From the NCBI RefSeq assembly GCF_000166135.1, contig NC_014666.1, positions 4,030,001 to 4,094,000 of the forward strand: DNA of 64,000 nt, read 5' to 3'. Source of the DNA: Pseudofrankia inefficax (GTDB lineage: Bacteria; Actinomycetota; Actinomycetes; Frankiales; Frankiaceae). Position numbers and translations under genes: made by a program. Below are positions 1 to 64,000 of the stretch, piece after piece. The notes under the pieces were generated by a model that worked only from the letters and a program-made list of their open reading frames with translations, made no database searches and was not told the DNA's origin. Each line of letters starts with the position of its first letter. The first letter of the stretch is position 1.

Positions 1-902
1 CTCGGTCGGTCGGCGTCAACAAAGCCACGGTTCATCCGATGGTGGTTGCCCTCGCGCAACGTGGCTGGCTTCTGCGCCACCCCCGGCGACACACCTACAG
101 GCTGGGGCCTTCGCTCGTGGCCGCGGGCCGCGTCGCGGCGCGGGGCCACCCGGTGATCGACGCCGCGCGGCCGGTCGTCCGGGAGGTCGCCGAGAGCACG
201 GGAATGCTGTGCCTCGCGCTCGTCGCCGGCGCGATCCCGGGCGCGCACGACGACCTCATGATCGCGGAGATCGGCCAGCCCGGTCTCGACGCCGCGGCCG
301 GCGCGGGCGCTGACCTGCTGACGAGCGCCTACGGTGGCATCCGTCTAGGCCAGCGGATACCCATCCAGCCGCCGCTGGCCTCGGTCTGCGTCGCGTGGAC
401 CGACGACGCCACCATCGATCGATGGCTCGCTCGGCTAGGCGCGGACCGGCCGCCGGACGCACTGGCTCGGGTGGCGCCCGGGCTCGCTGCTGTCCGCGAC
501 CGTGGCTGGGCGCTTGAGGTCGAGAACCGGATGCGTGAGCGCCTCGGCTCGCTCGCCGCGGAACTGGACGAGGACCAGCGCAACGCAGCGCAAGCCGCCC
601 TTCTGCGGCGCATCATCGACGACATCGGTGACCGGTTCGACCTCGGAGATGCCCTCCCAGCGACCGTCGACCCGGCCGCCCGTTATCGCGCCTCCGCGGT
701 CAACGCTCCGGTGTTCGACGCTGAGGGCGCGGTTGTCCTCGTGCTGTGCCTACTCCTCACACCCGCCGGGCACACCGGAGTGCCGGCCCGTACCGGAGCC
801 GAGCTGCTCACACTGGGAGACCAGGTCCGGGCCGCCGCCGACGCGCTGACAGTCGCTACTCAGGGACGCCGCCCCCACTTCGCGGGTTCTGAGCGCGTCT
901 AG
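1..902 (+). CDS. IclR-family transcriptional regulator, 5' end outside the window
   Basis: The reading frame is open from base 3, so the true start lies upstream of the window. The first visible residues (SVGVNKATVHPMV, then a RLGP wing motif) are the recognition helix and wing of an IclR winged helix. The remaining ~260 residues form the effector-binding domain (residues such as TGMLCLALVAG and the GGIRLGQRIPIQPP stretch). The family binds small aromatic or carboxylic acid effectors and controls catabolic operons, as repressor or activator. The target cannot be seen because the upstream side is missing. A hairpin follows the stop directly. Confidence 0.8.
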   Translation, partial: RSVGVNKATVHPMVVALAQRGWLLRHPRRHTYRLGPSLVAAGRVAARGHPVIDAARPVVREVAESTGMLCLALVAGAIPGAHDDLMIAEIGQPGLDAAAGAGADLLTSAYGGIRLGQRIPIQPPLASVCVAWTDDATIDRWLARLGADRPPDALARVAPGLAAVRDRGWALEVENRMRERLGSLAAELDEDQRNAAQAALLRRIIDDIGDRFDLGDALPATVDPAARYRASAVNAPVFDAEGAVVLVLCLLLTPAGHTGVPARTGAELLTLGDQVRAAADALTVATQGRRPHFAGSERV

Positions 903-931
903 GGGACTCCTGAGCGGTCTTCAGGAGCCCT
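901..931 (+). terminator. hairpin after the IclR gene
   Basis: The arms AGGG-GA-CTCCTGA and TCAGGAG-CCCT enclose a 7-nt loop and begin at the stop codon. There is no U-tract, which is common for terminators in high-GC actinobacteria. Confidence 0.55.
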
Positions 932-1423
932 CTGGACGAGGATGTCCTCAAGGTTCAGTGGTAGTAGGCGATCAGCGAGCCGCTGACGGGCGCGGCGGAT
1001 TTGTCGTGCCAGTCGCCGGGCCGTCGCCCGCGGACGCTGAGCGAGCCGGACCGCGACGCCCGCGCAGTTCCGTCCGCCGTGTCATCGCAGGTCAAGCTGC
1101 CACGTGAGGGTGTCGTGTGACCGATTCGGTCCGGCTTGGCTCGTCCGACCTGCTCACGTACGCCATCGCCACGAGCAGGACGACGCCGTGACGCCGGACC
1201 CCGGTCAGGACGCCTTGGCGATGGCGCCGCACCGCAGTGCCGGCGCGCTCCAGGTGCCGTTGGTGAGATGTGCCAGTGTCCCGCAGGGCGTGGGGGCGAC
1301 GTGACGGCGCCTCGTCGGGAGCAGTAGCGCCCCGGTAACTGGGTAGGAAACGTCGGTCTGTCTCGAGTGCTCCGGCTTGGGCGGCCGACGGAGGGTGGTG
1401 ACCATGCATCGGCGAGGTGGGCC
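903..1423. other. 520-bp gap between the IclR gene and the GGDEF gene
   Basis: Apart from the hairpin at its left end I find no gene with a start, ribosome site and coding pattern. The right part presumably holds the promoter of the GGDEF gene. Two minus-strand peptide stretches near 960-1330 are weakly protein-like but lack a start. Confidence 0.5.
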
Positions 1424-3787
1424 ATGAGGACTCGCGATCGCTCGAAGTTGACGACCGCTTCCTGGATCGGTGCCGCGTACATCCTCGTTATCACGATCTG
1501 CGCACTCACCCTGCCTTCGCGTGTCGCCGCGATGGTCACCGGGTCCGCTTCGGCGGTTGCCTGCCTGGCCGTGGCGATCAGTCTGGGGTGGACGGGGTGG
1601 AAGGCGCGAGGGGCAGACCGCAGGTGGCGGATTCTGATCGGCGCGGCGGCCATCCCGACCGCCGTGGCGACAGGTTGGCACATTGGCTGGATTTCCGGAC
1701 ATGGGACGGCCATCCCGGCACACGTGCCCTGGGCCGCCGACGGCTTCCTGCTGATAATCGTGCTGTACCTGGCCGGCGTGCTCACGTTCCCGACCGACCC
1801 ACTCGGCGGAGAGAAGGATGCTTCCTCTCCGAGGAGGGAGGGGTTCCATTGGTACGTCATTACCGCGCTGGATAGCCTGGTGGTGGTCGGCGCCCTGTTC
1901 CTGCTCGCCTGGCTGACAATTCTGAAACCAATTGCCGAGATGCGGCATTTCGACACGGCGGGTCTCGTGTCGTCCTTGGCGTCGGTGGCGGGATACCTGC
2001 TCCTGCTGGCGAGCCTCGTTTTCCTCTCCGTTTTCCGGCAGCCCCGCTCGCCGTTCGCGCTAGCCCTCCTCGGTGCAGGCCTGAGCGGAATGATGGCGTC
2101 TACGGTCATCTATTTTGTCGTATTTGCGACGGGTGGGCACCGCACGGCACCGATCGTTGATGTCGTGTCTGCCCTGGCCTGGCTTCTGATCCTCCTCGCC
2201 GGTTTGGTCCCGATTCCCGAGTCGGGGACGCCGGTCCGCCGCGGACGCCCGCGGACCCTCCAGCTGCGCGCCGCTCTGCCGTATCTGGCTCTTGGCGCCG
2301 CCGGCGTGCTGGTGCTCATCCAGCTGATCGTGAACAGCGCCATCGACAGCGTCGAGCGAAGCGTCCTGGTCGGCCTGTTGCTGGTGGTCTTGATCCGCCA
2401 GGTGATGACCTTGGGCGAGAACACCCGCCTGCTGGCCTCCGTCGAGGCCAGCAGGCAGGAACTGCGCTATCAGGCGTTGCATGATCCGCTCACCGGGCTG
2501 CCGAACCGAACACTGTTCGCCGAGCGGCTTCACCGCGCGCTCGCGCTCCGCGACAACCGGCCGTTCTCGTTGGTGTACTGCGATCTCGACGACTTCAAAC
2601 GCGTCAACGACACCCTCGGACACGCGGCCGGTGACGAGCTGCTCAGGACTACCGCGGCACGTCTGCGCGAAGGCGTCCGGCCCGGTGACACCGTCGCCCG
2701 GCTCGGCGGCGACGAGTTCGCGATCCTGCTCGAGCGTGAGCACAGGGATCCGGAGGCACTGTGCCGGCGGCTCGCCTCGATGATCCGGGCCCCGACCACA
2801 CTCAAGGGACAACCCCATCCGGTCGGTGCCAGCCTCGGGCTCGTCGTGGCCGACTCGTCCACCCCTCCAGAGCCCGATGCCCTGCTGCGCGACGCCGACC
2901 TGGCGATGTACGCCGCGAAGCGACAGGGCAAGGGCGGCTTGATTGTCTTCCGGCCGGAGCTGACGACGGCCGAGTCCGCCCCACAGATCCGCTCCGACCT
3001 GGAACAGGCACTGCGCGGTGATGACCGTCATGGAACCGTCAAGGTCCTTTACCACCCGGTGGTCGAGCTCCGCACCGGGCATACGTCCGCCCTCGACGCG
3101 GTGCCGCTCTGGAACCACCATCAGCTCGGGGAGGTCGCGCCGGACCTGCTGGACCGGATCGCCGACGAGGCAGGCCTGACCATGACGCTTGTCGGCCGGG
3201 TGCTTCGCGAGGTCTGTCGCGACGTCGCCGAGCAGGGACTCCCCGAGCCGGACCCGGTTTTCGTCAGAGTGCCGGTAGGCCGGGGCCTGGACAAGCAGCC
3301 AGCCGACGTCGGGCGTCTCCTGGCCGACTGGAGCGTCTCCCATCGAGCGATCATTCTCGTGCTCGCCAATTCCGGTGGAGTCGTCGACCTGACTGCCGCG
3401 GCCCGCATGCTGCAACGCATTGTCGACTCCGGCATCCGCCTCGCCCTCGACGGCGTCGGCGGGATGGCAAGTGCTTTCGGCGGATGGCACAACAACCCAC
3501 CTGTCGAGATCATCAGGCTGGACCGGTGCTTCACGGATCCCGACGCCACGTCGGCTCCCACCCGCACTCGAATAGTCCGGGAGGCGGTCTTGGGCGTCGC
3601 CTCGCGGCTTGGCCTCACGGTGGTCGCCACCGGTATCAGGAACCCGGTGCAGGCCCGCGAGCTGGCCGAAGCGGGTTGTCCGCTGGGTGCCGGCCCTCTC
3701 TACGGTTCGTTCGGCCCCGGTGGCGTGGCCCCGACGGCCGCCGCGGACAGGTCTCCCTGCCACCCGGCCGTGAGGCGTCACGCCTGA
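1424..3787 (+). CDS. membrane GGDEF diguanylate cyclase with degenerate EAL domain
   Basis: The product is predicted to make or sense cyclic-di-GMP at the inner membrane. The N-terminal ~330 residues hold about nine to ten hydrophobic segments. The GGDEF domain spans about 345-510: HDPLTGLPN begins at 353 and an intact GGDEF active site lies at 428-432. An RxxD motif (RPGD, 419-422), five residues before it, matches a product-inhibition I-site. The C-terminal ~515-770 aligns with EAL phosphodiesterases, but its signature is gone: LDAV replaces EAL, DGVGGM replaces the DDFGTG loop, and ATGIR replaces the AEGVE motif. I therefore infer cyclase activity with an inactive, perhaps regulatory, EAL fold. 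The ATG at 1424 follows a GAGGTGG ribosome site; a GTG at 1367 is also possible. Confidence 0.85.
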   Translation: MRTRDRSKLTTASWIGAAYILVITICALTLPSRVAAMVTGSASAVACLAVAISLGWTGWKARGADRRWRILIGAAAIPTAVATGWHIGWISGHGTAIPAHVPWAADGFLLIIVLYLAGVLTFPTDPLGGEKDASSPRREGFHWYVITALDSLVVVGALFLLAWLTILKPIAEMRHFDTAGLVSSLASVAGYLLLLASLVFLSVFRQPRSPFALALLGAGLSGMMASTVIYFVVFATGGHRTAPIVDVVSALAWLLILLAGLVPIPESGTPVRRGRPRTLQLRAALPYLALGAAGVLVLIQLIVNSAIDSVERSVLVGLLLVVLIRQVMTLGENTRLLASVEASRQELRYQALHDPLTGLPNRTLFAERLHRALALRDNRPFSLVYCDLDDFKRVNDTLGHAAGDELLRTTAARLREGVRPGDTVARLGGDEFAILLEREHRDPEALCRRLASMIRAPTTLKGQPHPVGASLGLVVADSSTPPEPDALLRDADLAMYAAKRQGKGGLIVFRPELTTAESAPQIRSDLEQALRGDDRHGTVKVLYHPVVELRTGHTSALDAVPLWNHHQLGEVAPDLLDRIADEAGLTMTLVGRVLREVCRDVAEQGLPEPDPVFVRVPVGRGLDKQPADVGRLLADWSVSHRAIILVLANSGGVVDLTAAARMLQRIVDSGIRLALDGVGGMASAFGGWHNNPPVEIIRLDRCFTDPDATSAPTRTRIVREAVLGVASRLGLTVVATGIRNPVQARELAEAGCPLGAGPLYGSFGPGGVAPTAAADRSPCHPAVRRHA

Positions 3788-3992
3788 ACCGGGTCGCGAT
3801 GGCCAGGCGCTGAGCGCGACCCCCCGCCGCCCCGGTCGCCGCTGCCGTGTCTCAGGCAGACCTCCGGTCACCAGACGGATCGGCACCTGACCGGATCATC
3901 GGAGCGCGCGGGCCCGCCGTCTGGGGGGCCTGCCAGGAGCCGGCGCGACCCGAGGGGGCTGTCGCCCGGCTGCGTCGTGGCTCGGCAGGCGA

Positions 3993-3998
3993 TACGGT
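3993..3998 (+). promoter_or_regulatory. -10 hexamer TACGGT of a likely leaderless promoter
   Basis: TACGGT lies 7 nt before the ATG at 4006 and no ribosome site is present. This is the usual layout of leaderless actinobacterial transcripts. Confidence 0.45.
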
Positions 3999-4005
3999 CC
4001 TACGC

Positions 4006-5730
4006 ATGACGCAAGTGTCACACCGGGCGCGATCCGTTCAAGATCTTGTTCTCGGAAGGGCTGGTGACCAGCGGATCGGACTCGTATTCGAGAACCGATC
4101 ATGGACCTGGGAGGAGGTGACGCGAGCGTCGGCTCAGCGGGCTCATGTCCTGCGGTCGCTGAGGAGGGACGGCCCGTTTCACATCGGGGTGCTGCTGGAG
4201 AACGTGCCCGACTTCCTCTTCCTGCTGGGTGGCGCGGCACTCGCCGGGGCGACGGTCGTCGGGATCAACCCGACGCGGCGTGGAACCGAGCTCGAACGGG
4301 ACATCCGCCATACCGACTGCCAGTTGATCGTCACCGACGAGCGGCGGGCCACGTTGCTCGATGAGCTCGACGTCGCCCTGCCGAGGGACCGAGTCCTCGA
4401 CGTGACGGACCCAGCGTGGGCGGTGCGCCTCGCCGCCAGCGACGTCGCCCTCACCGAAGACCCGGTTGAGCCCGAAGACCTGTTCATGCTTATCTTCACC
4501 TCGGGATCGACCGGAGCACCGAAAGCGGTGCGGGTCAGCCACCAGCGATTGGCGCGCACAGGTTCACTCGGCTTCTCCACAGAGGACGTCCTGTACTGCG
4601 CGATGCCGCTATTTCACGGCAATGCGTTGGCGAGCTGCTGGGTTCCCGCGCTGGCGTCGGGTGCCCGGATCGTACTTCGGCGACGATTCTCCGCCACGGG
4701 CTTCCTGCCCGACGTCCTGGCCAACCGGGTCACCTTCTTCAACACCGTGGGCCGGGCGCTCTCGTACGTGCTTGCCACCCCGCCCTCGCCGGACGACGCT
4801 CACACGACGCTGAAGCTGGTTCTCGCGCCAGAGGCGTCGCCGCGCGACGCCGAGGCATTCCGTCAGCGCTTCGGCTGCCGGGTCGTGGAGGGGTATGGAT
4901 CGAGCGAGGGAACGATTGTCCTGCACCCTCGGCGCGGCGCCCCTCCCGGCTCGCTCGGGAAGCCGGTTGGGAACGCCGACATAGCCGTGGTCGATCCACG
5001 AACAAGGGTGGAGCGCGTGCCGGCGGTCATTGACGCGGACGGCCGCGTCCTGAATCCGGACGAGGCCATCGGCGAGATTGTCCGCCGCGACGTCGGAGCA
5101 TCGTTCGAGGGTTACTACAACAACGATCAGGCGCAGGCCGAGCGGGTTCGCGACGGATGGTTCTTCTCGGGTGATCTTGGATACCGTGACTCGGAGGGAT
5201 GGTTCTTCTTCGCGGGGCGACAGGGTGACTGGATCCGGGTCGACGGCGAGAACTTCGCCGCGTCATCCGTAGAACGAATCATGGAGCGGCTCCCGGGCGC
5301 GAGCGGCGTCGCGGTGTACGGCGTACCGGACGCACACTCCGGTGACCAGGTCATGGCGACGGTCGAGATGGCCGATCCCGCGTCGTTTGACCCGAGCGAG
5401 TTCGCCGCCTTCCTCGCCGACCAGCGGGATCTCGGGACGAAATGGGCTCCGCGGTTTGTGCGCGTCATCGGCAGGCTGCCCGTCACCGGCACGAACAAGA
5501 TCGATAGGCAGCGCCTGCGCGCGCTCCGCTGGCTTCCGGCTGATTGGGCCGCCGACATCATCTGGTGGCGACCCGACCCCCGCGCCTCGGCGAACTACGT
5601 GCAGATGACCGAGCGTGATGCGGATCGGCTGGCCGCGGAGTTCGTCCGCAACGGCCGCTCCTCCGTTCTGCTCGGCCAGCCGGCGGTGGGCGGGCTCGCC
5701 GATTCGCGGCACCCCCGACAGACACAGTGA
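4006..5730 (+). CDS. acyl-CoA synthetase (AMP-forming, FadD-like)
   Basis: This ANL-superfamily enzyme of 574 residues would activate a carboxylic acid to its acyl-AMP and then its CoA thioester. The phosphate loop FTSGSTGAPK lies at about 164-173 and GYGSSEG is the A5 motif. GDLGYRDSEGWFFFAGR with a following DGENF forms A7/A8, and the catalytic lysine in GTNKIDRQRL is near residue 498. The domains are therefore complete. The ATG at 4006 is preferred over an in-frame GTG at 3847 because the protein homology begins there and a -10 element sits just upstream. The gene stands alone, after the GGDEF gene and before a long gap, so its substrate is unknown. Confidence 0.88.
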   Translation: MTQVSHRARSVQDLVLGRAGDQRIGLVFENRSWTWEEVTRASAQRAHVLRSLRRDGPFHIGVLLENVPDFLFLLGGAALAGATVVGINPTRRGTELERDIRHTDCQLIVTDERRATLLDELDVALPRDRVLDVTDPAWAVRLAASDVALTEDPVEPEDLFMLIFTSGSTGAPKAVRVSHQRLARTGSLGFSTEDVLYCAMPLFHGNALASCWVPALASGARIVLRRRFSATGFLPDVLANRVTFFNTVGRALSYVLATPPSPDDAHTTLKLVLAPEASPRDAEAFRQRFGCRVVEGYGSSEGTIVLHPRRGAPPGSLGKPVGNADIAVVDPRTRVERVPAVIDADGRVLNPDEAIGEIVRRDVGASFEGYYNNDQAQAERVRDGWFFSGDLGYRDSEGWFFFAGRQGDWIRVDGENFAASSVERIMERLPGASGVAVYGVPDAHSGDQVMATVEMADPASFDPSEFAAFLADQRDLGTKWAPRFVRVIGRLPVTGTNKIDRQRLRALRWLPADWAADIIWWRPDPRASANYVQMTERDADRLAAEFVRNGRSSVLLGQPAVGGLADSRHPRQTQ

Positions 5731-5731
5731 C

Positions 5732-5766
5732 ACGATCGTCAGATACGTCCCTCCTCGGATGATCGT
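5732..5766 (+). terminator. hairpin after the acyl-CoA synthetase
   Basis: ACGATCGTC and GATGATCGT can form a 9-bp stem with one G-U pair around a 17-nt loop, starting one base after the stop codon. Confidence 0.35.
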
Positions 5767-6112
5767 TCCTCGGGTCGGCCGAACGGGGATCTCGCGTGCT
5801 CCGGCCTCGGCATGATCATTACTGGGGTCCGAGAGCCGAGCTGGCTGGTCGCGGCGGCGAGGCTCCCATCACGTCGCGCGGCCCTTCCGCGCGCGGGTGG
5901 TCAGGGCTGGCGATCTTCGAACATCCGGTTGTTTCTGCAGGCCAGAAGGGTCTTCTGTGGCGCTCGTTCACGGCGTGGTCGCGACCAGATCGGACCAAGG
6001 AACCCGCTGAGATCGGCCGCGCGGCTCCGATGCGGGCGGCCCCACCCTGACTGGACGCGTGGCCGGAGCCGAGCGTCCAGGACCACCCCCGTGCTCTTCG
6101 CTGGCCAGCTCC

Positions 6113-6132
6113 TCTAGGCTGGGTCTAGGCTG
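6113..6132 (+). repeat. 9-bp direct repeat with 11-bp period upstream of hyuB
   Basis: TCTAGGCTG occurs at 6113-6121 and again at 6124-6132. The start-to-start distance of 11 bp is one helical turn, as expected for a regulator or sigma-factor contact, but this could be chance. Confidence 0.4.
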
Positions 6133-6214
6133 ACGCGAACGTCCGAAACTGGCTCGTAGCTGCGTGAGGGTCAGGCCGCCCGTCGCGACCGCGGCGCCTG
6201 AAGAGGGAGGGCAC

Positions 6215-8005
6215 ATGACGACCGACACCATCGACCTGGTGAGCGCCGAGGTGATTCGTTCGGCGATGGAGACCGTCTGCTTCGAGATGGCCACCTATGT
6301 CTCGCGAACGGCGACCACGCCCATCCTGAACCAGAGCAACGAGCGCAACGCGACGATCCTCGACGGCCAGGGCCGGCTAGCCGCGCTGTCTGTCGGCATC
6401 CCACAGTTCATGCTGAGCGCGACGCTGCCCGTCCGCTTCGCCATCGAGTTCTACGGTGGCGAGCTGCGTCCGGGTGACGTGATCGTGGCGAATGATCCCT
6501 ACCATGGCGGAGGTCACCTACCTGACTTCAACGTGTTCGCTCCGGTCTTCGCTGACGGCGAGCTGCTTCTCATCGCGTCGATCCAGTGCCATCACGGCGA
6601 TACCGGGGGCGCCGTGGCCGGTGGCTACAACACGACCGCCCGGGACATCTACTCCGAGGGCACCCGGTATCCGCTGCTGAAGATCATCGATGGCGGGGTC
6701 GAACGCCGTGACGTGGTGCTGACGATGCGGGCCAACAATCGACTCCCCGGCTTCATCGGTGACCTGCGGTCGCAGGTCGGGGCGGCGCAGCTGGGCGCTC
6801 AGCGGCTGACGGACATCATCGAGCTGCATGGCGCCGCGACGGTCCGGGCAGCGGTGGATCATTCCATCGCGGACGCGCGGAACCGGTTCTCGCGGGAGAT
6901 CGCCCAGTGGCGGGACGGCACCTACGAGGCCGACGTGTATGTCGACAGCGACCCGCAGGGGAACACCGACATCCATGTGCACGTCGCCGTGACGGTGGAC
7001 GGTGATCGGCTGACCGTCGACTTCGCCGGCTCCGACACGAGGCCTGAGATCGCGGCCTGGTCCACCTTCGGCAACACCCGGGGGAACGCGATCGCCCAGC
7101 TCGCCAGCCTCGTCGACTCGACCATCCCCAAGAACGAGGGGTTCTTCGAGTGCGTCGACCTGCGGGTACCCGTCGGCTGCTGCCTGAACCCGACGGAAGG
7201 AAAGCCGGTCAGCAGCGGGACGCACCACCCGGGCGTCGAGGTGAGCGACGCGATCGCGATCGCGATGGCCCAGATCCTCCCCGACCGGTGTTCACCGCAG
7301 ACCTACAAGTACGGCAGCCCGCGCCAGATGTGGGGTGACCACGACCCGCGCACCGGCCGGCCCTTCTTCGACCACGGCGGCGAGGTCAATGCCGGGTGGG
7401 TCAACGCGGTCAAGGGTGTGGACGGCTGGGGAGCACTCGCGGCCGCCAGCGGGAACCTCATCAAGGCATCGGCCGAGCTCAACGAAACGATCTTCCCGCA
7501 TCTCCTGCGCGGTCGCAACTATGTGACGGACTCGGGTGGACCCGGCCAGTGGCGCGGTGCCTGCGGGAGTCATTTCATCAAAGAGGCCCGCACGCCGACG
7601 TACGTCAATCAGTACGTCGTCAACCAGCGGCATGTCCATCCGGGGATCGCGGGCGGGCGTTCGGGAGCTCCCGACTCATGCCTGCTGAGCGCGGGCACCG
7701 AGCGTGAGGCCGTCGTCTCGCCCGTCGTCACCAACCATCTCCTGCATACGGGCGATCAACTCGTCTACAGGTTCGGAGGCGGTGGCGGCTGGGGCGATCC
7801 GTTGCTCCGTGATCCCCAGGCGGTCCTCGATGACGTGTGGGACGAGTACGTGTCCGTCGACGGCGCCCGGGAGGACTACGGCGTCGTGGTCACCGGCTCG
7901 GTCGAAGCGATGGACCTCGCCCTCGACGAGCCGGCGACGGTGGAACTTCGGTCCAAGCTCGCCGGCGACCAGCGCCCCGGCTCAATGAGAGGCGATGCTG
8001 CATGA
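6215..8005 (+). CDS. hydantoinase B / acetone carboxylase alpha-type subunit (HyuB family)
   Basis: At 596 residues it has the usual HyuB length. Family members pair with an ATP-using HyuA subunit to hydrolyse or carboxylate small cyclic amides, hydantoins, lactams or ketones. Visible family traits are VANDPYHGGGHLPDF near residue 90, CHHGDTGG, the SSGTHHPGVEVSD stretch, and a glycine-rich end GGGGWGDPLLRDP. The ATG at 6215 follows GAGGGAGG with good spacing; an earlier GTG (6164) lacks one. The stop overlaps the HyuA start as ATGA, so the two are translationally coupled. The exact substrate cannot be decided. Confidence 0.88.
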   Translation: MTTDTIDLVSAEVIRSAMETVCFEMATYVSRTATTPILNQSNERNATILDGQGRLAALSVGIPQFMLSATLPVRFAIEFYGGELRPGDVIVANDPYHGGGHLPDFNVFAPVFADGELLLIASIQCHHGDTGGAVAGGYNTTARDIYSEGTRYPLLKIIDGGVERRDVVLTMRANNRLPGFIGDLRSQVGAAQLGAQRLTDIIELHGAATVRAAVDHSIADARNRFSREIAQWRDGTYEADVYVDSDPQGNTDIHVHVAVTVDGDRLTVDFAGSDTRPEIAAWSTFGNTRGNAIAQLASLVDSTIPKNEGFFECVDLRVPVGCCLNPTEGKPVSSGTHHPGVEVSDAIAIAMAQILPDRCSPQTYKYGSPRQMWGDHDPRTGRPFFDHGGEVNAGWVNAVKGVDGWGALAAASGNLIKASAELNETIFPHLLRGRNYVTDSGGPGQWRGACGSHFIKEARTPTYVNQYVVNQRHVHPGIAGGRSGAPDSCLLSAGTEREAVVSPVVTNHLLHTGDQLVYRFGGGGGWGDPLLRDPQAVLDDVWDEYVSVDGAREDYGVVVTGSVEAMDLALDEPATVELRSKLAGDQRPGSMRGDAA

Positions 8006-10092
8006 GCGGCTACCGGATTGGCGTCGACGTCGGCGGAACCTTCACCGACTGCGTCCTACTCCGTCCCGACGGTTCACTCGTCGTGGAGAAGACCCCGACG
8101 ACGCCGCACGATCAGTCGGAGGGCGTGCTGGCCGGGTTACTCCGCCTCGCGCGCGCCGAGGGTCTGGATGACAGTCCCGCACTGCTCGCCGACACGGAGT
8201 CGATCGTTCACGGGACGACGGCGGCCGACAACACGATGATCGAAATGTCGGGAGCCTCGACCGGGTTGCTCGTGACGGAGGGATTCCGGGACGAGATCGA
8301 GTTCCGGCGTTGCTTCAAGGAGGAGATCTGGGACCCGGCCTTCCCGGCGCCGGCGCCGATCGCGCGGCGACGGGTCCGGCTTGAGATCCGCGAACGGCTG
8401 ACCCCGTCGGGCGACGTCGACACTCCGCTGGACGAGGAGTCGGTGCGCAAGGCCACCGCCCGGCTGCGCGCGTTCGGCGTCACGTCCATCGCCGTGGTTT
8501 TCCTGCACTCGTATGTCAATCCCGCTCATGAGCTGCGCGCTCGGGAGATCATCCGCGACGAGTACCCGGACGTCGAGCTGATCTCGCTGTCGCACGAGGT
8601 CTGGCCCAAGCCGCCAGAATTCGAACGTACGTCGACCACCCTCGTCAACGCCTATGTCGGTCCGCCGATCGTTCGTTACCTTGACCGGCTCGAAGGGCGC
8701 CTGCTGGAGGCTGGGTACGGCCGCGAACTGCTGCTCGCCACGAGCTCAGGGGGAGTAGCCACACCCAGCCAGATCCGTGCCCGCGCGTTGGCGACGATCA
8801 GTTCGGGCCCGACGGGGGGCGTGGTCGCCGCCGCCCAGGCCTCGCGGGCCACCGGGCTCGGTGATGTCGTCAGCATCGACATGGGCGGAACCAGCTATGA
8901 CGTGTGCCTGATCCGGGGCGGCCGTCCGGAGGTGACGAGCGACTGGAACTGGCGGCACCGCTACTGCATCGCCCTGCCGATGGTCGATGTGCACTCGGTC
9001 GGCGCCGGTGGCGGCTCCGTGGCCAGGGCCCTTGACGGGTCGCTGCAGGTCGGCCCCGAGTCGGCGGGCAGCGTCCCCGGCCCGGTCTGCTACCGCAGGG
9101 GTGGTACCCAGGCGACCGTCACGGACGCGGACCTGGTGCTGGGCCGCCTCGACCCGGAGGCGTTCTGGGGCGGCCGCCTGGCCCTGGACGTCGAAGGCGC
9201 GCGTGCTGCCCTCGCCGACGTCGGCGCGAGTCTGGGCCTGGACGTCGAACAGGCCGCCGTCGCGGTGGTCAACATCGTCGATGCCCACATGTGTGACGCC
9301 GTTCGCCGCGTGCTGTCCCTGGCCGGCGTCGATCCCCGCCGGCTGGACCTTGTCGCGTTCGGCGGCATGGGCGCTGTGCATGCGACCGCGCACGCGGCGG
9401 CTCTCGGGATGCGTCGTGTTCTCGTTCCCAGAGCCGCGCCAGGGCTTTCGGCCCTCGGCCTGCTCACCGCTGATCACATGATTGACGACGCGCGCACCCT
9501 GGTCGGCCCCTGGCGCGAGATCGATCTGCACAGACTTACCGCCCTGGCTGACGAACTCGCCGACCGGGCGAACGGAGAACTGACCGCGGCTGGATTGACG
9601 ACCGACCGGATCCGCCTGGAATGGCGGCTCAACCTGGTCTATCCGGGCCAGACGTTCGACGTGGGAATCCCGCTGGAACGCCGCGGTGACGAGCCCATTC
9701 GCGCCGAGGCCGTCGCGGAGGCTGTCGAAACGTTCCACCGATCCAACGAGGAGGCCAGGCTCATCGAGGCTCGCTCGCAGGAGCCCGTCGTTCGCGGCAT
9801 CCGGCTGGTGGCGACCGGCCTGGTGGACCAGCCGCGGCTGGCCGAGCTCGAGCCCTCGAGCGAACCACCGAGCCCGATCGGTCACCGTCGGCTCTACGCC
9901 GGCGGCGAATGGCACGACAACGCGCCGGTCTATGACGGCGACGCGGTCCGCCCGGGTCCGGTGATCCATGGACCGGCGCTCGTGCAGAGCCGCTTCACGA
10001 CACTGGTCCTGGCGCCCGGCGATGCGGCGACCACCCTCGCCAACGGCGATGTCCTCGTCGAGGTTGACGCCGGGTCCGGCGGCCGCGGGTGA
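8002..10092 (+). CDS. hydantoinase A / N-methylhydantoinase-type ATPase subunit (HyuA family)
   Basis: This 696-residue partner of the HyuB protein belongs to the ASKHA-fold family. GVDVGGTFTD near the N-terminus is the phosphate-1 motif, IDMGGTSYD the second phosphate motif, and GAGGGSVA and FGGMGAVHA are also typical. With HyuB it would form an ATP-dependent amidohydrolase or carboxylase complex in the cytoplasm. It starts within the last codons of hyuB (ATGA) and ends overlapping the glyoxalase start (GTGA), so the three genes are one operon. This fixes the start despite an open frame reaching back to 7837. Confidence 0.88.
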   Translation: MSGYRIGVDVGGTFTDCVLLRPDGSLVVEKTPTTPHDQSEGVLAGLLRLARAEGLDDSPALLADTESIVHGTTAADNTMIEMSGASTGLLVTEGFRDEIEFRRCFKEEIWDPAFPAPAPIARRRVRLEIRERLTPSGDVDTPLDEESVRKATARLRAFGVTSIAVVFLHSYVNPAHELRAREIIRDEYPDVELISLSHEVWPKPPEFERTSTTLVNAYVGPPIVRYLDRLEGRLLEAGYGRELLLATSSGGVATPSQIRARALATISSGPTGGVVAAAQASRATGLGDVVSIDMGGTSYDVCLIRGGRPEVTSDWNWRHRYCIALPMVDVHSVGAGGGSVARALDGSLQVGPESAGSVPGPVCYRRGGTQATVTDADLVLGRLDPEAFWGGRLALDVEGARAALADVGASLGLDVEQAAVAVVNIVDAHMCDAVRRVLSLAGVDPRRLDLVAFGGMGAVHATAHAAALGMRRVLVPRAAPGLSALGLLTADHMIDDARTLVGPWREIDLHRLTALADELADRANGELTAAGLTTDRIRLEWRLNLVYPGQTFDVGIPLERRGDEPIRAEAVAEAVETFHRSNEEARLIEARSQEPVVRGIRLVATGLVDQPRLAELEPSSEPPSPIGHRRLYAGGEWHDNAPVYDGDAVRPGPVIHGPALVQSRFTTLVLAPGDAATTLANGDVLVEVDAGSGGRG

Positions 10093-10511
10093 TCACGGCG
10101 TTTGGCCATGTCGGCCATTGCGTCAGCGACCTGGCCCGGGCTCGCCGGTTCTATGAGGGACTTCTCGGGTTCACCTACGAGAGGGAGCTGACCGTTCCCG
10201 ACGACATGGTGACGACGTTGCTCGACGTCGAGGCGCCCGCCAACCTCACCGCCGTCTACCTGCGGCTCGACGGTCTGGTCCTCGAGCTGCTGCACTTCGA
10301 CCGTCCCGTGGGCCTGCCTCCACCCCGCCGTCGGTTCGATGAGCCAGGCCTCACGCACCTGTCGCTGCGCGTATCGGACCTCGCCGCTGTCGCGCGCCAG
10401 GTCGAGGCGTACGGGGGCGAGGTGCTACCTGGAACGCCCGCTCCGGACAGGGTTCTGATGATCCGGGATCCGGACGGGCAGCGGGTCGAGCTGGTGGCGG
10501 CGCGCGGCTGA
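10089..10511 (+). CDS. VOC-superfamily (glyoxalase/dioxygenase-like) protein
   Basis: The 140-residue protein has two beta-alpha-beta-beta-beta modules with all four usual metal ligands: H7, E66, H90 and E134. It is thus expected to bind a divalent metal, like glyoxalase I, methylmalonyl-CoA epimerase or single-domain extradiol enzymes. The GTG start overlaps the HyuA stop, so it belongs to the hyu operon and probably epimerises or isomerises the substrate or product of the HyuAB reaction. The reaction itself is inferred only from context. Confidence 0.8.
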   Translation: MITAFGHVGHCVSDLARARRFYEGLLGFTYERELTVPDDMVTTLLDVEAPANLTAVYLRLDGLVLELLHFDRPVGLPPPRRRFDEPGLTHLSLRVSDLAAVARQVEAYGGEVLPGTPAPDRVLMIRDPDGQRVELVAARG

Positions 10512-10557
10512 CCCAGCGCCTTCCGGAAGCCCAGATCGGATGGCGGGAAACCGGAGA

Positions 10558-11226
10558 CTAGCTCGCCGCGGGCAGCGGCAAAGGACGCGCGTCGAGATCC
10601 ACCTCGGGGTGAACCATGCGGAAGGCGACCACCGCCAGGGTGTGGACGACGGTCACGCGGCCGACGTCGAGATGGTAGGCGGCGGACGCATAGCTGAACC
10701 GATCCACCATGGCGAGCAGCGCGACCGCGGTGAGATGAGAGTCGACCTCCGGCGGGAGGCCGCCTCGCAGGCGGCGGGCGAGCAGCTGGGCTGACTTGGT
10801 CACAAGCTGCGCGCCGAAATGCCCGTGCGGGCTGTCCGGGCTCTCGTTCTCGACGAAGACGCGTAGCATCGGAAGCCACTTGTCGCAGACCGTGAGATAG
10901 GTGTCGATCCAATCCTGGATCGCCTGATAGCCATCGAGATCCGCGGTGACCTCACGAAGAGACGCGAAGGTGTCCAGGACGTCCTTCTCCACCTCGTGGA
11001 GGACCTCTGTGAAAACGGAGTCCTTGCTGTCGAAATACTGATAAAACGCGCCACGGGAAACCTTGGCGACGGCGGCGATCTCTTCTATGCGAGCTCCGTG
11101 CAACCCGCGACGGGCGAACACCTTCGTGGCGGCCTCGACGAGCCGTCGCTTTGTGTGCTGACCTCGGTCGCCGATCGCGCTGCCCGGACCAGCGGTGTTT
11201 CGTCGCTGTGTTACCCGCTCCGCCAC
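10558..11226 (-). CDS. TetR-family transcriptional regulator
   Basis: The helix-turn-helix reads VFARRGLHGARIEEIAAVA then SRGAFYQYFDSKD, a standard TetR N-terminus, followed by a ~150-residue ligand domain. The GTG at 11226 is chosen because TATGCT, a good -10, lies 6 nt upstream, giving a leaderless transcript. An upstream in-frame ATG at 11274 would overlap the divergent regulator's own start codon. It converges on the hyu operon and diverges from a second TetR gene, so self-control and control of the neighbour are likely. Confidence 0.82.
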   Translation of the reverse strand: MAERVTQRRNTAGPGSAIGDRGQHTKRRLVEAATKVFARRGLHGARIEEIAAVAKVSRGAFYQYFDSKDSVFTEVLHEVEKDVLDTFASLREVTADLDGYQAIQDWIDTYLTVCDKWLPMLRVFVENESPDSPHGHFGAQLVTKSAQLLARRLRGGLPPEVDSHLTAVALLAMVDRFSYASAAYHLDVGRVTVVHTLAVVAFRMVHPEVDLDARPLPLPAAS

Positions 11227-11232
11227 ACCCGT

Positions 11233-11240
11233 AGCATAGT
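11233..11240. promoter_or_regulatory. overlapping divergent -10 elements between two TetR genes
   Basis: On the minus strand TATGCT (11238-11233) fits a -10 six bases before the GTG at 11226. On the plus strand the same bases read TAGCAT or CATAGT toward the gene at 11273. The two promoters would share this segment. Confidence 0.4.
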
Positions 11241-11272
11241 GCCGACCTGCCGAGGAGGAGCCGCGAGCACGC

Positions 11273-11980
11273 ATGACGGAGCGCACGAACGAGGAGCCGA
11301 CCGGCCCCGCGGCGGGCCGCCGGGCCCTGGCCAGGCGACCGTCGAACTCGCGGGAGGAGACCCCTGGCGGGGCACGGATGGTCCGTCGGCTGCTGGACGC
11401 GGGCCTGCTGGTGTTCGCGCGCCGCGGCTACCTGGCGGCCCGGGTGGACGACATCACGGCTGCCGCGGAGGTCTCCCACGGTACCTTCTACCTGTACTTC
11501 AAAAACAAGGAGGCGCTCCTTCACCGGCTCGCGCGTGAATGCGCCGAGGAACTCGACACGCTTATCGTGGCGCTTTCTCTGCTGAGTACCTCTCTCGACG
11601 AGGAGAGCCTGTCGCGGTGGCTTCGTGATTTTGTGCGGGTTTACCAGCGCTATGGGCCGGTGGTGCGCATCTGGTTCGAGGCCCATGATCCAGATGCGCT
11701 CATGCAGTCGATGGCGGACAACGTCTTCGAGGGCCTGATGGCCGGGCTTGAGCAACTGGTGCGCCATCGGCTGCCCGCCGGTGCGGATCCCGCGGTCGCT
11801 TCGCTGGCCGCGGTCGGCATGCTCGAGCGCGTCAGCTACTACCTGACGTCCCACCCGGAGGTCTTCGACGAGGAGGCCATCGTCGCCGTCCTCTACCGGA
11901 TGTTCGCCGGCCTCACGTTCCCGGCGGCGGGAGGCGCTGCCTCCACACCCGGTTCCGGTGGCCGGCCGGTGTCGAGATAA
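11273..11980 (+). CDS. TetR-family transcriptional regulator
   Basis: The protein has 235 residues. Its helix-turn-helix (GYLAARVDDITAAAEVSHG, then TFYLYFKNKEALL) begins unusually late, after ~45 charged, disordered residues. The ligand domain resembles regulators of fatty-acid and sterol catabolism only in general shape. A GGAGGAG ribosome site lies 12 nt before the ATG. It is divergent from another TetR gene and ends 22 bp from a convergent acyl-CoA dehydrogenase gene, which with its partner is a plausible target. Confidence 0.82.
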   Translation: MTERTNEEPTGPAAGRRALARRPSNSREETPGGARMVRRLLDAGLLVFARRGYLAARVDDITAAAEVSHGTFYLYFKNKEALLHRLARECAEELDTLIVALSLLSTSLDEESLSRWLRDFVRVYQRYGPVVRIWFEAHDPDALMQSMADNVFEGLMAGLEQLVRHRLPAGADPAVASLAAVGMLERVSYYLTSHPEVFDEEAIVAVLYRMFAGLTFPAAGGAASTPGSGGRPVSR

Positions 11981-12002
11981 CTCCTTTCGGGACGCTCTCC
12001 GC

Positions 12003-13289
12003 TCAGCTCGTCGGCTCGCTGCGGACGGACGGCGTGTGCCGCACGTCCCGGAAGGGGAGGCCACGGTCAGGCGCTGCTTCCCGCGGCATGCCGAGTACCC
12101 GCTCGGCGACGGCGTTGCGTGCCATCTCGGTGGTGCCGCCGGCGATGCTCATCAGCTGGCGAACCAGGTAGCCGGTGCCCTGGCTGCGTACCTGGTCATC
12201 GTCGTCGTCGGCCCAGACGGCGGCATGGCGACCAGCCAGCTCGAAGCCAATGGTGGCGAGCCGCGACTCCACCTCGCCGTGCATCAGCCGGCTCACGGAT
12301 GCGAGCTGGTCGGACGCCTCATGATGGGCGATGGCGGTCTGCACATGGCGGTCGAGTTCACGCGACACGAGACGAAGGACATGGGCCTCGGCGACGAGCT
12401 CACGAGCGGTCGGGTCGTGGCGCCTGCCGACCAGTTCCGCGAGGCGGAGCATGTCGGCGCCGGCGCCGACCGATGGCCCACCGCCAACGTCGGCGGAATC
12501 CGGTCGCGAAGTGAGCGGCGAGGAGTGAATGGTTCGTTCGTGGAACATCCACCGGGTCGCCACGCTCCAACCGTCGTCGACAGGGCCGACGCAGGCGTCC
12601 GCCGGCACGACAACGTCCGTCAGGAACTCCTGGCAGAACTCCTTGTTGCCGTTGATCATCTCAATGCGCGAGACCTCGATGCCCGGCTGGTGAATGGGCA
12701 GCATGAAGACGGTCAGCCCGCGGTGTTTCGGAACGTCCCAGTTGGTCCTCGCCAGGCACAGGGCCCAGTCGGACCACCAGGCACCTGTCGTCCAGATCTT
12801 CGATCCGTTGAGGACCCAGCTGTCCCCCTGGCGCTCGGCGCTGGTCCGCACGCTGGCGAGATCCGAGCCCGAACCGGGCTCCGAGAGGAACTGCATCCAG
12901 AGCTCCTCGCCGCGCAGGATCGCCGGGATGTGCGCCAGTTTCTGGTCGTGGGTGCCGAATTCGAGCAGGATGGCCGCGCACGGCGTCATCGTCGGGACCT
13001 GCATCCGCATCGGATATCGGTGGCCCGCGAGTTCCCTGCCGAACGCCGCTGCGTGCCCGGGAGTCAGGCCTAGTCCGCCGTACTCCTTCGGGAAGCAGAT
13101 GCCGGCGAATCCTCCGTCCCAGAGCAGCCGCTGCAACCGCCGCTCCTCGGCGACCTCGGCAAGCTCCTGCTCGTCGGAACGGGCGGCGAGCGGCCCTCGG
13201 TCCTGCGCGGTCAGGGTCGGCAGGTTCGCGCGGATCCAGCGCCGGGCCCGCGACCGGAACTCGGCGATCGGCTCGATCTCATCGGTCAT
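12003..13289 (-). CDS. acyl-CoA dehydrogenase, large partner of a pair
   Basis: This 428-residue FAD enzyme would oxidise an acyl-CoA to the 2-enoyl-CoA. Family motifs are SEPGSGSDLASV (about 140-150), GSKIWTTGAWW and the C-terminal AGGTTEMARNAVAERVLG. Its start overlaps the end of the gene at 13279-14439 by 11 bp, so both are one operon. Adjacent, dissimilar acyl-CoA dehydrogenases in actinobacteria often form alpha2-beta2 complexes acting on bulky, steroid-like acyl-CoAs. That assembly is inferred here. The protein carries a ~30-residue tail beyond the last helix. Confidence 0.87.
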   Translation of the reverse strand: MTDEIEPIAEFRSRARRWIRANLPTLTAQDRGPLAARSDEQELAEVAEERRLQRLLWDGGFAGICFPKEYGGLGLTPGHAAAFGRELAGHRYPMRMQVPTMTPCAAILLEFGTHDQKLAHIPAILRGEELWMQFLSEPGSGSDLASVRTSAERQGDSWVLNGSKIWTTGAWWSDWALCLARTNWDVPKHRGLTVFMLPIHQPGIEVSRIEMINGNKEFCQEFLTDVVVPADACVGPVDDGWSVATRWMFHERTIHSSPLTSRPDSADVGGGPSVGAGADMLRLAELVGRRHDPTARELVAEAHVLRLVSRELDRHVQTAIAHHEASDQLASVSRLMHGEVESRLATIGFELAGRHAAVWADDDDDQVRSQGTGYLVRQLMSIAGGTTEMARNAVAERVLGMPREAAPDRGLPFRDVRHTPSVRSEPTS

Positions 13290-14439
13290 CAGACGACGGC
13301 TCCTGTTCGATGTATCGCCGTTCGATCAGATCAGCGAGCCGCAGCCGATGCTGCCGCGGTGTCCCGAGCAGCGTGCTCGACAGGGCGACCCGGCGAAGAT
13401 AGAGGTGCAGATCGTGCTCATAGGTCAGGCCGATTCCGCCGTGTAGCTGGACGCACTCCTGGCACAGCTCCGGGCCGCGGTCGCCGATGTACGACTTCGC
13501 GACACTGACCATTTCGATCGCCTGGCCGAGATCGTCACGGACCGCGGTCGTGAGCGCGTCGACAAGCGCCTGGCTGGCCTCCAGCCACATCTTCATGTCG
13601 GCGAAGCGGTGCTTGAGCGCCTGGTAGGACGCCAGCGGCCGGCCGAACGAATATCGGTCAGCGGCCCAGGCGACGGTCAGGTCAAACGCCCGGTCCATCG
13701 CCCCGACCATCTCGGCGAGCTGGATGACAAGCGCGTCGCACACCTGACGTTCGATCTCGGTCGTGGCCGAGAGGGGCTGACCCACCATGCTCGTCGCCGG
13801 CACGTGGACATCGTTGAAGTCCACCTGAGCGAAGCGGCGGCTCACGTCGATCGAGCTCAACGGTCTGATGACCAGCCCGACGCTCGTAGCGGGAACGAGC
13901 AGTTGCAGCAGCCCGGCGCCGACCCGCGCGGTCACCAGGAACAGGCTCGCCTGGGAACCGTGCTCGACGGGAGCGGTTCCGCCGGACAGTATCCAGTCGT
14001 GTCCCGCGGGCCGGGCGACAACGGAGACCGCTCCAGGCAGCCCGGTCAGTTCCGGCGCTGCCGGGCACCACGCCGCGACGGCTTCCCCGGAGACCAGCGG
14101 GCCGAGCGCGGAATGAGCGAGATCGCCGCCCGCCCGCGACAGCGCCGCCGCCACGACATTTGTTCCCAGCAGCGGCCCCGGTGCCGCGGCGCGCCCGAAC
14201 TCGCGTGCCACCAGGGCCAGATCGCGCAGGCCGTCGCCGCTGACAGTCCCGCCGCCGTGTTTCTCCGCCACGAGCAGCGAGGTCCACCCCAGTTCCGCTC
14301 CGGTCTGCCAGTACTCCGGCCGGTAGCCGTCAGCGGTGTCGCGCAGCCCGCGTAACAATGCCGTCGGGACCGCGTTCTGGAGGAACTTTCGTGTCGTGGC
14401 CACCAGCAGTTCCTGGTCCGCCGTGAGGCCTGACTTCAC
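13279..14439 (-). CDS. acyl-CoA dehydrogenase, small partner of a pair
   Basis: The 386-residue protein is a second acyl-CoA dehydrogenase fold. Its C-terminal HGGIGLTYEHDLHLYLRR is typical of the partner lacking the AGGTTE motif. The middle domain is less conserved, as in heteromeric FadE subunits. It is the first gene of a two-gene minus-strand operon, with an 11-bp overlap into the next. Upstream lie a 16-bp tandem repeat and a palindrome that may hold its promoter and operator. The acyl-CoA substrate is unknown. Confidence 0.85.
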   Translation of the reverse strand: MKSGLTADQELLVATTRKFLQNAVPTALLRGLRDTADGYRPEYWQTGAELGWTSLLVAEKHGGGTVSGDGLRDLALVAREFGRAAAPGPLLGTNVVAAALSRAGGDLAHSALGPLVSGEAVAAWCPAAPELTGLPGAVSVVARPAGHDWILSGGTAPVEHGSQASLFLVTARVGAGLLQLLVPATSVGLVIRPLSSIDVSRRFAQVDFNDVHVPATSMVGQPLSATTEIERQVCDALVIQLAEMVGAMDRAFDLTVAWAADRYSFGRPLASYQALKHRFADMKMWLEASQALVDALTTAVRDDLGQAIEMVSVAKSYIGDRGPELCQECVQLHGGIGLTYEHDLHLYLRRVALSSTLLGTPRQHRLRLADLIERRYIEQEPSSDDR

Positions 14440-14474
14440 CTGTCTTCCTTCCCCTCGCCGAAGAGGCGTCCTCC

Positions 14475-14554
14475 GTGACCCCGCGAAGCCGTGACCCCGC
14501 GAAGCCGTGACCCCGCGAAGCCGTGACCCCGCGAAGCCGTGACCTCGCGAAAGC
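14475..14554. repeat. five tandem copies of a 16-bp unit
   Basis: GTGACCCCGCGAAGCC starts at 14475, 14491, 14507 and 14523 with identical sequence. A fifth copy at 14539 has drifted (GTGACCTCGCGAAAGC). The array lies 36 bp upstream of the start at 14439. Its copy number is likely to vary between strains. Confidence 0.9.
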
Positions 14555-14713
14555 GGGCCCAGGCGGCCTCGGGTTGGGCCCCGAGCCGACGATGAGTCCC
14601 GATCCGGAGCCGCGCCGCGGTCCCCGTTCCTGATCGCGGACGGCGCTGAGGTGCTTGGCCCGAGCGCCGCGGGGCGGCGCCGGCCGCTCCTGCCGCAGGC
14701 TACCCTAAAATTA

Positions 14714-14731
14714 CTATCATTATCCTGATAG
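14714..14731. promoter_or_regulatory. palindrome CTATCA-N6-TGATAG, candidate operator
   Basis: Perfect 6-bp arms with a 6-bp spacer lie in the only AT-rich patch of the gap between two divergent acyl-CoA dehydrogenase operons. The spacer contains most of TATCCT, a possible -10. The shape fits a GntR or TetR operator. Confidence 0.45.
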
Positions 14732-15016
14732 CGCCAAGCGGTGGGGTGGGTGTGCTAGACGGCGGACCTGTCGTTGATCGGCGAGCCTGCCGGCGGCGAC
14801 CTTCCGAACGGCGACCTCATCGTGCGCGTCCCTGCGGTCATCTGTGAACGACAACGATGGTCTGGCGGGACCGGGCGAGGCAAGATCATGCCTTCCTGGC
14901 CGGTGGTCGCCGGGATCTGCCTGGCCGCGCGACCTTCGTACCTGCGGCGCCGCTTGACCGGGTAATGGTTATCCTCTTAGTGTGGCCGGCATGTCGAACA
15001 GCTCCATGCGGGGTGC

Positions 15017-16213
15017 GTGGCAGCCGGAACCTGTGCGGATGGGCCGGTAGGCGGCGTGGACTTCTCGTTGCCAGTCGAGGTGGACCTGTTTCGCGCGGAG
15101 CTGGGTGCCTGGCTGGCCGCGAACCTGACGGATGACGTCGTGTCGGCCGGTCGTCACCGGGGGTCAGACCCGAAGTCGTTCGAGACGCTTCGCGGGTGGG
15201 ACCGGGCGATGGCCGACGCGGGGTGGGCAGCCGTCTCGTGGCCACGCGAGTACGGCGGCCGCGGCGCGACGGCGCTCGAGCAACTCGTCTACGCGGAGGA
15301 GGTCACCGGGGCCGGAGCGCCGTTGCCGATCAACATGATCGGCCTGAACAACATCGCGCCGGCGATCATGCATTACGGGACGGACAGCCAGAAGCGTACG
15401 CTTCTGCCGCGGATGAGGCGTGCCGAGGACATCTGGTGCCAGGGCATGTCGGAGCCTGGCGCGGGCTCGGATCTCGCCTCCCTGCGCACCCGCGCGGTGC
15501 GCGACGGCGACGAGTTCGTGATCAATGGCCAGAAGACCTGGACATCGCTCGGACACTGGGCCGACTGGTGTCAGCTGTACGTGCGCACCGATCCCGAGGT
15601 GCCCAGACACCGGGGCATCTCGTGCCTCATCGTCGACATGTCGCTGCCCGGCATCGACGCCCGGCCGCTCACGACGCTCGGCGGCGACACGGATTTCGCC
15701 GAGGTCTTCTTCGAGGACGTGCGTGTGCCGGCCACCGCTCTGCTCGGGCCGTTGAACGCCGGCTGGCAGGTCGCCACCACGACGCTGAGCCACGAGCGTG
15801 CCGGAGCCGCGCGGCTCTATGCCGAGCTGCAGGTCTGGCTTCATGACCTGGTAAGCGACCTCGCGCGTACGGAGTCGGGCGGCCGGCGGCCGTTGGAGGA
15901 CCCGTCAACGCTGCGCCGCCTTGGAGAGATCGCCGTGCGCATAGATTTCCTGAAACGGTTATGCCAGCGCTCGATTTCCGCGGGCCTCCATGGCGGTGAC
16001 CCGTTCGGCTCCGCGAGCCTGGCCAAGACCGTGTGGGGCGAGATCGGCCAGGATCTGGCCGCTCTCGCATTCGATCTGCTCGGTGCGCGGAATCCCGGTG
16101 GTCGGTGGGCGGATCTGCGCCTGTCGTCGCGGTCGCTGACCATAGCCGGGGGCACGACGGAGATCAATAGGAACATCACCGCACAGCGAGTCCTCAAGCT
16201 GCCGCGCGGATGA
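15017..16213 (+). CDS. acyl-CoA dehydrogenase, large partner of a second pair
   Basis: The protein has 398 residues (385 if the GTG at 15056 is used). It shows MSEPGAGSDLASL near residue 145, the INGQKTWTS strand, and the C-terminal AGGTTEINRNITAQRVL, all hallmarks of the FAD-binding, substrate-oxidising type. The next gene starts inside its stop codon (ATGA), so the two are a translationally coupled pair. With the amidohydrolase that follows they make a three-gene operon. It resembles the gene at 12003-13289 in role but is clearly a different paralogue. Confidence 0.87.
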   Translation: MAAGTCADGPVGGVDFSLPVEVDLFRAELGAWLAANLTDDVVSAGRHRGSDPKSFETLRGWDRAMADAGWAAVSWPREYGGRGATALEQLVYAEEVTGAGAPLPINMIGLNNIAPAIMHYGTDSQKRTLLPRMRRAEDIWCQGMSEPGAGSDLASLRTRAVRDGDEFVINGQKTWTSLGHWADWCQLYVRTDPEVPRHRGISCLIVDMSLPGIDARPLTTLGGDTDFAEVFFEDVRVPATALLGPLNAGWQVATTTLSHERAGAARLYAELQVWLHDLVSDLARTESGGRRPLEDPSTLRRLGEIAVRIDFLKRLCQRSISAGLHGGDPFGSASLAKTVWGEIGQDLAALAFDLLGARNPGGRWADLRLSSRSLTIAGGTTEINRNITAQRVLKLPRG

Positions 16214-17334
16214 ACCTCGAACCGACCGATGAGCAGCGGGCCCTGCGGGCCACGGTCCGGCGTTTTCTCGCCGAGCGCGCGACGATCGCGGAACACGTCC
16301 GCCCGATGCTCGCCGACCCGACGGGAACGACCGACCTCGTCTGGCGGGGTCTGGCCGATCTTGGTGCTACCGGCCTGCTTGCCGCGACCGAGCATGGCGG
16401 CGCGGGTATGTCCCTGGTCGAGGCGGGGATCGTGCTCGAAGAACTGGGCGCCGCGCTGTACCCGGGCCCGTGGCAGTCCAGCGCGGTCGCGGCCGCCCGC
16501 GCTCTCGCGCGAACCGGGGCCAGCGGCGACGAGGCCACGAAACTGCTGGCGGGGATCGCCGACGGGGCCACCATCGCGACCGTCGCCCCGCTGGAGGCGA
16601 CCGACGGTCGGCCGACCGCCGAGCTTCGGCGCGACGGATACGTCCTGCGCGGCGGAATGCCCTCCGTACCGGATGCCGCGGCGGCCGACGTCCTGCTCGT
16701 GCTCGCCACCGATCGTGGCGACGAGGTCGGCCTGTTCCTGGTCGACGCCACCGGCGTCGGCCTCACCGTCACCCCGCGGCCGACCATCGACCAGACCCGG
16801 AAGCAGTGTCAGGTCACCCTCAAGGACACCCCGGCACGGCGCCTGTCGACCGTGTCGCCCGAGGCGTTGACCGCCCTCGTCGACGACGTGCTCATCGCGG
16901 CGGCCGCGGACGCGGTCGGAGCCGCGCAGGCGGTCCTGGACCTGGCGATCCAGCATGCGACGACGCGACAGCAGTTCGGCCAGCCGATCGGATCATTCCA
17001 GGCCGTGCAGCGTCTGTGTGTGGACATGTACGAGTCCGTCGAACTGGCGCGCAGCGGCGTCCTGCACGCACTCTGGGCCGCCGACGCCGGTTCCGCGGAG
17101 GAGCGGCACCTGTCGGCTTTGCGGGTGAAGGCGTTCTCCGGGCGGCTCGCCGCGGTCGGCGACGCCGCCATCCAGGTGTTCGGCGGTCTCGGCTACACCT
17201 GGGAACACGACGCTCATCTCTACCTCAAGCGGCTGTTGAGCTGGAGCGCGCTGCTCGGGGAGCCGGACCGCTATCTGAAGGAAGTCGGCTCGGCGCTCAC
17301 CCGCTCGCTGACAGTCACGAGGAGCCCGCTGTGA
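16210..17334 (+). CDS. acyl-CoA dehydrogenase, small partner of a second pair
   Basis: At 374 residues it carries the partner-type ending GGLGYTWEHDAHLYLKR and lacks the AGGTTE motif of the preceding gene. It overlaps its neighbours by ATGA upstream and GTGA downstream. The likely product is a subunit of a heteromeric acyl-CoA dehydrogenase that desaturates a CoA thioester. The subunit pairing is inferred from family precedent. Confidence 0.86.
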   Translation: MNLEPTDEQRALRATVRRFLAERATIAEHVRPMLADPTGTTDLVWRGLADLGATGLLAATEHGGAGMSLVEAGIVLEELGAALYPGPWQSSAVAAARALARTGASGDEATKLLAGIADGATIATVAPLEATDGRPTAELRRDGYVLRGGMPSVPDAAAADVLLVLATDRGDEVGLFLVDATGVGLTVTPRPTIDQTRKQCQVTLKDTPARRLSTVSPEALTALVDDVLIAAAADAVGAAQAVLDLAIQHATTRQQFGQPIGSFQAVQRLCVDMYESVELARSGVLHALWAADAGSAEERHLSALRVKAFSGRLAAVGDAAIQVFGGLGYTWEHDAHLYLKRLLSWSALLGEPDRYLKEVGSALTRSLTVTRSPL

Positions 17335-18617
17335 AAATAGAGGATCTCATCCTGGTCTCGGTCGACGACCACGTCGTCGAGCCGCCGGACCTGTTCGACG
17401 GCCACATCTCCGCTCGCTATGCCGAGCGGGCCCCGAAGATCGTCACGAAGGACGACGGCACCAACGCCTGGGTCTTCGAAGGGCAGGAGGCCACCAATGT
17501 GGGCCTGAACGCGGTCGCGGGCCGCCCACCGGACGAGTACGGCGTGGAGCCGACGCGGTTCAGCGAGATGCGCCCAGGGTGCTACGACATCGACGAGCGT
17601 ATCCGGGACATGAACGCGAACGGTGTCGCCGCGTCGCTGAACTTCCCCTCCTTCCCGCAGTTCTGCGGCCAGTACTTCGCGCGTGCCGCCGACAAGGAGC
17701 TGGCGCTCGCCGTCCTGCGCGCCTATAACGACTGGCATGTCGACGAGTGGTGCGGTACCCACCCTGGCCGGATGATCCCGCTCGCCATTCCACCGATCTG
17801 GGACCCGCACCTCATGGCGGACGAGGTCCGACGCATGGCGGCCAAGGGATGCCACGCCGTCAGCTTCTCCGAGAACCCGGAGAAGCTGGGACTCCCGTCG
17901 CTGCACAACGACCACTGGGATCCGTTCTGGCAGGCGTGTTCGGAGACCAACACGGTCGTCTGTCTGCATATCGGGTCGTCGTCGCAGGTTGTTGTCACCT
18001 CGATCGAGGCGCCGGTCGACACCATGATCACGCTGCAGCCGATGAATATCGTGCAGGCCGCGGCCGACCTGGTATGGTCTCCGGTCCTCCGAAAGTTTCC
18101 CGACCTGACGCTGGCCCTCTCCGAGGGCGGCATCGGGTGGGTGCCCTACTTTTTGGAACGCGTGGACTACGTCTACAAGAACCATCGGGGGTGGACCCAT
18201 CAGGACTTCGGTGACAAGCTGCCGAGCGAGGTCTTCCTCGACCGCGTCGTGACCTGCTTCATCGACGACGGCTTCGGCGTCGAGAACCGCCACCGGCTTA
18301 ACATCGACATGATCACGTGGGAATGCGACTTCCCTCATTCGGACTCGACCTGGCCCAGCTCGCCCGAGGCGCTCGGCAAATACCTCGGTGGCGTGCCCGA
18401 TCAGGAGATCGCGAAAATCACCCACGAGAACGCGCTGCGGGTGTTCTCCTTCGACCTGCACAAGCACCTGCCCGGGGAACAGGCGACAGTCGGGGCGCTG
18501 CGGGCACTGGCCGCGGACGTCGACCTGGGCTACAGATCATCGGCCCGGCTCAGGAAAGAAGGCACCGAGGCGGTGACCATGCTGGACCTGGCCCGCCAGC
18601 TGCCGACCTCCAGCTGA
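17331..18617 (+). CDS. amidohydrolase family 2 (metal-dependent TIM-barrel hydrolase)
   Basis: The 428-residue protein has the amidohydrolase-2 landmarks in order: VDDHVVEPP at the first strand, CLHIGSSS, the LALSEGGIGWVP strand, and CDFPHSDSTWP carrying the late Asp/His pair. Members include decarboxylases and ring-cleavage hydrolases such as ACMS decarboxylase. In actinobacterial acyl-CoA clusters many have unknown substrates. The GTG start overlaps the stop of the preceding dehydrogenase (GTGA). It is the last gene of the operon. A second, distant relative lies at 23415. Confidence 0.82.
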   Translation: MKIEDLILVSVDDHVVEPPDLFDGHISARYAERAPKIVTKDDGTNAWVFEGQEATNVGLNAVAGRPPDEYGVEPTRFSEMRPGCYDIDERIRDMNANGVAASLNFPSFPQFCGQYFARAADKELALAVLRAYNDWHVDEWCGTHPGRMIPLAIPPIWDPHLMADEVRRMAAKGCHAVSFSENPEKLGLPSLHNDHWDPFWQACSETNTVVCLHIGSSSQVVVTSIEAPVDTMITLQPMNIVQAAADLVWSPVLRKFPDLTLALSEGGIGWVPYFLERVDYVYKNHRGWTHQDFGDKLPSEVFLDRVVTCFIDDGFGVENRHRLNIDMITWECDFPHSDSTWPSSPEALGKYLGGVPDQEIAKITHENALRVFSFDLHKHLPGEQATVGALRALAADVDLGYRSSARLRKEGTEAVTMLDLARQLPTSS

Positions 18618-18753
18618 CCTGCCACGCGGCGCGGCCGCCTGTAAGCCTCTCCGCGCCGCCGAAGCACGGGTTGGATCCGCAACCGCCGGGCCGGAGATCT
18701 CCGCCAGCTGGAGAGCGGGAAGGCCCACCCGGCGGCGCGCGCCGGAAACCGGA

Positions 18754-19578
18754 TCAGACGTTGCTTCGGAATCCAAGGTTCTGCGTCGGCGGACCCGTCA
18801 AATTCACCGTGATCGTCGGATCAACGGGCCGCATCGCGGTCCTGGACTCCTCGAGATGCCAGCGGGTCAGCTGCTCGGCCGCGGCACCATCGCCCGACTC
18901 GATCACCCGGGTGATTTCCAGGTGAGTACGGAGGGACGCCCGGGCCGCCGGAACGGGCCCACCCCCGGCAGCGGCCGTGTCCACCTCTCGTGGCACGTGA
19001 TAGGACCAGACCCGATCCACCGCCGCGAGTGTGAGATACATGGTGTGATTGCCGCAGTGCTCCACGAGCGTTCGATGCCATGCGCTCAGGATGCGCGCGA
19101 ACTCCTCCGGACTCGTGTCGAGGGAGGCTTCCGCGCGTTCATTCAGAGCGACCAGCAGCGGTACTACCGTCTGCTGCCGGTCGTCGCGTCCCGCGGCCAG
19201 GCGGGCACACAGCGGTTCAAGGTTGAGGAGCGCCGTGGATACGTCGGCAAGCGTCACCCGGTGGGACTGCATAACCAGACCCAGCTGATAGGCCGCCCCG
19301 CCGGCGTCGGGCGCGTGCACAACCGCGCCGCCGATATTTCCGCGTCGAACTGTGACGAGGCCCTCGGTTTCGAGGATGCGCATGACCTCGCGCAGTGAGG
19401 CACGCGCGATACCGAACTCCGCCATCAGGTCATCTTGCTTCGGAAGGAGGTCGCCGTCCGCGAGCTCCCCGTTGACGATTCGGGACCGCAAGACGCCGGC
19501 GACCGCTTCGGCGACGCGCGGCACGGCCATCGGCCTGGTGCGCCGGTCGGATGCGTCAGAGAGAGCCACCCGCAGCAT
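18754..19578 (-). CDS. GntR-family regulator, FadR subfamily
   Basis: The 274-residue protein has a winged helix (LLPKQDDLMAEFGIARASL, then REVMRILETEGLVTVRRG) and an all-helical FCD effector domain. A D-x3-H type metal or ligand site is plausible around AWHRTLVEHCGNH. FadR-type regulators answer to carboxylic acids or acyl-CoAs. The ATG at 19578 is preferred because homology starts there; the frame stays open further upstream without conserved sequence. It is divergent from the cysteine-less aldehyde dehydrogenase homologue, with a palindrome between them, so it probably controls that gene and itself. Confidence 0.82.
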   Translation of the reverse strand: MLRVALSDASDRRTRPMAVPRVAEAVAGVLRSRIVNGELADGDLLPKQDDLMAEFGIARASLREVMRILETEGLVTVRRGNIGGAVVHAPDAGGAAYQLGLVMQSHRVTLADVSTALLNLEPLCARLAAGRDDRQQTVVPLLVALNERAEASLDTSPEEFARILSAWHRTLVEHCGNHTMYLTLAAVDRVWSYHVPREVDTAAAGGGPVPAARASLRTHLEITRVIESGDGAAAEQLTRWHLEESRTAMRPVDPTITVNLTGPPTQNLGFRSNV

Positions 19579-20202
19579 GATACGGAAGTCGGTCCGTTCT
19601 GGGCCGACCGGCCTGAACCCCATCGGGCCCTGTCGGAGAAGCTCACCGAGCAACGCCCAGCCGACTCCGATCCGCCCACCGCCAGAAGTGACTGAATCGC
19701 GGCTGCGTGATCTTTGTCCGGGGTTTTCCGTTCCCATCCTCGGCGACTGTCTGGGTTTCTCCCGTCGGGGCACGCGCTTGCTGCCGCCTCGGACGCCCGA
19801 CAGGTTCCGGACACCGCGGCCGTGGCGGTCCTCGACCACGCTTCGGCGGCGCCGGTGCTGAGCGCGGTCGCCGCGGGCACGCCCGACGTCGTGCCCTCCG
19901 GTGCGTTCGGCCGCCGGTCGCGCGGCGAAGGCCGGCCTCGCTGATCGCGATCACCGACCCGCCCGACGCCGACGCCGGGCGTCGCCCTCTAGGCGCGATA
20001 CTGACATGTGCGTCAGTGCCGTTGTAGTCTGCATCTAGCTCGTCCAAGGGTCTGAGCGCTCTCCGAGGTGACAGTAGCGTCATAAGGGCGGATTCCCGTG
20101 GCCCGCACGGGCGAGGGGCCACACCCATGCGTCAGGACCATGGAAGGCGGCGGACATGTCGACCCCTGTCGGCGACGCGGGCGCCCGAGCGACGGCCGCA
20201 TC
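19579..20202. other. 624-bp divergent control region
   Basis: No complete gene is supported here. A plus-strand stretch at about 19780-19940 has a coding-like composition but no start. The palindrome at 20000-20017 and a TAGTCT -10-like hexamer near 20025 mark the probable promoter of the aldehyde dehydrogenase homologue. Confidence 0.45.
20000..20017. promoter_or_regulatory. palindrome ACTGAC-N6-GTCAGT, candidate operator
   Basis: Perfect 6-bp arms with a 6-bp spacer lie between the divergent GntR/FadR-type gene and the aldehyde dehydrogenase homologue. A regulator binding here could repress the latter. Its layout equals that of the palindrome at 14714, though the arm sequence differs. Confidence 0.45.
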
Positions 20203-21669
20203 ATGATCGACGAAGAGTCTCGTCTGCTGGTCAACGGGCGGCTCACGCGGGCCGCGGGTGGCCGCACGTTTGACAATCTGAACCCGGCGACTGAAGAGAT
20301 CATCGGTCGGGTGGCGGACGCTGACGCCGGCGACCTGGATGCGGCCGTGGCCGCGGCGCGTGACGCGTTCGACCTGACGGAGTGGTCCGTCGACCATCAG
20401 CTTCGCGGGCGTTGCCTGCTCCAACTGCAGGATGCGCTGGAGCGGGAGCGGGAGGAGATCCGCGCTGAGCTGGTCGCGGAGGCAGGCTGCCCGGTCTCGA
20501 TGACGTACATGACTCAGCTCGACCTGCCCCTCGCGGACGCCCTGCGGTGGCCCGCGGCCGCGATCGGCGACATCCCGTGGGTGCGCGATCTGCCCGTGGT
20601 CGAGCTGTTCGGCCTGCGTAGCTGGCGCAAGGTGGTCAAGGAACCGGTCGGGGTCGTCGGCGTGATCACACCGTGGAGCAACCCGATCGGAATAACCCTG
20701 TCCAAGCTCGGACAGGCGCTCGCGACGGGCAACACCGTCGTTCTGGCGCCGGCGCCGGAGACACCATGGACAGCGGCCCGCCTCGGGCGCCTGATCGCCG
20801 AGGAGACCGAGATTCCGCCGGGCGTGGTCAACGTCATCACGGCGTCCGACCGCGCGATCGGCGAGGCCCTTGTCACCGATCCGCGGGTGGACCTGATCGC
20901 CTTTACCGGCTCGACGGCCACTGGTCGGCGGATCATGGAACAGGGCGCTTCGACGCTGAAGCGTCTCTGCCTCGAGCTGAGCGGCAAGTCCGCCGACATC
21001 ATCCTGGACGACGCTGACTTCGCCGCGAAGCTCTGCCTGGCCTGGATGGTCTGTCTGCACGGCGGGCAGGGCAGCGCGATGCCCAGCCGCCTGCTGGTGC
21101 CTCGTACCCGCTATGACGAGGCGATCGAGCTTGTGGCCGACGGTTTTTCGAAGGTGCCGATCGGAGATCCGACCGATCCCGCGAACATCCAGGGCCCGCT
21201 GATCAGCGCGGGGCAACGTGACCGTGTTCTGCGGTGCATCGCCGGCGGAGTGCGTGAGGGTGCGCGCCTGGTGGTGGGGGGCGGGCGCCCGACGCACCTG
21301 GAGAAGGGGTACTACGTGGAGCCCACGCTGTTCGCCGATGTCGACAACGTTATGACGATCGCTCGGGAGGAGATCCTGGGGCCCGTCCTGGTCGTGATCC
21401 CGTTCGAGGACGACGCCGACGCTGTTCGGATCGCGAATGACAGCGGCTATGGGCTTTCCGGCGCGGTGACGTCTGGGTCCGGGAAACGCGCCGAGTCCGT
21501 CGCGGCGCGACTAAGGGCAGGTCGGGTCTCGGTGAACGGGGGAATCTGGTACGGCGCCGATCTTCCATTCGGTGGCTACAAGGCGAGTGGACTCGGCGTC
21601 CAGAACGGCATCGAGGGCTTCGAGCAGTACCTGGAGACGAAGGCGCTGTCCGGGCTGGTCGGTCGGTGA
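20203..21669 (+). CDS. aldehyde dehydrogenase homologue lacking catalytic residues (pseudoenzyme candidate)
   Basis: The 488-residue protein has the full aldehyde dehydrogenase fold and closely resembles the paralogue at 37510. Several key residues are replaced. The nucleophile is Ser291 (GGQGSAM against GQGCAM), the catalytic Asn is Ser159 (TPWSNP against TPWNYP), the cofactor-binding Lys is Ala182 (LAPAP against LKPAP), and the EIFGP Phe is Leu392. Only the general base Glu258 stays (LELSGKS). The frame is intact, so this is not simple decay. I infer no ordinary dehydrogenase activity; a serine-based esterase or a binding/scaffold role is possible. It is divergent from a FadR-type regulator. 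Confidence 0.85.
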   Translation: MIDEESRLLVNGRLTRAAGGRTFDNLNPATEEIIGRVADADAGDLDAAVAAARDAFDLTEWSVDHQLRGRCLLQLQDALEREREEIRAELVAEAGCPVSMTYMTQLDLPLADALRWPAAAIGDIPWVRDLPVVELFGLRSWRKVVKEPVGVVGVITPWSNPIGITLSKLGQALATGNTVVLAPAPETPWTAARLGRLIAEETEIPPGVVNVITASDRAIGEALVTDPRVDLIAFTGSTATGRRIMEQGASTLKRLCLELSGKSADIILDDADFAAKLCLAWMVCLHGGQGSAMPSRLLVPRTRYDEAIELVADGFSKVPIGDPTDPANIQGPLISAGQRDRVLRCIAGGVREGARLVVGGGRPTHLEKGYYVEPTLFADVDNVMTIAREEILGPVLVVIPFEDDADAVRIANDSGYGLSGAVTSGSGKRAESVAARLRAGRVSVNGGIWYGADLPFGGYKASGLGVQNGIEGFEQYLETKALSGLVGR

Positions 21670-21702
21670 GGATGCCACGGCAGCCGCGCGTGGCTGCTCC
21701 TC
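21668..21702 (+). terminator. hairpin after the aldehyde dehydrogenase homologue
   Basis: GCAGCC/GGCTGC with a 6-nt loop is flanked by GAGGA/TCCTC, with one 7-nt bulge. It begins at the stop codon and has no U-tract. Confidence 0.4.
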
Positions 21703-22052
21703 AGGCGCGTTTCCGGGACCGCGTTCGCCCCGGTCGCTCGCCGCGAGAGCGTGACGTCCTCACCTGCTATCGCCCCTGACCTCGGCCGTGGTTCACGGAT
21801 GAGCCCGGGCCGGACGGCCGGCTCGTCCACACCAGCCGGCGCGCGACATGGCGGGCCGCGCCGTCGCGCACGACTTCCGAAATGTTCTCACGCACTGTCC
21901 TTGGCGGCGCGCGGTCCTTTCATCACCCCGCCGGAGCCGTTTCGACGGCTGTGAGCCGCGACGCCGGAAGATACACCGGCCCCGCGAAAGTGCCACTACC
22001 CAACCGGCGGCAGTTCGTATGTATGTCACTCACCCACGCGAAAGGCGAAACT
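21670..22052. other. 383-bp gap before the substrate-binding lipoprotein
   Basis: It contains the hairpin above and presumably the promoter of the lipoprotein gene. No coding sequence is supported. Confidence 0.45.
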
Positions 22053-23285
22053 GTGATCACTAGTCGCAGGAGAATGTTAGCCGCGGCCGCGGCCGCGCTG
22101 ATTGCCCTGGTCGGCTGCGGCTCCTCGAAGTCGACCGGGGCGAAGGCAGGTGACGACGGTGGCCCGACCTACACCTTAGGCGTGCTTGCCGACATCACGG
22201 GACCCGCGGCCTCGGCAGGCAGGACCCAGGTCGATGGAGTCAAGGCGGGGACCATTCTGGCATCGCGCCAGGGCTACAAGATCAAGTATATCGTGGCGGA
22301 CACCCAGACCTCGCCGACGGCCACGCTGGCGGCCGCGACGAAACTCGTGACACAGGATCACGTGTTCGCGGTGATTGCCAACTCCTCACTCACCTTCGCC
22401 GCGTCGGCCTACCTCACGGCGCACCAGGTGCCCGTGATCGGTACGTCGATTGACGGGCCGGAGTGGATCACGTCGAAGAACATGTTCTCCGTGATCGGCG
22501 CCATCCACGGGACGTACGTGGGAACCACGCCCGGCAAGTTCCTGAAGATGCAGGGTGTCTCGAGCCTCGCCGCCGTGGGCTACGGAATATCGCCGTCATC
22601 GTCGGAGAGCGCCAGGACGACCGTGGAGTCGGCGAAGGCGGCGGGAATCAAGGTCGGATACCTCAACGCGCAGGTCCCGTTCGGGAGCACCGATGTGGGT
22701 CCGCTGGTGTTGGCGATGAAGGCGGCGAAGGTCGACGGGTTCTTCGCCTCGACCGACCCGAACACGGCCTTCGCCGTCATCTCCGGGCTGAACGCGCAGG
22801 GAGTCAAGCTCAAGGCGGCCCTGATGTTCACGGGTTATGGCGGCGACCTGATCCAGGCCGGCCCGGGGGCGCTGGAGGCGGCGCAGAACGTCTACTTCGG
22901 AACCCTGTACGAGCCGGTCGAACTGCAGACCGCCGCGACCAAGCAGTTCGTCGCTGATCTCAAGAGCGCGGGCGTGCAGGGCGCACCGACGTTCGCCCAG
23001 TACAACGGGTACGTCTCCATCGGTCTTTTTCTTCGCGCGGTCAAGGCGGCCGGAAAATCGCCGACACAGGCCTCGCTGCTCTCCGCCCTGTCGGCCGTCC
23101 ACGACTTCGATGCTCTCGGCCTTTTCGGCGGGCAGAAGGTCGACATCAACAACAGGGCGAACCTCGGCTTCGGAGTGCACAACTGCCTGTACTTTGTGAA
23201 GTTGGTGGGCAAGACCTTCAAGATGGTCTCCGGGGCCGACCCGCTCTGCGGCGACGTCATTCCGGGCCTGACGGTACCATCCTGA
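22053..23285 (+). CDS. ABC-transporter substrate-binding lipoprotein (branched-chain amino acid/LivK type)
   Basis: The 410-residue protein starts with SRRRM, a hydrophobic stretch and a lipobox ending at Cys22 (LVGC), so it should be lipid-anchored outside the membrane. The rest is a type I periplasmic-binding fold of the LivK/Peripla_BP_6 family (LGVLADITGPAAS near the mature start). In catabolic clusters such proteins bind aromatic acids, amides or other carboxylates. The GTG at 22053 follows AAAGGCG; an ATG ten codons earlier is an alternative. No permease or ATPase gene is nearby, so it must use transporter parts encoded elsewhere. Confidence 0.85.
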   Translation: MITSRRRMLAAAAAALIALVGCGSSKSTGAKAGDDGGPTYTLGVLADITGPAASAGRTQVDGVKAGTILASRQGYKIKYIVADTQTSPTATLAAATKLVTQDHVFAVIANSSLTFAASAYLTAHQVPVIGTSIDGPEWITSKNMFSVIGAIHGTYVGTTPGKFLKMQGVSSLAAVGYGISPSSSESARTTVESAKAAGIKVGYLNAQVPFGSTDVGPLVLAMKAAKVDGFFASTDPNTAFAVISGLNAQGVKLKAALMFTGYGGDLIQAGPGALEAAQNVYFGTLYEPVELQTAATKQFVADLKSAGVQGAPTFAQYNGYVSIGLFLRAVKAAGKSPTQASLLSALSAVHDFDALGLFGGQKVDINNRANLGFGVHNCLYFVKLVGKTFKMVSGADPLCGDVIPGLTVPS

Positions 23286-23414
23286 CCCCCCAGCTATCGC
23301 TGTTGATCCGTGCCCCGGGCCGTGGCCGCGTACGCCGCGAATGCACCGGCGACGGCGGGCCGACCGCCGGCGGCCCCGTTCGGGTAAGTGCTAGAGACGG
23401 CCTCTGGAGGATGT

Positions 23415-24620
23415 ATGACCAGTCCCAGGTTTCCTGTGTTCGATGCTGACAACCACCTGTACGAGACGCGTGACGCTCTGACGAGGCATCTGCCTGACGG
23501 GTACAGGGGCCTGATCGACTACATCGAGGTGAGGGGCCGGACGAAGATCGTGGTTCGGGGGCAGATCTCGAACTACATTCCGAACCCGACGTTCGATGTG
23601 GTGGCTCGGCCGGGTGCGCAGGAGGAGTACTACCGGAAGGGCAATCCGGATGGTAAGAGCCGTCGGGAGATCTTCGGTGAGCCGATGCGGTCGATCCCGG
23701 CGTTCCGTGAGCCGGCCGCGCGTCTGGAGTTGTTGGACGAGCAGGGTGTCGAGCGGACGTTGATGTTCCCGACGTTGGCGAGTCTGGTGGAGGAGCGGTT
23801 GCGGGATGATCCGCGGGCGATCCACGCGGTGGTTCACTCGCTGAACGAGTGGCTGTATGAGACGTGGCAGTTCAACTACGCCGACCGGATCTTCACGACG
23901 CCGGTGATCACGTTGCCGATCGTGGAGAAGGCGTTGGAGGAGCTGGACTGGGTGATCGAGCGCGGCGCGAAGGTCGTGTTGATCCGCCCGGCGCCGGTGC
24001 CTGGTTTCGAGGGTTCGCGTTCGTTCGGGTTCCCGGAGTTCGACCCGGTGTGGCAGAAGATCGTCGACAACGGTCTGGTTGTTGGTATGCACTCGTCGGA
24101 CTCGGGCTACGAGCGGTACACGAACGACTGGATGGGTAGCAACAGCGAGTTCCTGCCGTTCCAGCCGCAGGCGTTCCGGATGCTGTCGGGCTGGCGCCCG
24201 GTCGAGGACTCGGTGGCCGCGCTGGTCTGTCACGGCGCGTTGACCCGGTTCCCGGATCTGAAGGTCGCGTTCATCGAGAACGGGGCCAGCTGGGTCGCGC
24301 CGCTGCTGAAGTCGTTGAAGGACCTGTACAAGAAGATGCCGCAGGACTTCCCGGAGAACCCGATCGAGGCGATCCGCCGCGCGATCTACATCTCCCCGTT
24401 CTGGGAGGAGAACTACGCCGACCTCGCCGAGCTCCTCGGTGAGGACCACGTCCTGTTCGGATCCGACTACCCGCACCCGGAAGGCCTCGCGGAGCCGGCG
24501 AAGTACGCCGAGGACCTGCTGGCCTACAACGACGAGGCACGCGTCGCGAAGTTCATGGGCGGCAACCTCGCCACCCTCATGGGCTACCCCGCGAAGGTCG
24601 AAACCACCGCCAGCGTCTGA
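23415..24620 (+). CDS. amidohydrolase family 2 (metal-dependent hydrolase)
   Basis: The 401-residue protein has the family landmarks FDADNHLYE at the first strand, VVGMHSSDSG, VAFIENGASW and the late FGSDYPHPEG carrying the metal/catalytic Asp. It would act on a C-N, C-C or ester bond in a metal site. The ATG follows GGAGGA with good spacing. It lies after the orphan substrate-binding lipoprotein, which may supply its substrate. Its codon use changes along the gene: TTG and GTT/GGT codons are frequent up to about 24,300, then give way to the CTC/GCC style of its neighbours. Confidence 0.82.
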   Translation: MTSPRFPVFDADNHLYETRDALTRHLPDGYRGLIDYIEVRGRTKIVVRGQISNYIPNPTFDVVARPGAQEEYYRKGNPDGKSRREIFGEPMRSIPAFREPAARLELLDEQGVERTLMFPTLASLVEERLRDDPRAIHAVVHSLNEWLYETWQFNYADRIFTTPVITLPIVEKALEELDWVIERGAKVVLIRPAPVPGFEGSRSFGFPEFDPVWQKIVDNGLVVGMHSSDSGYERYTNDWMGSNSEFLPFQPQAFRMLSGWRPVEDSVAALVCHGALTRFPDLKVAFIENGASWVAPLLKSLKDLYKKMPQDFPENPIEAIRRAIYISPFWEENYADLAELLGEDHVLFGSDYPHPEGLAEPAKYAEDLLAYNDEARVAKFMGGNLATLMGYPAKVETTASV

Positions 24621-24650
24621 ACACGACAGGCGGCTCTCGCGGCTTCCGCG

Positions 24651-24691
24651 GATCCGCCCGGCCCGCGTCATCGACACGGGCCGGGCGGATC
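24651..24691. terminator. perfect 15-bp bidirectional hairpin
   Basis: GATCCGCCCGGCCCG pairs without mismatch with its complement across an 11-nt loop. It stands between the converging amidohydrolase (plus) and CysN/C (minus) genes and can stop both transcripts. Confidence 0.75.
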
Positions 24692-24780
24692 GCGCCGCGG
24701 GTGGTGCGGCCGCGGTACCGAGATGACATGTGGGCTACCGCGTCGGAGCCCGGCCGGGAGAAACCGGCCACCGGACGCGG

Positions 24781-26694
24781 TCACGGGTTCACTGGCAGCA
24801 CCCCTTGAGCGCGAAGCTGGCTGACGACCAGGTCGGCGGCCTCCTGCGGCCCCGTGATGGACGTGTCGATGCGAATCTCCGGTGCCAGCGGCGGCTCGTA
24901 GGGCGAGTCGACGCCGGTGAAGTTGGGCAGCTCGCCTCGGCGGGCCTTCGCGTAGAGACCCTTGACGTCACGGGCCTCGGCCTGCTCGATCGAGGTGTCG
25001 ACGAACACCTCGCAGAAGCGGCCCTCGCCGGCCCGCTCCCGGGCCAGCGCACGCTCGGCGCGGAACGGCGAGATGAACGAGACCAGCACGACCAGTCCGG
25101 CGTCGGCCATCAGCCGTGCCGTCTCGGCCACGCGACGGATGTTCTCGACACGGTCGGCCTCGGTGAAGCCGAGGTCGCGGTTGAGGCCGTGCCGCACGTT
25201 GTCGCCGTCGAGCAGAACCGTGTGCACGCCCAGGGAGTGCAGCCGCTGCTCGGTCCGGTTCGCGATGGTGGACTTTCCGGCACCGGAGAGACCGGTGAAC
25301 CAGACGACCGCCGGGCGGTGTCCCTTCAGCCTGCTGTGCGCCTCGGTGGTGACCTCGAGCGCCTGCCAGTGGACGTTGCTGGCGCGGCGCAGCGAGAAGC
25401 GCAGCAGCCCGGCGCCGACAGTCGCGTTGGAAAGCCGGTCGACGACGACGAAACCACCCATGTCCCGGTTGGAGACGTAGGGATCGAAGGCCACCGGTCG
25501 GTCGGCGCTGACCGTGCAGACGCCGATCTCGTTGAGCCGCAGCGTCCGGGCCGCCACCTGGTCCAGCGTGTTGACGTTCACCTTGTACTTCAGCTGGGAG
25601 AGGCTGATGCCCGTGGTCCTGGTACCCAGCTTCATCAGGTAAGGCCGTCCCGGGACCATCGCCTCCTCGTGCATCCACACCACCTGCGCCTCGAACTGGT
25701 CGGAGACCTCGGCGGGATCGTCGGCGGCGCAGAGCACGTCACCGCGGCTCACGTCGATCTCGTCGGCGAGAACGACGGTGACGGACTGGCCGGCGGTGGC
25801 CTCGTCGAGATCCCCGTCGAAGGTGCTGATCCGGGCCACCGTGCTCGTCTGCCCCGAGGGCAGGACCCGCACCTTCGCCCCGGGCGCCACGGTGCCGCCG
25901 GCGACCATTCCGGAGAAGCCGCGGAAGTCGAGGTTCGGCCGGTTGACCCACTGGACCGGCATGCGGAACGGGCCCCGGCCGCCCCGGTCAGCCAGCTCGA
26001 CGGTCTCCAGGTGCTCCAAAAGTGCCGGCCCGGTGTACCACGGCGTCTCCGGGCTCCGGTCGGTGATGTTGACGCCCCGCAGCGCCGAGATCGGGATACA
26101 GGTGATGTCGCGCAGCCCGATCTCGGTGGCGAAGGTCCGGTAGGCGGTCTCGATGCGGTCGAAGACGGCCTGGTCGTAGTCGACGAGGTCCAGCTTGTTG
26201 ACCGCGACGACGATGTTCTCGATGCCGAGCAGAGAAACCAGGTAGCTGTGCCGCCGGGTCTGGGTGAGCATTCCCTTGCGGGCGTCGATCAGGATGACCG
26301 CGAGCTCGGCGGTCGAGGCCCCGGTCACCATGTTGCGGGTGTACTGCTCGTGGCCTGGGGTGTCGGCCACGATGAACTTGCGCCGCTCGGTGGCGAAGAA
26401 CCGGTAGGCGACGTCGATGGTGATGCCCTGCTCGCGTTCCGCGGCGAGACCGTCCACGAGCAGGGCGTAGTCCAGCTCGCCCCCCTGGGTGCCGACCCGT
26501 TTCGAGTCGGCTTCGAGCGCGGCGAGCTGGTCTTCGAGGATGAGGTGGGACTCGAAAAGGAGCCGGCCGATGAGGGTGCTCTTCCCGTCGTCGACGCTGC
26601 CGCACGTGATGAAGCGCAGCAGGCTCTTGTGCTCGTGCGCGTCGAGGTAGGCGTCGATGTCCGCGGCGATGAGGGCTTCCCGGGCGTTGGACAC
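24781..26694 (-). CDS. cysNC: bifunctional sulfate adenylyltransferase GTPase subunit / APS kinase (CysN-CysC fusion)
   Basis: The 637-residue fusion carries CysN first: GTPase P-loop GSVDDGKST at 32-40, then DTPGHEQ and NKLD. CysC follows, with P-loop GLSGAGKST at about 468-476. With CysD, CysN makes APS from ATP and sulfate, driven by GTP; CysC phosphorylates APS to PAPS, the sulfate donor. The GTG start overlaps the CysD stop (TAGTG) and follows an AGGAGGG ribosome site. It is the last gene of an operon headed by a sulfotransferase, so its PAPS probably serves that enzyme. A CysC fusion fits sulfation rather than mere cysteine synthesis. Confidence 0.93.
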
Positions 26695-27617
26695 TAGAAG
26701 TAGCCCTCCTGCTTCTTCTTCTCCATCGAACCGGAGGAGTCGAAGTCGATAACCCGTCCCTGCCGCTCGGAGGTCGTGGTCAGCAGCATTTCCTGGATGA
26801 CCTCGGTCAGCGTGGTCGCTTCGCTCTCCACCGCGCCGGTCAGCGGATAGCAGCCCAGCGTGCGGAACCGGACGCTGCGCAGCCGCGGCTCCTCGCCCGG
26901 CAGCAGGCGCATCCGCTCGTCGTCCACCATGATCAACGCGCCGTCTCGCTCGACGACCGGACGTGGCGCCGCGAGGTAGAGCGGCACGATGGGGATGCCC
27001 TCGCGGTGGATGTACTGCCAGATGTCGAGCTCGGTCCAGTTGGAGATCGGGAACACGCGGACCGACTCGCCCTGGCTGTGCCGCACGTTGTAGGTGCGCC
27101 ACAGCTCGGGGCGCTGGGACTTCGGATCCCAGCGGTGCTGCGCCGAACGGATGGAGAAGATCCGCTCCTTCGCGCGGGACTTCTCCTCGTCGCGGCGGGC
27201 ACCGCCGAAGGCGAGATCGAACTTGTGCAGGTCGAGCGCCTGCTTGAGGCCTTCGGTCTTCCACAGGTCGGTATGGACCGCGGAACCGTGGTCGAACGGG
27301 TTGATGTTCCGGGCGAGGGCCTCGGGGTTGCGGTGCACGAGGAGCTGCATGCCGGCCTCGGCCGCCATCTTCTCCCGCATCTCGTACATGGCCCGGAACT
27401 TCCAGGTGGTGTCGACGTGGAGGAGCGGAAACGGCGGCGTCGACGGGTGGAAGGCCTGGCGGGCCAGGCGCAGCATCACCGCGCTGTCCTTGCCGACGGA
27501 GAACAGCATGACCGGCCGCTCGCTCTCGGCGACCGCCTCGCGCATGATCTGGATGCTCTCGGCCTCCAGGCGCTGCAGGTGCGTGAGGCTCGTGGGCGTT
27601 GTCGCGGTGGTGGTCAC
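26694..27617 (-). CDS. cysD: sulfate adenylyltransferase subunit 2 (CysD)
   Basis: The 307-residue protein has the PP-loop ATPase motif [10 protein letters not shown] near residue 40, the LHVDTTWKF strand, [15 protein letters not shown], and the usual CysD ending EKKKQEGYF. It is the catalytic subunit of ATP sulfurylase and works with CysN in the cytoplasm. The GTG start lies 58 bp after the SDR stop, and the stop overlaps the cysNC start. It is complete, with nothing missing against the family. Confidence 0.94.
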
Positions 27618-27675
27618 CGGATCGTCTCCCGACTGGTTCTGGGCAGGCTGGCACCCAGTGGTTCGACTGCGACGC

Positions 27676-28479
27676 TCATGCGAAGTCCGAGCCTCCGTCG
27701 ACGTTGATGTTGGCGCCGGTCATGTAGGTGTTGCGCGCCGACGCGGCGAAGGCGATGACAGGACCGATCTCCGCCGGATCGGCGGCCCGGCCGAGGAAGA
27801 CGTGGTGGCCGAAGCCGCGGCCGATGTAGCGCATGACGTCGTGCAGGTCGTTCTCGTCGACGTCGGGAATCGGTGCGAGCGCCTGCTTGAACGACTCGGA
27901 CGCGAACGTTCCCGGGCTCACCGTGTTCACCAGGATTCCCTCGGGCGCGAGGGTCTGCGAAAGGTTCTTGCTCAGGCTCGTCAGCGCCGACTTCGCCGCG
28001 GTGTAGGCGATCAGCGGCGGGGACTGCCGTTTGGTCGACATCGCCGAGACGTTGACGATCCGGGCCCACCTCGCCGCCCGCAGGAGGGGCAGGGCGGCCC
28101 GGATCGTCCGTACGGCGCTCAGCGTCAGGCCGCTGAGGACGCTGTGCCACTCCTCGTCGGTGTAGGTCTCGAACGTCTTGAGGTTCATTGCCATCGGGCC
28201 GGCGGCGTTCACCAGCGCGTTGAGCTGTCCCCACCGCTCACCCACCTGGGCGAGGGCCGCGTCGACCGAGCCGGCGTCGAACAGGTCGGTCTGAATGCCG
28301 ACCGCGTCGGGCGAACCGAGCGCGGAGAGCTCCTCGACCGTGGCGTCGAGCGCCGCCTTGGAACGGGCGAGCACCGCGACCTTGGCACCGTCGGCCGCGA
28401 AGCAGTCCGCGGCGGCGCGCCCCATGCCCGCGGTGCCGCCCGAGACGACGACGGTGGCGTCCTTGAATCCGAGATCCAT
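27676..28479 (-). CDS. short-chain dehydrogenase/reductase
   Basis: The 267-residue Rossmann enzyme has the cofactor loop GGTAGMGRA near the N-terminus, VNAAG after the fourth strand, a catalytic serine in VSAMS, and YTAAK as the Tyr-Lys pair. It oxidises or reduces a hydroxyl or keto group with NAD(P). The ATG at 28479 follows AGGAGT. It sits inside the sulfotransferase-cysDNC operon, so it may create or remove the alcohol that is sulfated. The exact substrate is not visible. Confidence 0.88.
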
Positions 28480-28522
28480 GTGCTTACTCCTGAGGTGCCG
28501 GAAGCTGCGGGTGGGGGTCGGC

Positions 28523-29761
28523 TCAGGTGCTGGCGAAGCGGCGCTGCACGCCAAGCCGCCGGCGCTCGACCGTCGCCGCGCGCTCTTGCGGGGTGACGAC
28601 GCCCGTCGTCTCCGGGAGGTGGTCCCGGATCGAGTCGAAGGGCACGACCTTGGTGATGGCGTCCGGTCCGTGGTCGGCGACGACCCAGCGGAAAAGCAGC
28701 GGGCCCTTGGTGTGGCCCATCGTGTCCAGCCAGTTCGGCACGCCCGGGTCGCGATGCGCGACGACGGCCCGGAAGACGCCGTCGTCGTCCAGCACCGCCT
28801 GGCGGAAGTTCAGGCTGGTGTGCCGGGTGGCGTAGTCGAGGGACTCCCACCAGAAGTTCCCGATGTGCAGGCTCCAGTACCGGGCCTGCGCCGGAGTCGC
28901 CTCGATGATCAGGGCCTCGTCCGGTGCGAGGTCGAAATGCCCCCAGCCGTTGATGTTCTCCTGGGCGCCACCCATGTCGGACTTCACGGTGGCCGGGTCG
29001 AAGGCGTTGCGCCGGTTGGCCTGCCCCATGGCCTCGATGTCGTGCCAGAACTTGATGTTCGCCTCGAGCCAGCCGCCGATCCGCTCGATCTGGGCCGCCA
29101 CCCGGGCCGGCGTGGCGACGAGACGGTCGGCGGAGGCGTCGGCCGGGACCGGCGAGACGAGCTCGATGTCCAGCCGCGCGCGCTGCTCGGTGTCCCAGTC
29201 GCCGAAGAACTGCCGGACGACCAGGGTGTTGGTCTCCGGGGTGGAGGCCAGGTAGTTGCCCTCGCGCTTGGTGGGGCCGACCCAGAGCTCGAAGTTTCCC
29301 TCGGCGTCGGTCTCCAGCTCGTCGTTGCGGATGTTGCCGTAGGTGGCCAGGCCTCCCATGACCTGGAAACCGAGATACCCGACGGTCCCGACGTTGCCCC
29401 AGACCCGGTAGTCGAGATCGCCGCGGATCGTCGCGTTCAGGTAGGCGCAGTCGGGGCAGTCGAGGCCCCACTTGTAGATGTCGGTCCGGGCGTAGGCGCC
29501 GAGGGTCGGCGCGATCGGGTCCGACGGCGCCAGCGCCTGGTTGATCCCGTAGCCGACCATCGCGAGGAGGTGCCGGTAGCCCGCGGCCTTGTCGACCGGC
29601 GCCTGCGGCACATCGGCGCGGTTCAGCTCGTCGCCAACCCTGGCGATCGTCTCGCCGAACGCCTTCCAGACACTGCCGTCGAGCAGCGCCGGGCTGTCAT
29701 AGGTCTCCGTCAGCAGCGCGCCGTCTATGTGGTTCGGCATCCAGTCGAAGTTCATGTCCAT
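28523..29761 (-). CDS. DUF1214-like protein of unknown function
   Basis: The 412-residue soluble protein has a region near residues 270-330 (ARYWSLHIGNFWWESLDYA) and a later PNWLDTMGHTKGPLLFRW that resemble DUF1214 proteins, where such stretches form a beta barrel. No signal peptide or membrane span is seen. The ATG overlaps the sulfotransferase stop as TGATG, so the two are made together. Relatives accompany sulfotransferases and P450s in other actinobacteria, to my recollection, but no reaction is established. It could bind or modify the sulfated product. Confidence 0.6.
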   Translation of the reverse strand: MDMNFDWMPNHIDGALLTETYDSPALLDGSVWKAFGETIARVGDELNRADVPQAPVDKAAGYRHLLAMVGYGINQALAPSDPIAPTLGAYARTDIYKWGLDCPDCAYLNATIRGDLDYRVWGNVGTVGYLGFQVMGGLATYGNIRNDELETDAEGNFELWVGPTKREGNYLASTPETNTLVVRQFFGDWDTEQRARLDIELVSPVPADASADRLVATPARVAAQIERIGGWLEANIKFWHDIEAMGQANRRNAFDPATVKSDMGGAQENINGWGHFDLAPDEALIIEATPAQARYWSLHIGNFWWESLDYATRHTSLNFRQAVLDDDGVFRAVVAHRDPGVPNWLDTMGHTKGPLLFRWVVADHGPDAITKVVPFDSIRDHLPETTGVVTPQERAATVERRRLGVQRRFAST

Positions 29762-30906
29762 CAGTTCTCCTCGGTGATGCCGAAACGGTCGGTGTAGAAC
29801 CCGAAGCGCCTGCGCAGGTCGGCGGGGTCGAGCCCGAACTCGGCGGGGTCGTAGCGCCGGGCACCGGCCCGGTCCTCGGAGTTGGTGCGCCACCAGTCGG
29901 CCATCAGGCTCCGGGTGGGCTCGGGCAGCTCGATGCCGAGGCTGCGGTAAAGCCGCTCCACCGTGCCGATCGGGTCTCGCTGCATGTCGGCGAAGTGGAC
30001 GTCGTGGAAGCGGTCCTCCCGACCGCCGTCCCGAAAGGCGATGAGGGTGCGCAGGCCCTCCTCCCACTGGCCGGTGGTGAGCCGGCCGAAGTGGCGCGGG
30101 TCCGGGTCGTCCGTCAGCGGCGAGGACAACGCCGACATCAGCGCGCAGACCGACGGGAGAACCTTGACGACGTCGCGGTGGGTCACGATGAACTCCGCGT
30201 CGGGGTAGACCTTGGCCAGGGCGTCCAGGTGCTGAATGTGCGCGGGCGTCTTGAGCCACCACTTGTTGGGCGGGCAGTGCCACTGCAGGAGCTGCAGTAC
30301 CCGGCGGTGATACCGGTAGGTGGATTCCATGTCGCACGCGGCGAGCCAGCGGCTGTAGGTGGGAACGCGCGCGGTCGCCTCGAACAGCTGGGACCGGAAG
30401 TCGAGCGCCATCAGGAGCAGGCATTCCTGCGGCCCGGTCGCGGACTGGGGCAGCATGCCGACGAAGTCCGGGAACATCTCGTTGATGACCGTGATCTCGG
30501 TGTGCGCCTTGTCGATCCGCGGGTCGGCGTGCTGGGTGGCCGCCTCCGGGGGCGGCGTCGGCTCGCCGGCCTCCCAGCTGCGCAGCGTGCGGCGGCGGTC
30601 GTCCAGCGCGAGCAGGAAGCTCAGCGCGGTGGAGCCGGTGCGGGGGAGCCCGAGGCCGAAGACCGGTCGGTCCACGACCTCGTCGGCGATCTCCGGGTGG
30701 GCCTTGAAGCACTTCTCGATCTCGAGTCTGCTCACCAGGTTCTCGGTGAGGCGCAGGGCGTTCACGCCCTCGCCTAACTCGTTGAGCGAGGCCTCGCGGT
30801 TCATCGACTCCACGAGGACCTCAAGGCCCTCACGCCAGCCGTCGGGGCCGAAGTCGCTCGACTGGGCCCGCTCGCAGGCCTGTTCGATCAGGTGATCGAC
30901 GATCAC
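29761..30906 (-). CDS. PAPS-dependent sulfotransferase
   Basis: The 381-residue cytosolic enzyme transfers the sulfo group from PAPS to an alcohol or similar acceptor. The 5'-phosphosulfate loop GLGLPRTGST lies at 84-93. The 3'-phosphate-binding strand and helix follow as AEFIVTHRD, and a catalytic-type KTPAH segment precedes it. It is the first gene of an operon that also encodes CysD and CysN/C, so donor synthesis and use are linked. The GTG start follows GGAAGG. Its promoter (TTGACA at 30974-30969, minus strand) overlaps a palindrome likely to be bound by the neighbouring TetR protein. Confidence 0.9.
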   Translation of the reverse strand: MIVDHLIEQACERAQSSDFGPDGWREGLEVLVESMNREASLNELGEGVNALRLTENLVSRLEIEKCFKAHPEIADEVVDRPVFGLGLPRTGSTALSFLLALDDRRRTLRSWEAGEPTPPPEAATQHADPRIDKAHTEITVINEMFPDFVGMLPQSATGPQECLLLMALDFRSQLFEATARVPTYSRWLAACDMESTYRYHRRVLQLLQWHCPPNKWWLKTPAHIQHLDALAKVYPDAEFIVTHRDVVKVLPSVCALMSALSSPLTDDPDPRHFGRLTTGQWEEGLRTLIAFRDGGREDRFHDVHFADMQRDPIGTVERLYRSLGIELPEPTRSLMADWWRTNSEDRAGARRYDPAEFGLDPADLRRRFGFYTDRFGITEEN

Positions 30907-30927
30907 TGGGTGGCCTTCCAGAAGGGT

Positions 30928-30950
30928 TTACGTTACGAATTGTAAAGTAA
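30928..30950. promoter_or_regulatory. 9-5-9 palindrome over the sulfotransferase operon promoter
   Basis: TTACGTTAC-GAATT-GTAAAGTAA matches its complement in 8 of 9 arm positions, with outer GGGTT/AACCC extending the symmetry. It lies between the TetR gene end and the sulfotransferase start. It covers the expected -10 of a promoter whose -35 would be TTGACA (30974-30969). A repressor bound here would block the operon. Confidence 0.6.
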
Positions 30951-30981
30951 CCCGCCCATGGGAGGACATGTCAACCACAGG

Positions 30982-31575
30982 TCAGCTTTTTTTGTCCGCC
31001 GCGGCCCCGCGCAGGACGTGGTCGGTGATCGTCTGCGGGCTTGGCGGCGTCTCCGACCCCTGCGGCACCGCGCTGCGGTAGATCGCGAAGCCGATGACCA
31101 TGTCGAAGATCGCCGCGGGGTCGGCGTCGGGGCGAAGATCGCCTTCGTCGATGCCGCGCCGCAGCCGGGTGATGACGTGTTCCTTGACCGGATCCCGCAG
31201 CCGGGCCTGCCAGGCGGTGTCCATCGGCTGGTCGTTGATCAGTCCGGAGAACGCCCGGGCCACCTCGGGGCGGCTGAAGAACTCCATGGTCGCCGTGACC
31301 CACAGCTCCAGGTCGGCGCGCAGGTCGCCCGTCTCGCCGATGACCGTGGCGTCCTGCGGGGTGGTGAAGAGCGCGTCCCAGACCATGTACGGCTTGGACG
31401 GCCAGCGCCGGTAGATCGTGGGACGCCCGACGCCGGCCCGTTCGGCGACCGCCTCGATGGTCAGTGCCGAGTAGCCCAGCTCGAGGAGGAGCTCGCGACA
31501 GGCGCGCGTGATCGACTCGTCCACGCTGGGATCTCTGGGACGGCCGGGGGTGCGGCGCAGGCGCGGTGAGCTCAC
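30982..31575 (-). CDS. TetR-family transcriptional regulator
   Basis: The 197-residue protein has a classic TetR helix-turn-helix (LGYSALTIEAVAERAGV, then GRPTIYRRWPSKP). The ligand domain resembles the TetR_C family seen in regulators of lipid genes. The GTG at 31575 gives the normal length; an alternative GTG at 31641 overlaps the hydrolase stop as TAGTG and would couple the two genes. It lies just upstream of the sulfotransferase operon on the same strand, and a 23-bp palindrome in the 75-bp gap suggests that operon as its target. Confidence 0.83.
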   Translation of the reverse strand: MSSPRLRRTPGRPRDPSVDESITRACRELLLELGYSALTIEAVAERAGVGRPTIYRRWPSKPYMVWDALFTTPQDATVIGETGDLRADLELWVTATMEFFSRPEVARAFSGLINDQPMDTAWQARLRDPVKEHVITRLRRGIDEGDLRPDADPAAIFDMVIGFAIYRSAVPQGSETPPSPQTITDHVLRGAAADKKS

Positions 31576-31640
31576 TCGGTCATTCTCGCCATCCGGTCGT
31601 CCGAGGCGGGCCGCGGGACGCTCGAGCCGACGCCCTGGCA

Positions 31641-32627
31641 CTACCAGCGGGCATCGACGAAGCGGCGGATCTCGGCGCTGAGCTCGTCGTCCTCGGGCGC
31701 GCCGAAGAATCCGCCGTGGGGCATCGCCTCGAACACGTGGAGCTCCGCCTGGACTCCGGCCGCGCGAAGCTTCCGGTGGAGGCGAACGGCGTTGGACAGG
31801 AAGAGATCGCGGGTACCGGCCTGCAGGAAGGTCGGCGGGAACTCGGGCGTGAAGTCGCCGAACAGCGGCGACAGGTAAGGGTCCGCCAGGTCATGGCCAG
31901 CCGCGTAGAGCTGGCTCTGCGGCAGCAGCGAACTGGTGAGGACGACGTCGAGCCCCATGTTCGTGGCGAAGCTGTCGCCCGATTCGGTCAGGTCCACCTG
32001 CGGGGTGAGCAGCACGACGGCGGCGGGCGGGGGGAGCCCCTCGTCACGGGCCCGCAGGAGCAGCGCGGCGGCCAGGTTGCCGCCCGCCGAGGCGCCACCG
32101 ACGATGATCTCCTCCGGGCGATGCGACCGCAGCAGCGCCCGGTAGACCGTCAGGCAGTCGTCCAACGCTGCGGGGTACGGATGGTCGGGGGGCATCCGGT
32201 AGTCGACACCCCAGGTGACGACGCCGACCAGGTCGGCCATGCGGACAGTCGAGGCGCGGCAGCACTCACCGCCACCCATGAGCAGACCGCCGCCGTGAAT
32301 GTCGAGAAAGACCCGAGATCCGGTCCCGGGCGCCACGTTCTCGGGGGTGACCACGAAGACCCGGGCACCGGCGACGTCCACCGTCTCGACCGTCGATTTC
32401 GTGCCCGCGGAGCTGGCCTCCAGGAACGGTAACAACATCTCGTCGGTCTCGGCGACCAGCCTGCGCCAACCCTCCGCGTCGTCGAGCGCCGGGGTGGTGG
32501 CTGCCTGCGCCGACGTCAGGAAGGCCATTCCGGCGAGCATCTCCCGCGCTTCGGCGCTCACGGACGAGGGCGCCGGAATCGTTCGCGCGGGCAGGTTCAA
32601 GGATCGGGACTGTGGCTCTGTGCTCAA
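31641..32627 (-). CDS. alpha/beta hydrolase, hormone-sensitive-lipase family
   Basis: The 328-residue esterase or lipase has the oxyanion motif HGGGLLMGGGE, the nucleophile elbow GASAGGNLA, a late GTRD aspartate and the catalytic histidine in MPHGGF. It would hydrolyse a short or medium ester or lactone. A TTG at 32627 is the likely start: GGAGGA lies five bases upstream, and no ATG or GTG fits homology better. It precedes the TetR gene on the same strand and probably shares its transcript. Confidence 0.87.
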   Translation of the reverse strand: MSTEPQSRSLNLPARTIPAPSSVSAEAREMLAGMAFLTSAQAATTPALDDAEGWRRLVAETDEMLLPFLEASSAGTKSTVETVDVAGARVFVVTPENVAPGTGSRVFLDIHGGGLLMGGGECCRASTVRMADLVGVVTWGVDYRMPPDHPYPAALDDCLTVYRALLRSHRPEEIIVGGASAGGNLAAALLLRARDEGLPPPAAVVLLTPQVDLTESGDSFATNMGLDVVLTSSLLPQSQLYAAGHDLADPYLSPLFGDFTPEFPPTFLQAGTRDLFLSNAVRLHRKLRAAGVQAELHVFEAMPHGGFFGAPEDDELSAEIRRFVDARW

Positions 32628-32852
32628 GTGTGTCCTCCGATGGCGCGGAAACCCCGAGGTCGCCGGAGCGCGCACGCGGCGGCGCTGGGGGCAGGGTCTC
32701 GCGGGACGGCGGACGGGCTTCGCCGCGTCCGCCGAGGCGGGTGGATGGTGCCGAGCCCCGCCTTTCGGGCACGCTACGACATCCCGACGCGGCATGCCAT
32801 CTGGTTCGCCGGTCCGGTCCGGCGACCCGGGAGCCTGCTCACCGGCCAGTTT

Positions 32853-32870
32853 CGGTAGGTTGGGTTACCG
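32853..32870. promoter_or_regulatory. inverted repeat CGGTA-N8-TACCG upstream of a TetR gene
   Basis: It lies 107 bp before the TetR start at 32978, in the gap from the divergent hydrolase gene. The GGTTACC half is like those of the palindromes at 33771 and 34786. Confidence 0.35.
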
Positions 32871-32977
32871 CGGGCGTGTAGCCTACGGTCCGGCATCGTC
32901 GCGCCCACGCAACAAGCCACAGCCGCGGACGAACCACAGCCAGCGCAGTTTGCCGACGACTGAGTCCAGGGGGGCGC

Positions 32978-33673
32978 ATGCCTGCAAGAGGGGACTCGGC
33001 ACCCACCTCCTCCGCGCCGCAGATCGGGCGCTGGCGCGAGCGGGCGGTGGAAAGATCTCTCACCGACGCGCGGGCGAAGGCGGTCCGCCGCGGCGATCAC
33101 TATCTGCAGACCGCGATCCAGCTGCTCGCCGAGAACGGCGACTTCACGCTGCAGGAGCTGGTCGAACGCGCCAAGACGTCCTTCCGCTCGTTCTACCAGT
33201 ACTACGAGAGCAAGGACGAGCTGCTCCTCGCCGTCTTCGAGGACGTCATGGAGAAGTCGGCGAACGAGTGCCGCTCCGAGGTGGAAGGGCTGGCCGACCC
33301 GTTCGACCGGGTCCACCACGTCGTCGAGCGTCTCTACGACGGCGTGACCGACCCCATCGGCGGGGTGCTCAGCCGCGCCATGACGATCTACCACCTGCAG
33401 CTGGCGGAGTCCCGTCCAGCGGACTTCGCCAGCGTGCTGGAGCCGCAGAAGCAGCTGTTCGTGGACCTGGTGCGCGACGGGGTCGATCGCGGTGCCTTCC
33501 GCAAGGACATCGAGCCCGACCAGCTCGCGATGATCCTCGTGCAGACGATTGTCGCCGCGACGCACATGCACGCCCTGGGCATCCACCTGACCGGTGTGCC
33601 ACTGACGTCTCACGGACTGTGGGACTTCATCCGGGTGGGACTGAGCCGGGAGGCGGCGTCCCCGCAGGCGTGA
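32978..33673 (+). CDS. TetR-family transcriptional regulator
   Basis: The 231-residue protein has a helix-turn-helix FTLQELVERAKTS then FRSFYQYYESKDELL after a charged ~40-residue N-terminal extension. The C-terminal half is a helical ligand domain. The ATG follows AGGGGGG. It is divergent from the hydrolase gene and stands before the enoyl-CoA hydratase gene. Inverted TTACC-type repeats upstream of itself and of the next two genes make it a candidate local repressor. Confidence 0.82.
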   Translation: MPARGDSAPTSSAPQIGRWRERAVERSLTDARAKAVRRGDHYLQTAIQLLAENGDFTLQELVERAKTSFRSFYQYYESKDELLLAVFEDVMEKSANECRSEVEGLADPFDRVHHVVERLYDGVTDPIGGVLSRAMTIYHLQLAESRPADFASVLEPQKQLFVDLVRDGVDRGAFRKDIEPDQLAMILVQTIVAATHMHALGIHLTGVPLTSHGLWDFIRVGLSREAASPQA

Positions 33674-33770
33674 CGGTTCCGCCGGAACAGGCCGACCGAC
33701 CCGGTTGAGCGGGGCGCCCGTCGGCGCTCCCGCCTCTGTCTTCTTCACACCTCCCCGCTGCCGCCCACCC

Positions 33771-33788
33771 ATTACCCGTTCTGGTAAT
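33771..33788. promoter_or_regulatory. palindrome ATTACC-N6-GGTAAT upstream of an enoyl-CoA hydratase gene
   Basis: Perfect arms with a 6-bp spacer are followed at 33793 by another GTTACC half-site. It lies ~150 bp before the TTG start at 33936. Confidence 0.5.
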
Positions 33789-33935
33789 CCGTGTTACCGT
33801 CCGGATGCCGCTCCGCTGGACAGATCCGGCAGAGTCTGCCTGACGGCTGCCGGGCAAGCGGGGTGGCGTGGCGGATCGCGATCGGCTCGTCGAGCCGGTG
33901 GGCGGGCGGCCCCGCACGACTTTCGGAGGTTCGCG

Positions 33936-34736
33936 TTGAAGACCGAATTCATCCGGTACGACCAGGCTGATCGCGTCGCGACCATCACGCTCGACCGGCC
34001 GGCGGTGGCGAACGCGCAGAACCTGGACCTGCTCGACGACCTGGACGAGGCGTGGTGCGCCGCCGCGGCGGACCCGGAGGTGCGGGTCATCGTCCTGCAG
34101 GCGAACGGCCGGCACTTCTCGGCCGGTCACGACCTGCGGGCCGGGCTGGGCCCGGACAGCCCCGACAAGCTGACCGTCGAGTACCTCTACGGCATCGAGT
34201 CGCGCCGGTACCTGGAGTACTCGCTGCGCTGGCGGAACGTCCCGAAGCCGTCGATCGCCGCGGTCCAGGGAAGCGTCATCGCCGCTGGCCTCCTGCTGTG
34301 CTGGCCCTGCGATCTCATCGTCGCGGCGGACAGCGCGACCTTCTCGGACCCCGTCGTGGCCATGGGCATCGGTGGTGTCGAGTACCACGGCCACACCTGG
34401 GAGTTCGGCGCCCGCAAGGCGAAGGAGCTGCTCTTCACCGGCCGCTCCATGAGCGCCGCGGAGGCGGAGCGCGTCGGCATGGTCAACCGGGTCGTGCCGG
34501 TCGAGCGGCTGCGCGCCGAGGCCAGGGAGCTGGCGCTGGAGATCGCCCGCATGCACCCGTTCGCGCTGCGCCAGGCGAAGCGGGCGGTCAACCAGACGCT
34601 GGACGTGCAGGGGTTCTACGCCGCGATCCAGTCGGTGTTCGACATTCACCAGACCGGCCACGGACACGCGCTGAGCGAGTCCGGCTACCCGGTGCTCGCC
34701 GGTCTCGACGAGATGAAAGAAGTGATCAAGAGGTAG
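33936..34736 (+). CDS. enoyl-CoA hydratase/isomerase (crotonase family)
   Basis: The 266-residue protein has the crotonase fold: oxyanion-hole strand FSAGHDLRAG near residue 62 and a second hole at GSVIAAGLLL. Members hydrate, isomerise or cleave acyl-CoA thioesters. Neither glutamate of classical hydratases is obvious in the usual loops, so isomerase or lyase activity is also possible. The TTG at 33936 is chosen because CGGAGGT lies five bases upstream and homology begins there. It precedes the CoA-transferase operon and shares the palindrome type found before both. Confidence 0.85.
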   Translation: MKTEFIRYDQADRVATITLDRPAVANAQNLDLLDDLDEAWCAAAADPEVRVIVLQANGRHFSAGHDLRAGLGPDSPDKLTVEYLYGIESRRYLEYSLRWRNVPKPSIAAVQGSVIAAGLLLCWPCDLIVAADSATFSDPVVAMGIGGVEYHGHTWEFGARKAKELLFTGRSMSAAEAERVGMVNRVVPVERLRAEARELALEIARMHPFALRQAKRAVNQTLDVQGFYAAIQSVFDIHQTGHGHALSESGYPVLAGLDEMKEVIKR

Positions 34737-34785
34737 CGGCGCCTCGACCCATCGGTAGTACAGGCCGTCAAGACGGGTTATGCGT

Positions 34786-34804
34786 ATTACCGTCGCGTGG
34801 TAAT
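34786..34804. promoter_or_regulatory. palindrome ATTACC-N7-GGTAAT upstream of the CoA-transferase operon
   Basis: The arms equal those at 33771, with one more spacer base. It lies just after the enoyl-CoA hydratase gene. Confidence 0.45.
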
Positions 34805-34829
34805 GTGAGATCCACCCCCGTAGTCTCGG

Positions 34830-34964
34830 CTATCCGGTCCCCAGCGGGCCTCGGCGCCCCACTCGGTCTCGTCGAGGAGATCAGGGAAATCGCGGCGCGC
34901 GACCGTCCCCGAGATTGCGGCGGGCAACCTCCGACGCTTCCTGAACATCCCGCTGCCAGGCTGA
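34830..34964 (+). pseudogene. remnant of an amidohydrolase C-terminus
   Basis: One frame reads LGLVEEIREIAARD and, after a frameshift, another reads TVPEIAAGNLRRFLNIPLPG and a stop. Together they resemble the last helices of amidohydrolase-2 proteins, such as the FMGGNLATLMGYP end of the protein at 23415. No start or active-site region remains. The remnant lies in the leader of the CoA-transferase operon. Confidence 0.35.
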
Positions 34965-35069
34965 CCCCGCAGCGGTCCACAACACAATTCGGCAGGCCCG
35001 GCCTGACCGGTTGTATTTCGCATGCCGTCGCGGGGCGACACGGCTTTCAAACGGCAGGAGTTCCGTTTC

Positions 35070-36284
35070 GTGAATGACGTCTTAGCTGGCATCAAGGTCA
35101 TCGAGGTGGCCGGGTGGACCTTCGTCCCGTCCGCCGGCGCGGTTCTCGCGGAATGGGGCGCCGACGTCATCAAGGTCGAGCCGCTGACCGGTGACCCGCA
35201 GCGCGGCCTGGTGACGTCCGGCCTGGTGCCCGCCGGTGCCGGCGGCGTGAACTACATGATGGAGGTCCCCAACCGGGGGAAACGCTCGATCGGCATCGAC
35301 CTGTCCACCGAGGGCGGCCGGGACCTGCTCCTGGCGCTGGTGCGGCAGGCCGACGTCTTTCTCACCAGCTACCTGCCGAACGTGCGCAGGAAGCTCGGCA
35401 TCGACGTGGACGACCTGCGCGCCGTCAATCCGGACGTCATCTACGTGCGCGGATCCGGCTACGGGCCGCGTGGTCCCGACGTCGACACCCCCGGCTTCGA
35501 CGGCGTCAGCTACTGGGCGCGCGGGGGAGTCGCCGACGCGCTGACCCCGCCGGAAGCCGATTTTCCCGTGGGTGGGCGCCCGGCATTCGGCGATGTCATG
35601 GGTGGAATGGCCCTGGCCGGGGGCATCTGCGCCGCGCTGCTGGCCAGGGAGCGCAACGGGGCCGCGTCGGTGGTCGACGTCTCGCTGCTCGGGCTCGCGC
35701 TGTGGAACCTCGGGCCGGACGTGGCGGCCGCGAAGCTGTACGAAGGCGTCGAGCTGCCGAGCTTCCGCCGCGACGAGCCACCGAACCCTCTGGTCGCCTA
35801 CTACCGCACCGCGGACGACCGGCAGATCTGCCTCATGATGCTGCAGTCCGACCGCTACTGGCCGGACCTGTGCCGGCACCTCGGCCTGGACGGGTCCATC
35901 GCGGATCCCCGCTACGCGGACGCCGCGGCCCGCTTCCACAACCGGGCCGAGCTCTACCGCCTGCTGTCGGAGACATTCGCCAGCCGGACCTATGCGCAAT
36001 GGCGCGACACACTGGCGACACTGGCCGGCCCCTGGTCGGGAATGCAGACCGCCGCCGAACTTCACGACGACCCGGCCGCGCTCGCGAACGGGTATCTCGC
36101 CACGCTCACCGCGACGAGCGGCGCCGCCTTCGAGCTCGCGGCCAACCCCGTCCAGTTCGACGAGACCCCAGCCAGCCCCTCGGGCGCTCCCGAACACGGT
36201 CAGCACACCGAGGAGATCCTGCTCGACCTCGGGCTCGGCTGGGACGACATCGATCGCCACAAGCAGCAAGGAGACATCCTGTGA
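35070..36284 (+). CDS. class III (CaiB/BaiF) acyl-CoA transferase
   Basis: The 404-residue protein moves CoA from one acyl-CoA to a free acid. Family traits are the N-terminal LAGIKVIEVAGW, ADVIKVEP, the NRGKRSIGIDL strand, and PGFDGVSYWARGG near the catalytic region. Members act on carnitine, bile acids, formate/oxalate and aromatic acids. The GTG at 35070 follows GGCAGGAG. It is the first gene of a tightly overlapping operon (P450, aldehyde dehydrogenase, DUF35-Ltp2, CysQ-like). It would load CoA on the acid made by the P450 and dehydrogenase. Confidence 0.87.
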   Translation: MNDVLAGIKVIEVAGWTFVPSAGAVLAEWGADVIKVEPLTGDPQRGLVTSGLVPAGAGGVNYMMEVPNRGKRSIGIDLSTEGGRDLLLALVRQADVFLTSYLPNVRRKLGIDVDDLRAVNPDVIYVRGSGYGPRGPDVDTPGFDGVSYWARGGVADALTPPEADFPVGGRPAFGDVMGGMALAGGICAALLARERNGAASVVDVSLLGLALWNLGPDVAAAKLYEGVELPSFRRDEPPNPLVAYYRTADDRQICLMMLQSDRYWPDLCRHLGLDGSIADPRYADAAARFHNRAELYRLLSETFASRTYAQWRDTLATLAGPWSGMQTAAELHDDPAALANGYLATLTATSGAAFELAANPVQFDETPASPSGAPEHGQHTEEILLDLGLGWDDIDRHKQQGDIL

Positions 36285-37513
36285 CGACCGCCCACGCCGC
36301 CGAGCCGGCCCTTCCCGTCAGCGCCCCAGCCAGCCCGTTCGACTGGAACCCGTTCGCCCAGTCCTTCTACAACGACCCGCAGCCGGCCTACCGCCGGCTC
36401 CGCGACGAGGCGCCGGTCTACTACAACGAGAAGCAGAACTTCTACGCGCTTTCCCGGCACGCCGACGTGGCGGAGGCGCTCAAGGACACGGCGACCTTCT
36501 CGTCGACGCGCGGTATCGAGCTGCACTCCATCCAGGAGGGCCAGGTCGCCCACGCCGGCATCATCCAGATGGACCCGCCGGAGCAGACCCGGATGCGGCT
36601 GCTGGTGAGCCGGGCGTTTCAGCCCCGCGTCATCCAGGGCCTGGAACCCGAGGTCGTGGCCGTGATCGAGCACTATGCGGGCGGTCTCGGGCAGGAGTTC
36701 GACGCGGTCGCCGACTTCTCCGCGCTCTTCCCGATGGAGATCATCTCGCGGATGGTGGGCATCCCGGCCGAGAAACGGGACTGGATGCGCCACGGCATCG
36801 ACTACATCCTCGGCCGTGACAACTCGCCCGCCATGACCGACGACCAGATGAGGGTCGCCATCGAGCTGTCCACCTACTACTACACGCTGGCCGTCGAGCG
36901 CCGGAACAACCCGGGCGATGACATGATCAGCATGCTGATCGAGGCCGAGGTGCTCCGCGAGGACGGGACGAAGACCGCCCTCGACGACATCGAGATCACC
37001 ACCTTCATCTCGCTGCTGGGCGGCGCCGGCGCCGAGACCGTCACCAAGCTCATCGGGAACGCGGTCGTCCTGTTCGGCCGCCACCCCGACCAGTGGCAGC
37101 TGCTGCAGGAGCGGCCCGAGCTCATCCCGAACGCCGTCGAGGAGGTGCTGCGCTACGACCCGCCGGCCACCTACACGGCCCGATGCCTGGCTCGGGAGTA
37201 CACCGGGCACGGCGTGACCATTCCGGCCGGGGCGGCGGCACTGCTGCTCATCGGCGCGGCCACCCGCGACGAGCGGGCCTACGAGGACCCGGAGCGGTTC
37301 GACATCCGGCGCGAGCCGCAGATGAACCTCGCGTTCGGCTTCGGCGCCCACCGTTGCCTCGGCGCGGCGCTCGCCCGGATCGAGGGGCGGGTGGCGCTGG
37401 AGCGGCTGCTGCGCCACATGCCGCGCTTCGAGGTCGACGAGAGCGGTCTCCGCCGGGTCAACATGACCAATGTTCTGGGCTACTCGAACGTTCCGGTCCG
37501 GGTGCTGCCATGA
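36281..37513 (+). CDS. cytochrome P450
   Basis: The 410-residue soluble monooxygenase has all signature sites: I-helix LLGGAGAETVTK for oxygen activation, ExxR as EEVLR, and the heme loop FGFGAHRCLG with the axial cysteine. It hydroxylates a C-H bond with electrons from a ferredoxin; no ferredoxin gene is nearby. The GTG start overlaps the CoA-transferase stop and the stop overlaps the aldehyde dehydrogenase start. Its place suggests terminal or ring hydroxylation of the pathway substrate before sulfation or oxidation. Confidence 0.92.
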   Translation: MTTAHAAEPALPVSAPASPFDWNPFAQSFYNDPQPAYRRLRDEAPVYYNEKQNFYALSRHADVAEALKDTATFSSTRGIELHSIQEGQVAHAGIIQMDPPEQTRMRLLVSRAFQPRVIQGLEPEVVAVIEHYAGGLGQEFDAVADFSALFPMEIISRMVGIPAEKRDWMRHGIDYILGRDNSPAMTDDQMRVAIELSTYYYTLAVERRNNPGDDMISMLIEAEVLREDGTKTALDDIEITTFISLLGGAGAETVTKLIGNAVVLFGRHPDQWQLLQERPELIPNAVEEVLRYDPPATYTARCLAREYTGHGVTIPAGAAALLLIGAATRDERAYEDPERFDIRREPQMNLAFGFGAHRCLGAALARIEGRVALERLLRHMPRFEVDESGLRRVNMTNVLGYSNVPVRVLP

Positions 37514-38973
37514 GCGGCGAGTCGAGGCTGCTCATCGGTGGAAAGCTGACGGACGCGGCAAGCGGCCGCACGTTCGACAACATCAACCCCGCGACCGAGG
37601 AGATCCTCGGGTCGACGGCCGACGCCGACCTGGTCGACCTCGACGCGGCGATCGCGAGCGCCCGCGTCGCCTTCGACACGACGACCTGGTCCACCGACCG
37701 CGCGCTGCGCAAGCGGTGCCTGCTGCAGCTGCAGGAAGCGCTGGAACGGGAGCGCGAGGAGATCCGCGCCGAACTGGTCGCGGAGGTGGGCTGCCCGGTC
37801 GCCACGACGTACATGGCGCAGCTGGAGCTGCCGCTGGAGGACGCGCTGCTCTGGCCGGCCAGAGCGATCGACGAGTTCCCCTGGGAGCGTGAGCTCTCGA
37901 CCGGCAACCAGTTCGGCATGCGGAGCTGGCGGAAGGCGGTGAAGGAGCCGGTCGGGGTGGTCGGGGCGATCACACCGTGGAACTACCCGCTGGAGATCAC
38001 TCTCGGCAAGCTCGGCCAGATCCTCGCCACCGGCAACACGCTGGTCCTCAAGCCGGCGCCGGACACGCCCTGGACCACCACCCGGATCGGCCGGCTGGTC
38101 GCGGAGCACACCGACATCCCGCCGGGCGTCGTCAACGTCGTCGCCTCGGCCGACCACGCGCTCGGGGAAGCCCTGGTCGACGACCCACGCGTCGACCTGA
38201 TCTCCTTCACCGGGTCCACCGCCACCGGGCGGCGGATCATGGAAAGGGGCTCCGCCGGCCTCAAGCGCCTCTTCCTCGAGCTGGGCGGCAAGTCCGCCGA
38301 CATCGTCCTGGACGACGCCGACCTCCCGGCGAAGCTGGCCTTCGCCTCGTTCGTCTGCATGCACGCCGGCCAGGGCTGCGCGATGACCACCCGGCTGCTG
38401 GTGCCCCGGTCCCGCTACGACGAGGCCGTCGAGCTGGTGGCGGCGAGCTTCGCGAACGTGCCGTACGGCGACCCGACCGACCCCGCGAACATCCAGGGCC
38501 CCCAGATCAGCGCCCGCCAGCGCGACCGCGTGCTCGGCTACGTCGAGGCGGGCCTGCGGGAGGGCGCCCGGCTGGTGACGGGCGGCGGTCGGCCGAGCCA
38601 CCTCCCGAAGGGCTTCTACGTCGAGCCGACCCTGTTCGCCGACGTCGACAACACGATGACGATCGCCCGCGAGGAGATCTTCGGCCCGGTCCTCGTGATG
38701 ATCCCGTTCGAGGACGACGACGACGCGGTCCGGATCGCGAACGACAGCCCCTACGGCCTGTCCGGCGCGGTCACCAGCGGCTCAGCGGAACGAGCGCTGG
38801 CGGTGGCCGGGCGACTCAAGGCCGGCACGGTCTCGGTGAACGGCGGGATCTACTACGGCGCCGACGTTCCGTTCGGCGGCCGCAAGGCGAGCGGGATCGG
38901 CCGGCAGAACGGCGTCGAGGGCTTCGAGCAGTATCTGGAGACCAAGTCGATCGCCGGTCTCGCGGCCTCGTGA
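37510..38973 (+). CDS. NAD(P)-dependent aldehyde dehydrogenase
   Basis: The 487-residue enzyme oxidises an aldehyde to an acid. Catalytic Asn158 (TPWNYP), cofactor Lys181 (LKPAP), base Glu257 (LELGGKS), nucleophile Cys290 (GQGCAM) and the EIFGP motif are all present. It is the closest relative in the window of the cysteine-less homologue at 20203, and the two surely arose by duplication. It starts within the P450 stop (ATGA) and ends overlapping the DUF35-Ltp2 gene (GTGA). It would turn the P450-derived alcohol or aldehyde into the acid used by the CoA transferase. Confidence 0.93.
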   Translation: MSGESRLLIGGKLTDAASGRTFDNINPATEEILGSTADADLVDLDAAIASARVAFDTTTWSTDRALRKRCLLQLQEALEREREEIRAELVAEVGCPVATTYMAQLELPLEDALLWPARAIDEFPWERELSTGNQFGMRSWRKAVKEPVGVVGAITPWNYPLEITLGKLGQILATGNTLVLKPAPDTPWTTTRIGRLVAEHTDIPPGVVNVVASADHALGEALVDDPRVDLISFTGSTATGRRIMERGSAGLKRLFLELGGKSADIVLDDADLPAKLAFASFVCMHAGQGCAMTTRLLVPRSRYDEAVELVAASFANVPYGDPTDPANIQGPQISARQRDRVLGYVEAGLREGARLVTGGGRPSHLPKGFYVEPTLFADVDNTMTIAREEIFGPVLVMIPFEDDDDAVRIANDSPYGLSGAVTSGSAERALAVAGRLKAGTVSVNGGIYYGADVPFGGRKASGIGRQNGVEGFEQYLETKSIAGLAAS

Positions 38974-40673
38974 CCGAGGTCGAGGGCACCCCGGGGCCGG
39001 CTGTGGTCCGGCCGCTGCCCGCTGTCACCCCGCACACCCGCCCGTTCTGGACCGGCGGCGAGCGGGGCGAGCTGCGGCTCTACCGCTGCGGCGCGTGCGG
39101 GCTCCTGCTGCACCCCTCGCAGGTCGTGTGCCCGCGGGGCGACGGCGGCGAGTTGGCCGTGCACGCCGTCTCGGGCCGTGGCCACGTGCTGTCCGTGTCG
39201 GTCAACGGGCAGCACTGGCTGCCGGACTTCCCCCCGCCGTACGTCGTCGCGGTCGTGGCGCTCGTGGACGATCCCGCCGTCCGGCTGACGACGAACGTCG
39301 TCGGGTGCGCGCCCGAGGACGTCGTGATCGGCATGCCGGTACGGGTCCGGTTCGTACAGCAGGAGGACGTCTGGTTGCCGCTGTTCGAGCCTGATCCGTG
39401 GGGCATGCCGGTGGAGGCCACGGCGGCCTCGTTCGCGCCACTGCCGCCCTCGTGCGCCCTGCCGAGGCCGGCGCGCCGGCCGGTGGCCGCCGGCTCTCGC
39501 CGGTTCGAGGAGCGGGTGGCCATCACGGGCGCCGGGCAGTCGCGCATCGGGCGGCGGCTGATGCGGCCACCGGTGGAGCTGGCCGTCGAGGCGTGCCGGG
39601 CGGCCGTCGCGGACGCCGGGCTCACGATGGACGACATCGACGGCCTGTCCACCTATCCCGGCGGCTTCCTCGAACCTATGGGCATCTCCGAGGGCGGCGT
39701 CGGCGCCGTGGAGGAGGCGTTGCGGGTCCACCCGGCGTGGATCAACGGCGGGGACGAGAGCTCGGGCCAGCTCGGCTCGGTGATCGCGGCGATGCTCGCC
39801 GTCGCCGGCGGGCTGTGCCAGCACGTCCTGTGCTTCCGGACGGTCTGGGAGTCGACGCACACGACCCTGCTGCGGGAGGGCCAGCTCGCGCTTCCTCCCG
39901 GCGGACGGGTGACCGGCTCCTTCCAGTACCAGCTGCCGTTCGGGGCCGCGTCGGCGGCGCAGTGGGTCGCCCAGTACGCCTCGCACTACTTCGCCCGCTT
40001 CGGGGCGAGCCGCGAGACGCTCGGCTGGATCGCGGTCAACGCCCGCGCGCACGCCGGCCTGAATCCCGCCGCGATCTACCGCTCACCGCTGAGCATGGAC
40101 GACTACCTGGCGGCCCGCACGATCACGACCCCGTTCGGTCTCTACGACTGTGACGTGCCCTGCGACGGCGCAACCGCCTTCGTCGTCTCGGCCGTCGACG
40201 CGGCGCGTGACCTGCGGGCGCCCGTTCTCGTGGAGGCGGTCGGTACCGCCCTCGACGAGCGTCAGTCCTGGGACCAGGGCACGGTCAGCCACATGCCGAA
40301 CGTCTTCGGCCCCGCGGCGCACCTGTGGAGCCGCACGTCCCTGCGCCCGGCCGACGTCGACGTCGCGCTGCTGTACGACGGGTTCACCTTCGTCGCGCTG
40401 TCCTGGCTGGAGGCGCTCGGCTTCTGCGGGATCGGGGAGGCGGCGGACTTCCTCGACGGCGGCAAGCGGATCGGCCTGCACGGCGAGCTGCCGCTCAACC
40501 CGCACGGTGGCCAGCTGTCGGCCGGGCGTACCCACGGGTACGGGTTCCTGCACGAGGCGGTCGTCCAGCTGCGGGGCGACGGCGGCGCTCGCCAGGTCGC
40601 CGGCGCGAGGACGGCGGTCGTCAGCGCCGGCGGCGGCGTGCCGGCCGGCTGCCTGCTCCTGCGGCGGGACTGA
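38970..40673 (+). CDS. DUF35 OB-fold fused to thiolase-like lipid-transfer protein (Ltp2-type aldolase candidate)
   Basis: The 567-residue fusion starts with a DUF35 domain: a rubredoxin-like ribbon with C40, C43 and C54 (a fourth cysteine is missing), then an OB fold to about 160. From about 180 it is a thiolase-fold Ltp/SCP2-like protein, with GDESSGQLGSV where thiolases carry their nucleophilic cysteine, and with NPHGGQLSAGR. In steroid side-chain loss the aldolase Ltp2 works as a complex with a separate DUF35 protein. Here both are one chain, so a retro-aldol C-C cleavage of a beta-hydroxyacyl-CoA is the best guess. GTGA overlap joins it to the operon. Confidence 0.82.
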   Translation: MTEVEGTPGPAVVRPLPAVTPHTRPFWTGGERGELRLYRCGACGLLLHPSQVVCPRGDGGELAVHAVSGRGHVLSVSVNGQHWLPDFPPPYVVAVVALVDDPAVRLTTNVVGCAPEDVVIGMPVRVRFVQQEDVWLPLFEPDPWGMPVEATAASFAPLPPSCALPRPARRPVAAGSRRFEERVAITGAGQSRIGRRLMRPPVELAVEACRAAVADAGLTMDDIDGLSTYPGGFLEPMGISEGGVGAVEEALRVHPAWINGGDESSGQLGSVIAAMLAVAGGLCQHVLCFRTVWESTHTTLLREGQLALPPGGRVTGSFQYQLPFGAASAAQWVAQYASHYFARFGASRETLGWIAVNARAHAGLNPAAIYRSPLSMDDYLAARTITTPFGLYDCDVPCDGATAFVVSAVDAARDLRAPVLVEAVGTALDERQSWDQGTVSHMPNVFGPAAHLWSRTSLRPADVDVALLYDGFTFVALSWLEALGFCGIGEAADFLDGGKRIGLHGELPLNPHGGQLSAGRTHGYGFLHEAVVQLRGDGGARQVAGARTAVVSAGGGVPAGCLLLRRD

Positions 40674-40677
40674 GGCC

Positions 40678-41391
40678 ATGGACGACCACACGCTGGCGGC
40701 CTGGCTCGCCGTCCACGCCGGCGCGCGTCTGCTCGACATCCGCTCGCAGGGTGGCGCCGAAGGCGACCGGCAGTCGAACGAGCTGCTGCTTCGCCTGCTG
40801 GCCGAGGCGCGCCCCGACGACGCCGTCCTGTCCGAGGAGAGCGTCGACGACCTCGCGCGCCTCGACCGGGAGCGCGTCTGGATCATCGATCCACTCGACG
40901 GCACCCGCGAGTACGGCGAACCGCCCCGGACGGACTGGGCGGTCCACGTCGCGCTGGCGATCCGGGGACGGCCCGCGGTGGGCGCCGTAGCGCTGCCCGC
41001 CGCGGGCCTCGTCCTGCGCACGGGCGCACCTCCGGTGCTCCCGCCCGCCAGGCAGGGCCCGATTCGTCTCACGGTGTCGCGCAGCCGGCCGCCGGCCTGT
41101 GTCGACCACCTCCGCGGGCACCTGGACGCCGAGCTGGTCCCCATGGGCTCGGCCGGCGCCAAGGCGATGGCCGTCGTTCGGGGTGAGGCCGACGTCTACG
41201 CCCACTCCGGCGGCCAGTACGAGTGGGACTCCTGCGCGCCCGTGGCGGTCGCCGCCGCGGCCGGCCTGCACGTCTCGCGGCTCGACGGGAGCCCGTTGCT
41301 CTACAACCGGCCGAATCCCTACCTTCCCGACGTACTCATCTGTCACCCGGCGCTCGCGGGCCGGGTCCTCGGCGTGCTCCGGCGGTTCTGA
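40678..41391 (+). CDS. inositol-monophosphatase-family phosphatase, CysQ-like (PAP phosphatase candidate)
   Basis: The 237-residue Mg-dependent phosphatase has LSEES (52-55), DPLDGTREY (71 on) and YEWDSCAP, the metal sites of the IMPase/FBPase/CysQ fold. The DPLDGTREY form is that of CysQ, which turns 3'-phosphoadenosine 5'-phosphate into AMP and so relieves product inhibition of sulfotransferases. The sulfotransferase and PAPS operon 10 kb away makes that role likely. The ATG lies four bases after the preceding stop, so it is the last gene of the operon. Confidence 0.8.
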   Translation: MDDHTLAAWLAVHAGARLLDIRSQGGAEGDRQSNELLLRLLAEARPDDAVLSEESVDDLARLDRERVWIIDPLDGTREYGEPPRTDWAVHVALAIRGRPAVGAVALPAAGLVLRTGAPPVLPPARQGPIRLTVSRSRPPACVDHLRGHLDAELVPMGSAGAKAMAVVRGEADVYAHSGGQYEWDSCAPVAVAAAAGLHVSRLDGSPLLYNRPNPYLPDVLICHPALAGRVLGVLRRF

Positions 41392-41401
41392 CCGGTGGAC
41401 G

Positions 41402-41432
41402 GACGAAGTCGCCGAACACGGACGTGCCGCCG
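41402..41432 (-). repeat. 31-bp duplicate of part of the neighbouring lipoprotein gene
   Basis: Bases 41402-41432 match 42324-42354, inside the substrate-binding protein gene, with two mismatches. On the minus strand both encode GGTSVFGDFVR. This is a leftover of a second such gene or of a duplication. Confidence 0.75.
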
Positions 41433-41462
41433 GCCCCGGGGCCGGCGGCGGTCGGTGGAGGG

Positions 41463-41594
41463 TCAGAAGGCGGGTTCGCCCTTGAGCACGCCGTCGGCGT
41501 CGAGGCGCAGGTTGAGGCCGGTGATGTAGTTGGAGACGTCGGAGGCGAGGAACAGCACCAGCGAGCTGACGTCGTTCGGTTCGTCGCGGCGAGG
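41463..41594 (-). pseudogene. 3' remnant of a short-chain dehydrogenase gene
   Basis: The minus strand encodes an SDR tail (EPNDVSSLVLFLASDVSNY, then ITGLNLRLDADGV) with a proper stop at 41463. An in-frame stop lies just upstream, so the first ~210 residues of the enzyme are gone. It directly follows the lipoprotein gene's stop. With the 31-bp duplicate it marks a deletion or recombination joint. Confidence 0.75.
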
Positions 41595-41606
41595 TCAGCC
41601 GGCGCC

Positions 41607-42863
41607 TCAGCGGAGTGACGTGCCGCACCAGTAGCCGTCGTGGTCGAGCGTGGTGGGTGGCGGCACGGAGACGAATCTGGTGCCGGTCTTGTCGACGTCG
41701 ATGAAGGTCTGGCAAAGGGTGGGCTGTTTGGGGTGGCTCAGGTCGAGCGGGGAGATCAGGCCGCCGGCCGTGAAGTCGGTGACGTTGCGAAGATTCCGGA
41801 TGAACGCCTGGCGGCTGGGGCACGTACCGGCGAGTTCCAGGCCTTTGATCATCTCGTCGGCGACGACGTAGCCGCCGATGGCGAGTTCGTCCGCCGGGTC
41901 CTTGGCCTCGGGGGCATAGTCGCTCATCGCGGCCAGGTAGGTGTCCATGGCGGGCGAGCCGGGGGCGCCGATGCTGGACGGAATGGACATGCCGGCCATG
42001 TCGGCGCCGCGTTGGGCGAGCAGGTCGGGGCTGTAGCCCGTCAGGTTCAGCGCGACGTTGAACCTGACGCCGAGAGCCTTCGCCGCCGAGTAGACGGCCA
42101 GGAAGGGCTCCAGCTGAGCGGCACCGACGAGGGTGTCCGCGCCGGACTTCCTCAGCTGGTCGGCGACCCGTGCCGCATTGGTGACGCCGTCGGTGTACGT
42201 CACCTCGCCGACGACCTGGATCCCACGGCTTCGCAGGCTGGGCGTGAGCTGCGCGGCGAGGCCCTGTGAGGCGGCGGCGTTCGGGTCGACGATGACCAGC
42301 GCCCTCGTCCCGCCCTCCGCCCTGACGAAGTCGCCGAACACGGAGGTGCCTCCGCCGTTGTACAGGTTGCCGGCGTGGAAGAGGTTGGGGTAGTCGCTCC
42401 AGATGGCGCTCGACGCGGTTCCGGCGACCGGGACGTTCTCCCTCGCCAGCCAGCCGGCCGACTGGTCCAGGGCCGTCGACGTGGTGATGAGGCCGAAGAC
42501 CTTCTCCGTGTCGACCAGCTCGTGCGCGGCGCCGGAGAAAGCCTGCTCGTCGGACTGGTCGTCTCTCCACACCAGGTCGATCCGCCGGCCGTTGACGCCG
42601 CCGTGAGCGTTCTGCAGGTCGATGCGGGCCTCGACGCCGCTGCGGGCCGACTTGAACGTGGAGGCGATCTCGGCCGGTCCGGTGTCGGGATAGACGTATC
42701 CGACCTTGATCGTGCCGGCTGTCACGCCGGGCGCGGGCAGGGGACAGGCGCTGGCCGCCGGCGCGGACGATCCGCAGGCGGTCAGCACTGTGGAGAGTCC
42801 GACGAGGGCGACGGCGGCCGCCGCGACAGGGGCCCGCCCACGTAATCGATGAATGATCCTCAC
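41607..42863 (-). CDS. ABC-transporter substrate-binding lipoprotein (LivK type)
   Basis: The 418-residue protein has a signal peptide ending in lipobox LTAC with Cys30. It then has a type I periplasmic-binding fold (IKVGYVYPDTGPAE, a DDQSDEQAF segment, LVGAAQLEPF). Four further cysteines may form disulfides. It would bind an incoming or outgoing small acid at the cell surface. No permease or ATPase lies near, as for the lipoprotein at 22053. It starts with GTG and its promoter region carries the TTGAGC-AT-TGTAA sequence also found before two island operons. It is the only minus-strand gene in its surroundings. Confidence 0.86.
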   Translation of the reverse strand: MRIIHRLRGRAPVAAAAVALVGLSTVLTACGSSAPAASACPLPAPGVTAGTIKVGYVYPDTGPAEIASTFKSARSGVEARIDLQNAHGGVNGRRIDLVWRDDQSDEQAFSGAAHELVDTEKVFGLITTSTALDQSAGWLARENVPVAGTASSAIWSDYPNLFHAGNLYNGGGTSVFGDFVRAEGGTRALVIVDPNAAASQGLAAQLTPSLRSRGIQVVGEVTYTDGVTNAARVADQLRKSGADTLVGAAQLEPFLAVYSAAKALGVRFNVALNLTGYSPDLLAQRGADMAGMSIPSSIGAPGSPAMDTYLAAMSDYAPEAKDPADELAIGGYVVADEMIKGLELAGTCPSRQAFIRNLRNVTDFTAGGLISPLDLSHPKQPTLCQTFIDVDKTGTRFVSVPPPTTLDHDGYWCGTSLR

Positions 42864-43015
42864 GGCCGTCTCCCTCGTTGCCTTGTGCTGCCGGGTCCGC
42901 CGGTACTCGGTCGGGCTTCGTCGCGGCCACGCGGTCGAGCTCGCTCGCCGGTGAGGCTGGTCCCACGGTCAGCGCCGTCTTCCGTGGTGCGTCTCCCGTC
43001 GGCCCCATGGATACT

Positions 43016-43037
43016 TTACAATGCTCAAATTGGTCAA
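43016..43037 (-). promoter_or_regulatory. shared element TTGAGC-NN-TGTAA with upstream TTGACC
   Basis: On the minus strand TTGACC (43037-43032) is followed by TTGAGC-AT-TGTAA (43028-43016), 150 bp before the lipoprotein start. The element recurs at 45005 and 52084 in the same orientation to its gene. Confidence 0.55.
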
Positions 43038-43081
43038 GGGCCCCGCCGTCGCGGGCCAGCCAACCGCCCGACGGGCGGGCT

Positions 43082-43192
43082 GTGACCGAGGTACACGACG
43101 ACTCGGCCGTGGTCGCGGACCCGGCGGGCACCGGGGGGCTGCCGTCGCGGTGCCGGCCCCCGTGGCCGTTCGATCCGGTGAAGGACAGGTAA
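43082..43192 (+). CDS. possible 36-residue peptide
   Basis: A GTG-started frame encodes a short acidic then proline-rich peptide ending in PPWPFDPVKDR. It stops three bases before the next small frame. There is no strong ribosome site. It may be the remnant N-terminus of a lost protein. I do not recognise it. Confidence 0.25.
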   Translation: MTEVHDDSAVVADPAGTGGLPSRCRPPWPFDPVKDR

Positions 43193-43194
43193 CG

Positions 43195-43308
43195 ATGTCT
43201 CACGCACTGTCGGAGTGGGAGCCGCGGGAGTGCCGTTGCGGCAGCCGCGCCGCCGGCGAACGGGAGCCGAGGCTGCCGGGCGCCCGCCGGGGAGCGCGGT
43301 GGGCGTGA
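43195..43308 (+). CDS. possible 37-residue leader peptide coupled to the ligase gene
   Basis: An ATG after AAGGACAGG opens a frame beginning MSHALSEWEPRECRCG. It ends with a TGA that overlaps the ligase GTG start (GTGA), so translation would be coupled. It has two nearby cysteines and many arginines. It could be a regulatory leader or a chance frame. Confidence 0.35.
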   Translation: MSHALSEWEPRECRCGSRAAGEREPRLPGARRGARWA

Positions 43309-44897
43309 CCCGCGCGCGCGCCATCACGGAGGCCCTCGACGCGGTGCTCGCCGATGCCCCGGACAGGCCCGCCGTGGTGGGGCCGAGTGGGACGTTGACC
43401 TATGCGGCCCTCGACGCGGTGGCCGACGCGGCCGCGGGGTTCCTGGCTGAGCGTGGGGTCCGGCCGGGTGACCGGGTCGCCGCCGCGCTGCCGAACGATC
43501 TCGACATCGTGGTCGCGTTCCACGCGGTGGCGCGGCTCGGCGCGATCTGGGTGGGCCTCGGCCGCGCGCTCGCCCGGCCGGAGAAGGACGCCCTGCTGGC
43601 CGTCGCCCGGCCCGCGCTCGTCCTGGTCGACCCGGCCGGCTACGCCGCCGAGCACGAGCCGCGCACGACGGCCAGGGCCCTCGGGCGGCCGTCGCCACTG
43701 CTCGTCGACCCGGCGGACCCGTCGGGCGACTGGGCCGCCGGCCTGCGCGCGCACGCCGGGGCGCCGCGACGGCCGGCGCCGGACCCGGATCTGCCGGCGG
43801 CGATCGCCTTCACCAGCGGCACGACCGGTCTCCCGCGCGGCGTCGTGCACTCCCAGCGAAACCTGCTGCTGCCCGCGGCGGCGCTCGCCGCCGACCGCGG
43901 CTACGACGGGAGCCTGCGCAAGGGCGACTGCCTGCCGCTGACCATTCTCAACCTCGTCGTGCTGACGACGCTGCTGACCTCGGCCGCGGGCGGCTGCTGT
44001 GTGCTGACCGACCGTCGCGACGCTCGCGGCGTCGCGGCGTGGATCGAGCGTGAGTCCGTCACGGTCTGGAACGGTGTCCCGGCCTTGCTGCACAGCCTGC
44101 TCCATGACCCGGAGCTCACTCCCGAGCGGCTGGCGTCGCTGACGGAGGTGTGGTCCGGCGGCGCCAACTGCCCCGAGGAGCTGCGAGCCGCGTTTCGCGA
44201 CCGGTTCGGTGTACCGGTGTGCGCGACCTATGGGCTCACCGAGGCGCCGACGGTCGTGACGATCGACCCGCCGGGGCGGCATGTCCCCGGAGCCAGTGGT
44301 GTCCCGCTGCCGCACCTGGACGTGCGGGTCGTCGACGACGAGGGCGTACCCGTACCCACCGGGGAGCTGGGCGAGATCCTCGTCCGCGCCGCGCACGCCG
44401 GGCCGTGGCAGGGCGCCTACACGCCGATGCTGGGCGAGTGGACCAGCGACGGGCTGGTCTCCTTCCAGGGCGCGGAACTCCGTACCGGCGACATCGGCCG
44501 GGTGGACGGCGACGGCTGGCTGTCGATTCACGACCGGCTGAAGCTGCTCATCATGCGCGGCGGGGCGAACATCTACCCGGCCGAGGTCGAGCGGGTTCTC
44601 GCGCAGGTCGACGGGGTCCGCGAGGCCGTCGCGTTGGGGCTGCCCGACCCGCGGCTGGGCCAGCGGGTCGTCGCCGTCGCGGAGGTGACCCGTCCCGGCG
44701 CGACGGACGAGGCGACGTGTATCGCCCACTGCCGGGCCAGCCTCGCGCGCTACAAGGTCCCCGAGCGTGTCCTCGTGCTCGACGCGTTGCCCCGCAACGC
44801 CATGGGCAAGCCGCTGCGCGCCGCCCTGCCAGCCCTCTTCGCGTCCGCCGGCGAACCCGGCGAAGGGGCGTCGACGGCCCCGCGACCAGCGACGTAG
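43305..44897 (+). CDS. acyl-CoA synthetase (AMP-forming)
   Basis: The 530-residue ANL enzyme has FTSGTTGLPRG (phosphate loop, ~residue 170), YGLTEAPT, TGDIGRVDGDGW, the hinge RLKLLIMRGG and the catalytic lysine in AMGKPLR near the end. It forms an acyl-AMP and then acyl-CoA. The GTG at 43305 is supported by overlap with a small upstream frame and by the start of homology. It is followed by a GC-rich hairpin and a gap before the alcohol dehydrogenase operon, so it is probably transcribed alone or with the small frames. Confidence 0.88.
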   Translation: MTRARAITEALDAVLADAPDRPAVVGPSGTLTYAALDAVADAAAGFLAERGVRPGDRVAAALPNDLDIVVAFHAVARLGAIWVGLGRALARPEKDALLAVARPALVLVDPAGYAAEHEPRTTARALGRPSPLLVDPADPSGDWAAGLRAHAGAPRRPAPDPDLPAAIAFTSGTTGLPRGVVHSQRNLLLPAAALAADRGYDGSLRKGDCLPLTILNLVVLTTLLTSAAGGCCVLTDRRDARGVAAWIERESVTVWNGVPALLHSLLHDPELTPERLASLTEVWSGGANCPEELRAAFRDRFGVPVCATYGLTEAPTVVTIDPPGRHVPGASGVPLPHLDVRVVDDEGVPVPTGELGEILVRAAHAGPWQGAYTPMLGEWTSDGLVSFQGAELRTGDIGRVDGDGWLSIHDRLKLLIMRGGANIYPAEVERVLAQVDGVREAVALGLPDPRLGQRVVAVAEVTRPGATDEATCIAHCRASLARYKVPERVLVLDALPRNAMGKPLRAALPALFASAGEPGEGASTAPRPAT

Positions 44898-44923
44898 GCC
44901 GGCCGGCGGCCGGCCCGGCCGGC
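44898..44923 (+). terminator. GC-rich self-complementary stretch after the ligase
   Basis: GGCCGGCCGG-CGGCCGGCC can fold on itself directly after the stop codon. No U-tract is present. Confidence 0.35.
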
Positions 44924-44989
44924 TCCCGGGATCGCGGCCCGCGCGACGGTCAGGCCGCCCGGAAGGCGAACCGTCCGTCCCGGGCGCAT

Positions 44990-45018
44990 TTGTTGAACGC
45001 CGTTTTGAGCAGTGTAAA
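44990..45018 (+). promoter_or_regulatory. promoter with TTGAGC-AG-TGTAA element before the alcohol dehydrogenase operon
   Basis: TTGTTG (44990-44995), a 17-bp spacer and TGTAAA (45013-45018) form a reasonable promoter. The shared element TTGAGC-AG-TGTAA spans 45005-45017, about 95 bp before the ATG at 45113. Confidence 0.55.
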
Positions 45019-45112
45019 GATGACCGTGTCGCGGCCCCCAGGCGTCATCGCCCCCGGCCAGCGCCTCGGTGTCCGATGTCCGTGCTCCGCGTGTGGTGAA
45101 GGAGTCAGCTGG

Positions 45113-46222
45113 ATGCGCGCCGCTGTGATGACCGCCTACGACCAGCCCCTGGTCCTCGAGGACCTGGAGCGGGACCCGCTCGGCCCGCACGATGTCGCGG
45201 TCCGGGTCGACGCGAGCGGCGTGTGCCACTCCGACCTGACGATCCTGACCGGCGGGGTGCCGTTCCCGCCGCCCGTGGTCCTCGGCCACGAGGCGGCTGG
45301 AACCGTCCTCGAGACCGGTAGCCAGGTGACCCGGGTCCGGCCCGGCGACCGGGTCATCGCGAGCTTCGTGCCGCTGTGCGGGGAGTGCTGGAACTGTGTG
45401 CGCGGGCGCGGCCAGTTCTGCCGCCGTGCCTTCCGCGTGTCCGTCACCCAGCGCTGGCGGCGGCCGGACGGCGCCCTGACGACGGCGATGAGCGGTCTTG
45501 GCGCGTTCGCCGAGGAGCTGGCGGTGCACGAGTGGTCCCTCGTCAAGGTCGACACCGACCTGCCGGCCGAGCAGCTGGCGCTCATCGGCTGCGGGGTGGC
45601 GACCGGCGTCGGTGCCGCCCTGAACACCGCCCGGGTCAGGCCCGGATCGACGGTGGCGGTGATCGGCTGCGGCGGTGTCGGGCAGTTCGTCGTCCAGGGA
45701 GCCCGCATCGCCGGCGCGAGCCGGATCATCGCCGTCGACCCGGTGGCCTTCAAGCGGGAGAAGGCCCTGGCTCTGGGCGCGACCGACGCGGTGGACCCGG
45801 GACCCGACGGGCCGGCCGCCGCGGTGCATGAGCTGACCAGGGGACGCGGTGTCGACTACGCCTTCGACGTGGTGGGCCGGCCCGCCACGATCCTCGCGAC
45901 CTACGACGCCGTCCGGGACGGCGGAACGGCGGTCATCGTCGGCATGTCGCGGCAGGACGAGACCGTGACCTTCCCGGCGTACGAGCTGTTCGCGCGGGAG
46001 AAACGTCTGGTGGGCTGCTTCTACGGGTCGAGCCAGGTCCGCAGCGACTTCCCCATGCTGGTCTCCCTGGTGGAGACCGGGCGGTTGGACATCGCCGCCA
46101 CGGTCACCCGCCGCCTGCCGTTGGCGGACGTCAACGAGGCCTTCGACGCCATGCGCGCCGGCGAGTCGATCCGCAGTGTGCTCGTGCCCGATACCGGCAA
46201 CCTGATGGGAGCGGCCGCGTGA
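45113..46222 (+). CDS. zinc-dependent alcohol dehydrogenase (medium-chain family)
   Basis: The 369-residue enzyme oxidises an alcohol to an aldehyde or ketone with NAD. Catalytic zinc ligands lie in SGVCHSD, GHEAAG and IGCGVATG; the structural zinc lobe is CGECWNCVRGRGQFC (C-x2-C-x2-C-x7-C). The Rossmann loop is GCGGVGQ. It is closest in layout to class III-like actinobacterial dehydrogenases. The ATG follows AAGGAG. It heads a five-gene operon and overlaps the next gene by GTGA. It may oxidise a P450-made alcohol. Confidence 0.92.
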   Translation: MRAAVMTAYDQPLVLEDLERDPLGPHDVAVRVDASGVCHSDLTILTGGVPFPPPVVLGHEAAGTVLETGSQVTRVRPGDRVIASFVPLCGECWNCVRGRGQFCRRAFRVSVTQRWRRPDGALTTAMSGLGAFAEELAVHEWSLVKVDTDLPAEQLALIGCGVATGVGAALNTARVRPGSTVAVIGCGGVGQFVVQGARIAGASRIIAVDPVAFKREKALALGATDAVDPGPDGPAAAVHELTRGRGVDYAFDVVGRPATILATYDAVRDGGTAVIVGMSRQDETVTFPAYELFAREKRLVGCFYGSSQVRSDFPMLVSLVETGRLDIAATVTRRLPLADVNEAFDAMRAGESIRSVLVPDTGNLMGAAA

Positions 46223-47370
46223 CCGACGGAGACGACGCGCGGACTCGGCTGGCGGTCGACGCCAGTGCCGAGCACTTTCCCCTGACCGGGCTCGACGAGT
46301 ACCTGATCCACAACCACCCGACACCCGTCGCGGTCATGTGGACGCCGGACCTCCAGGCTTACGAGCGGGTCTGGTTCACCTGCCACGACCGTGTCGGCGA
46401 GCTGCTGGTCGTCTGCGGCGTCGCGTTCTATCCCAACCTGGCCACCGCGGAGGCGTTCGCGATCGTCAATCTGCGCGGCAGGCACATCACCGTGCGGGCG
46501 CACCGCCCGCTGGGGCCGGACCGGACGACGCTCGCGGTCGGCCCGATCGCCTTCGAGGTGGTGGCGCCGTTCCGGGAATGGCGGCTGACGCTCGGCGAGA
46601 ACGACCAGGGTGTGCGGTTCGACCTCAGCTGGTTCGACACCAAGCGCCCGATCTTCCGCAACCTCGGCGCCGGGGCGATCGTGGGCAGCCGGCCCTTCAG
46701 CGGCGTCGCCGGCTATGACGGCTTCGGCCACCAGGATGGCTGGGTCGAGGTCGACGGTGAACGTTTCGAGGTGACGCCGACCAGCCATCTCGGCACGCGG
46801 GACCACCACTGGGGAACCCGCGACGGCGTGGGCGGGCCGGCGCTCTACCAGGGCTTCACCCATCCCGTCCCGAGCGTCTTCGTCGAGTTCCCGGACTGGT
46901 CGGTCTGGGTCGACCATCTGCTGCGCAACCTGGGGGACCCGAAGCGGGGCAGCGGGCTGTTGCAGGACCGGCGTTACCGCCTGCGCTTCGAGCCGGAGAC
47001 CGACCAGCTCACCGGTGGCGAGTTCGACCTCGTCCACAAGGACGGCTCGGTTCGGACGATGACGTTCGAGCGGCTGGGCAACCAGATCGCCTTCCTGCGC
47101 TGCGGCATGTACGGCGGGCCGAACGGCGGCACCCCGGACGGCGACATCTGGCAGGGCATGAAGGTCGGCGACGGCCGGAGCCTCGTCGTCGGGGGCGAGT
47201 CCTACGACGTGAACGACCCGGGGACGCGGGTCCGGGTCGGTGGGCTCGACCAGTTCCACGCGCGGTTCGAATGCGACGGAGAGGTCAGTTTCGGGATGGT
47301 GGAGAGCTACAGCTCGCTCACGCACGCGATGGCGGCGGCGGGCCGCGGCGGCCTGTCGGTGCTGCGGTGA
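46219..47370 (+). CDS. CrtC/AttH-like lipocalin-type protein of unknown function
   Basis: The 383-residue protein is rich in beta strands and tryptophan, with the motif RDHHWGTRDGVGG near residue 195. That recalls the tandem lipocalin fold of CrtC/AttH-type proteins, one branch of which hydrates carotenoids or terpenoid double bonds. No signal peptide is seen. It overlaps the alcohol dehydrogenase stop (GTGA) and precedes an APH-like kinase, a common pairing in actinobacterial lipid clusters as I recall. It may hydrate or bind a terpenoid-like substrate; this is inference. Confidence 0.55.
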   Translation: MTDGDDARTRLAVDASAEHFPLTGLDEYLIHNHPTPVAVMWTPDLQAYERVWFTCHDRVGELLVVCGVAFYPNLATAEAFAIVNLRGRHITVRAHRPLGPDRTTLAVGPIAFEVVAPFREWRLTLGENDQGVRFDLSWFDTKRPIFRNLGAGAIVGSRPFSGVAGYDGFGHQDGWVEVDGERFEVTPTSHLGTRDHHWGTRDGVGGPALYQGFTHPVPSVFVEFPDWSVWVDHLLRNLGDPKRGSGLLQDRRYRLRFEPETDQLTGGEFDLVHKDGSVRTMTFERLGNQIAFLRCGMYGGPNGGTPDGDIWQGMKVGDGRSLVVGGESYDVNDPGTRVRVGGLDQFHARFECDGEVSFGMVESYSSLTHAMAAAGRGGLSVLR

Positions 47371-47431
47371 CGACCGTCGACCGGCCACTGGGCGGGCCGC
47401 GGCGACCTTCGTCGGTCGGGCGGGCCGCCCG

Positions 47432-48487
47432 ATGGTAGCCGGCGACATCCGCGACGACGCGGTGGTCAGCGCCGGCGTGCTGGCGTGGCTGGCGGCCCGT
47501 CACCCCGGGGGTGGCGACTTCACGCTCACCGAGTGGCGCCGGCCGTCGGTCGGCCACTCCAACGAGACGCTGCTGCTCACCGTGACCTGGACGCAGGACA
47601 CCCGGCCCCACCGCCTCGAGGCGGTCCTGCGGCTGCCGCCGCTGCTGCCGGCGTTCCCCTCCTACGACCTGCGCGTGCAGGCGGAGGTCCAGCGGGTCGT
47701 GGCCGGGCACGGGCTCCCGGCGCCGACCGTGATCGCGGTCGAGGAGGACCCCGCGTGGCTCGGCTCGCCCTTCCTGCTGATGGAGCGCGTCCAGGGGCGG
47801 GTGCCCGGCGAGATCATCACGATGGACGAGTTCGTCATGTCGGCGAGCGTCGAGCAGCAGGCGCGGCTGCAGTGGGACTTCCTGCGGCAGCTCGCCCGGC
47901 TGCACACCGTGGACTGGGCCGCCGGCGGCCTGGAGAAGATCGTGCGCGGCGCCGGGGCCTCGCTGCGGCAGGACGTCCAGTGGTGGGCGGACTACGTGCG
48001 GTGGGACACCGACGACGCGCCGCCGGCCGGACTCGTCGAGGCGGTCGAGTGGTGCCTGGCCACGGCGCCGAGCGACGACCCGGCGCGCTCGCTGCTCTGG
48101 GGTGACGCCCGCTACGGGAACGTGATGTGCGACGACGACCGGCGGATCGTCGCCGTGCTGGACTTCGACCTGGCGACGATCGGCCCGGCGGAGATGGACC
48201 TCGCCTGGAATCTCGCCCTCGACTCGCTGCTGGCCCGTTGGACCCGCCGCTCGGTGCCCGGTTTCCTCGACCACGACGCGGTCGTCGACAGCTACCAGAG
48301 CCTGCTCGGCCGGGAGCTGCGCCATTTCGCCTGGCACGAGATCTTCGCGCTGGTCCGGTCGGCCTGCGTCAACCAGCGGCAGGCGCGGCTGGCGGCGAAG
48401 GCCGGGACCGCGTACCCGGGCCCGACCGAGGACGACAACCCGCTCGTGGCCGACGTCCTGCGTCGGATCGAGAAGTTCAACGGCTGA
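47432..48487 (+). CDS. APH-type phosphotransferase (ACAD10/11-like kinase)
   Basis: The 351-residue protein has the aminoglycoside-phosphotransferase fold. WGDARYGNV is the catalytic loop (Asp and Asn), VLDFDLATIGP the metal-binding loop in place of DFG, and SVGHSNETLLLTV the N-lobe. Relatives fused to acyl-CoA dehydrogenases in ACAD10/11 phosphorylate 4-hydroxyacyl-CoAs so that the phosphate can leave. The surroundings of ligases and MaoC proteins fit such a role better than antibiotic resistance. The ATG at 47432 lies 61 bp after the preceding stop, without a strong ribosome site. Confidence 0.8.
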   Translation: MVAGDIRDDAVVSAGVLAWLAARHPGGGDFTLTEWRRPSVGHSNETLLLTVTWTQDTRPHRLEAVLRLPPLLPAFPSYDLRVQAEVQRVVAGHGLPAPTVIAVEEDPAWLGSPFLLMERVQGRVPGEIITMDEFVMSASVEQQARLQWDFLRQLARLHTVDWAAGGLEKIVRGAGASLRQDVQWWADYVRWDTDDAPPAGLVEAVEWCLATAPSDDPARSLLWGDARYGNVMCDDDRRIVAVLDFDLATIGPAEMDLAWNLALDSLLARWTRRSVPGFLDHDAVVDSYQSLLGRELRHFAWHEIFALVRSACVNQRQARLAAKAGTAYPGPTEDDNPLVADVLRRIEKFNG

Positions 48488-48542
48488 TGGCCACCAGCGC
48501 AGCCAGGCCGGCGAGCCGAGACCAGCCGGAGGTGACAGGAAA

Positions 48543-50192
48543 ATGGAGGCCATAGGCGCGGGACCGCCGCTGTCGTCGGTCGACTACGTGCGATCGACGA
48601 CGCTGGCGGCGTTCATCGCGCAGGTCTGCGCCGAGCACCGGTATCGCGAGGCGCTCGTCTTCGACGACCCGCTGATCGGTGGTCAGACCGTCCGGTGGAG
48701 CTACGGCGAGCTGCTCACCCGCGGTCGCGCCGTGGCCCGCTCGCTGATCGCGGGCAAGGTCCGCCCCGGGGACCGCGTCGCGATTCTCATGGCGAACCGG
48801 CCACAGGCCGTCGCCGCGTTCTTCGGCGCGGCGATCGCCGGGGCCGTCGTCGTTCCGCTGTCGACCTTCTCCACCGGGCCGGAGCTGGCGACACTGCTCG
48901 CGCTGGCCGACCCGGCCGTGCTCCTCGCGCAGACCCGGATGGGCAACCGGGACTTCGCGGCCGACCTCGACCGGGCGCCCTGTCGGGTCGCCGCCGTCGG
49001 GCGGGACTGGGACTCCTTCCTGGACGAAGGAACCGAGGTGCCCGACGCGCTCCTCGACGACATCCAGGCGGAGCTGACCCCCGACTCCGACGGCCTGGTC
49101 ATCTTCAGCTCGGGGACGACGGCGCGGCCCAAGGGGGTGCTGCACACGCAGCGAGCGCCGACCGTCCAGTTCTGGGTTCAGGCCCGGCTGTTCGGCCGCA
49201 CGCCGGCCACCCGGATGTGGACCGCCCTGCCGCTGTTCTGGACGGCCGGCATGAACACCGCGATGGGAGCCACGCTGGCCGCGGGTGGCTGCTGGGTGAT
49301 GCAGGAAGGGTTCGATCCCGGGCACGCGCTTCGCCTCATGGAGCGTGAGCGCGTGACCGAGCCGTACACGCTGCCGCACCAGGCCCGCGCCCTGAAGGAA
49401 CATCCGGCCTGGTGGACGACCGACCTGTCGTCGTTGCGGCAGGTCTTCGGCAAGTCGGTGTTCTCGCGCCACCCGACCGTCCACGGCGACCCGAGCTGGC
49501 AGATGCCGGTGGGCTGGGGGATGTCCGAGACCTGCGCCTTCATCTCGGCGCACCCGAGCGACGCCGGCCGCGAGGCGATGCGGCGAAGCCTGGGCGGGAT
49601 CGTGCCGGGAGCCGAGATCAAGGTGATCGACCCGGGCAGCGGCCGGGTGGTCGAGCGCCGCGTGGAAGGCGAGCTGCTCGTCCGCGGCATGACGCTGATG
49701 AAGGGCTACCTGGGCAAGGACCCGGCCGAGACCTTCGACGCCGAAGGCTGGCTGCACACCGGCGACCTCGGGCACCTCGACGACGACGGCGAGCTGCACT
49801 GGACCGGCCGCCGTACCGAGATGATCAGGACCGGCGGCGTGAACGTCTCACCCGCAGAGATCGAGGTGCAGCTGCGGGCCTGCCCGGACGTCCGGCTCGC
49901 CAGGGTGCTGGGAATGCCCGACGAGCGGCTCGGCCAGATCGCCGTGCTGTGCGTCGAGCTCACGGAGGGAGCCGACGCCGAGTCGGTGCGCGCCTTCCTT
50001 CGTCCCAGGATCGCGTCCTACAAGATTCCGAAACGGATTCTGGTCTTCGAGCCGGGCGGCATACCGCTCACCGAGAGCGGGACCAAGGTGCGAGACGACG
50101 ACCTTCGCCAGCTCGTCGAGCCGCGCCTCGCCGCGAAGACGACGACCAATCTGGAAGGTGGGTTGAATGGCCGTGGGCCAGGAGACGAATGA
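48543..50192 (+). CDS. acyl-CoA synthetase (AMP-forming)
   Basis: The 549-residue ANL enzyme has IFSSGTTARPKG as phosphate loop (~residue 182), GWGMSETC, HTGDLGHLDDDGEL, the TGRRTEMIRTGG hinge and the lysine in ESGTKVRDDDL near the end. It would activate a carboxylic acid, perhaps hydroxylated, to its CoA ester. GGAGGT lies upstream of the ATG. It overlaps the MaoC gene by 26 bp, so it is part of the alcohol dehydrogenase operon. Confidence 0.88.
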   Translation: MEAIGAGPPLSSVDYVRSTTLAAFIAQVCAEHRYREALVFDDPLIGGQTVRWSYGELLTRGRAVARSLIAGKVRPGDRVAILMANRPQAVAAFFGAAIAGAVVVPLSTFSTGPELATLLALADPAVLLAQTRMGNRDFAADLDRAPCRVAAVGRDWDSFLDEGTEVPDALLDDIQAELTPDSDGLVIFSSGTTARPKGVLHTQRAPTVQFWVQARLFGRTPATRMWTALPLFWTAGMNTAMGATLAAGGCWVMQEGFDPGHALRLMERERVTEPYTLPHQARALKEHPAWWTTDLSSLRQVFGKSVFSRHPTVHGDPSWQMPVGWGMSETCAFISAHPSDAGREAMRRSLGGIVPGAEIKVIDPGSGRVVERRVEGELLVRGMTLMKGYLGKDPAETFDAEGWLHTGDLGHLDDDGELHWTGRRTEMIRTGGVNVSPAEIEVQLRACPDVRLARVLGMPDERLGQIAVLCVELTEGADAESVRAFLRPRIASYKIPKRILVFEPGGIPLTESGTKVRDDDLRQLVEPRLAAKTTTNLEGGLNGRGPGDE

Positions 50193-51354
50193 CGACCTGG
50201 ACGTTTCCGATCTGGGGCGCCACATGGGTGTGCCGATCATGCCGGGACAGCTGCGCGAGCCGGTCGCCGTCAACGACATCCGCCGGTGGGTCCAGGCGAT
50301 GCACTACCCGAACCCGCTGCACTACGACGAGTCGTGGGCCGCGCGGAGCCGGTTCGGCGGCTTCGTCGCCCCCCAGTCCTTCACAGTCGCGACCGATACC
50401 AGCCATGGCTGCGCGCCCGCCCAGGTGGGACGGATCCCGGACTCGCACCTGGTCTTCGGCGGCGACGAGTGGTGGTTCTTCGAGGGCCGCATCCGCCCCG
50501 GTGACAGGATTCTGTGTCATCGCCAGCCCTTCGACTTCAAGGTGCGGCAGACGGCTTTCGCCGGGCCGACGTGCTTCCAGCGTGGCGACACGCTCTACAT
50601 CAACCAGCGCGGCGAACGCATCGCGCTGCAGCGGTCGACCGCGATTCGCTACAAGGTGCGCGCGGCCGCCGAGAAGAAGCTCTACGACGCCGGCGGCGGC
50701 GAGCCGGAGTGGACCGAGCAGCAGCTGGCCGAGCTGGACAAGACGAAGCAGGAGTTCATCGACCAGCTCCAGGCGCTCGGCCATGACAAGCGCCTGCTGT
50801 CCAGTGTCACGGTCGGCGACCGGCTGCCGCCCAACGTGCTGGGCCCGCACAGCCTGGCGAGCTTCGCGACCGAGTGGCGGGCGTACCCGATGACCACCTG
50901 GGGCGCGATGGCCAAGGGCCCGACGTCGGTGCGCGGCGAGGATCTCGGCTACACGAAGGAGATGGCTGGTCACGAAGGGGACCGAGAGCTCGAGCGGACC
51001 AACCCGGAGAAGACCGACGGCGCGTACTACGGGCCTTCGCGCGGCCACCTGCAGCCCGCCTGGGCGCGGCGGATCGGGATGCCGCGCGGCTATGGCTACG
51101 GCGCGTCGGTGGGCTCGTGGCTGCTCGACCTCGTCGCGGCCTGGGCCGGGGAATGGGGGAGCATCTACCACGCCGACATCAGGTATCGCAGCCCCGTGCT
51201 GACCGGCGACGCGACCTTCCTGTCCGGTACCGTCACCCAGGTCCGCGAGGAACGCCGGCGGGTCCACGTGGCCAGCGTCGAGGTCGTTGCCCGTAACCAG
51301 GACGGCGCCGTCCAGGCCAAGGGCCTCGTGACCGTTCAGCTCCCGCTCACCTGA
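50167..51354 (+). CDS. MaoC-like double hot-dog protein (hydratase/dehydratase candidate)
   Basis: The 395-residue protein has two hot-dog-type halves. The first begins near residue 30 with VAVNDIRRWVQAMHYPNPLHYD, close to the N-terminal MaoC dehydratase form; the second ends with SGTVTQVREERRRVHV. Such proteins hydrate enoyl-CoAs or dehydrate 3-hydroxyacyl-CoAs. The hydratase D-x4-H pair is not fully clear, so the activity is uncertain. The ATG follows GGAAGGTGGG inside the end of the ligase gene. It is the last gene of the operon. Confidence 0.75.
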   Translation: MAVGQETNDDLDVSDLGRHMGVPIMPGQLREPVAVNDIRRWVQAMHYPNPLHYDESWAARSRFGGFVAPQSFTVATDTSHGCAPAQVGRIPDSHLVFGGDEWWFFEGRIRPGDRILCHRQPFDFKVRQTAFAGPTCFQRGDTLYINQRGERIALQRSTAIRYKVRAAAEKKLYDAGGGEPEWTEQQLAELDKTKQEFIDQLQALGHDKRLLSSVTVGDRLPPNVLGPHSLASFATEWRAYPMTTWGAMAKGPTSVRGEDLGYTKEMAGHEGDRELERTNPEKTDGAYYGPSRGHLQPAWARRIGMPRGYGYGASVGSWLLDLVAAWAGEWGSIYHADIRYRSPVLTGDATFLSGTVTQVREERRRVHVASVEVVARNQDGAVQAKGLVTVQLPLT

Positions 51355-51402
51355 CGCCGCCCACCGGCCGGCTGGGCGCTCGGCCGGCCCGCGCGGCTGC
51401 CC

Positions 51403-51408
51403 TACGAT
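51403..51408 (+). promoter_or_regulatory. -10 hexamer TACGAT of a leaderless TetR promoter
   Basis: TACGAT ends 10 bases before the ATG at 51419, and no ribosome site lies between. Confidence 0.45.
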
Positions 51409-51418
51409 TGGTGGCGTC

Positions 51419-52051
51419 ATGAGCGACGTGTCCGACGGCGGTGCCGCCGCAGCGAGACCGGGACGAAGCCGTCGGCGGACCGATCTCAGCGAGCGGGAGA
51501 TCGTCGCGGCGGCCCTCCGGCTGGTGGCGCGCGAGGGCGCCGACAACCTGACCATGAGAGGTCTCGCCGCCGAGCTCGGCCTGTCCTCGATGGCCAGCTA
51601 CTACCACGTGCCGAGCAAGACGGTGCTGTTCGACCTGGTCGCGGACGCGGTCCTGGCCGACGTCCGGGTACCCGACTCCGAGGAGCCGTGGGAGAAGCGG
51701 CTGCGCGAGATGTTCATCTCCGCGCGCTCGGAGCTGGCCCGCTACCCGGGCGTGGCGGCGCTGCTGCTGAGCCGGACGTCCGAGACGCCGAACATGCGCC
51801 GGCTGTCCTCCGAGCTGCGGCGCGCGCTGCGCCAGGCGGGTTTCGACCGGGCGGAGTCGGACGCGCTCGGTGAGGCGTTCACGATCTATCTGTTCGGCCG
51901 GCTCATCTTCGAGGGCCGAGCCGTCGCCGAGAGCGCGGCGCCGGCTGAGCCGGGCCCCGCCGGCGCACGGCCCGCCGACGCCTTCGAGACCGGCCTGGAT
52001 CTCCTCCTGGCCGGCACCAGGGAACTGCTCAGGACCACCTCGCGCGACTGA
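51419..52051 (+). CDS. TetR-family transcriptional regulator
   Basis: The 210-residue protein has a TetR helix-turn-helix (NLTMRGLAAELGLSSM, then ASYYHVPSKTVLF) after an arginine-rich start (RPGRSRRRTDLSE). The C-terminal domain is helical with a disordered, alanine-proline loop near residue 175. A TACGAT -10 ten bases upstream suggests a leaderless message. It lies between two operons. The TTGAGC-GC-TGTAA element after it, also found at two other promoters, makes it the nearest candidate regulator of that set. Confidence 0.83.
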   Translation: MSDVSDGGAAAARPGRSRRRTDLSEREIVAAALRLVAREGADNLTMRGLAAELGLSSMASYYHVPSKTVLFDLVADAVLADVRVPDSEEPWEKRLREMFISARSELARYPGVAALLLSRTSETPNMRRLSSELRRALRQAGFDRAESDALGEAFTIYLFGRLIFEGRAVAESAAPAEPGPAGARPADAFETGLDLLLAGTRELLRTTSRD

Positions 52052-52070
52052 GCGCGGTGCTGGGCCACGC

Positions 52071-52100
52071 TTGACGCCTCAACTTGAGCGCTGTAAGAAT
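52071..52100 (+). promoter_or_regulatory. promoter with TTGAGC-GC-TGTAA element before the P450 operon
   Basis: TTGACG (52071-52076), 17 bp and TAAGAA (52094-52099) form a fair promoter. The shared element spans 52084-52096, about 30 bp before the ATG at 52126. Confidence 0.55.
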
Positions 52101-52125
52101 TCATTCAAGCGGGGAGCGAGGACTT

Positions 52126-53313
52126 ATGACACCTGTCACGGCCCCGGGGCCGATGCTTACGGTCCCCGGCCTTTTCGAGCGTCCCGACTATTTCGAGATC
52201 CTGGCCAGGCTCCGCCGCGAGGCTCCGGTCGCGCGCACGCCGGACGGTCTCTGGGCGGTGACGCGTTACGAGGACATCCGAATGATCAGCCGGGAGCCGC
52301 ACCGTTTCTGTTCCGGCCGCGGTGTGCTCGTCAATGACCCGATCCGGGTCCACGGCGCCGTCAATGACGAGACGTCGCTGCTCCATATCGACCCGCCGCA
52401 CCACAGCAGGTACCGAGGCGTCGCGAACCGCCAGTTCACGCCGCGGGCGGTGGGCCGGCTGGAGGAACGGATTCGGGTCATCACGCGGGAGGTGCTGGAG
52501 GCGGCCGACCCCAGGGGTGAGATCGACCTCGTGGGCGAGATCGCGGCGCCCATTCCGGTGCGGGTCATCGCCGAGCTGCTCGGCATCGACGCCGCCGATC
52601 TCGCGACGTTCCGCCGGTGGTCCGACGCGGTGATCGAGGTGATCGACCACCCGACGGCGGAGGTCTACGCCGAGTCCGGGGAGCTGCTCACCTACCTCAT
52701 GCGCCTCGCCGACCAGCGCCGTTCCGAGCCCCGCGACGACCTGGTCTCCCGGCTGTGGCAGGCCCAGTACCAGGGCGAACCACTGTCCCATGAGCAGGTG
52801 AGGATGTTCGGCCTCACCCTGCTCGTCGCCGGCAACGAGACCACGCGCCACCTGCTCTCGGGAACGCTGGCCGCGCTGGCCGCGCATCCCGAGCAGCGGG
52901 CCGCGCTCGTGCGCGAACCGGACCGGATTCCGGCCGCCGTCGAGGAGTGCCTGCGCTGGACGACGCCCATCCAGGCTTTCGGCCGGACCGCGACCGAGGA
53001 CCTGACGCTGCACGGGCAGCAGATCGCCGCCGGCGACTTCCTGGTCCTTCTCTACGCGTCGGGTAATCGCGACGAGCTGGTTTTCGGACCCACCGCCGAC
53101 CGTTTCGACGTCGCGCGCGCCCCCGGCCCCAACATCTCCTTTGGTTTCGGTGAGCACCTCTGTCTCGGCGCGTCGCTGGCCCGGCTGGAGGCCCGCGTCG
53201 TGCTGGAGGAACTGCTGGCCCGGTTCCCGAATTTCGTCACGGGACCACCGATTCCGGTCCAGTCCACGCTCGTCCGCGGTTTCCAGACGCTTCCCGGCGT
53301 GCTTTCGCCGTAA
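52126..53313 (+). CDS. cytochrome P450
   Basis: The 395-residue soluble P450 has I-helix LLVAGNETTRH, ExxR as EECLR, and heme loop FGFGEHLCLG. It is clearly different from the P450 at 36281 and shorter at the N-terminus. It inserts oxygen into an unknown substrate with electrons from unlinked ferredoxin partners. It is the first gene of a seven-gene operon that runs to 60381 and whose promoter carries the shared TTGAGC element. The ATG at 52126 fits the start of homology; the ribosome site is weak. Confidence 0.92.
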   Translation: MTPVTAPGPMLTVPGLFERPDYFEILARLRREAPVARTPDGLWAVTRYEDIRMISREPHRFCSGRGVLVNDPIRVHGAVNDETSLLHIDPPHHSRYRGVANRQFTPRAVGRLEERIRVITREVLEAADPRGEIDLVGEIAAPIPVRVIAELLGIDAADLATFRRWSDAVIEVIDHPTAEVYAESGELLTYLMRLADQRRSEPRDDLVSRLWQAQYQGEPLSHEQVRMFGLTLLVAGNETTRHLLSGTLAALAAHPEQRAALVREPDRIPAAVEECLRWTTPIQAFGRTATEDLTLHGQQIAAGDFLVLLYASGNRDELVFGPTADRFDVARAPGPNISFGFGEHLCLGASLARLEARVVLEELLARFPNFVTGPPIPVQSTLVRGFQTLPGVLSP

Positions 53314-53378
53314 CGGCCCGCGAGAACGACATCCTCGGCTTACGCCGCCAGACGAACTGACATTGTGAAGGAATCCGC

Positions 53379-54353
53379 ATGGTGCGTGCAGTGGTGTTGA
53401 CCGACGTCCCGCCGGCGTCCCTGGTGGACCTGGCCGCGGACGATCTGCCCGACGGCGACGTCACGATCGACGTGCGCTGGTCGTCGCTGAACTACAAGGA
53501 CGGCCTGGCGGTGACCGGGGCGGGGCGGATCGCGCGGAAGCTGCCGATGACCTGTGGTGCCGACCTCGCGGGCACGGTCGCGGCGTCGGAGAACCCGGCC
53601 GTGCGGGTCGGCGCCGAGGTCCTCGTCACCGGGTGGGGCCTGTCGGAGACCAGGCCCGGCGGCTACACCCAGCGCCAGCGCGTGCCGGCCTCGATGGTCA
53701 CCGCGCGGCCCGAGGGCCTGTCGCTGCGGCAGACCATGGCCATCGGGACGGCCGGGCTGACGTCGATGCTGTGCGTGACGGCGCTGGAGGGGGCCGGTCT
53801 GCGACCGGGCGCGGGCCCGGTCCTGGTCACCGGGGCGAGCGGGGGAGTGGGCAGCCTCGCGGTGGCGCTGCTGGCCTCGCTCGGCTACGAGGTCACGGCC
53901 TCGACCGGCTCCCCGGACGCCCATCCGCTGCTGCGCGAGCTCGGCGCGGCCGAGATCATCGACCGGGCCGAGCTCGCCGCCCCCGGGCGGCCCCTCGGCA
54001 AGGAGCGCTGGGCCGCGGCGATCGACACGGTCGGCAGCCAGACGCTCGCGAGCGTGCTGGCCTCCATCCGGTACGGCGGTGCCGTCGCGGCCTGCGGGCT
54101 GGCCGGCGGCAACGACCTGCCCGCCACCGTCCTGCCGTTCATCCTGCGGGGCGTGAGCCTGCTCGGCATCGACTCGGTGATGTGCCCGCCCGACCTGCGC
54201 GACGCCGCCTGGTCGCGGCTGGCCAGCGATCTGCCGGTCAGCCTGCTCGACCGCGTCACCCAGGTCGAGCCGCTCAGCGACATCGTGAAGCTCGGCGAGC
54301 AGATCCTGGCCGGCGAGATCTCCGGCCGCGTGGTCGTCGACGTTCAGGCCTGA
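53379..54353 (+). CDS. AcuI/YhdH-type quinone oxidoreductase (acryloyl-CoA reductase-like)
   Basis: The 324-residue zinc-free medium-chain reductase has the AcuI/YhdH signature SSLNYKDGLAVTG near residue 35, CGADLAGTV, and the NADPH loop GASGGVGS. Characterised members reduce acryloyl-CoA to propionyl-CoA. Here it may reduce a related enoyl-CoA formed during chain breakdown. GAAGGA lies before the ATG. It follows the P450 by 65 bp in one operon. Confidence 0.88.
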   Translation: MVRAVVLTDVPPASLVDLAADDLPDGDVTIDVRWSSLNYKDGLAVTGAGRIARKLPMTCGADLAGTVAASENPAVRVGAEVLVTGWGLSETRPGGYTQRQRVPASMVTARPEGLSLRQTMAIGTAGLTSMLCVTALEGAGLRPGAGPVLVTGASGGVGSLAVALLASLGYEVTASTGSPDAHPLLRELGAAEIIDRAELAAPGRPLGKERWAAAIDTVGSQTLASVLASIRYGGAVAACGLAGGNDLPATVLPFILRGVSLLGIDSVMCPPDLRDAAWSRLASDLPVSLLDRVTQVEPLSDIVKLGEQILAGEISGRVVVDVQA

Positions 54354-54357
54354 CGCG

Positions 54358-55083
54358 GTGGCAACGCGAACAGCGATCGTCACCGGCGGGAGCGGCGGCA
54401 TCGGCCGGGCGTGCGCGCTGGTCCTTCACGAGCGCGGCTACGACGTGGTGCTGACCGCACGCCGCGCCGAGCCGCTGGCCGAGGCGGCCCGCGAGATCGG
54501 CTGCCGGTTCGTGGCGGCCGACTGCGCGGAACCCGACGAGTTCGCCCGGGTGGTGGCCGCGTGTGGACAGGTGGACCTGCTCGTCCACTCGGCCGGCGTC
54601 CTTCGCGGGACGTTCGTCCGGAAGGAACGGATCGAGCAGTTCGACGCGGTGATCCGGGCCAACCTCCGCTCGACCTTCGTGGCCGTGCAGGGCGTCCTGC
54701 CGATCATGCCGGTCCGTGGGCGCATCGTCCTGATCTCCTCCTCCGCCGGCTCCCAGGGCATGAAGGGCCGGTCCGCCTACTCGGCGTCCAAGGGCGCCGT
54801 GAACGCCTTCGCCGACGCCCTGCGCGGCGAGGTCGTCCGGGACGGCATCCACGTCAACGTGATCGTTCCCGCGCCGGTCGAGACCGCGATGCTGGAGACG
54901 GTGACCTTCGAGATGCACGCCATCCAGGCCAGTGACGTGGCCTCGGCGGTCGGCTACCTCGACGGGCTCGACCCCCGGGTCGTCGTGCCACGGATCGACC
55001 TGCACGCCGTCGAGTCCGGCCCGCTCGCCCCCGCGCCGTTACGCCCGCCGGGAGCCGCCGCCACGACAGGGGCCCGGCGATGA
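54358..55083 (+). CDS. short-chain dehydrogenase/reductase
   Basis: The 241-residue SDR has the cofactor loop GGSGGIGRA, VHSAGV, the catalytic serine in ISSSAGS, and YSASK. The last ~25 residues are a proline-alanine tail of low complexity. It starts with GTG four bases after the reductase stop and ends overlapping the ligase ATG (ATGA). It would interconvert an alcohol and ketone on the pathway. The cofactor choice is unclear. Confidence 0.87.
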   Translation: MATRTAIVTGGSGGIGRACALVLHERGYDVVLTARRAEPLAEAAREIGCRFVAADCAEPDEFARVVAACGQVDLLVHSAGVLRGTFVRKERIEQFDAVIRANLRSTFVAVQGVLPIMPVRGRIVLISSSAGSQGMKGRSAYSASKGAVNAFADALRGEVVRDGIHVNVIVPAPVETAMLETVTFEMHAIQASDVASAVGYLDGLDPRVVVPRIDLHAVESGPLAPAPLRPPGAAATTGARR

Positions 55084-56549
55084 CGACGGCCGTGGGAGTC
55101 CCGATCGGCCAGCGGCTGAGCGACCTCGCCGCGGCGGACCCGCACCGGCTGTCCGTGGTGGTCGTCCGCCAGGACGGCGGTCGCGAGGCGCTCGACCGCC
55201 AGCAGGTGGAGGACGGCGCGAACCGGTGGGGCCGGGCGCTGGCGGCCCGCGGGCTGGCGGCCGGGGATCGCGTCGCGCTGCTGGTCCACAACTCGGTCGA
55301 GCTGGTCCTGGGAGCGCTCGGTGCCTGGAAGGTGGGCGCCGTGCCCGTTCCGGTGCGCTGGGACCTGCCCGCCTGGGAACGAGAGCGGGTCCTCGCGGTC
55401 GTCGCCGCCCGGGTGGTGATCGACGAGGGAACCGCGCCAGCCCTGCGGGCCGAGGCCGCGGCGTTCCCGGCCGACCCGCTCCCCACGGTCACCTCGCCGC
55501 ACTCGTTCGGCATCTGCAGCAGCGGCTCCACCGGCACGCCCAAGGTCATCGTCAACACCCGGCCAGGCCGGTGGACCGCGGAGCTCTCGACGCCGTTCGC
55601 CGAGAACTTCGGCGGCCCGGTGACACATCCGCAGGTCGTTCTCGTGCCCGCGCCGATGTATCACACCAACGGTTTCATGACCCTCAACTCGCTGCTCGGC
55701 GGTGACCGCCTGGTCATCATGGAGAAGTTCGACGCCGTGGCGGCCGTCGACGCGATCGAGCGCGAGGGCGTCACCACCTTCACCGCGACGCCGACCATGC
55801 TGCAGCGCCTCGCCGCCGTTCCCGGCATCGACGGCCGAGACCTGTCCCGGGTCGAATGGATCCTGCAGGGCGCCGCGATGATGCCGGCCGCGCTGCTGCG
55901 CCGGTGGTTCGAACTGCTGGCGCCCGAGAAGGTCATCATGGCCTACGGCATGACGGAGCAGCTCGGGCTGGTCGCGATTCGCGGCGACGAGTGGCTCACC
56001 CATCCCGGAAGCGTCGGGCGGGGTTTCCGCGGCACCGAGCTCAGGATTCTGGACGAGAACCAGAATCCGGTGCCGGCCGGGACGTACGGCGACGTCTACC
56101 TGCGCTCGCCCGTTACCGGGGCCTACGACTATCTCGGGGGAGCGCCGCTGCTGCCGACCACTCCCGACGGTTTCGGGACGGCCGGCGACATGGGGCACCT
56201 GGACGAGCAGGGCTACCTCTATCTGGCGGACCGCCGGGTGGACATGATCATCACCGGTGGCGCGAACGTCTTTCCCGCCGAGGTCGAAGGCGCGCTGTCC
56301 GAGCACCCGGATATCGCCGATGTCGTCGTCGTCGGGCTGTCCGACCCCGCCTGGGGCCGGCGGATACACGCGATCGTCGAGCGCCGGCCGGGCACCACCG
56401 GGCCGACGGAGCAGGAATGCATCGAGTTCGTGAAGGCGCGGCTGGCGTCCTACAAGGCGCCGAAGACGGTGGAGTTCGTCGCCGAGCTGCCGCGCAGCGC
56501 CGCGACGAAGATCAGTAGATCCGCGCTCGTCGCCGAGCGGGGCGGCTGA
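55080..56549 (+). CDS. acyl-CoA synthetase (AMP-forming)
   Basis: The 489-residue ANL enzyme is shorter than the other three in the window. It has CSSGSTGTPKV (phosphate loop, ~residue 145), YGMTEQLG, GTAGDMGHLDEQGY and a C-terminal lysine in SAATKISR. The compact N-terminal domain recalls bile-acid-CoA ligase or 4-coumarate-type enzymes acting on ring acids. It is coupled to the SDR upstream (ATGA) and to the aldehyde dehydrogenase downstream (TGATG). Confidence 0.88.
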   Translation: MTTAVGVPIGQRLSDLAAADPHRLSVVVVRQDGGREALDRQQVEDGANRWGRALAARGLAAGDRVALLVHNSVELVLGALGAWKVGAVPVPVRWDLPAWERERVLAVVAARVVIDEGTAPALRAEAAAFPADPLPTVTSPHSFGICSSGSTGTPKVIVNTRPGRWTAELSTPFAENFGGPVTHPQVVLVPAPMYHTNGFMTLNSLLGGDRLVIMEKFDAVAAVDAIEREGVTTFTATPTMLQRLAAVPGIDGRDLSRVEWILQGAAMMPAALLRRWFELLAPEKVIMAYGMTEQLGLVAIRGDEWLTHPGSVGRGFRGTELRILDENQNPVPAGTYGDVYLRSPVTGAYDYLGGAPLLPTTPDGFGTAGDMGHLDEQGYLYLADRRVDMIITGGANVFPAEVEGALSEHPDIADVVVVGLSDPAWGRRIHAIVERRPGTTGPTEQECIEFVKARLASYKAPKTVEFVAELPRSAATKISRSALVAERGG

Positions 56550-58039
56550 TGGCCGCGCCCGCCGACGGGAACCTGCCGCGTCCTGCCGTCCGACCGGCCC
56601 AGAAGGGTGAAGCCGTGCACGAGTACCAGCGCTTCTTTGTCGACGGCGCCTGGGTGGAACCGAGAACGGACGTCGCCGTCGAGGTCCGCTCGCCGCATGA
56701 CGGCGCCGCCGTCGGCACGGCGCCGGGCGCCGTCGCCGAGGACATCGACGTGGCTGTGGCCGCCGCCCGGCGCGCCTTCGACGAGGGTCCGTGGCCGTGG
56801 CTGTCGCCGGCCGAGCGGATCGCGGCGCTGCGGCCCTTCGTCGAGCGCTACGGCGCGCGGACCGCGGAGATGGCCGCGCTGGTGACCGGCGAGATGGGCT
56901 CGCCGGCCTGGTTCTCCGAGCAGGCACACGGGCTGGGGCCCTGGTACCTGATGGGGGAGACGCTCGCCTTCGCCGAACGGTACGACTGGGAGCGGCGCCG
57001 GGGGCGCAACCTGCTCAGGCGGGCGCCGTCCGGTGTCGTGGGGATCATCACGCCGTGGAACGTGCCGCAGGTGACGATCATCGCGAAGCTGATGCCGGCG
57101 TTGCTCGCCGGCTGCACGGCGGTCGTGAAGCCGGCACCGGAGACGCCCCTGGACGCCATGCTCCTGGCGACGATGCTCGCCGAAGCCGACCTGCCGCCCG
57201 GCGTCGTCAGCGTGATCACGGGCGGCGCGGAGGCCGGTCGCCGGCTGAGCGAGCATCCCGGCGTCGACAAGGTGGCCTTCACGGGCAGCGCGGCCGTCGG
57301 GGCGCGGATCGGGAAGGCGTGCGCCGAACGGCTGGCCCGCTGCAGCCTCGAGCTCGGCGGCAAGTCCGCCGCGATCGTCTGCGAGGACGCGGACTTCGGC
57401 CGGACGATCGACGGCCTGCGCTTCGCCTCCTTCCTGAACAACGGCCAGGCGTGCGTCGCGCAGACCCGGGTGCTCGCGCCCCGGTCGCGTTACGAGGAGT
57501 TCTGCGCGGCGTTCGCGGCGATGGCCTCGTCGCTGGCGGTCGGAGACCCGGCCCTGGCCGACACGTACGTCGGACCGCTCGTCTCGGCCCGCCAGCGGGA
57601 GCGGGTCGCGTCCTACCTGGAGATCGGGCTGGCCGAAGGCGCGGTCGCGGCGGCCGGCGGCCCCGGTGAGACGGGCGACCCGCGCGGTCACTACGTGCGG
57701 CCGACGGTGTTCCGCGATGTCACGAACGACATGCGGATCGCCCGCGAGGAGGTCTTCGGACCGGTCGTCGTCGTGATTCCCTACGAGGACGAGGACGACG
57801 CCGTCAGGATCGCCAATGACTCCCCCTACGGCCTCGGCGGGTCCGTCTGGACCAAACACCGGGCACGCGGACTGAGCATCGGCCGGCGGGTACGCACGGG
57901 GACCTTCGGGATCAACGGCTACGGGCCGGAGTTCACCATGCCGTTCGGCGGCTTCAAGGCCAGCGGCATCGGCCGTGAGTACGGACCCGAGTCCTTCGAC
58001 GAGTACGTCGAGCTCCAGTCGATCTACGGCGTCGCGTGA
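56549..58039 (+). CDS. NAD(P)-dependent aldehyde dehydrogenase
   Basis: The 496-residue enzyme has TPWNVP (catalytic Asn), VKPAPETP (Lys), LELGGKS (Glu), NNGQACVAQ (Cys) and EVFGPVV, so it should be active, unlike the homologue at 20203. It is a separate lineage from the two other copies. An alternative GTG start at 56615, after AGAAGGG, would remove 22 residues and begins at the conserved sequence; the ATG at 56549 overlaps the ligase stop. It oxidises a pathway aldehyde to the acid. Confidence 0.92.
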   Translation: MAAPADGNLPRPAVRPAQKGEAVHEYQRFFVDGAWVEPRTDVAVEVRSPHDGAAVGTAPGAVAEDIDVAVAAARRAFDEGPWPWLSPAERIAALRPFVERYGARTAEMAALVTGEMGSPAWFSEQAHGLGPWYLMGETLAFAERYDWERRRGRNLLRRAPSGVVGIITPWNVPQVTIIAKLMPALLAGCTAVVKPAPETPLDAMLLATMLAEADLPPGVVSVITGGAEAGRRLSEHPGVDKVAFTGSAAVGARIGKACAERLARCSLELGGKSAAIVCEDADFGRTIDGLRFASFLNNGQACVAQTRVLAPRSRYEEFCAAFAAMASSLAVGDPALADTYVGPLVSARQRERVASYLEIGLAEGAVAAAGGPGETGDPRGHYVRPTVFRDVTNDMRIAREEVFGPVVVVIPYEDEDDAVRIANDSPYGLGGSVWTKHRARGLSIGRRVRTGTFGINGYGPEFTMPFGGFKASGIGREYGPESFDEYVELQSIYGVA

Positions 58040-58073
58040 GCGCGGACGCGGGACTCGCCGCGGGGACACGGGC

Positions 58074-59519
58074 GTGACCAGCATCTGCCTGATCGGCGCC
58101 GCGCAGCGGACCGTGCGCGAGACACCCGCGCCCGAGCCCCTCGACAGCTGGGAGGCCCGGGCCCGGGAGGCGGCGGCCGGCCTGCCGCGAGCGCTGGCCG
58201 ACGTGCAGTCGATCCAGGTCGTCTACTGCCAGAGCTGGCCCTACGACGATCCCGTGGGCCGGCTCGCCGAGCGGCTGGGCGCCGACCCGAAGCACCGTGT
58301 CTACTCGGGGATCGGCGGAACGGTCCCGCAGACGCTGGTCAACGCCACCGCGGCCGCGATGCTGCGCGGCGAGCTCGATCTCGCGCTCGTCGTCGGTGCC
58401 GAGGCCCTCGCGACGGTCCGGGCGTACAGACGGGCGGGGGAGCGGCTGCCCTGGTCCCACCGCGAGACGCCTCGCTCGCCCTTCCCGTGGACGCCACCCC
58501 ATCCGTCCGAGACCGCTCATGACGTGTTCCAGGCGTGGGAGACCTTCCCGTTGTGGGACACGGCCCGGCGGGCGGCGCGGGGCGCGTCGCTCGGCGACGA
58601 CGCGACCGAGGCGGCGCGGCTGATGGCGGGGATGACGCCGGTCGCGGCGGCGAACCCGCACGCCTGGCGCCGACGCGTCCTCGACGCGGCGACCGTCGGC
58701 ACGCCGACGCCGGACAACCGGTTCGTCGGCTGGCCGTACACCAGGAACGAGGTCGCGGTCATGGACGTCGACATGAGCGCGGCGCTGCTGCTGGCGACCG
58801 GCGCCCGCGCCGACGCCCTCGGCGTGCCCGAGGACCAGCGCCTCTACCTGGCCGGCTGGTCCTACGCGCGGGACCCGGCGAGCATCGCCGCCCGCCCGGA
58901 CCCGGCCCGATCGGCGGCCATGGCGGCGACCAGCCGGGCGGCGCTCGACCGGGCCGGGCTGACGCTGGCCGAGGTCGAGGCCTTCGACCTGTACTCCTGC
59001 TTCCCGTCGTCGCTGCGGCTCGGCTGCGACGCGCTCGGCCTGGACGTCGACGACTCCCGCGGCCTGACGGTGACGGGCGGGCTGCCCTACGCGGGCGGTC
59101 CCGCCTCCGGCTATCTCCTGCACGCCCTGGCCTCGCTCCACGAGCGGCGGCCCCGTTCGGCGCTGGTGACGGGGGTTGGCATGCACCTGGAAAAGCATGT
59201 CGCCGCGGTGTGGACCCGTGAGCCGGCCAGGCCCTCGGTCCCTGACGACGACGCCGTTCAGCGGGGCGTGGACGCCGCGCAGCCGGCCCGCCGGCTGCTC
59301 GCCTCCTATGAGGGGCCGGCGCGGGTTCTGGCGTACACGGTCGCGCATTCCCGGGACGGCGGCGCCGAGCGGGGTCTGGTCGTGCTGGACACCCCGCGCG
59401 GGCGGGCCCTCGCGAGGGTGCACAAGCCCGCGCTGCTCGCCGACGCCGAGTCCCGCGAGCTGGTCGGGCAGCCGGTCACCGTCACGACCGACGGGCAGCG
59501 CAACGAGGCCCGCTGGTGA
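58074..59519 (+). CDS. thiolase-like protein (acetyl-CoA acetyltransferase family, type 1-like)
   Basis: The 481-residue protein has a thiolase fold with an extra C-terminal domain of ~80 residues (GPARVLAYTVAHSRDGG on), as in SCP2-thiolase-like type 1 proteins. GAEALATVRAYRRAGERLPW is a typical segment, and CFPSS and TGGLPYAGGPASG lie in the second half. The position of the nucleophilic cysteine is not clear: the loop after SGIGGTVPQTLVN has none. It may split a 3-keto- or 3-hydroxyacyl-CoA or only bind CoA. The GTG start lies 34 bp after the dehydrogenase. Confidence 0.78.
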   Translation: MTSICLIGAAQRTVRETPAPEPLDSWEARAREAAAGLPRALADVQSIQVVYCQSWPYDDPVGRLAERLGADPKHRVYSGIGGTVPQTLVNATAAAMLRGELDLALVVGAEALATVRAYRRAGERLPWSHRETPRSPFPWTPPHPSETAHDVFQAWETFPLWDTARRAARGASLGDDATEAARLMAGMTPVAAANPHAWRRRVLDAATVGTPTPDNRFVGWPYTRNEVAVMDVDMSAALLLATGARADALGVPEDQRLYLAGWSYARDPASIAARPDPARSAAMAATSRAALDRAGLTLAEVEAFDLYSCFPSSLRLGCDALGLDVDDSRGLTVTGGLPYAGGPASGYLLHALASLHERRPRSALVTGVGMHLEKHVAAVWTREPARPSVPDDDAVQRGVDAAQPARRLLASYEGPARVLAYTVAHSRDGGAERGLVVLDTPRGRALARVHKPALLADAESRELVGQPVTVTTDGQRNEARW

Positions 59520-59565
59520 CGATCTTCACCCCTGATCTCCGCACAACCCTCGAAGGAGATGGCTC

Positions 59566-60381
59566 GTGCCCGTTCACTACGAGGTCGGAACCCGCGCACC
59601 GCACGTCGCGCTGATAACGCTCGACCGGCCGGCGGCCAAGAACGCCTGCGACCTGGAGCACTTCCACCAGCTCGCCGAGACCTGGAAGCGCTTCGCCGCC
59701 GACGACGAGGCCTGGGTCGCGGTCTTCACCGGGGTGGGCCGGGCGTTCATGTCGGGCGCCGACCTCAAGACGTACGTCCCGGAGATCACCGCGCTCAGCC
59801 AGAAGATCAAGAACGGCGACGTCGACTCGGTCCGCGGCTACTCCCTGACTGACGGCACCGACGCGGTGCTGCGCGGCACCAGGATCTACAAGCCGATCGT
59901 CGCCGCGGTGAACGGTCCCTGCGTCGCCGGCGGGATGGAGATGCTCGGGGGCATCGACATCCGGATCGCCAGCGAGCACGCCACCTTCGGCGTGCTCGAA
60001 CCGGCGCGCGGGCTCTTCGCCGGGGGCGGCACGACCGTGCGCCTGCCGAGGCAGGTGCCGTTCGCCCACGCGATGGAGTTCCTGCTGTGCGCCGACCAGA
60101 TCGACGCCACCCGGGCCCACCAGATGGGTCTCGTGAACGCGGTCGTCCCCGAGGCCGAGCTGCTGGACACCGCGTTCGCGTACGCCGCCCGGATCACCAA
60201 GAACGCTCCGCTGGCCGTCCAGGCGACGAAGCGCAGCGTGCTGGAGGGCCTCAAGCTCGGCCTAAGCGACGCGTACCGGAACGAGGGGCGGATCGCGCAG
60301 GAGATCTTCGCGACCGAGGACGCGAAAGAGGGGCCGCGGGCCTTCGCCGAGCGCCGGGCCCCCAGGTGGACCGGCACCTGA
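59566..60381 (+). CDS. enoyl-CoA hydratase/isomerase (crotonase family)
   Basis: The 271-residue protein has both oxyanion-hole loops (MSGADLKTY near 65 and CVAGGMEML near 125) and LEPARGLF, where a catalytic acid could sit. It would hydrate or isomerise an unsaturated acyl-CoA. GAAGGAG before the GTG is a strong ribosome site. It is the last gene of the P450 operon. It differs clearly from the crotonase at 33936. Confidence 0.88.
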   Translation: MPVHYEVGTRAPHVALITLDRPAAKNACDLEHFHQLAETWKRFAADDEAWVAVFTGVGRAFMSGADLKTYVPEITALSQKIKNGDVDSVRGYSLTDGTDAVLRGTRIYKPIVAAVNGPCVAGGMEMLGGIDIRIASEHATFGVLEPARGLFAGGGTTVRLPRQVPFAHAMEFLLCADQIDATRAHQMGLVNAVVPEAELLDTAFAYAARITKNAPLAVQATKRSVLEGLKLGLSDAYRNEGRIAQEIFATEDAKEGPRAFAERRAPRWTGT

Positions 60382-60602
60382 CCTGACGCACCGACCCACC
60401 TGGCGCCGCGGCCCGTCGCGGTCGGTCGTGCCCCCGCGATCGGTCCGGCGGCGTCCCCACGCGGTGTCGAGGCGGAGGTGAGCGTTGAGCGCGCGGGCGC
60501 GGTCAGGCAACAGGCCGGCGAGCGGCCGGATTGATGCGACCATGGGTCTGCGGCGAAGGGCTCGTCGAGCCTGGGGCCTGGCGTGCTGTGGGGAGGTTCG
60601 TG

Positions 60603-61460
60603 GTGGTCCGATGGAAGTGGTCGCGTCGAGACGACGAGTCGGACCCGACCTCCGTACACGTGTCCCCACGGCGGCGAGAGCCGCGCGGCGCGGTGGAGCC
60701 GGAGCCGCCGCCGGCCGCCGGCGACGGTCCCTACGACCTCGCGGACACGCCGTGTCAGGCGGTCCGCCGGCTCGATCTCGGTTGTCTGCTCGTCCCGGAG
60801 TTGCCCGGAGTCGTCTACCGGTTCGAGGTCACTGGCACGGGGGACCAGCGCCAGGTCGTCGCCGCGGTCGCGGTCGCGGACGGGTCTCAGATGCGACTCA
60901 CCGCCCACGCCGCGCCACGCGGCGGCGGGCTGGCTGACGAGGTCCGCGCCGAGCTCCTGCGCTCGGCGCTCCCGGCGGGTGCGACGCCCGCCTCGGTGAC
61001 CGCTGGCCCCTTCGGCCCCGAGCTGTGGACCGAGGCTCCGGCGGCGGAGGCGGGCGCAGCGGGCGGGCTGTGCCGGTTGCTCAGCATCGACGGCCCGCGC
61101 TGGCTCCTGCTCGCGGCGATCACGACGCCAGCCGGCACGGCGCCCGCCGCGACCGATGAGCCCGGGCCCACGTCCCGCGCCCCGGGGATGCCGGTGCTGG
61201 AGGAGGTGCTGCGCGCGGCCGTCGTGGTGCGCGGCGAACGGGCGATGCCCGCCGGGGCGGCCTTGGCGCTCAAGCTACCCACCGAGCCCGACCCGCCCGA
61301 CTCCGGTGTCGACGACCGCGGCGACCCGGACGCGCTCGCCGACGAACTCGGCCGGCTCCCACCGATCGGCGCCGCCACCGCGGACCCCCGCCGCATCAGC
61401 TACGAGGTCGTCGCGGCGCCCGCCGGAGGTCTCAGCCGCAACCGCAGCACCTGGGGGTGA
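60603..61460 (+). CDS. DUF3710 domain protein
   Basis: The 285-residue soluble protein has the DUF3710 pattern: GPYDLADTP, RLDLGCLLVPELPG, a TAHAAPRGGGLADEV strand and helix, GPFGPELW and DGPRWLLL. The usual actinobacterial copy sits beside the dUTPase gene dut; no dut is present here, so this is probably a second, divergent copy. Its molecular function is not known. The N- and C-terminal 30-60 residues are charged and disordered. The GTG at 60603 follows GGGAGG; an adjacent GTG at 60600 is equally possible. Confidence 0.75.
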   Translation: MVRWKWSRRDDESDPTSVHVSPRRREPRGAVEPEPPPAAGDGPYDLADTPCQAVRRLDLGCLLVPELPGVVYRFEVTGTGDQRQVVAAVAVADGSQMRLTAHAAPRGGGLADEVRAELLRSALPAGATPASVTAGPFGPELWTEAPAAEAGAAGGLCRLLSIDGPRWLLLAAITTPAGTAPAATDEPGPTSRAPGMPVLEEVLRAAVVVRGERAMPAGAALALKLPTEPDPPDSGVDDRGDPDALADELGRLPPIGAATADPRRISYEVVAAPAGGLSRNRSTWG

Positions 61461-61886
61461 CCTCCGAAGCCGCAGCGCACACCGTAGACGCGGGGGTCTG
61501 CACGTGCCACGACGGAAGCTGATCCGCTGTCCATCCCGCCAGGCTCAGCACCGTCCCCGTGCCGCCGCAAGATGAGGAAAACGCCGGCCAAATTCACGGA
61601 TCTCGTTGTCGGACAGCCCCTCCGCCTGCCGTCACCCCCGTAACGAATCGCCAACGGTTCGGGCTCGATCCCGTCGACAGCCTCGAAGAACCGGGCGATC
61701 TCGTCCCCGCCACGGGCCTGCGCGCGGATCCTTCGAGCGAGGTGGCACCGCCCATCCGGATGAGGAAGCCGCGTCGATGAGGGCGAGCACCCGCTCGATG
61801 TGGACCGGACCGGGAGGCCTCGGTCACCGCGAGATCACATAGCCGATCCCAGCGGCTCCGCGGCCCACCCGACCCGGACCGGACCG
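61461..61886. other. 426-bp gap with possible methyltransferase debris
   Basis: No intact gene is seen. The minus strand at about 61630-61750 holds the remnant listed separately. The rest has no recognisable feature. Confidence 0.45.
61630..61750 (-). pseudogene. possible remnant of a SAM-dependent methyltransferase (DUF574-like) tail
   Basis: One minus-strand frame reads GGDEIARFFEAVDGIEPEPL, resembling the EIARFFDGLELVEPG end of DUF574 S-adenosyl methyltransferases common in this group. No start is visible and upstream sequence switches frame. The match is short, so this is tentative. Confidence 0.25.
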
Positions 61887-62363
61887 CTAGAAATACCGGC
61901 AGCTGCTGACCAGGTTATCCGAGTAGGTGCCGATGTTGCCCGAGTTGACGTTCACTGTCGTCTTGAAATGCCCGGTCCCTCCCTGCAGACCGTCGCAGTT
62001 CCAACCGACATCCACGAGGTGCTGACCATTGCTGACCGGCTGATTGGTTTCCGAGGCGAGGGTGCTCCACGTGCCGGTATAGTTGCCGCTGCTGTCTATA
62101 TTTTCCTTCTTGAGCTGGACGTCGACGGTGGCGGTGACGCCCGCCGGCGCCCCCGGGCAGCTAAGACCTGCATTGGCAAAAACGTAGCCGGATATAGGAA
62201 AACCCGGGACGAAAGCCTGCAGAGTGCAGTTCCACCCACCCTGGCTGTACGACGACGAGAGGTTCGGGTTGGCCGCGAACGCTGGGGCCGGGAGCAGCAT
62301 CGAGGCGACTGTGCTACCGCACGCGCCGATGGTGGCGGCCGTTCCGAGGTTTCTGAGACGCAT
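61887..62363 (-). CDS. small secreted four-cysteine protein of unknown function
   Basis: The 158-residue protein has a Sec signal peptide with cleavage expected after AFA (residue 30). The mature 128 residues are rich in Ser, Asn, Gly and aromatic residues and probably beta-structured. They carry four cysteines (46, 69, 123, 155), two of them in repeated WNC motifs, so two disulfides are likely. It ends in CRYF. GGAGGA precedes the ATG. Base composition is less GC-rich than its surroundings. I do not recognise the family; a cell-surface or secreted role is inferred only from the signal. Confidence 0.75.
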   Translation of the reverse strand: MRLRNLGTAATIGACGSTVASMLLPAPAFAANPNLSSSYSQGGWNCTLQAFVPGFPISGYVFANAGLSCPGAPAGVTATVDVQLKKENIDSSGNYTGTWSTLASETNQPVSNGQHLVDVGWNCDGLQGGTGHFKTTVNVNSGNIGTYSDNLVSSCRYF

Positions 62364-63035
62364 GTTTCCTCCGGGGGATGGTCATGGGACAGGACGGGAA
62401 CGACACCCACGGTGGACGATGAGGGTCGTTGGCCGGGGGTGAGGCCGACCCGTAGGTGCGGTAGCCCGTCAAGTCGAAATCCGAAATTCCGAAGAAGGTG
62501 CTCGCGTTCGATGCGAGTTTACTCCTCCGTAGTGGTCCTGTGGCAAGTATCGCCTGGAATGCGCTGGTTGCGCCTTCGATCTGTCGCGGGACACGCCGAA
62601 GGGCAGACATGCAGGTAAATACCCTGGGTTCGATCTCGGCGCACCACTCCAGGCGCCAACCGACGTCCGAGCTGTGGTCCAGATCACATCGCGGTCGGAC
62701 GGCTGTCGACTTGGGAAACGGCCATTGACCGAGGCCAGGCAGACGCCCGCCGAGACCATGGCGCGCAAAGTACCGATCGTCAGCGGAAGCCCGGTCCATC
62801 AAACGCACGCTGACCGAACAGGCCGACTTGTGGAACCGGCCATATCCGACGCCTGGTTGTCCGCGACCCTCGCGGTCTTCGAGCCGGCGGCCGGATCCCT
62901 GGAATCAGTTTCGGGCGGCGGCGCCACCACCGAGCTGGCCGTGTCCGGTGGACACCCGAAACCGCTGAGCCCGCCACCCTTCCTGCCGACGGCCGCGGCT
63001 GCCCGCCGGATCCAGCGCGAACTGGCCGGACTGGC
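62364..63035. other. 672-bp region with no supported gene
   Basis: Open frames exist on both strands but none combines a ribosome site, codon bias and recognisable sequence. The left edge holds the promoter of the secreted protein gene. Confidence 0.45.
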
Positions 63036-63866
63036 CTATCGGATCGGCGCCGCCGGCACATCCTCGCCCGGCCGATACGCCGCGAGAATCAGCCGGTCCC
63101 AGCGACGGCCCCGGTAGTAGTCGTGATCCCGCAGCCGCGCCTCCACATGCAATCCTCGGTTGCTCACGCTCGCGAACTGCTGGAAGTTGAACTCCGGCAT
63201 CTCCAGATACAGCTTTCGGAACGGCCACACGTCGAACACGTAGTTGATGAAGAGCCGCACAGGCTCCGCCGCGATCCCCGAGCCCAGATACTGCCCAGTC
63301 ATAGCGGCCCCGATGTATGCATTCCCGAGACTCAGGTCGGGGTTGTAGCACATCACATGACCGGCGGGCTGGTTCGTCTGGATGGACTCCACCAGGAACT
63401 GTGCGAGAATGCCGTTCCACATGTCATGCTGCTCGAACTGCTGATAGGCGGGCACCGCCCCGCGGTAACGCCAGCGAAAACCCACCTCCGGACTGACCGC
63501 CAGGCCATACAGAAACGGCGCTGCCTGCGGCAGCACCGGAACCAGCCGGAAAAACTGTCCGGCCAGTCGAGGCGGCGCTACGTCCTCCGCAGGTCCGGGG
63601 ATATCACTGTTCACCGTAGCCTCGGCCGCCGGTGATGTCTCGGCCCGCTCCCGGTAGCAGTCGAACAGGCCACCGACAGTGCCTACAGACAGCCACTCCC
63701 GCTCGTCGAGTTCAACCCCGAGCTCAGCCAGCAATGCCGCCAATTCCAACAGCCCGAAGGAGTCTAACCCCAGGTCCGCCCCCAACCGGGCGGAACTGGC
63801 CACATCAGCCCGCGGAACCCCCGTCCGCGCGCTGACCAGCACCTCGAACTCGTCCTTGGTAAGCAT
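63036..63866 (-). CDS. acyl-carrier-protein domain fused to a GNAT-type acyltransferase
   Basis: The 276-residue protein starts with a carrier domain (about 1-75): LGADLGLDSFGLLEL has the phosphopantetheine-accepting Ser36. After a linker to ~100, the rest has GNAT features: a YNPDLSLGNAYIGAAM strand, GQYLGSGIAAEPV in the acetyl-CoA loop position, and a final SVSNRGLHVEARLRD segment. It may load an acyl group on its own carrier arm and pass it to an amine or hydroxyl, or the reverse. GAGGGG lies before the ATG. Upstream genes lie outside the window. Confidence 0.75.
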   Translation of the reverse strand: MLTKDEFEVLVSARTGVPRADVASSARLGADLGLDSFGLLELAALLAELGVELDEREWLSVGTVGGLFDCYRERAETSPAAEATVNSDIPGPAEDVAPPRLAGQFFRLVPVLPQAAPFLYGLAVSPEVGFRWRYRGAVPAYQQFEQHDMWNGILAQFLVESIQTNQPAGHVMCYNPDLSLGNAYIGAAMTGQYLGSGIAAEPVRLFINYVFDVWPFRKLYLEMPEFNFQQFASVSNRGLHVEARLRDHDYYRGRRWDRLILAAYRPGEDVPAAPIR

Positions 63867-64000
63867 CGCCCCTCAACAGAAAAATGTGGCCTGAGCAGGC
63901 AGGCAGCCTCGACCACCGGATCGTCCGTGGAGCGACCCGGCGCCGCTGGTCCTGTCTAGCACAGACAGAGTCGACATGGTAGTCCAATGCGTCGCGAAGG

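Follow-up and report, generated by a model that had tools for sequence, protein, structure and literature searches.

Gene, flanking features, and paralogue

The window analyzed here is a 64,000-nucleotide stretch of Pseudofrankia inefficax DNA (contig NC_014666.1, positions 4,030,001 to 4,094,000), taken from a genome that consists of a single contig of 8,815,781 bases. At positions 20203 to 21669 on the plus strand lies an open reading frame (ORF) that is translated into 488 amino acids with no internal stop. Its product matches the Pfam family PF00171 (Aldedh) over the whole length with 447 bits and has the aldehyde dehydrogenase (ALDH) fold, which makes it a member of the Aldedh superfamily. 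The gathering score of that family is 23, and profile-based annotation passes such genes as ordinary aldehyde dehydrogenases. The best NCBIfam model for the product is TIGR04284 (aldehy_Rv0768, a hypothetical equivalog), with 645.7 bits, below the curated cut-off of 775, and the protein is placed in the Rv0768-like branch of ALDHs. What distinguishes it from this group is the score under the cut-off, which it shares with a paralogue (702.8 bits), and the missing catalytic residues described below.

The paralogue, of the active type, is encoded at 37510 to 38973 on the plus strand (487 amino acids). Alignment showed that it is 74% identical to the 20203 product (358/488) and that its catalytic residues are present. 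The ATGA at its start overlaps the stop of an upstream P450 gene, and it belongs to a separate operon, with the P450 gene and a CoA-transferase-like gene, 16 kb from the 20203 gene. Gene order thus gives no indication of a physical partnership between the two products.

Upstream of the 20203 gene and divergent from it, a regulator of the GntR/FCD family was recognized by profile matches (longest ORF, 18754 to 19839, minus strand), and the arrangement is the same in Frankia sp. AgB1.9, the other species in which the gene was found. Since the GntR domain of this ORF starts only at residue 110, the true start of the regulator gene probably lies further in. Between the two genes, we found a perfect inverted repeat, ACTGAC-N6-GTCAGT (20000 to 20017, 18 bases), a candidate operator whose arms are conserved in AgB1.9 and whose spacer differs. 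A repeat of this kind with at most one mismatch is expected 0.08 times per window and was present in 8 of 100 shuffles; each of the two genomes contains the 22-base pattern a single time. A 16-codon ORF (MSTPVGDAGARATAAS; 20156 to 20206, plus strand), preceded by a purine-rich stretch and found in AgB1.9 with two residue changes, ends in a TGA that overlaps the ATGA at the start of the 20203 gene, making it a candidate leader peptide or a means of coupling. The start at 20203 is plausible. There is also an in-frame ATG at 20140, which would add 21 residues to the N terminus (20140 to 20202; MEGGGHVDPCRRRGRPSDGRI), and AgB1.9 has this extension with two changes.

The regulator, the inverted repeat, the 20203 gene, and a gene for a solute-binding protein are grouped in both species. 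No microcompartment shell-protein family was detected among the 18 neighbors scanned. Further to the left (12003 to 17334) lie acyl-CoA dehydrogenase genes in two divergent pairs, with a gene for an amidohydrolase adjacent; the arrangement hints at a catabolic cluster.

Active-site residues and predicted fold

Translation and alignment revealed six substitutions in the product. Codon 159 (AGC, 20677 to 20679) specifies Ser in place of the oxyanion Asn of the family, codon 182 (GCG, 20746 to 20748) Ala in place of the cofactor Lys, codon 260 (AGC, 20980 to 20982) Ser in place of a subfamily Gly two residues past the general base, codon 291 (AGC, 21073 to 21075) Ser in place of the nucleophilic Cys, codon 392 (CTG, 21376 to 21378) Leu in place of the nicotinamide-contacting Phe, and codon 466 (GTC, 21598 to 21600) Val in place of a subfamily Arg; all six lie on the plus strand. 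Ser159, Ala182, Ser291, and Leu392 in a whole frame had been reported in a sequence-only reading of this DNA, and our translation confirmed them. Its statement that the paralogue keeps all these residues also proved correct, with Asn, Lys, Cys, and Phe, plus GG, present there. The other two changes are additional: position 260 is Gly in 78/78 scored subfamily rows, and position 466 is Arg in 79/79.

Expressed in ALDH2 numbering, Ser291 occupies the position of Cys302, the nucleophile (also named in a PDB title), and Ser159 that of Asn169, the oxyanion residue, with Asn retained in AgB1.9. Ala182 and Leu392 correspond to Lys192 and Phe401. The general base Glu268 and also Glu399 are retained as Glu258, within LELSGKS, and Glu390, the former being Asp258 in AgB1.9. 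Val466 corresponds to Arg475, the partner of Glu487, by our own motif count. Passages of PMC8160307 describe the roles of ALDH2 Lys192, Glu268, Glu399, and Phe401, as well as the contact of Glu487 with Arg475.

At position 291, Cys was found in 124 of 127 aligned rows and Ser in three, which are the 20203 gene twice and its AgB1.9 orthologue, i.e., two distinct proteins; the 127 rows contain no further Ser291. Identical stretches were merged here, so that L060 and L027 stand in for L030 and L114; no usable alignment was obtained for L133 and L134. The P. inefficax genome has 47 PF00171 places, 45 of which were aligned and yielded 44 Cys and 1 Ser, a count that leaves out two weak matches (65 and 35.5 bits).

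Conservation was scored over a subfamily set of 79 rows, each with 50% or more identity to the paralogue, and 105 columns conserved in at least 97% of these rows were regarded as near-invariant. The 20203 product keeps 99 of the 105 and departs at six (N159S, K182A, G260S, C291S, F392L, and R466V), and the AgB1.9 orthologue departs at seven (K168R, K182A, E258D, G260S, C291S, F392L, and R466V). The paralogue departs at none, partly by construction, because it and its AgB1.9 copy are among the 79 rows. The worst other rows depart at six, five, and four columns yet keep the Cys, the row with six being a distant Cys-bearing relative (L056); it is therefore the kind of departure, not the number, that is unusual in the 20203 product. 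Of its six lost columns, four belong to the strict set of N, K, E, C, E, and F (P, 5e-5, hypergeometric test), and with Gly260 included the catalytic or cofactor-site columns number five (P between 3e-6 and 2.5e-4 when the set is assumed to comprise 8 to 16 columns); the sets and their sizes were picked post hoc with the result already seen. Chance was ruled out by the row counts at position 291, as was an assembly error, the same Ser, Ala, and Leu occurring in the separately assembled AgB1.9 genome.

Judging from these residues, the 20203 product has presumably lost dehydrogenase chemistry and does not carry out NAD-dependent oxidation. Weak residual chemistry is conceivable, because Glu258 and Glu390 are retained in the P. 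inefficax copy.

The predicted monomer has a complete ALDH fold, with a pLDDT of 89.2 versus 92.9 for the paralogue. Among the best 50 structure matches listed, the prediction agrees with solved ALDHs at TM scores of 0.92 to 0.95, and these matches include Cys302Ser, Arg475Gln, and ALDH2*2 structures. The loop around Val466 (462 to 468) was predicted with low confidence, as the blocks within 451 to 470 scored 54 and 49, versus 77 and 66 in the paralogue. This difference is suggestive only, the whole model being less confident as well.

Orthologue, origin, and selection

One orthologue was found, in Frankia sp. AgB1.9 (assembly of 9.8 Mb in 280 contigs). It is 93% identical, has a whole frame and collinear flanks, and carries five of the six changes (K182A, G260S, C291S, F392L, and R466V), differing in Asn159 and in the change of Glu258 to Asp; both the 20203 gene and the paralogue lie in collinear stretches of that genome. 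Ser291, Ser159, and Ala182 had been put forward as possible clade-wide residues: the first and the last are common to both species, and Ser159 is not. Neither retention of the Cys nor a broken frame, either of which had been named as a sign of simple decay, occurred in the single orthologue examined. At the DNA level, the stretch with the regulator and the 20203 gene (18754 to 21690) is 86.8% identical to AgB1.9, versus 91 to 93% in the adjoining stretches, although values at the far left of the common region are low as well (84.8 and 89.5%).

Besides AgB1.9, no orthologue above 75% identity was seen among the matches listed in a family and gene-order search of the same 35 genomes, among the 4 candidates that were scored across the listed part of 396 genomes of the phylum (E ≤ 1e-190), or in 49 loci of a contig scan with short patterns, which may omit near relatives. 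In a tblastn search of plasmids, the best place among the best 10 of 3369 records reached 61.8%. Each species is represented by one genome in the collections searched, and the plasmid matches and most family-search matches were judged on identity alone. A literature search, largely of papers outside subscription, found no report of the protein.

In a tree of 117 of the 127 rows (L031 and nine rows shorter than 430 amino acids were left out), constructed by a quick method with SH-aLRT support only, the 20203 product groups with its AgB1.9 orthologue (support, 100), and the two paralogues make up the sister group of this pair (support of 99 where the pairs join and of 100 for the paralogues). 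The two copies would thus have split after parting from their nearest sampled relatives and before the split of P. inefficax and AgB1.9, most simply by a duplication in their common lineage. The active site of the 20203 copy would have been dismantled on its stem branch through K182A, G260S, C291S, F392L, and R466V, as these five changes are common to both species and most simply predate the species split. After that split, Asn159 would have been lost in P. inefficax and Glu258 would have become Asp in AgB1.9, with purifying selection acting on the protein ever since the stem changes.

The constraint was estimated from one species pair. Comparison of the 20203 gene with its orthologue gave an NG86 dN/dS of 0.127 (98 synonymous and 39 nonsynonymous differences), and the paralogue pair gave 0.114. 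The former value falls inside the range of eight neighboring genes on the same contig (0.057 to 0.268), from which four ORFs with values of 0.93 to 1.94 (8746-, 43200-, 44750-, and 47318-) were left out as presumed wrong-strand ORFs; the same-contig range itself lost one ORF in this way. A codon maximum likelihood branch model (8 sequences, 480 codons) yielded omega values of 0.101 (stem), 0.060 (both tips), and 0.032 (all other branches). With omega set to 1, the loss was 110.4 lnL units for the tips (2 delta lnL, 221) and 6.1 for the stem. The clade as a whole had an omega of 0.067 versus a background of 0.032 (P, 0.0025). Simple parsimony counted about 54 changes on its stem versus 30 on that of the paralogue (P, 0.012), a count reduced from 56 because two N-terminal changes were alignment effects, with the P value recomputed. 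The clade evolves faster than the remainder but is clearly under constraint, and because it is faster, some relaxation soon after the duplication is conceivable.

Possible roles of the 20203 protein

These data indicated that the 20203 gene probably encodes a pseudoenzyme, in which a complete ALDH fold has lost its chemistry and the scaffold is kept under purifying selection. In the one species pair, catalytic residues are lost and frame and fold are maintained. As far as sequences tell, a non-catalytic role appears well supported, and the earlier suggestion of selection for another role gained support from the intact frame, the dN/dS of 0.127, and the active-site changes common to the gene and its one orthologue.

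The protein joins an already known kind, represented by Cys-to-Ser ALDHs of bacterial GRM1 loci and by human ALDH16A1. Part of PMC4207490 describes GRM1 microcompartment loci in which a second AldDH with Ser or Pro in place of the Cys lies beside another ALDH, and a scaffold or regulator role is proposed for it. By analogy, this would be the closest bacterial precedent found, a Cys-to-Ser ALDH with an active-type ALDH alongside. The GRM1 pair shares one locus in a microcompartment setting, whereas the 20203 protein belongs to the Rv0768-like branch, has no shell-protein family among the 18 neighbors, and also lacks the cofactor Lys, the Gly, the Phe, and the Arg475 equivalent; the two were compared by description. 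The part of PMC6325248 covered here contained nothing on an inactive GRM1 ALDH. ALDH16A1 is presented in passages of PMC10650815 and PMC8160307 as an ALDH-fold pseudoenzyme that lacks catalytic residues, like the 20203 product, and has a proposed role as a binding protein. Those passages describe it as devoid of the entire catalytic triad, whereas the 20203 product retains Glu258, comes from a bacterium, and has a sister copy of the active type.

How such a protein would act is a more tentative matter. Action at the protein level on the active paralogue or on another ALDH of the genome is a guess beyond the data that we regard as possible, somewhat short of an even chance; it is favored in view of the 74% identity between the sister copies and of a passage of PMC10709515 that calls ALDH2*2 (Glu487Lys) a dominant negative mutant. 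Co-assembly into mixed dimers or tetramers would damp or stabilize active subunits, or else an aldehyde or acyl ligand would be bound without turnover, in competition for the ligand. The regions compared in the two copies are helix 236 to 249 (helix G), well conserved with 12 of 14 positions identical, and hairpin 127 to 148, identical at 13 of 22. The latter lies under the overall 358/488 and does not favor mixed oligomers. The proposal that the 20203 protein is a decoy or regulatory partner of the paralogue is plausible. The loss at the Arg475 equivalent is reminiscent of ALDH2*2, whose NAD site, according to a passage of PMC8160307, becomes disordered once the contacts of Glu487 are lost. 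The 20203 changes affect the same positions as ALDH2*2 and the engineered Cys302Ser and Arg475Gln enzymes, namely, the nucleophile, replaced by Ser, and the Arg475-Glu487 contact; those are a human allele and laboratory mutants, whereas here the changes belong to a gene in its own right that two species carry. That this gene is a fixed bacterial counterpart of ALDH2*2, whose inactive subunit would join and tune the active paralogue, selected in two species and equipped with its own conserved upstream element, strikes us as rather unlikely in this specific form.

The main alternative, to which we give about one chance in a handful, is a pseudoenzyme without ALDH partners that would bind a ligand or act as a sensor in conjunction with the neighboring GntR/FCD regulator. 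The grouping of regulator, inverted repeat, gene, and solute-binding protein gene in both species is consistent with such a sensor, as is the location of the paralogue in another operon. Direct contact with the solute-binding protein is unlikely, however, because the latter is of an extracytoplasmic type (Peripla_BP_6).

An enzyme using Ser291 as the nucleophile and Glu258 as the base, as an esterase, a thioesterase, or a slow dehydrogenase, is improbable, and the serine-based hydrolase offered by the sequence-only reading is disfavored accordingly. With Cys replaced by Ser, both species still have an oxygen nucleophile, and P. inefficax also retains Glu258; against this, Lys182, Gly260, and Phe392 are absent in both, the oxyanion Asn is gone in P. 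inefficax, and the base is Asp in AgB1.9. A different remaining catalytic residue is thus altered in each species, a drift after the split that is unlikely for a maintained serine site and compatible with a non-catalytic protein. Moreover, part of PMC4207490 states that a Cys-to-Ser ALDH cannot efficiently catalyze dehydrogenation. Least probable is a pseudogene in slow decay with a frame whole by chance, a reading that can point to residual catalytic residues still drifting (Ser159 private to P. inefficax, Asp258 to AgB1.9) and to the raised omega of the clade but that is contradicted by the 99 near-invariant positions retained and by the conserved repeat and synteny, and is rejected for the P. 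inefficax/AgB1.9 pair by dN/dS, with its 98 synonymous versus 39 nonsynonymous differences, and by the codon model with omega of 1 on the terminal branches.

Few ALDH pseudoenzymes have a known role. On the preferred reading of a non-catalytic pseudoenzyme, a single genome carries both an inactive copy and its active-type sister, which are 74% identical and separated by defined stem changes, so the function of a dead ALDH is cleanly testable here. The window also holds a third ALDH gene (56549 to 58039), which has canonical catalytic residues and adjoins an acyl-CoA ligase-like gene.
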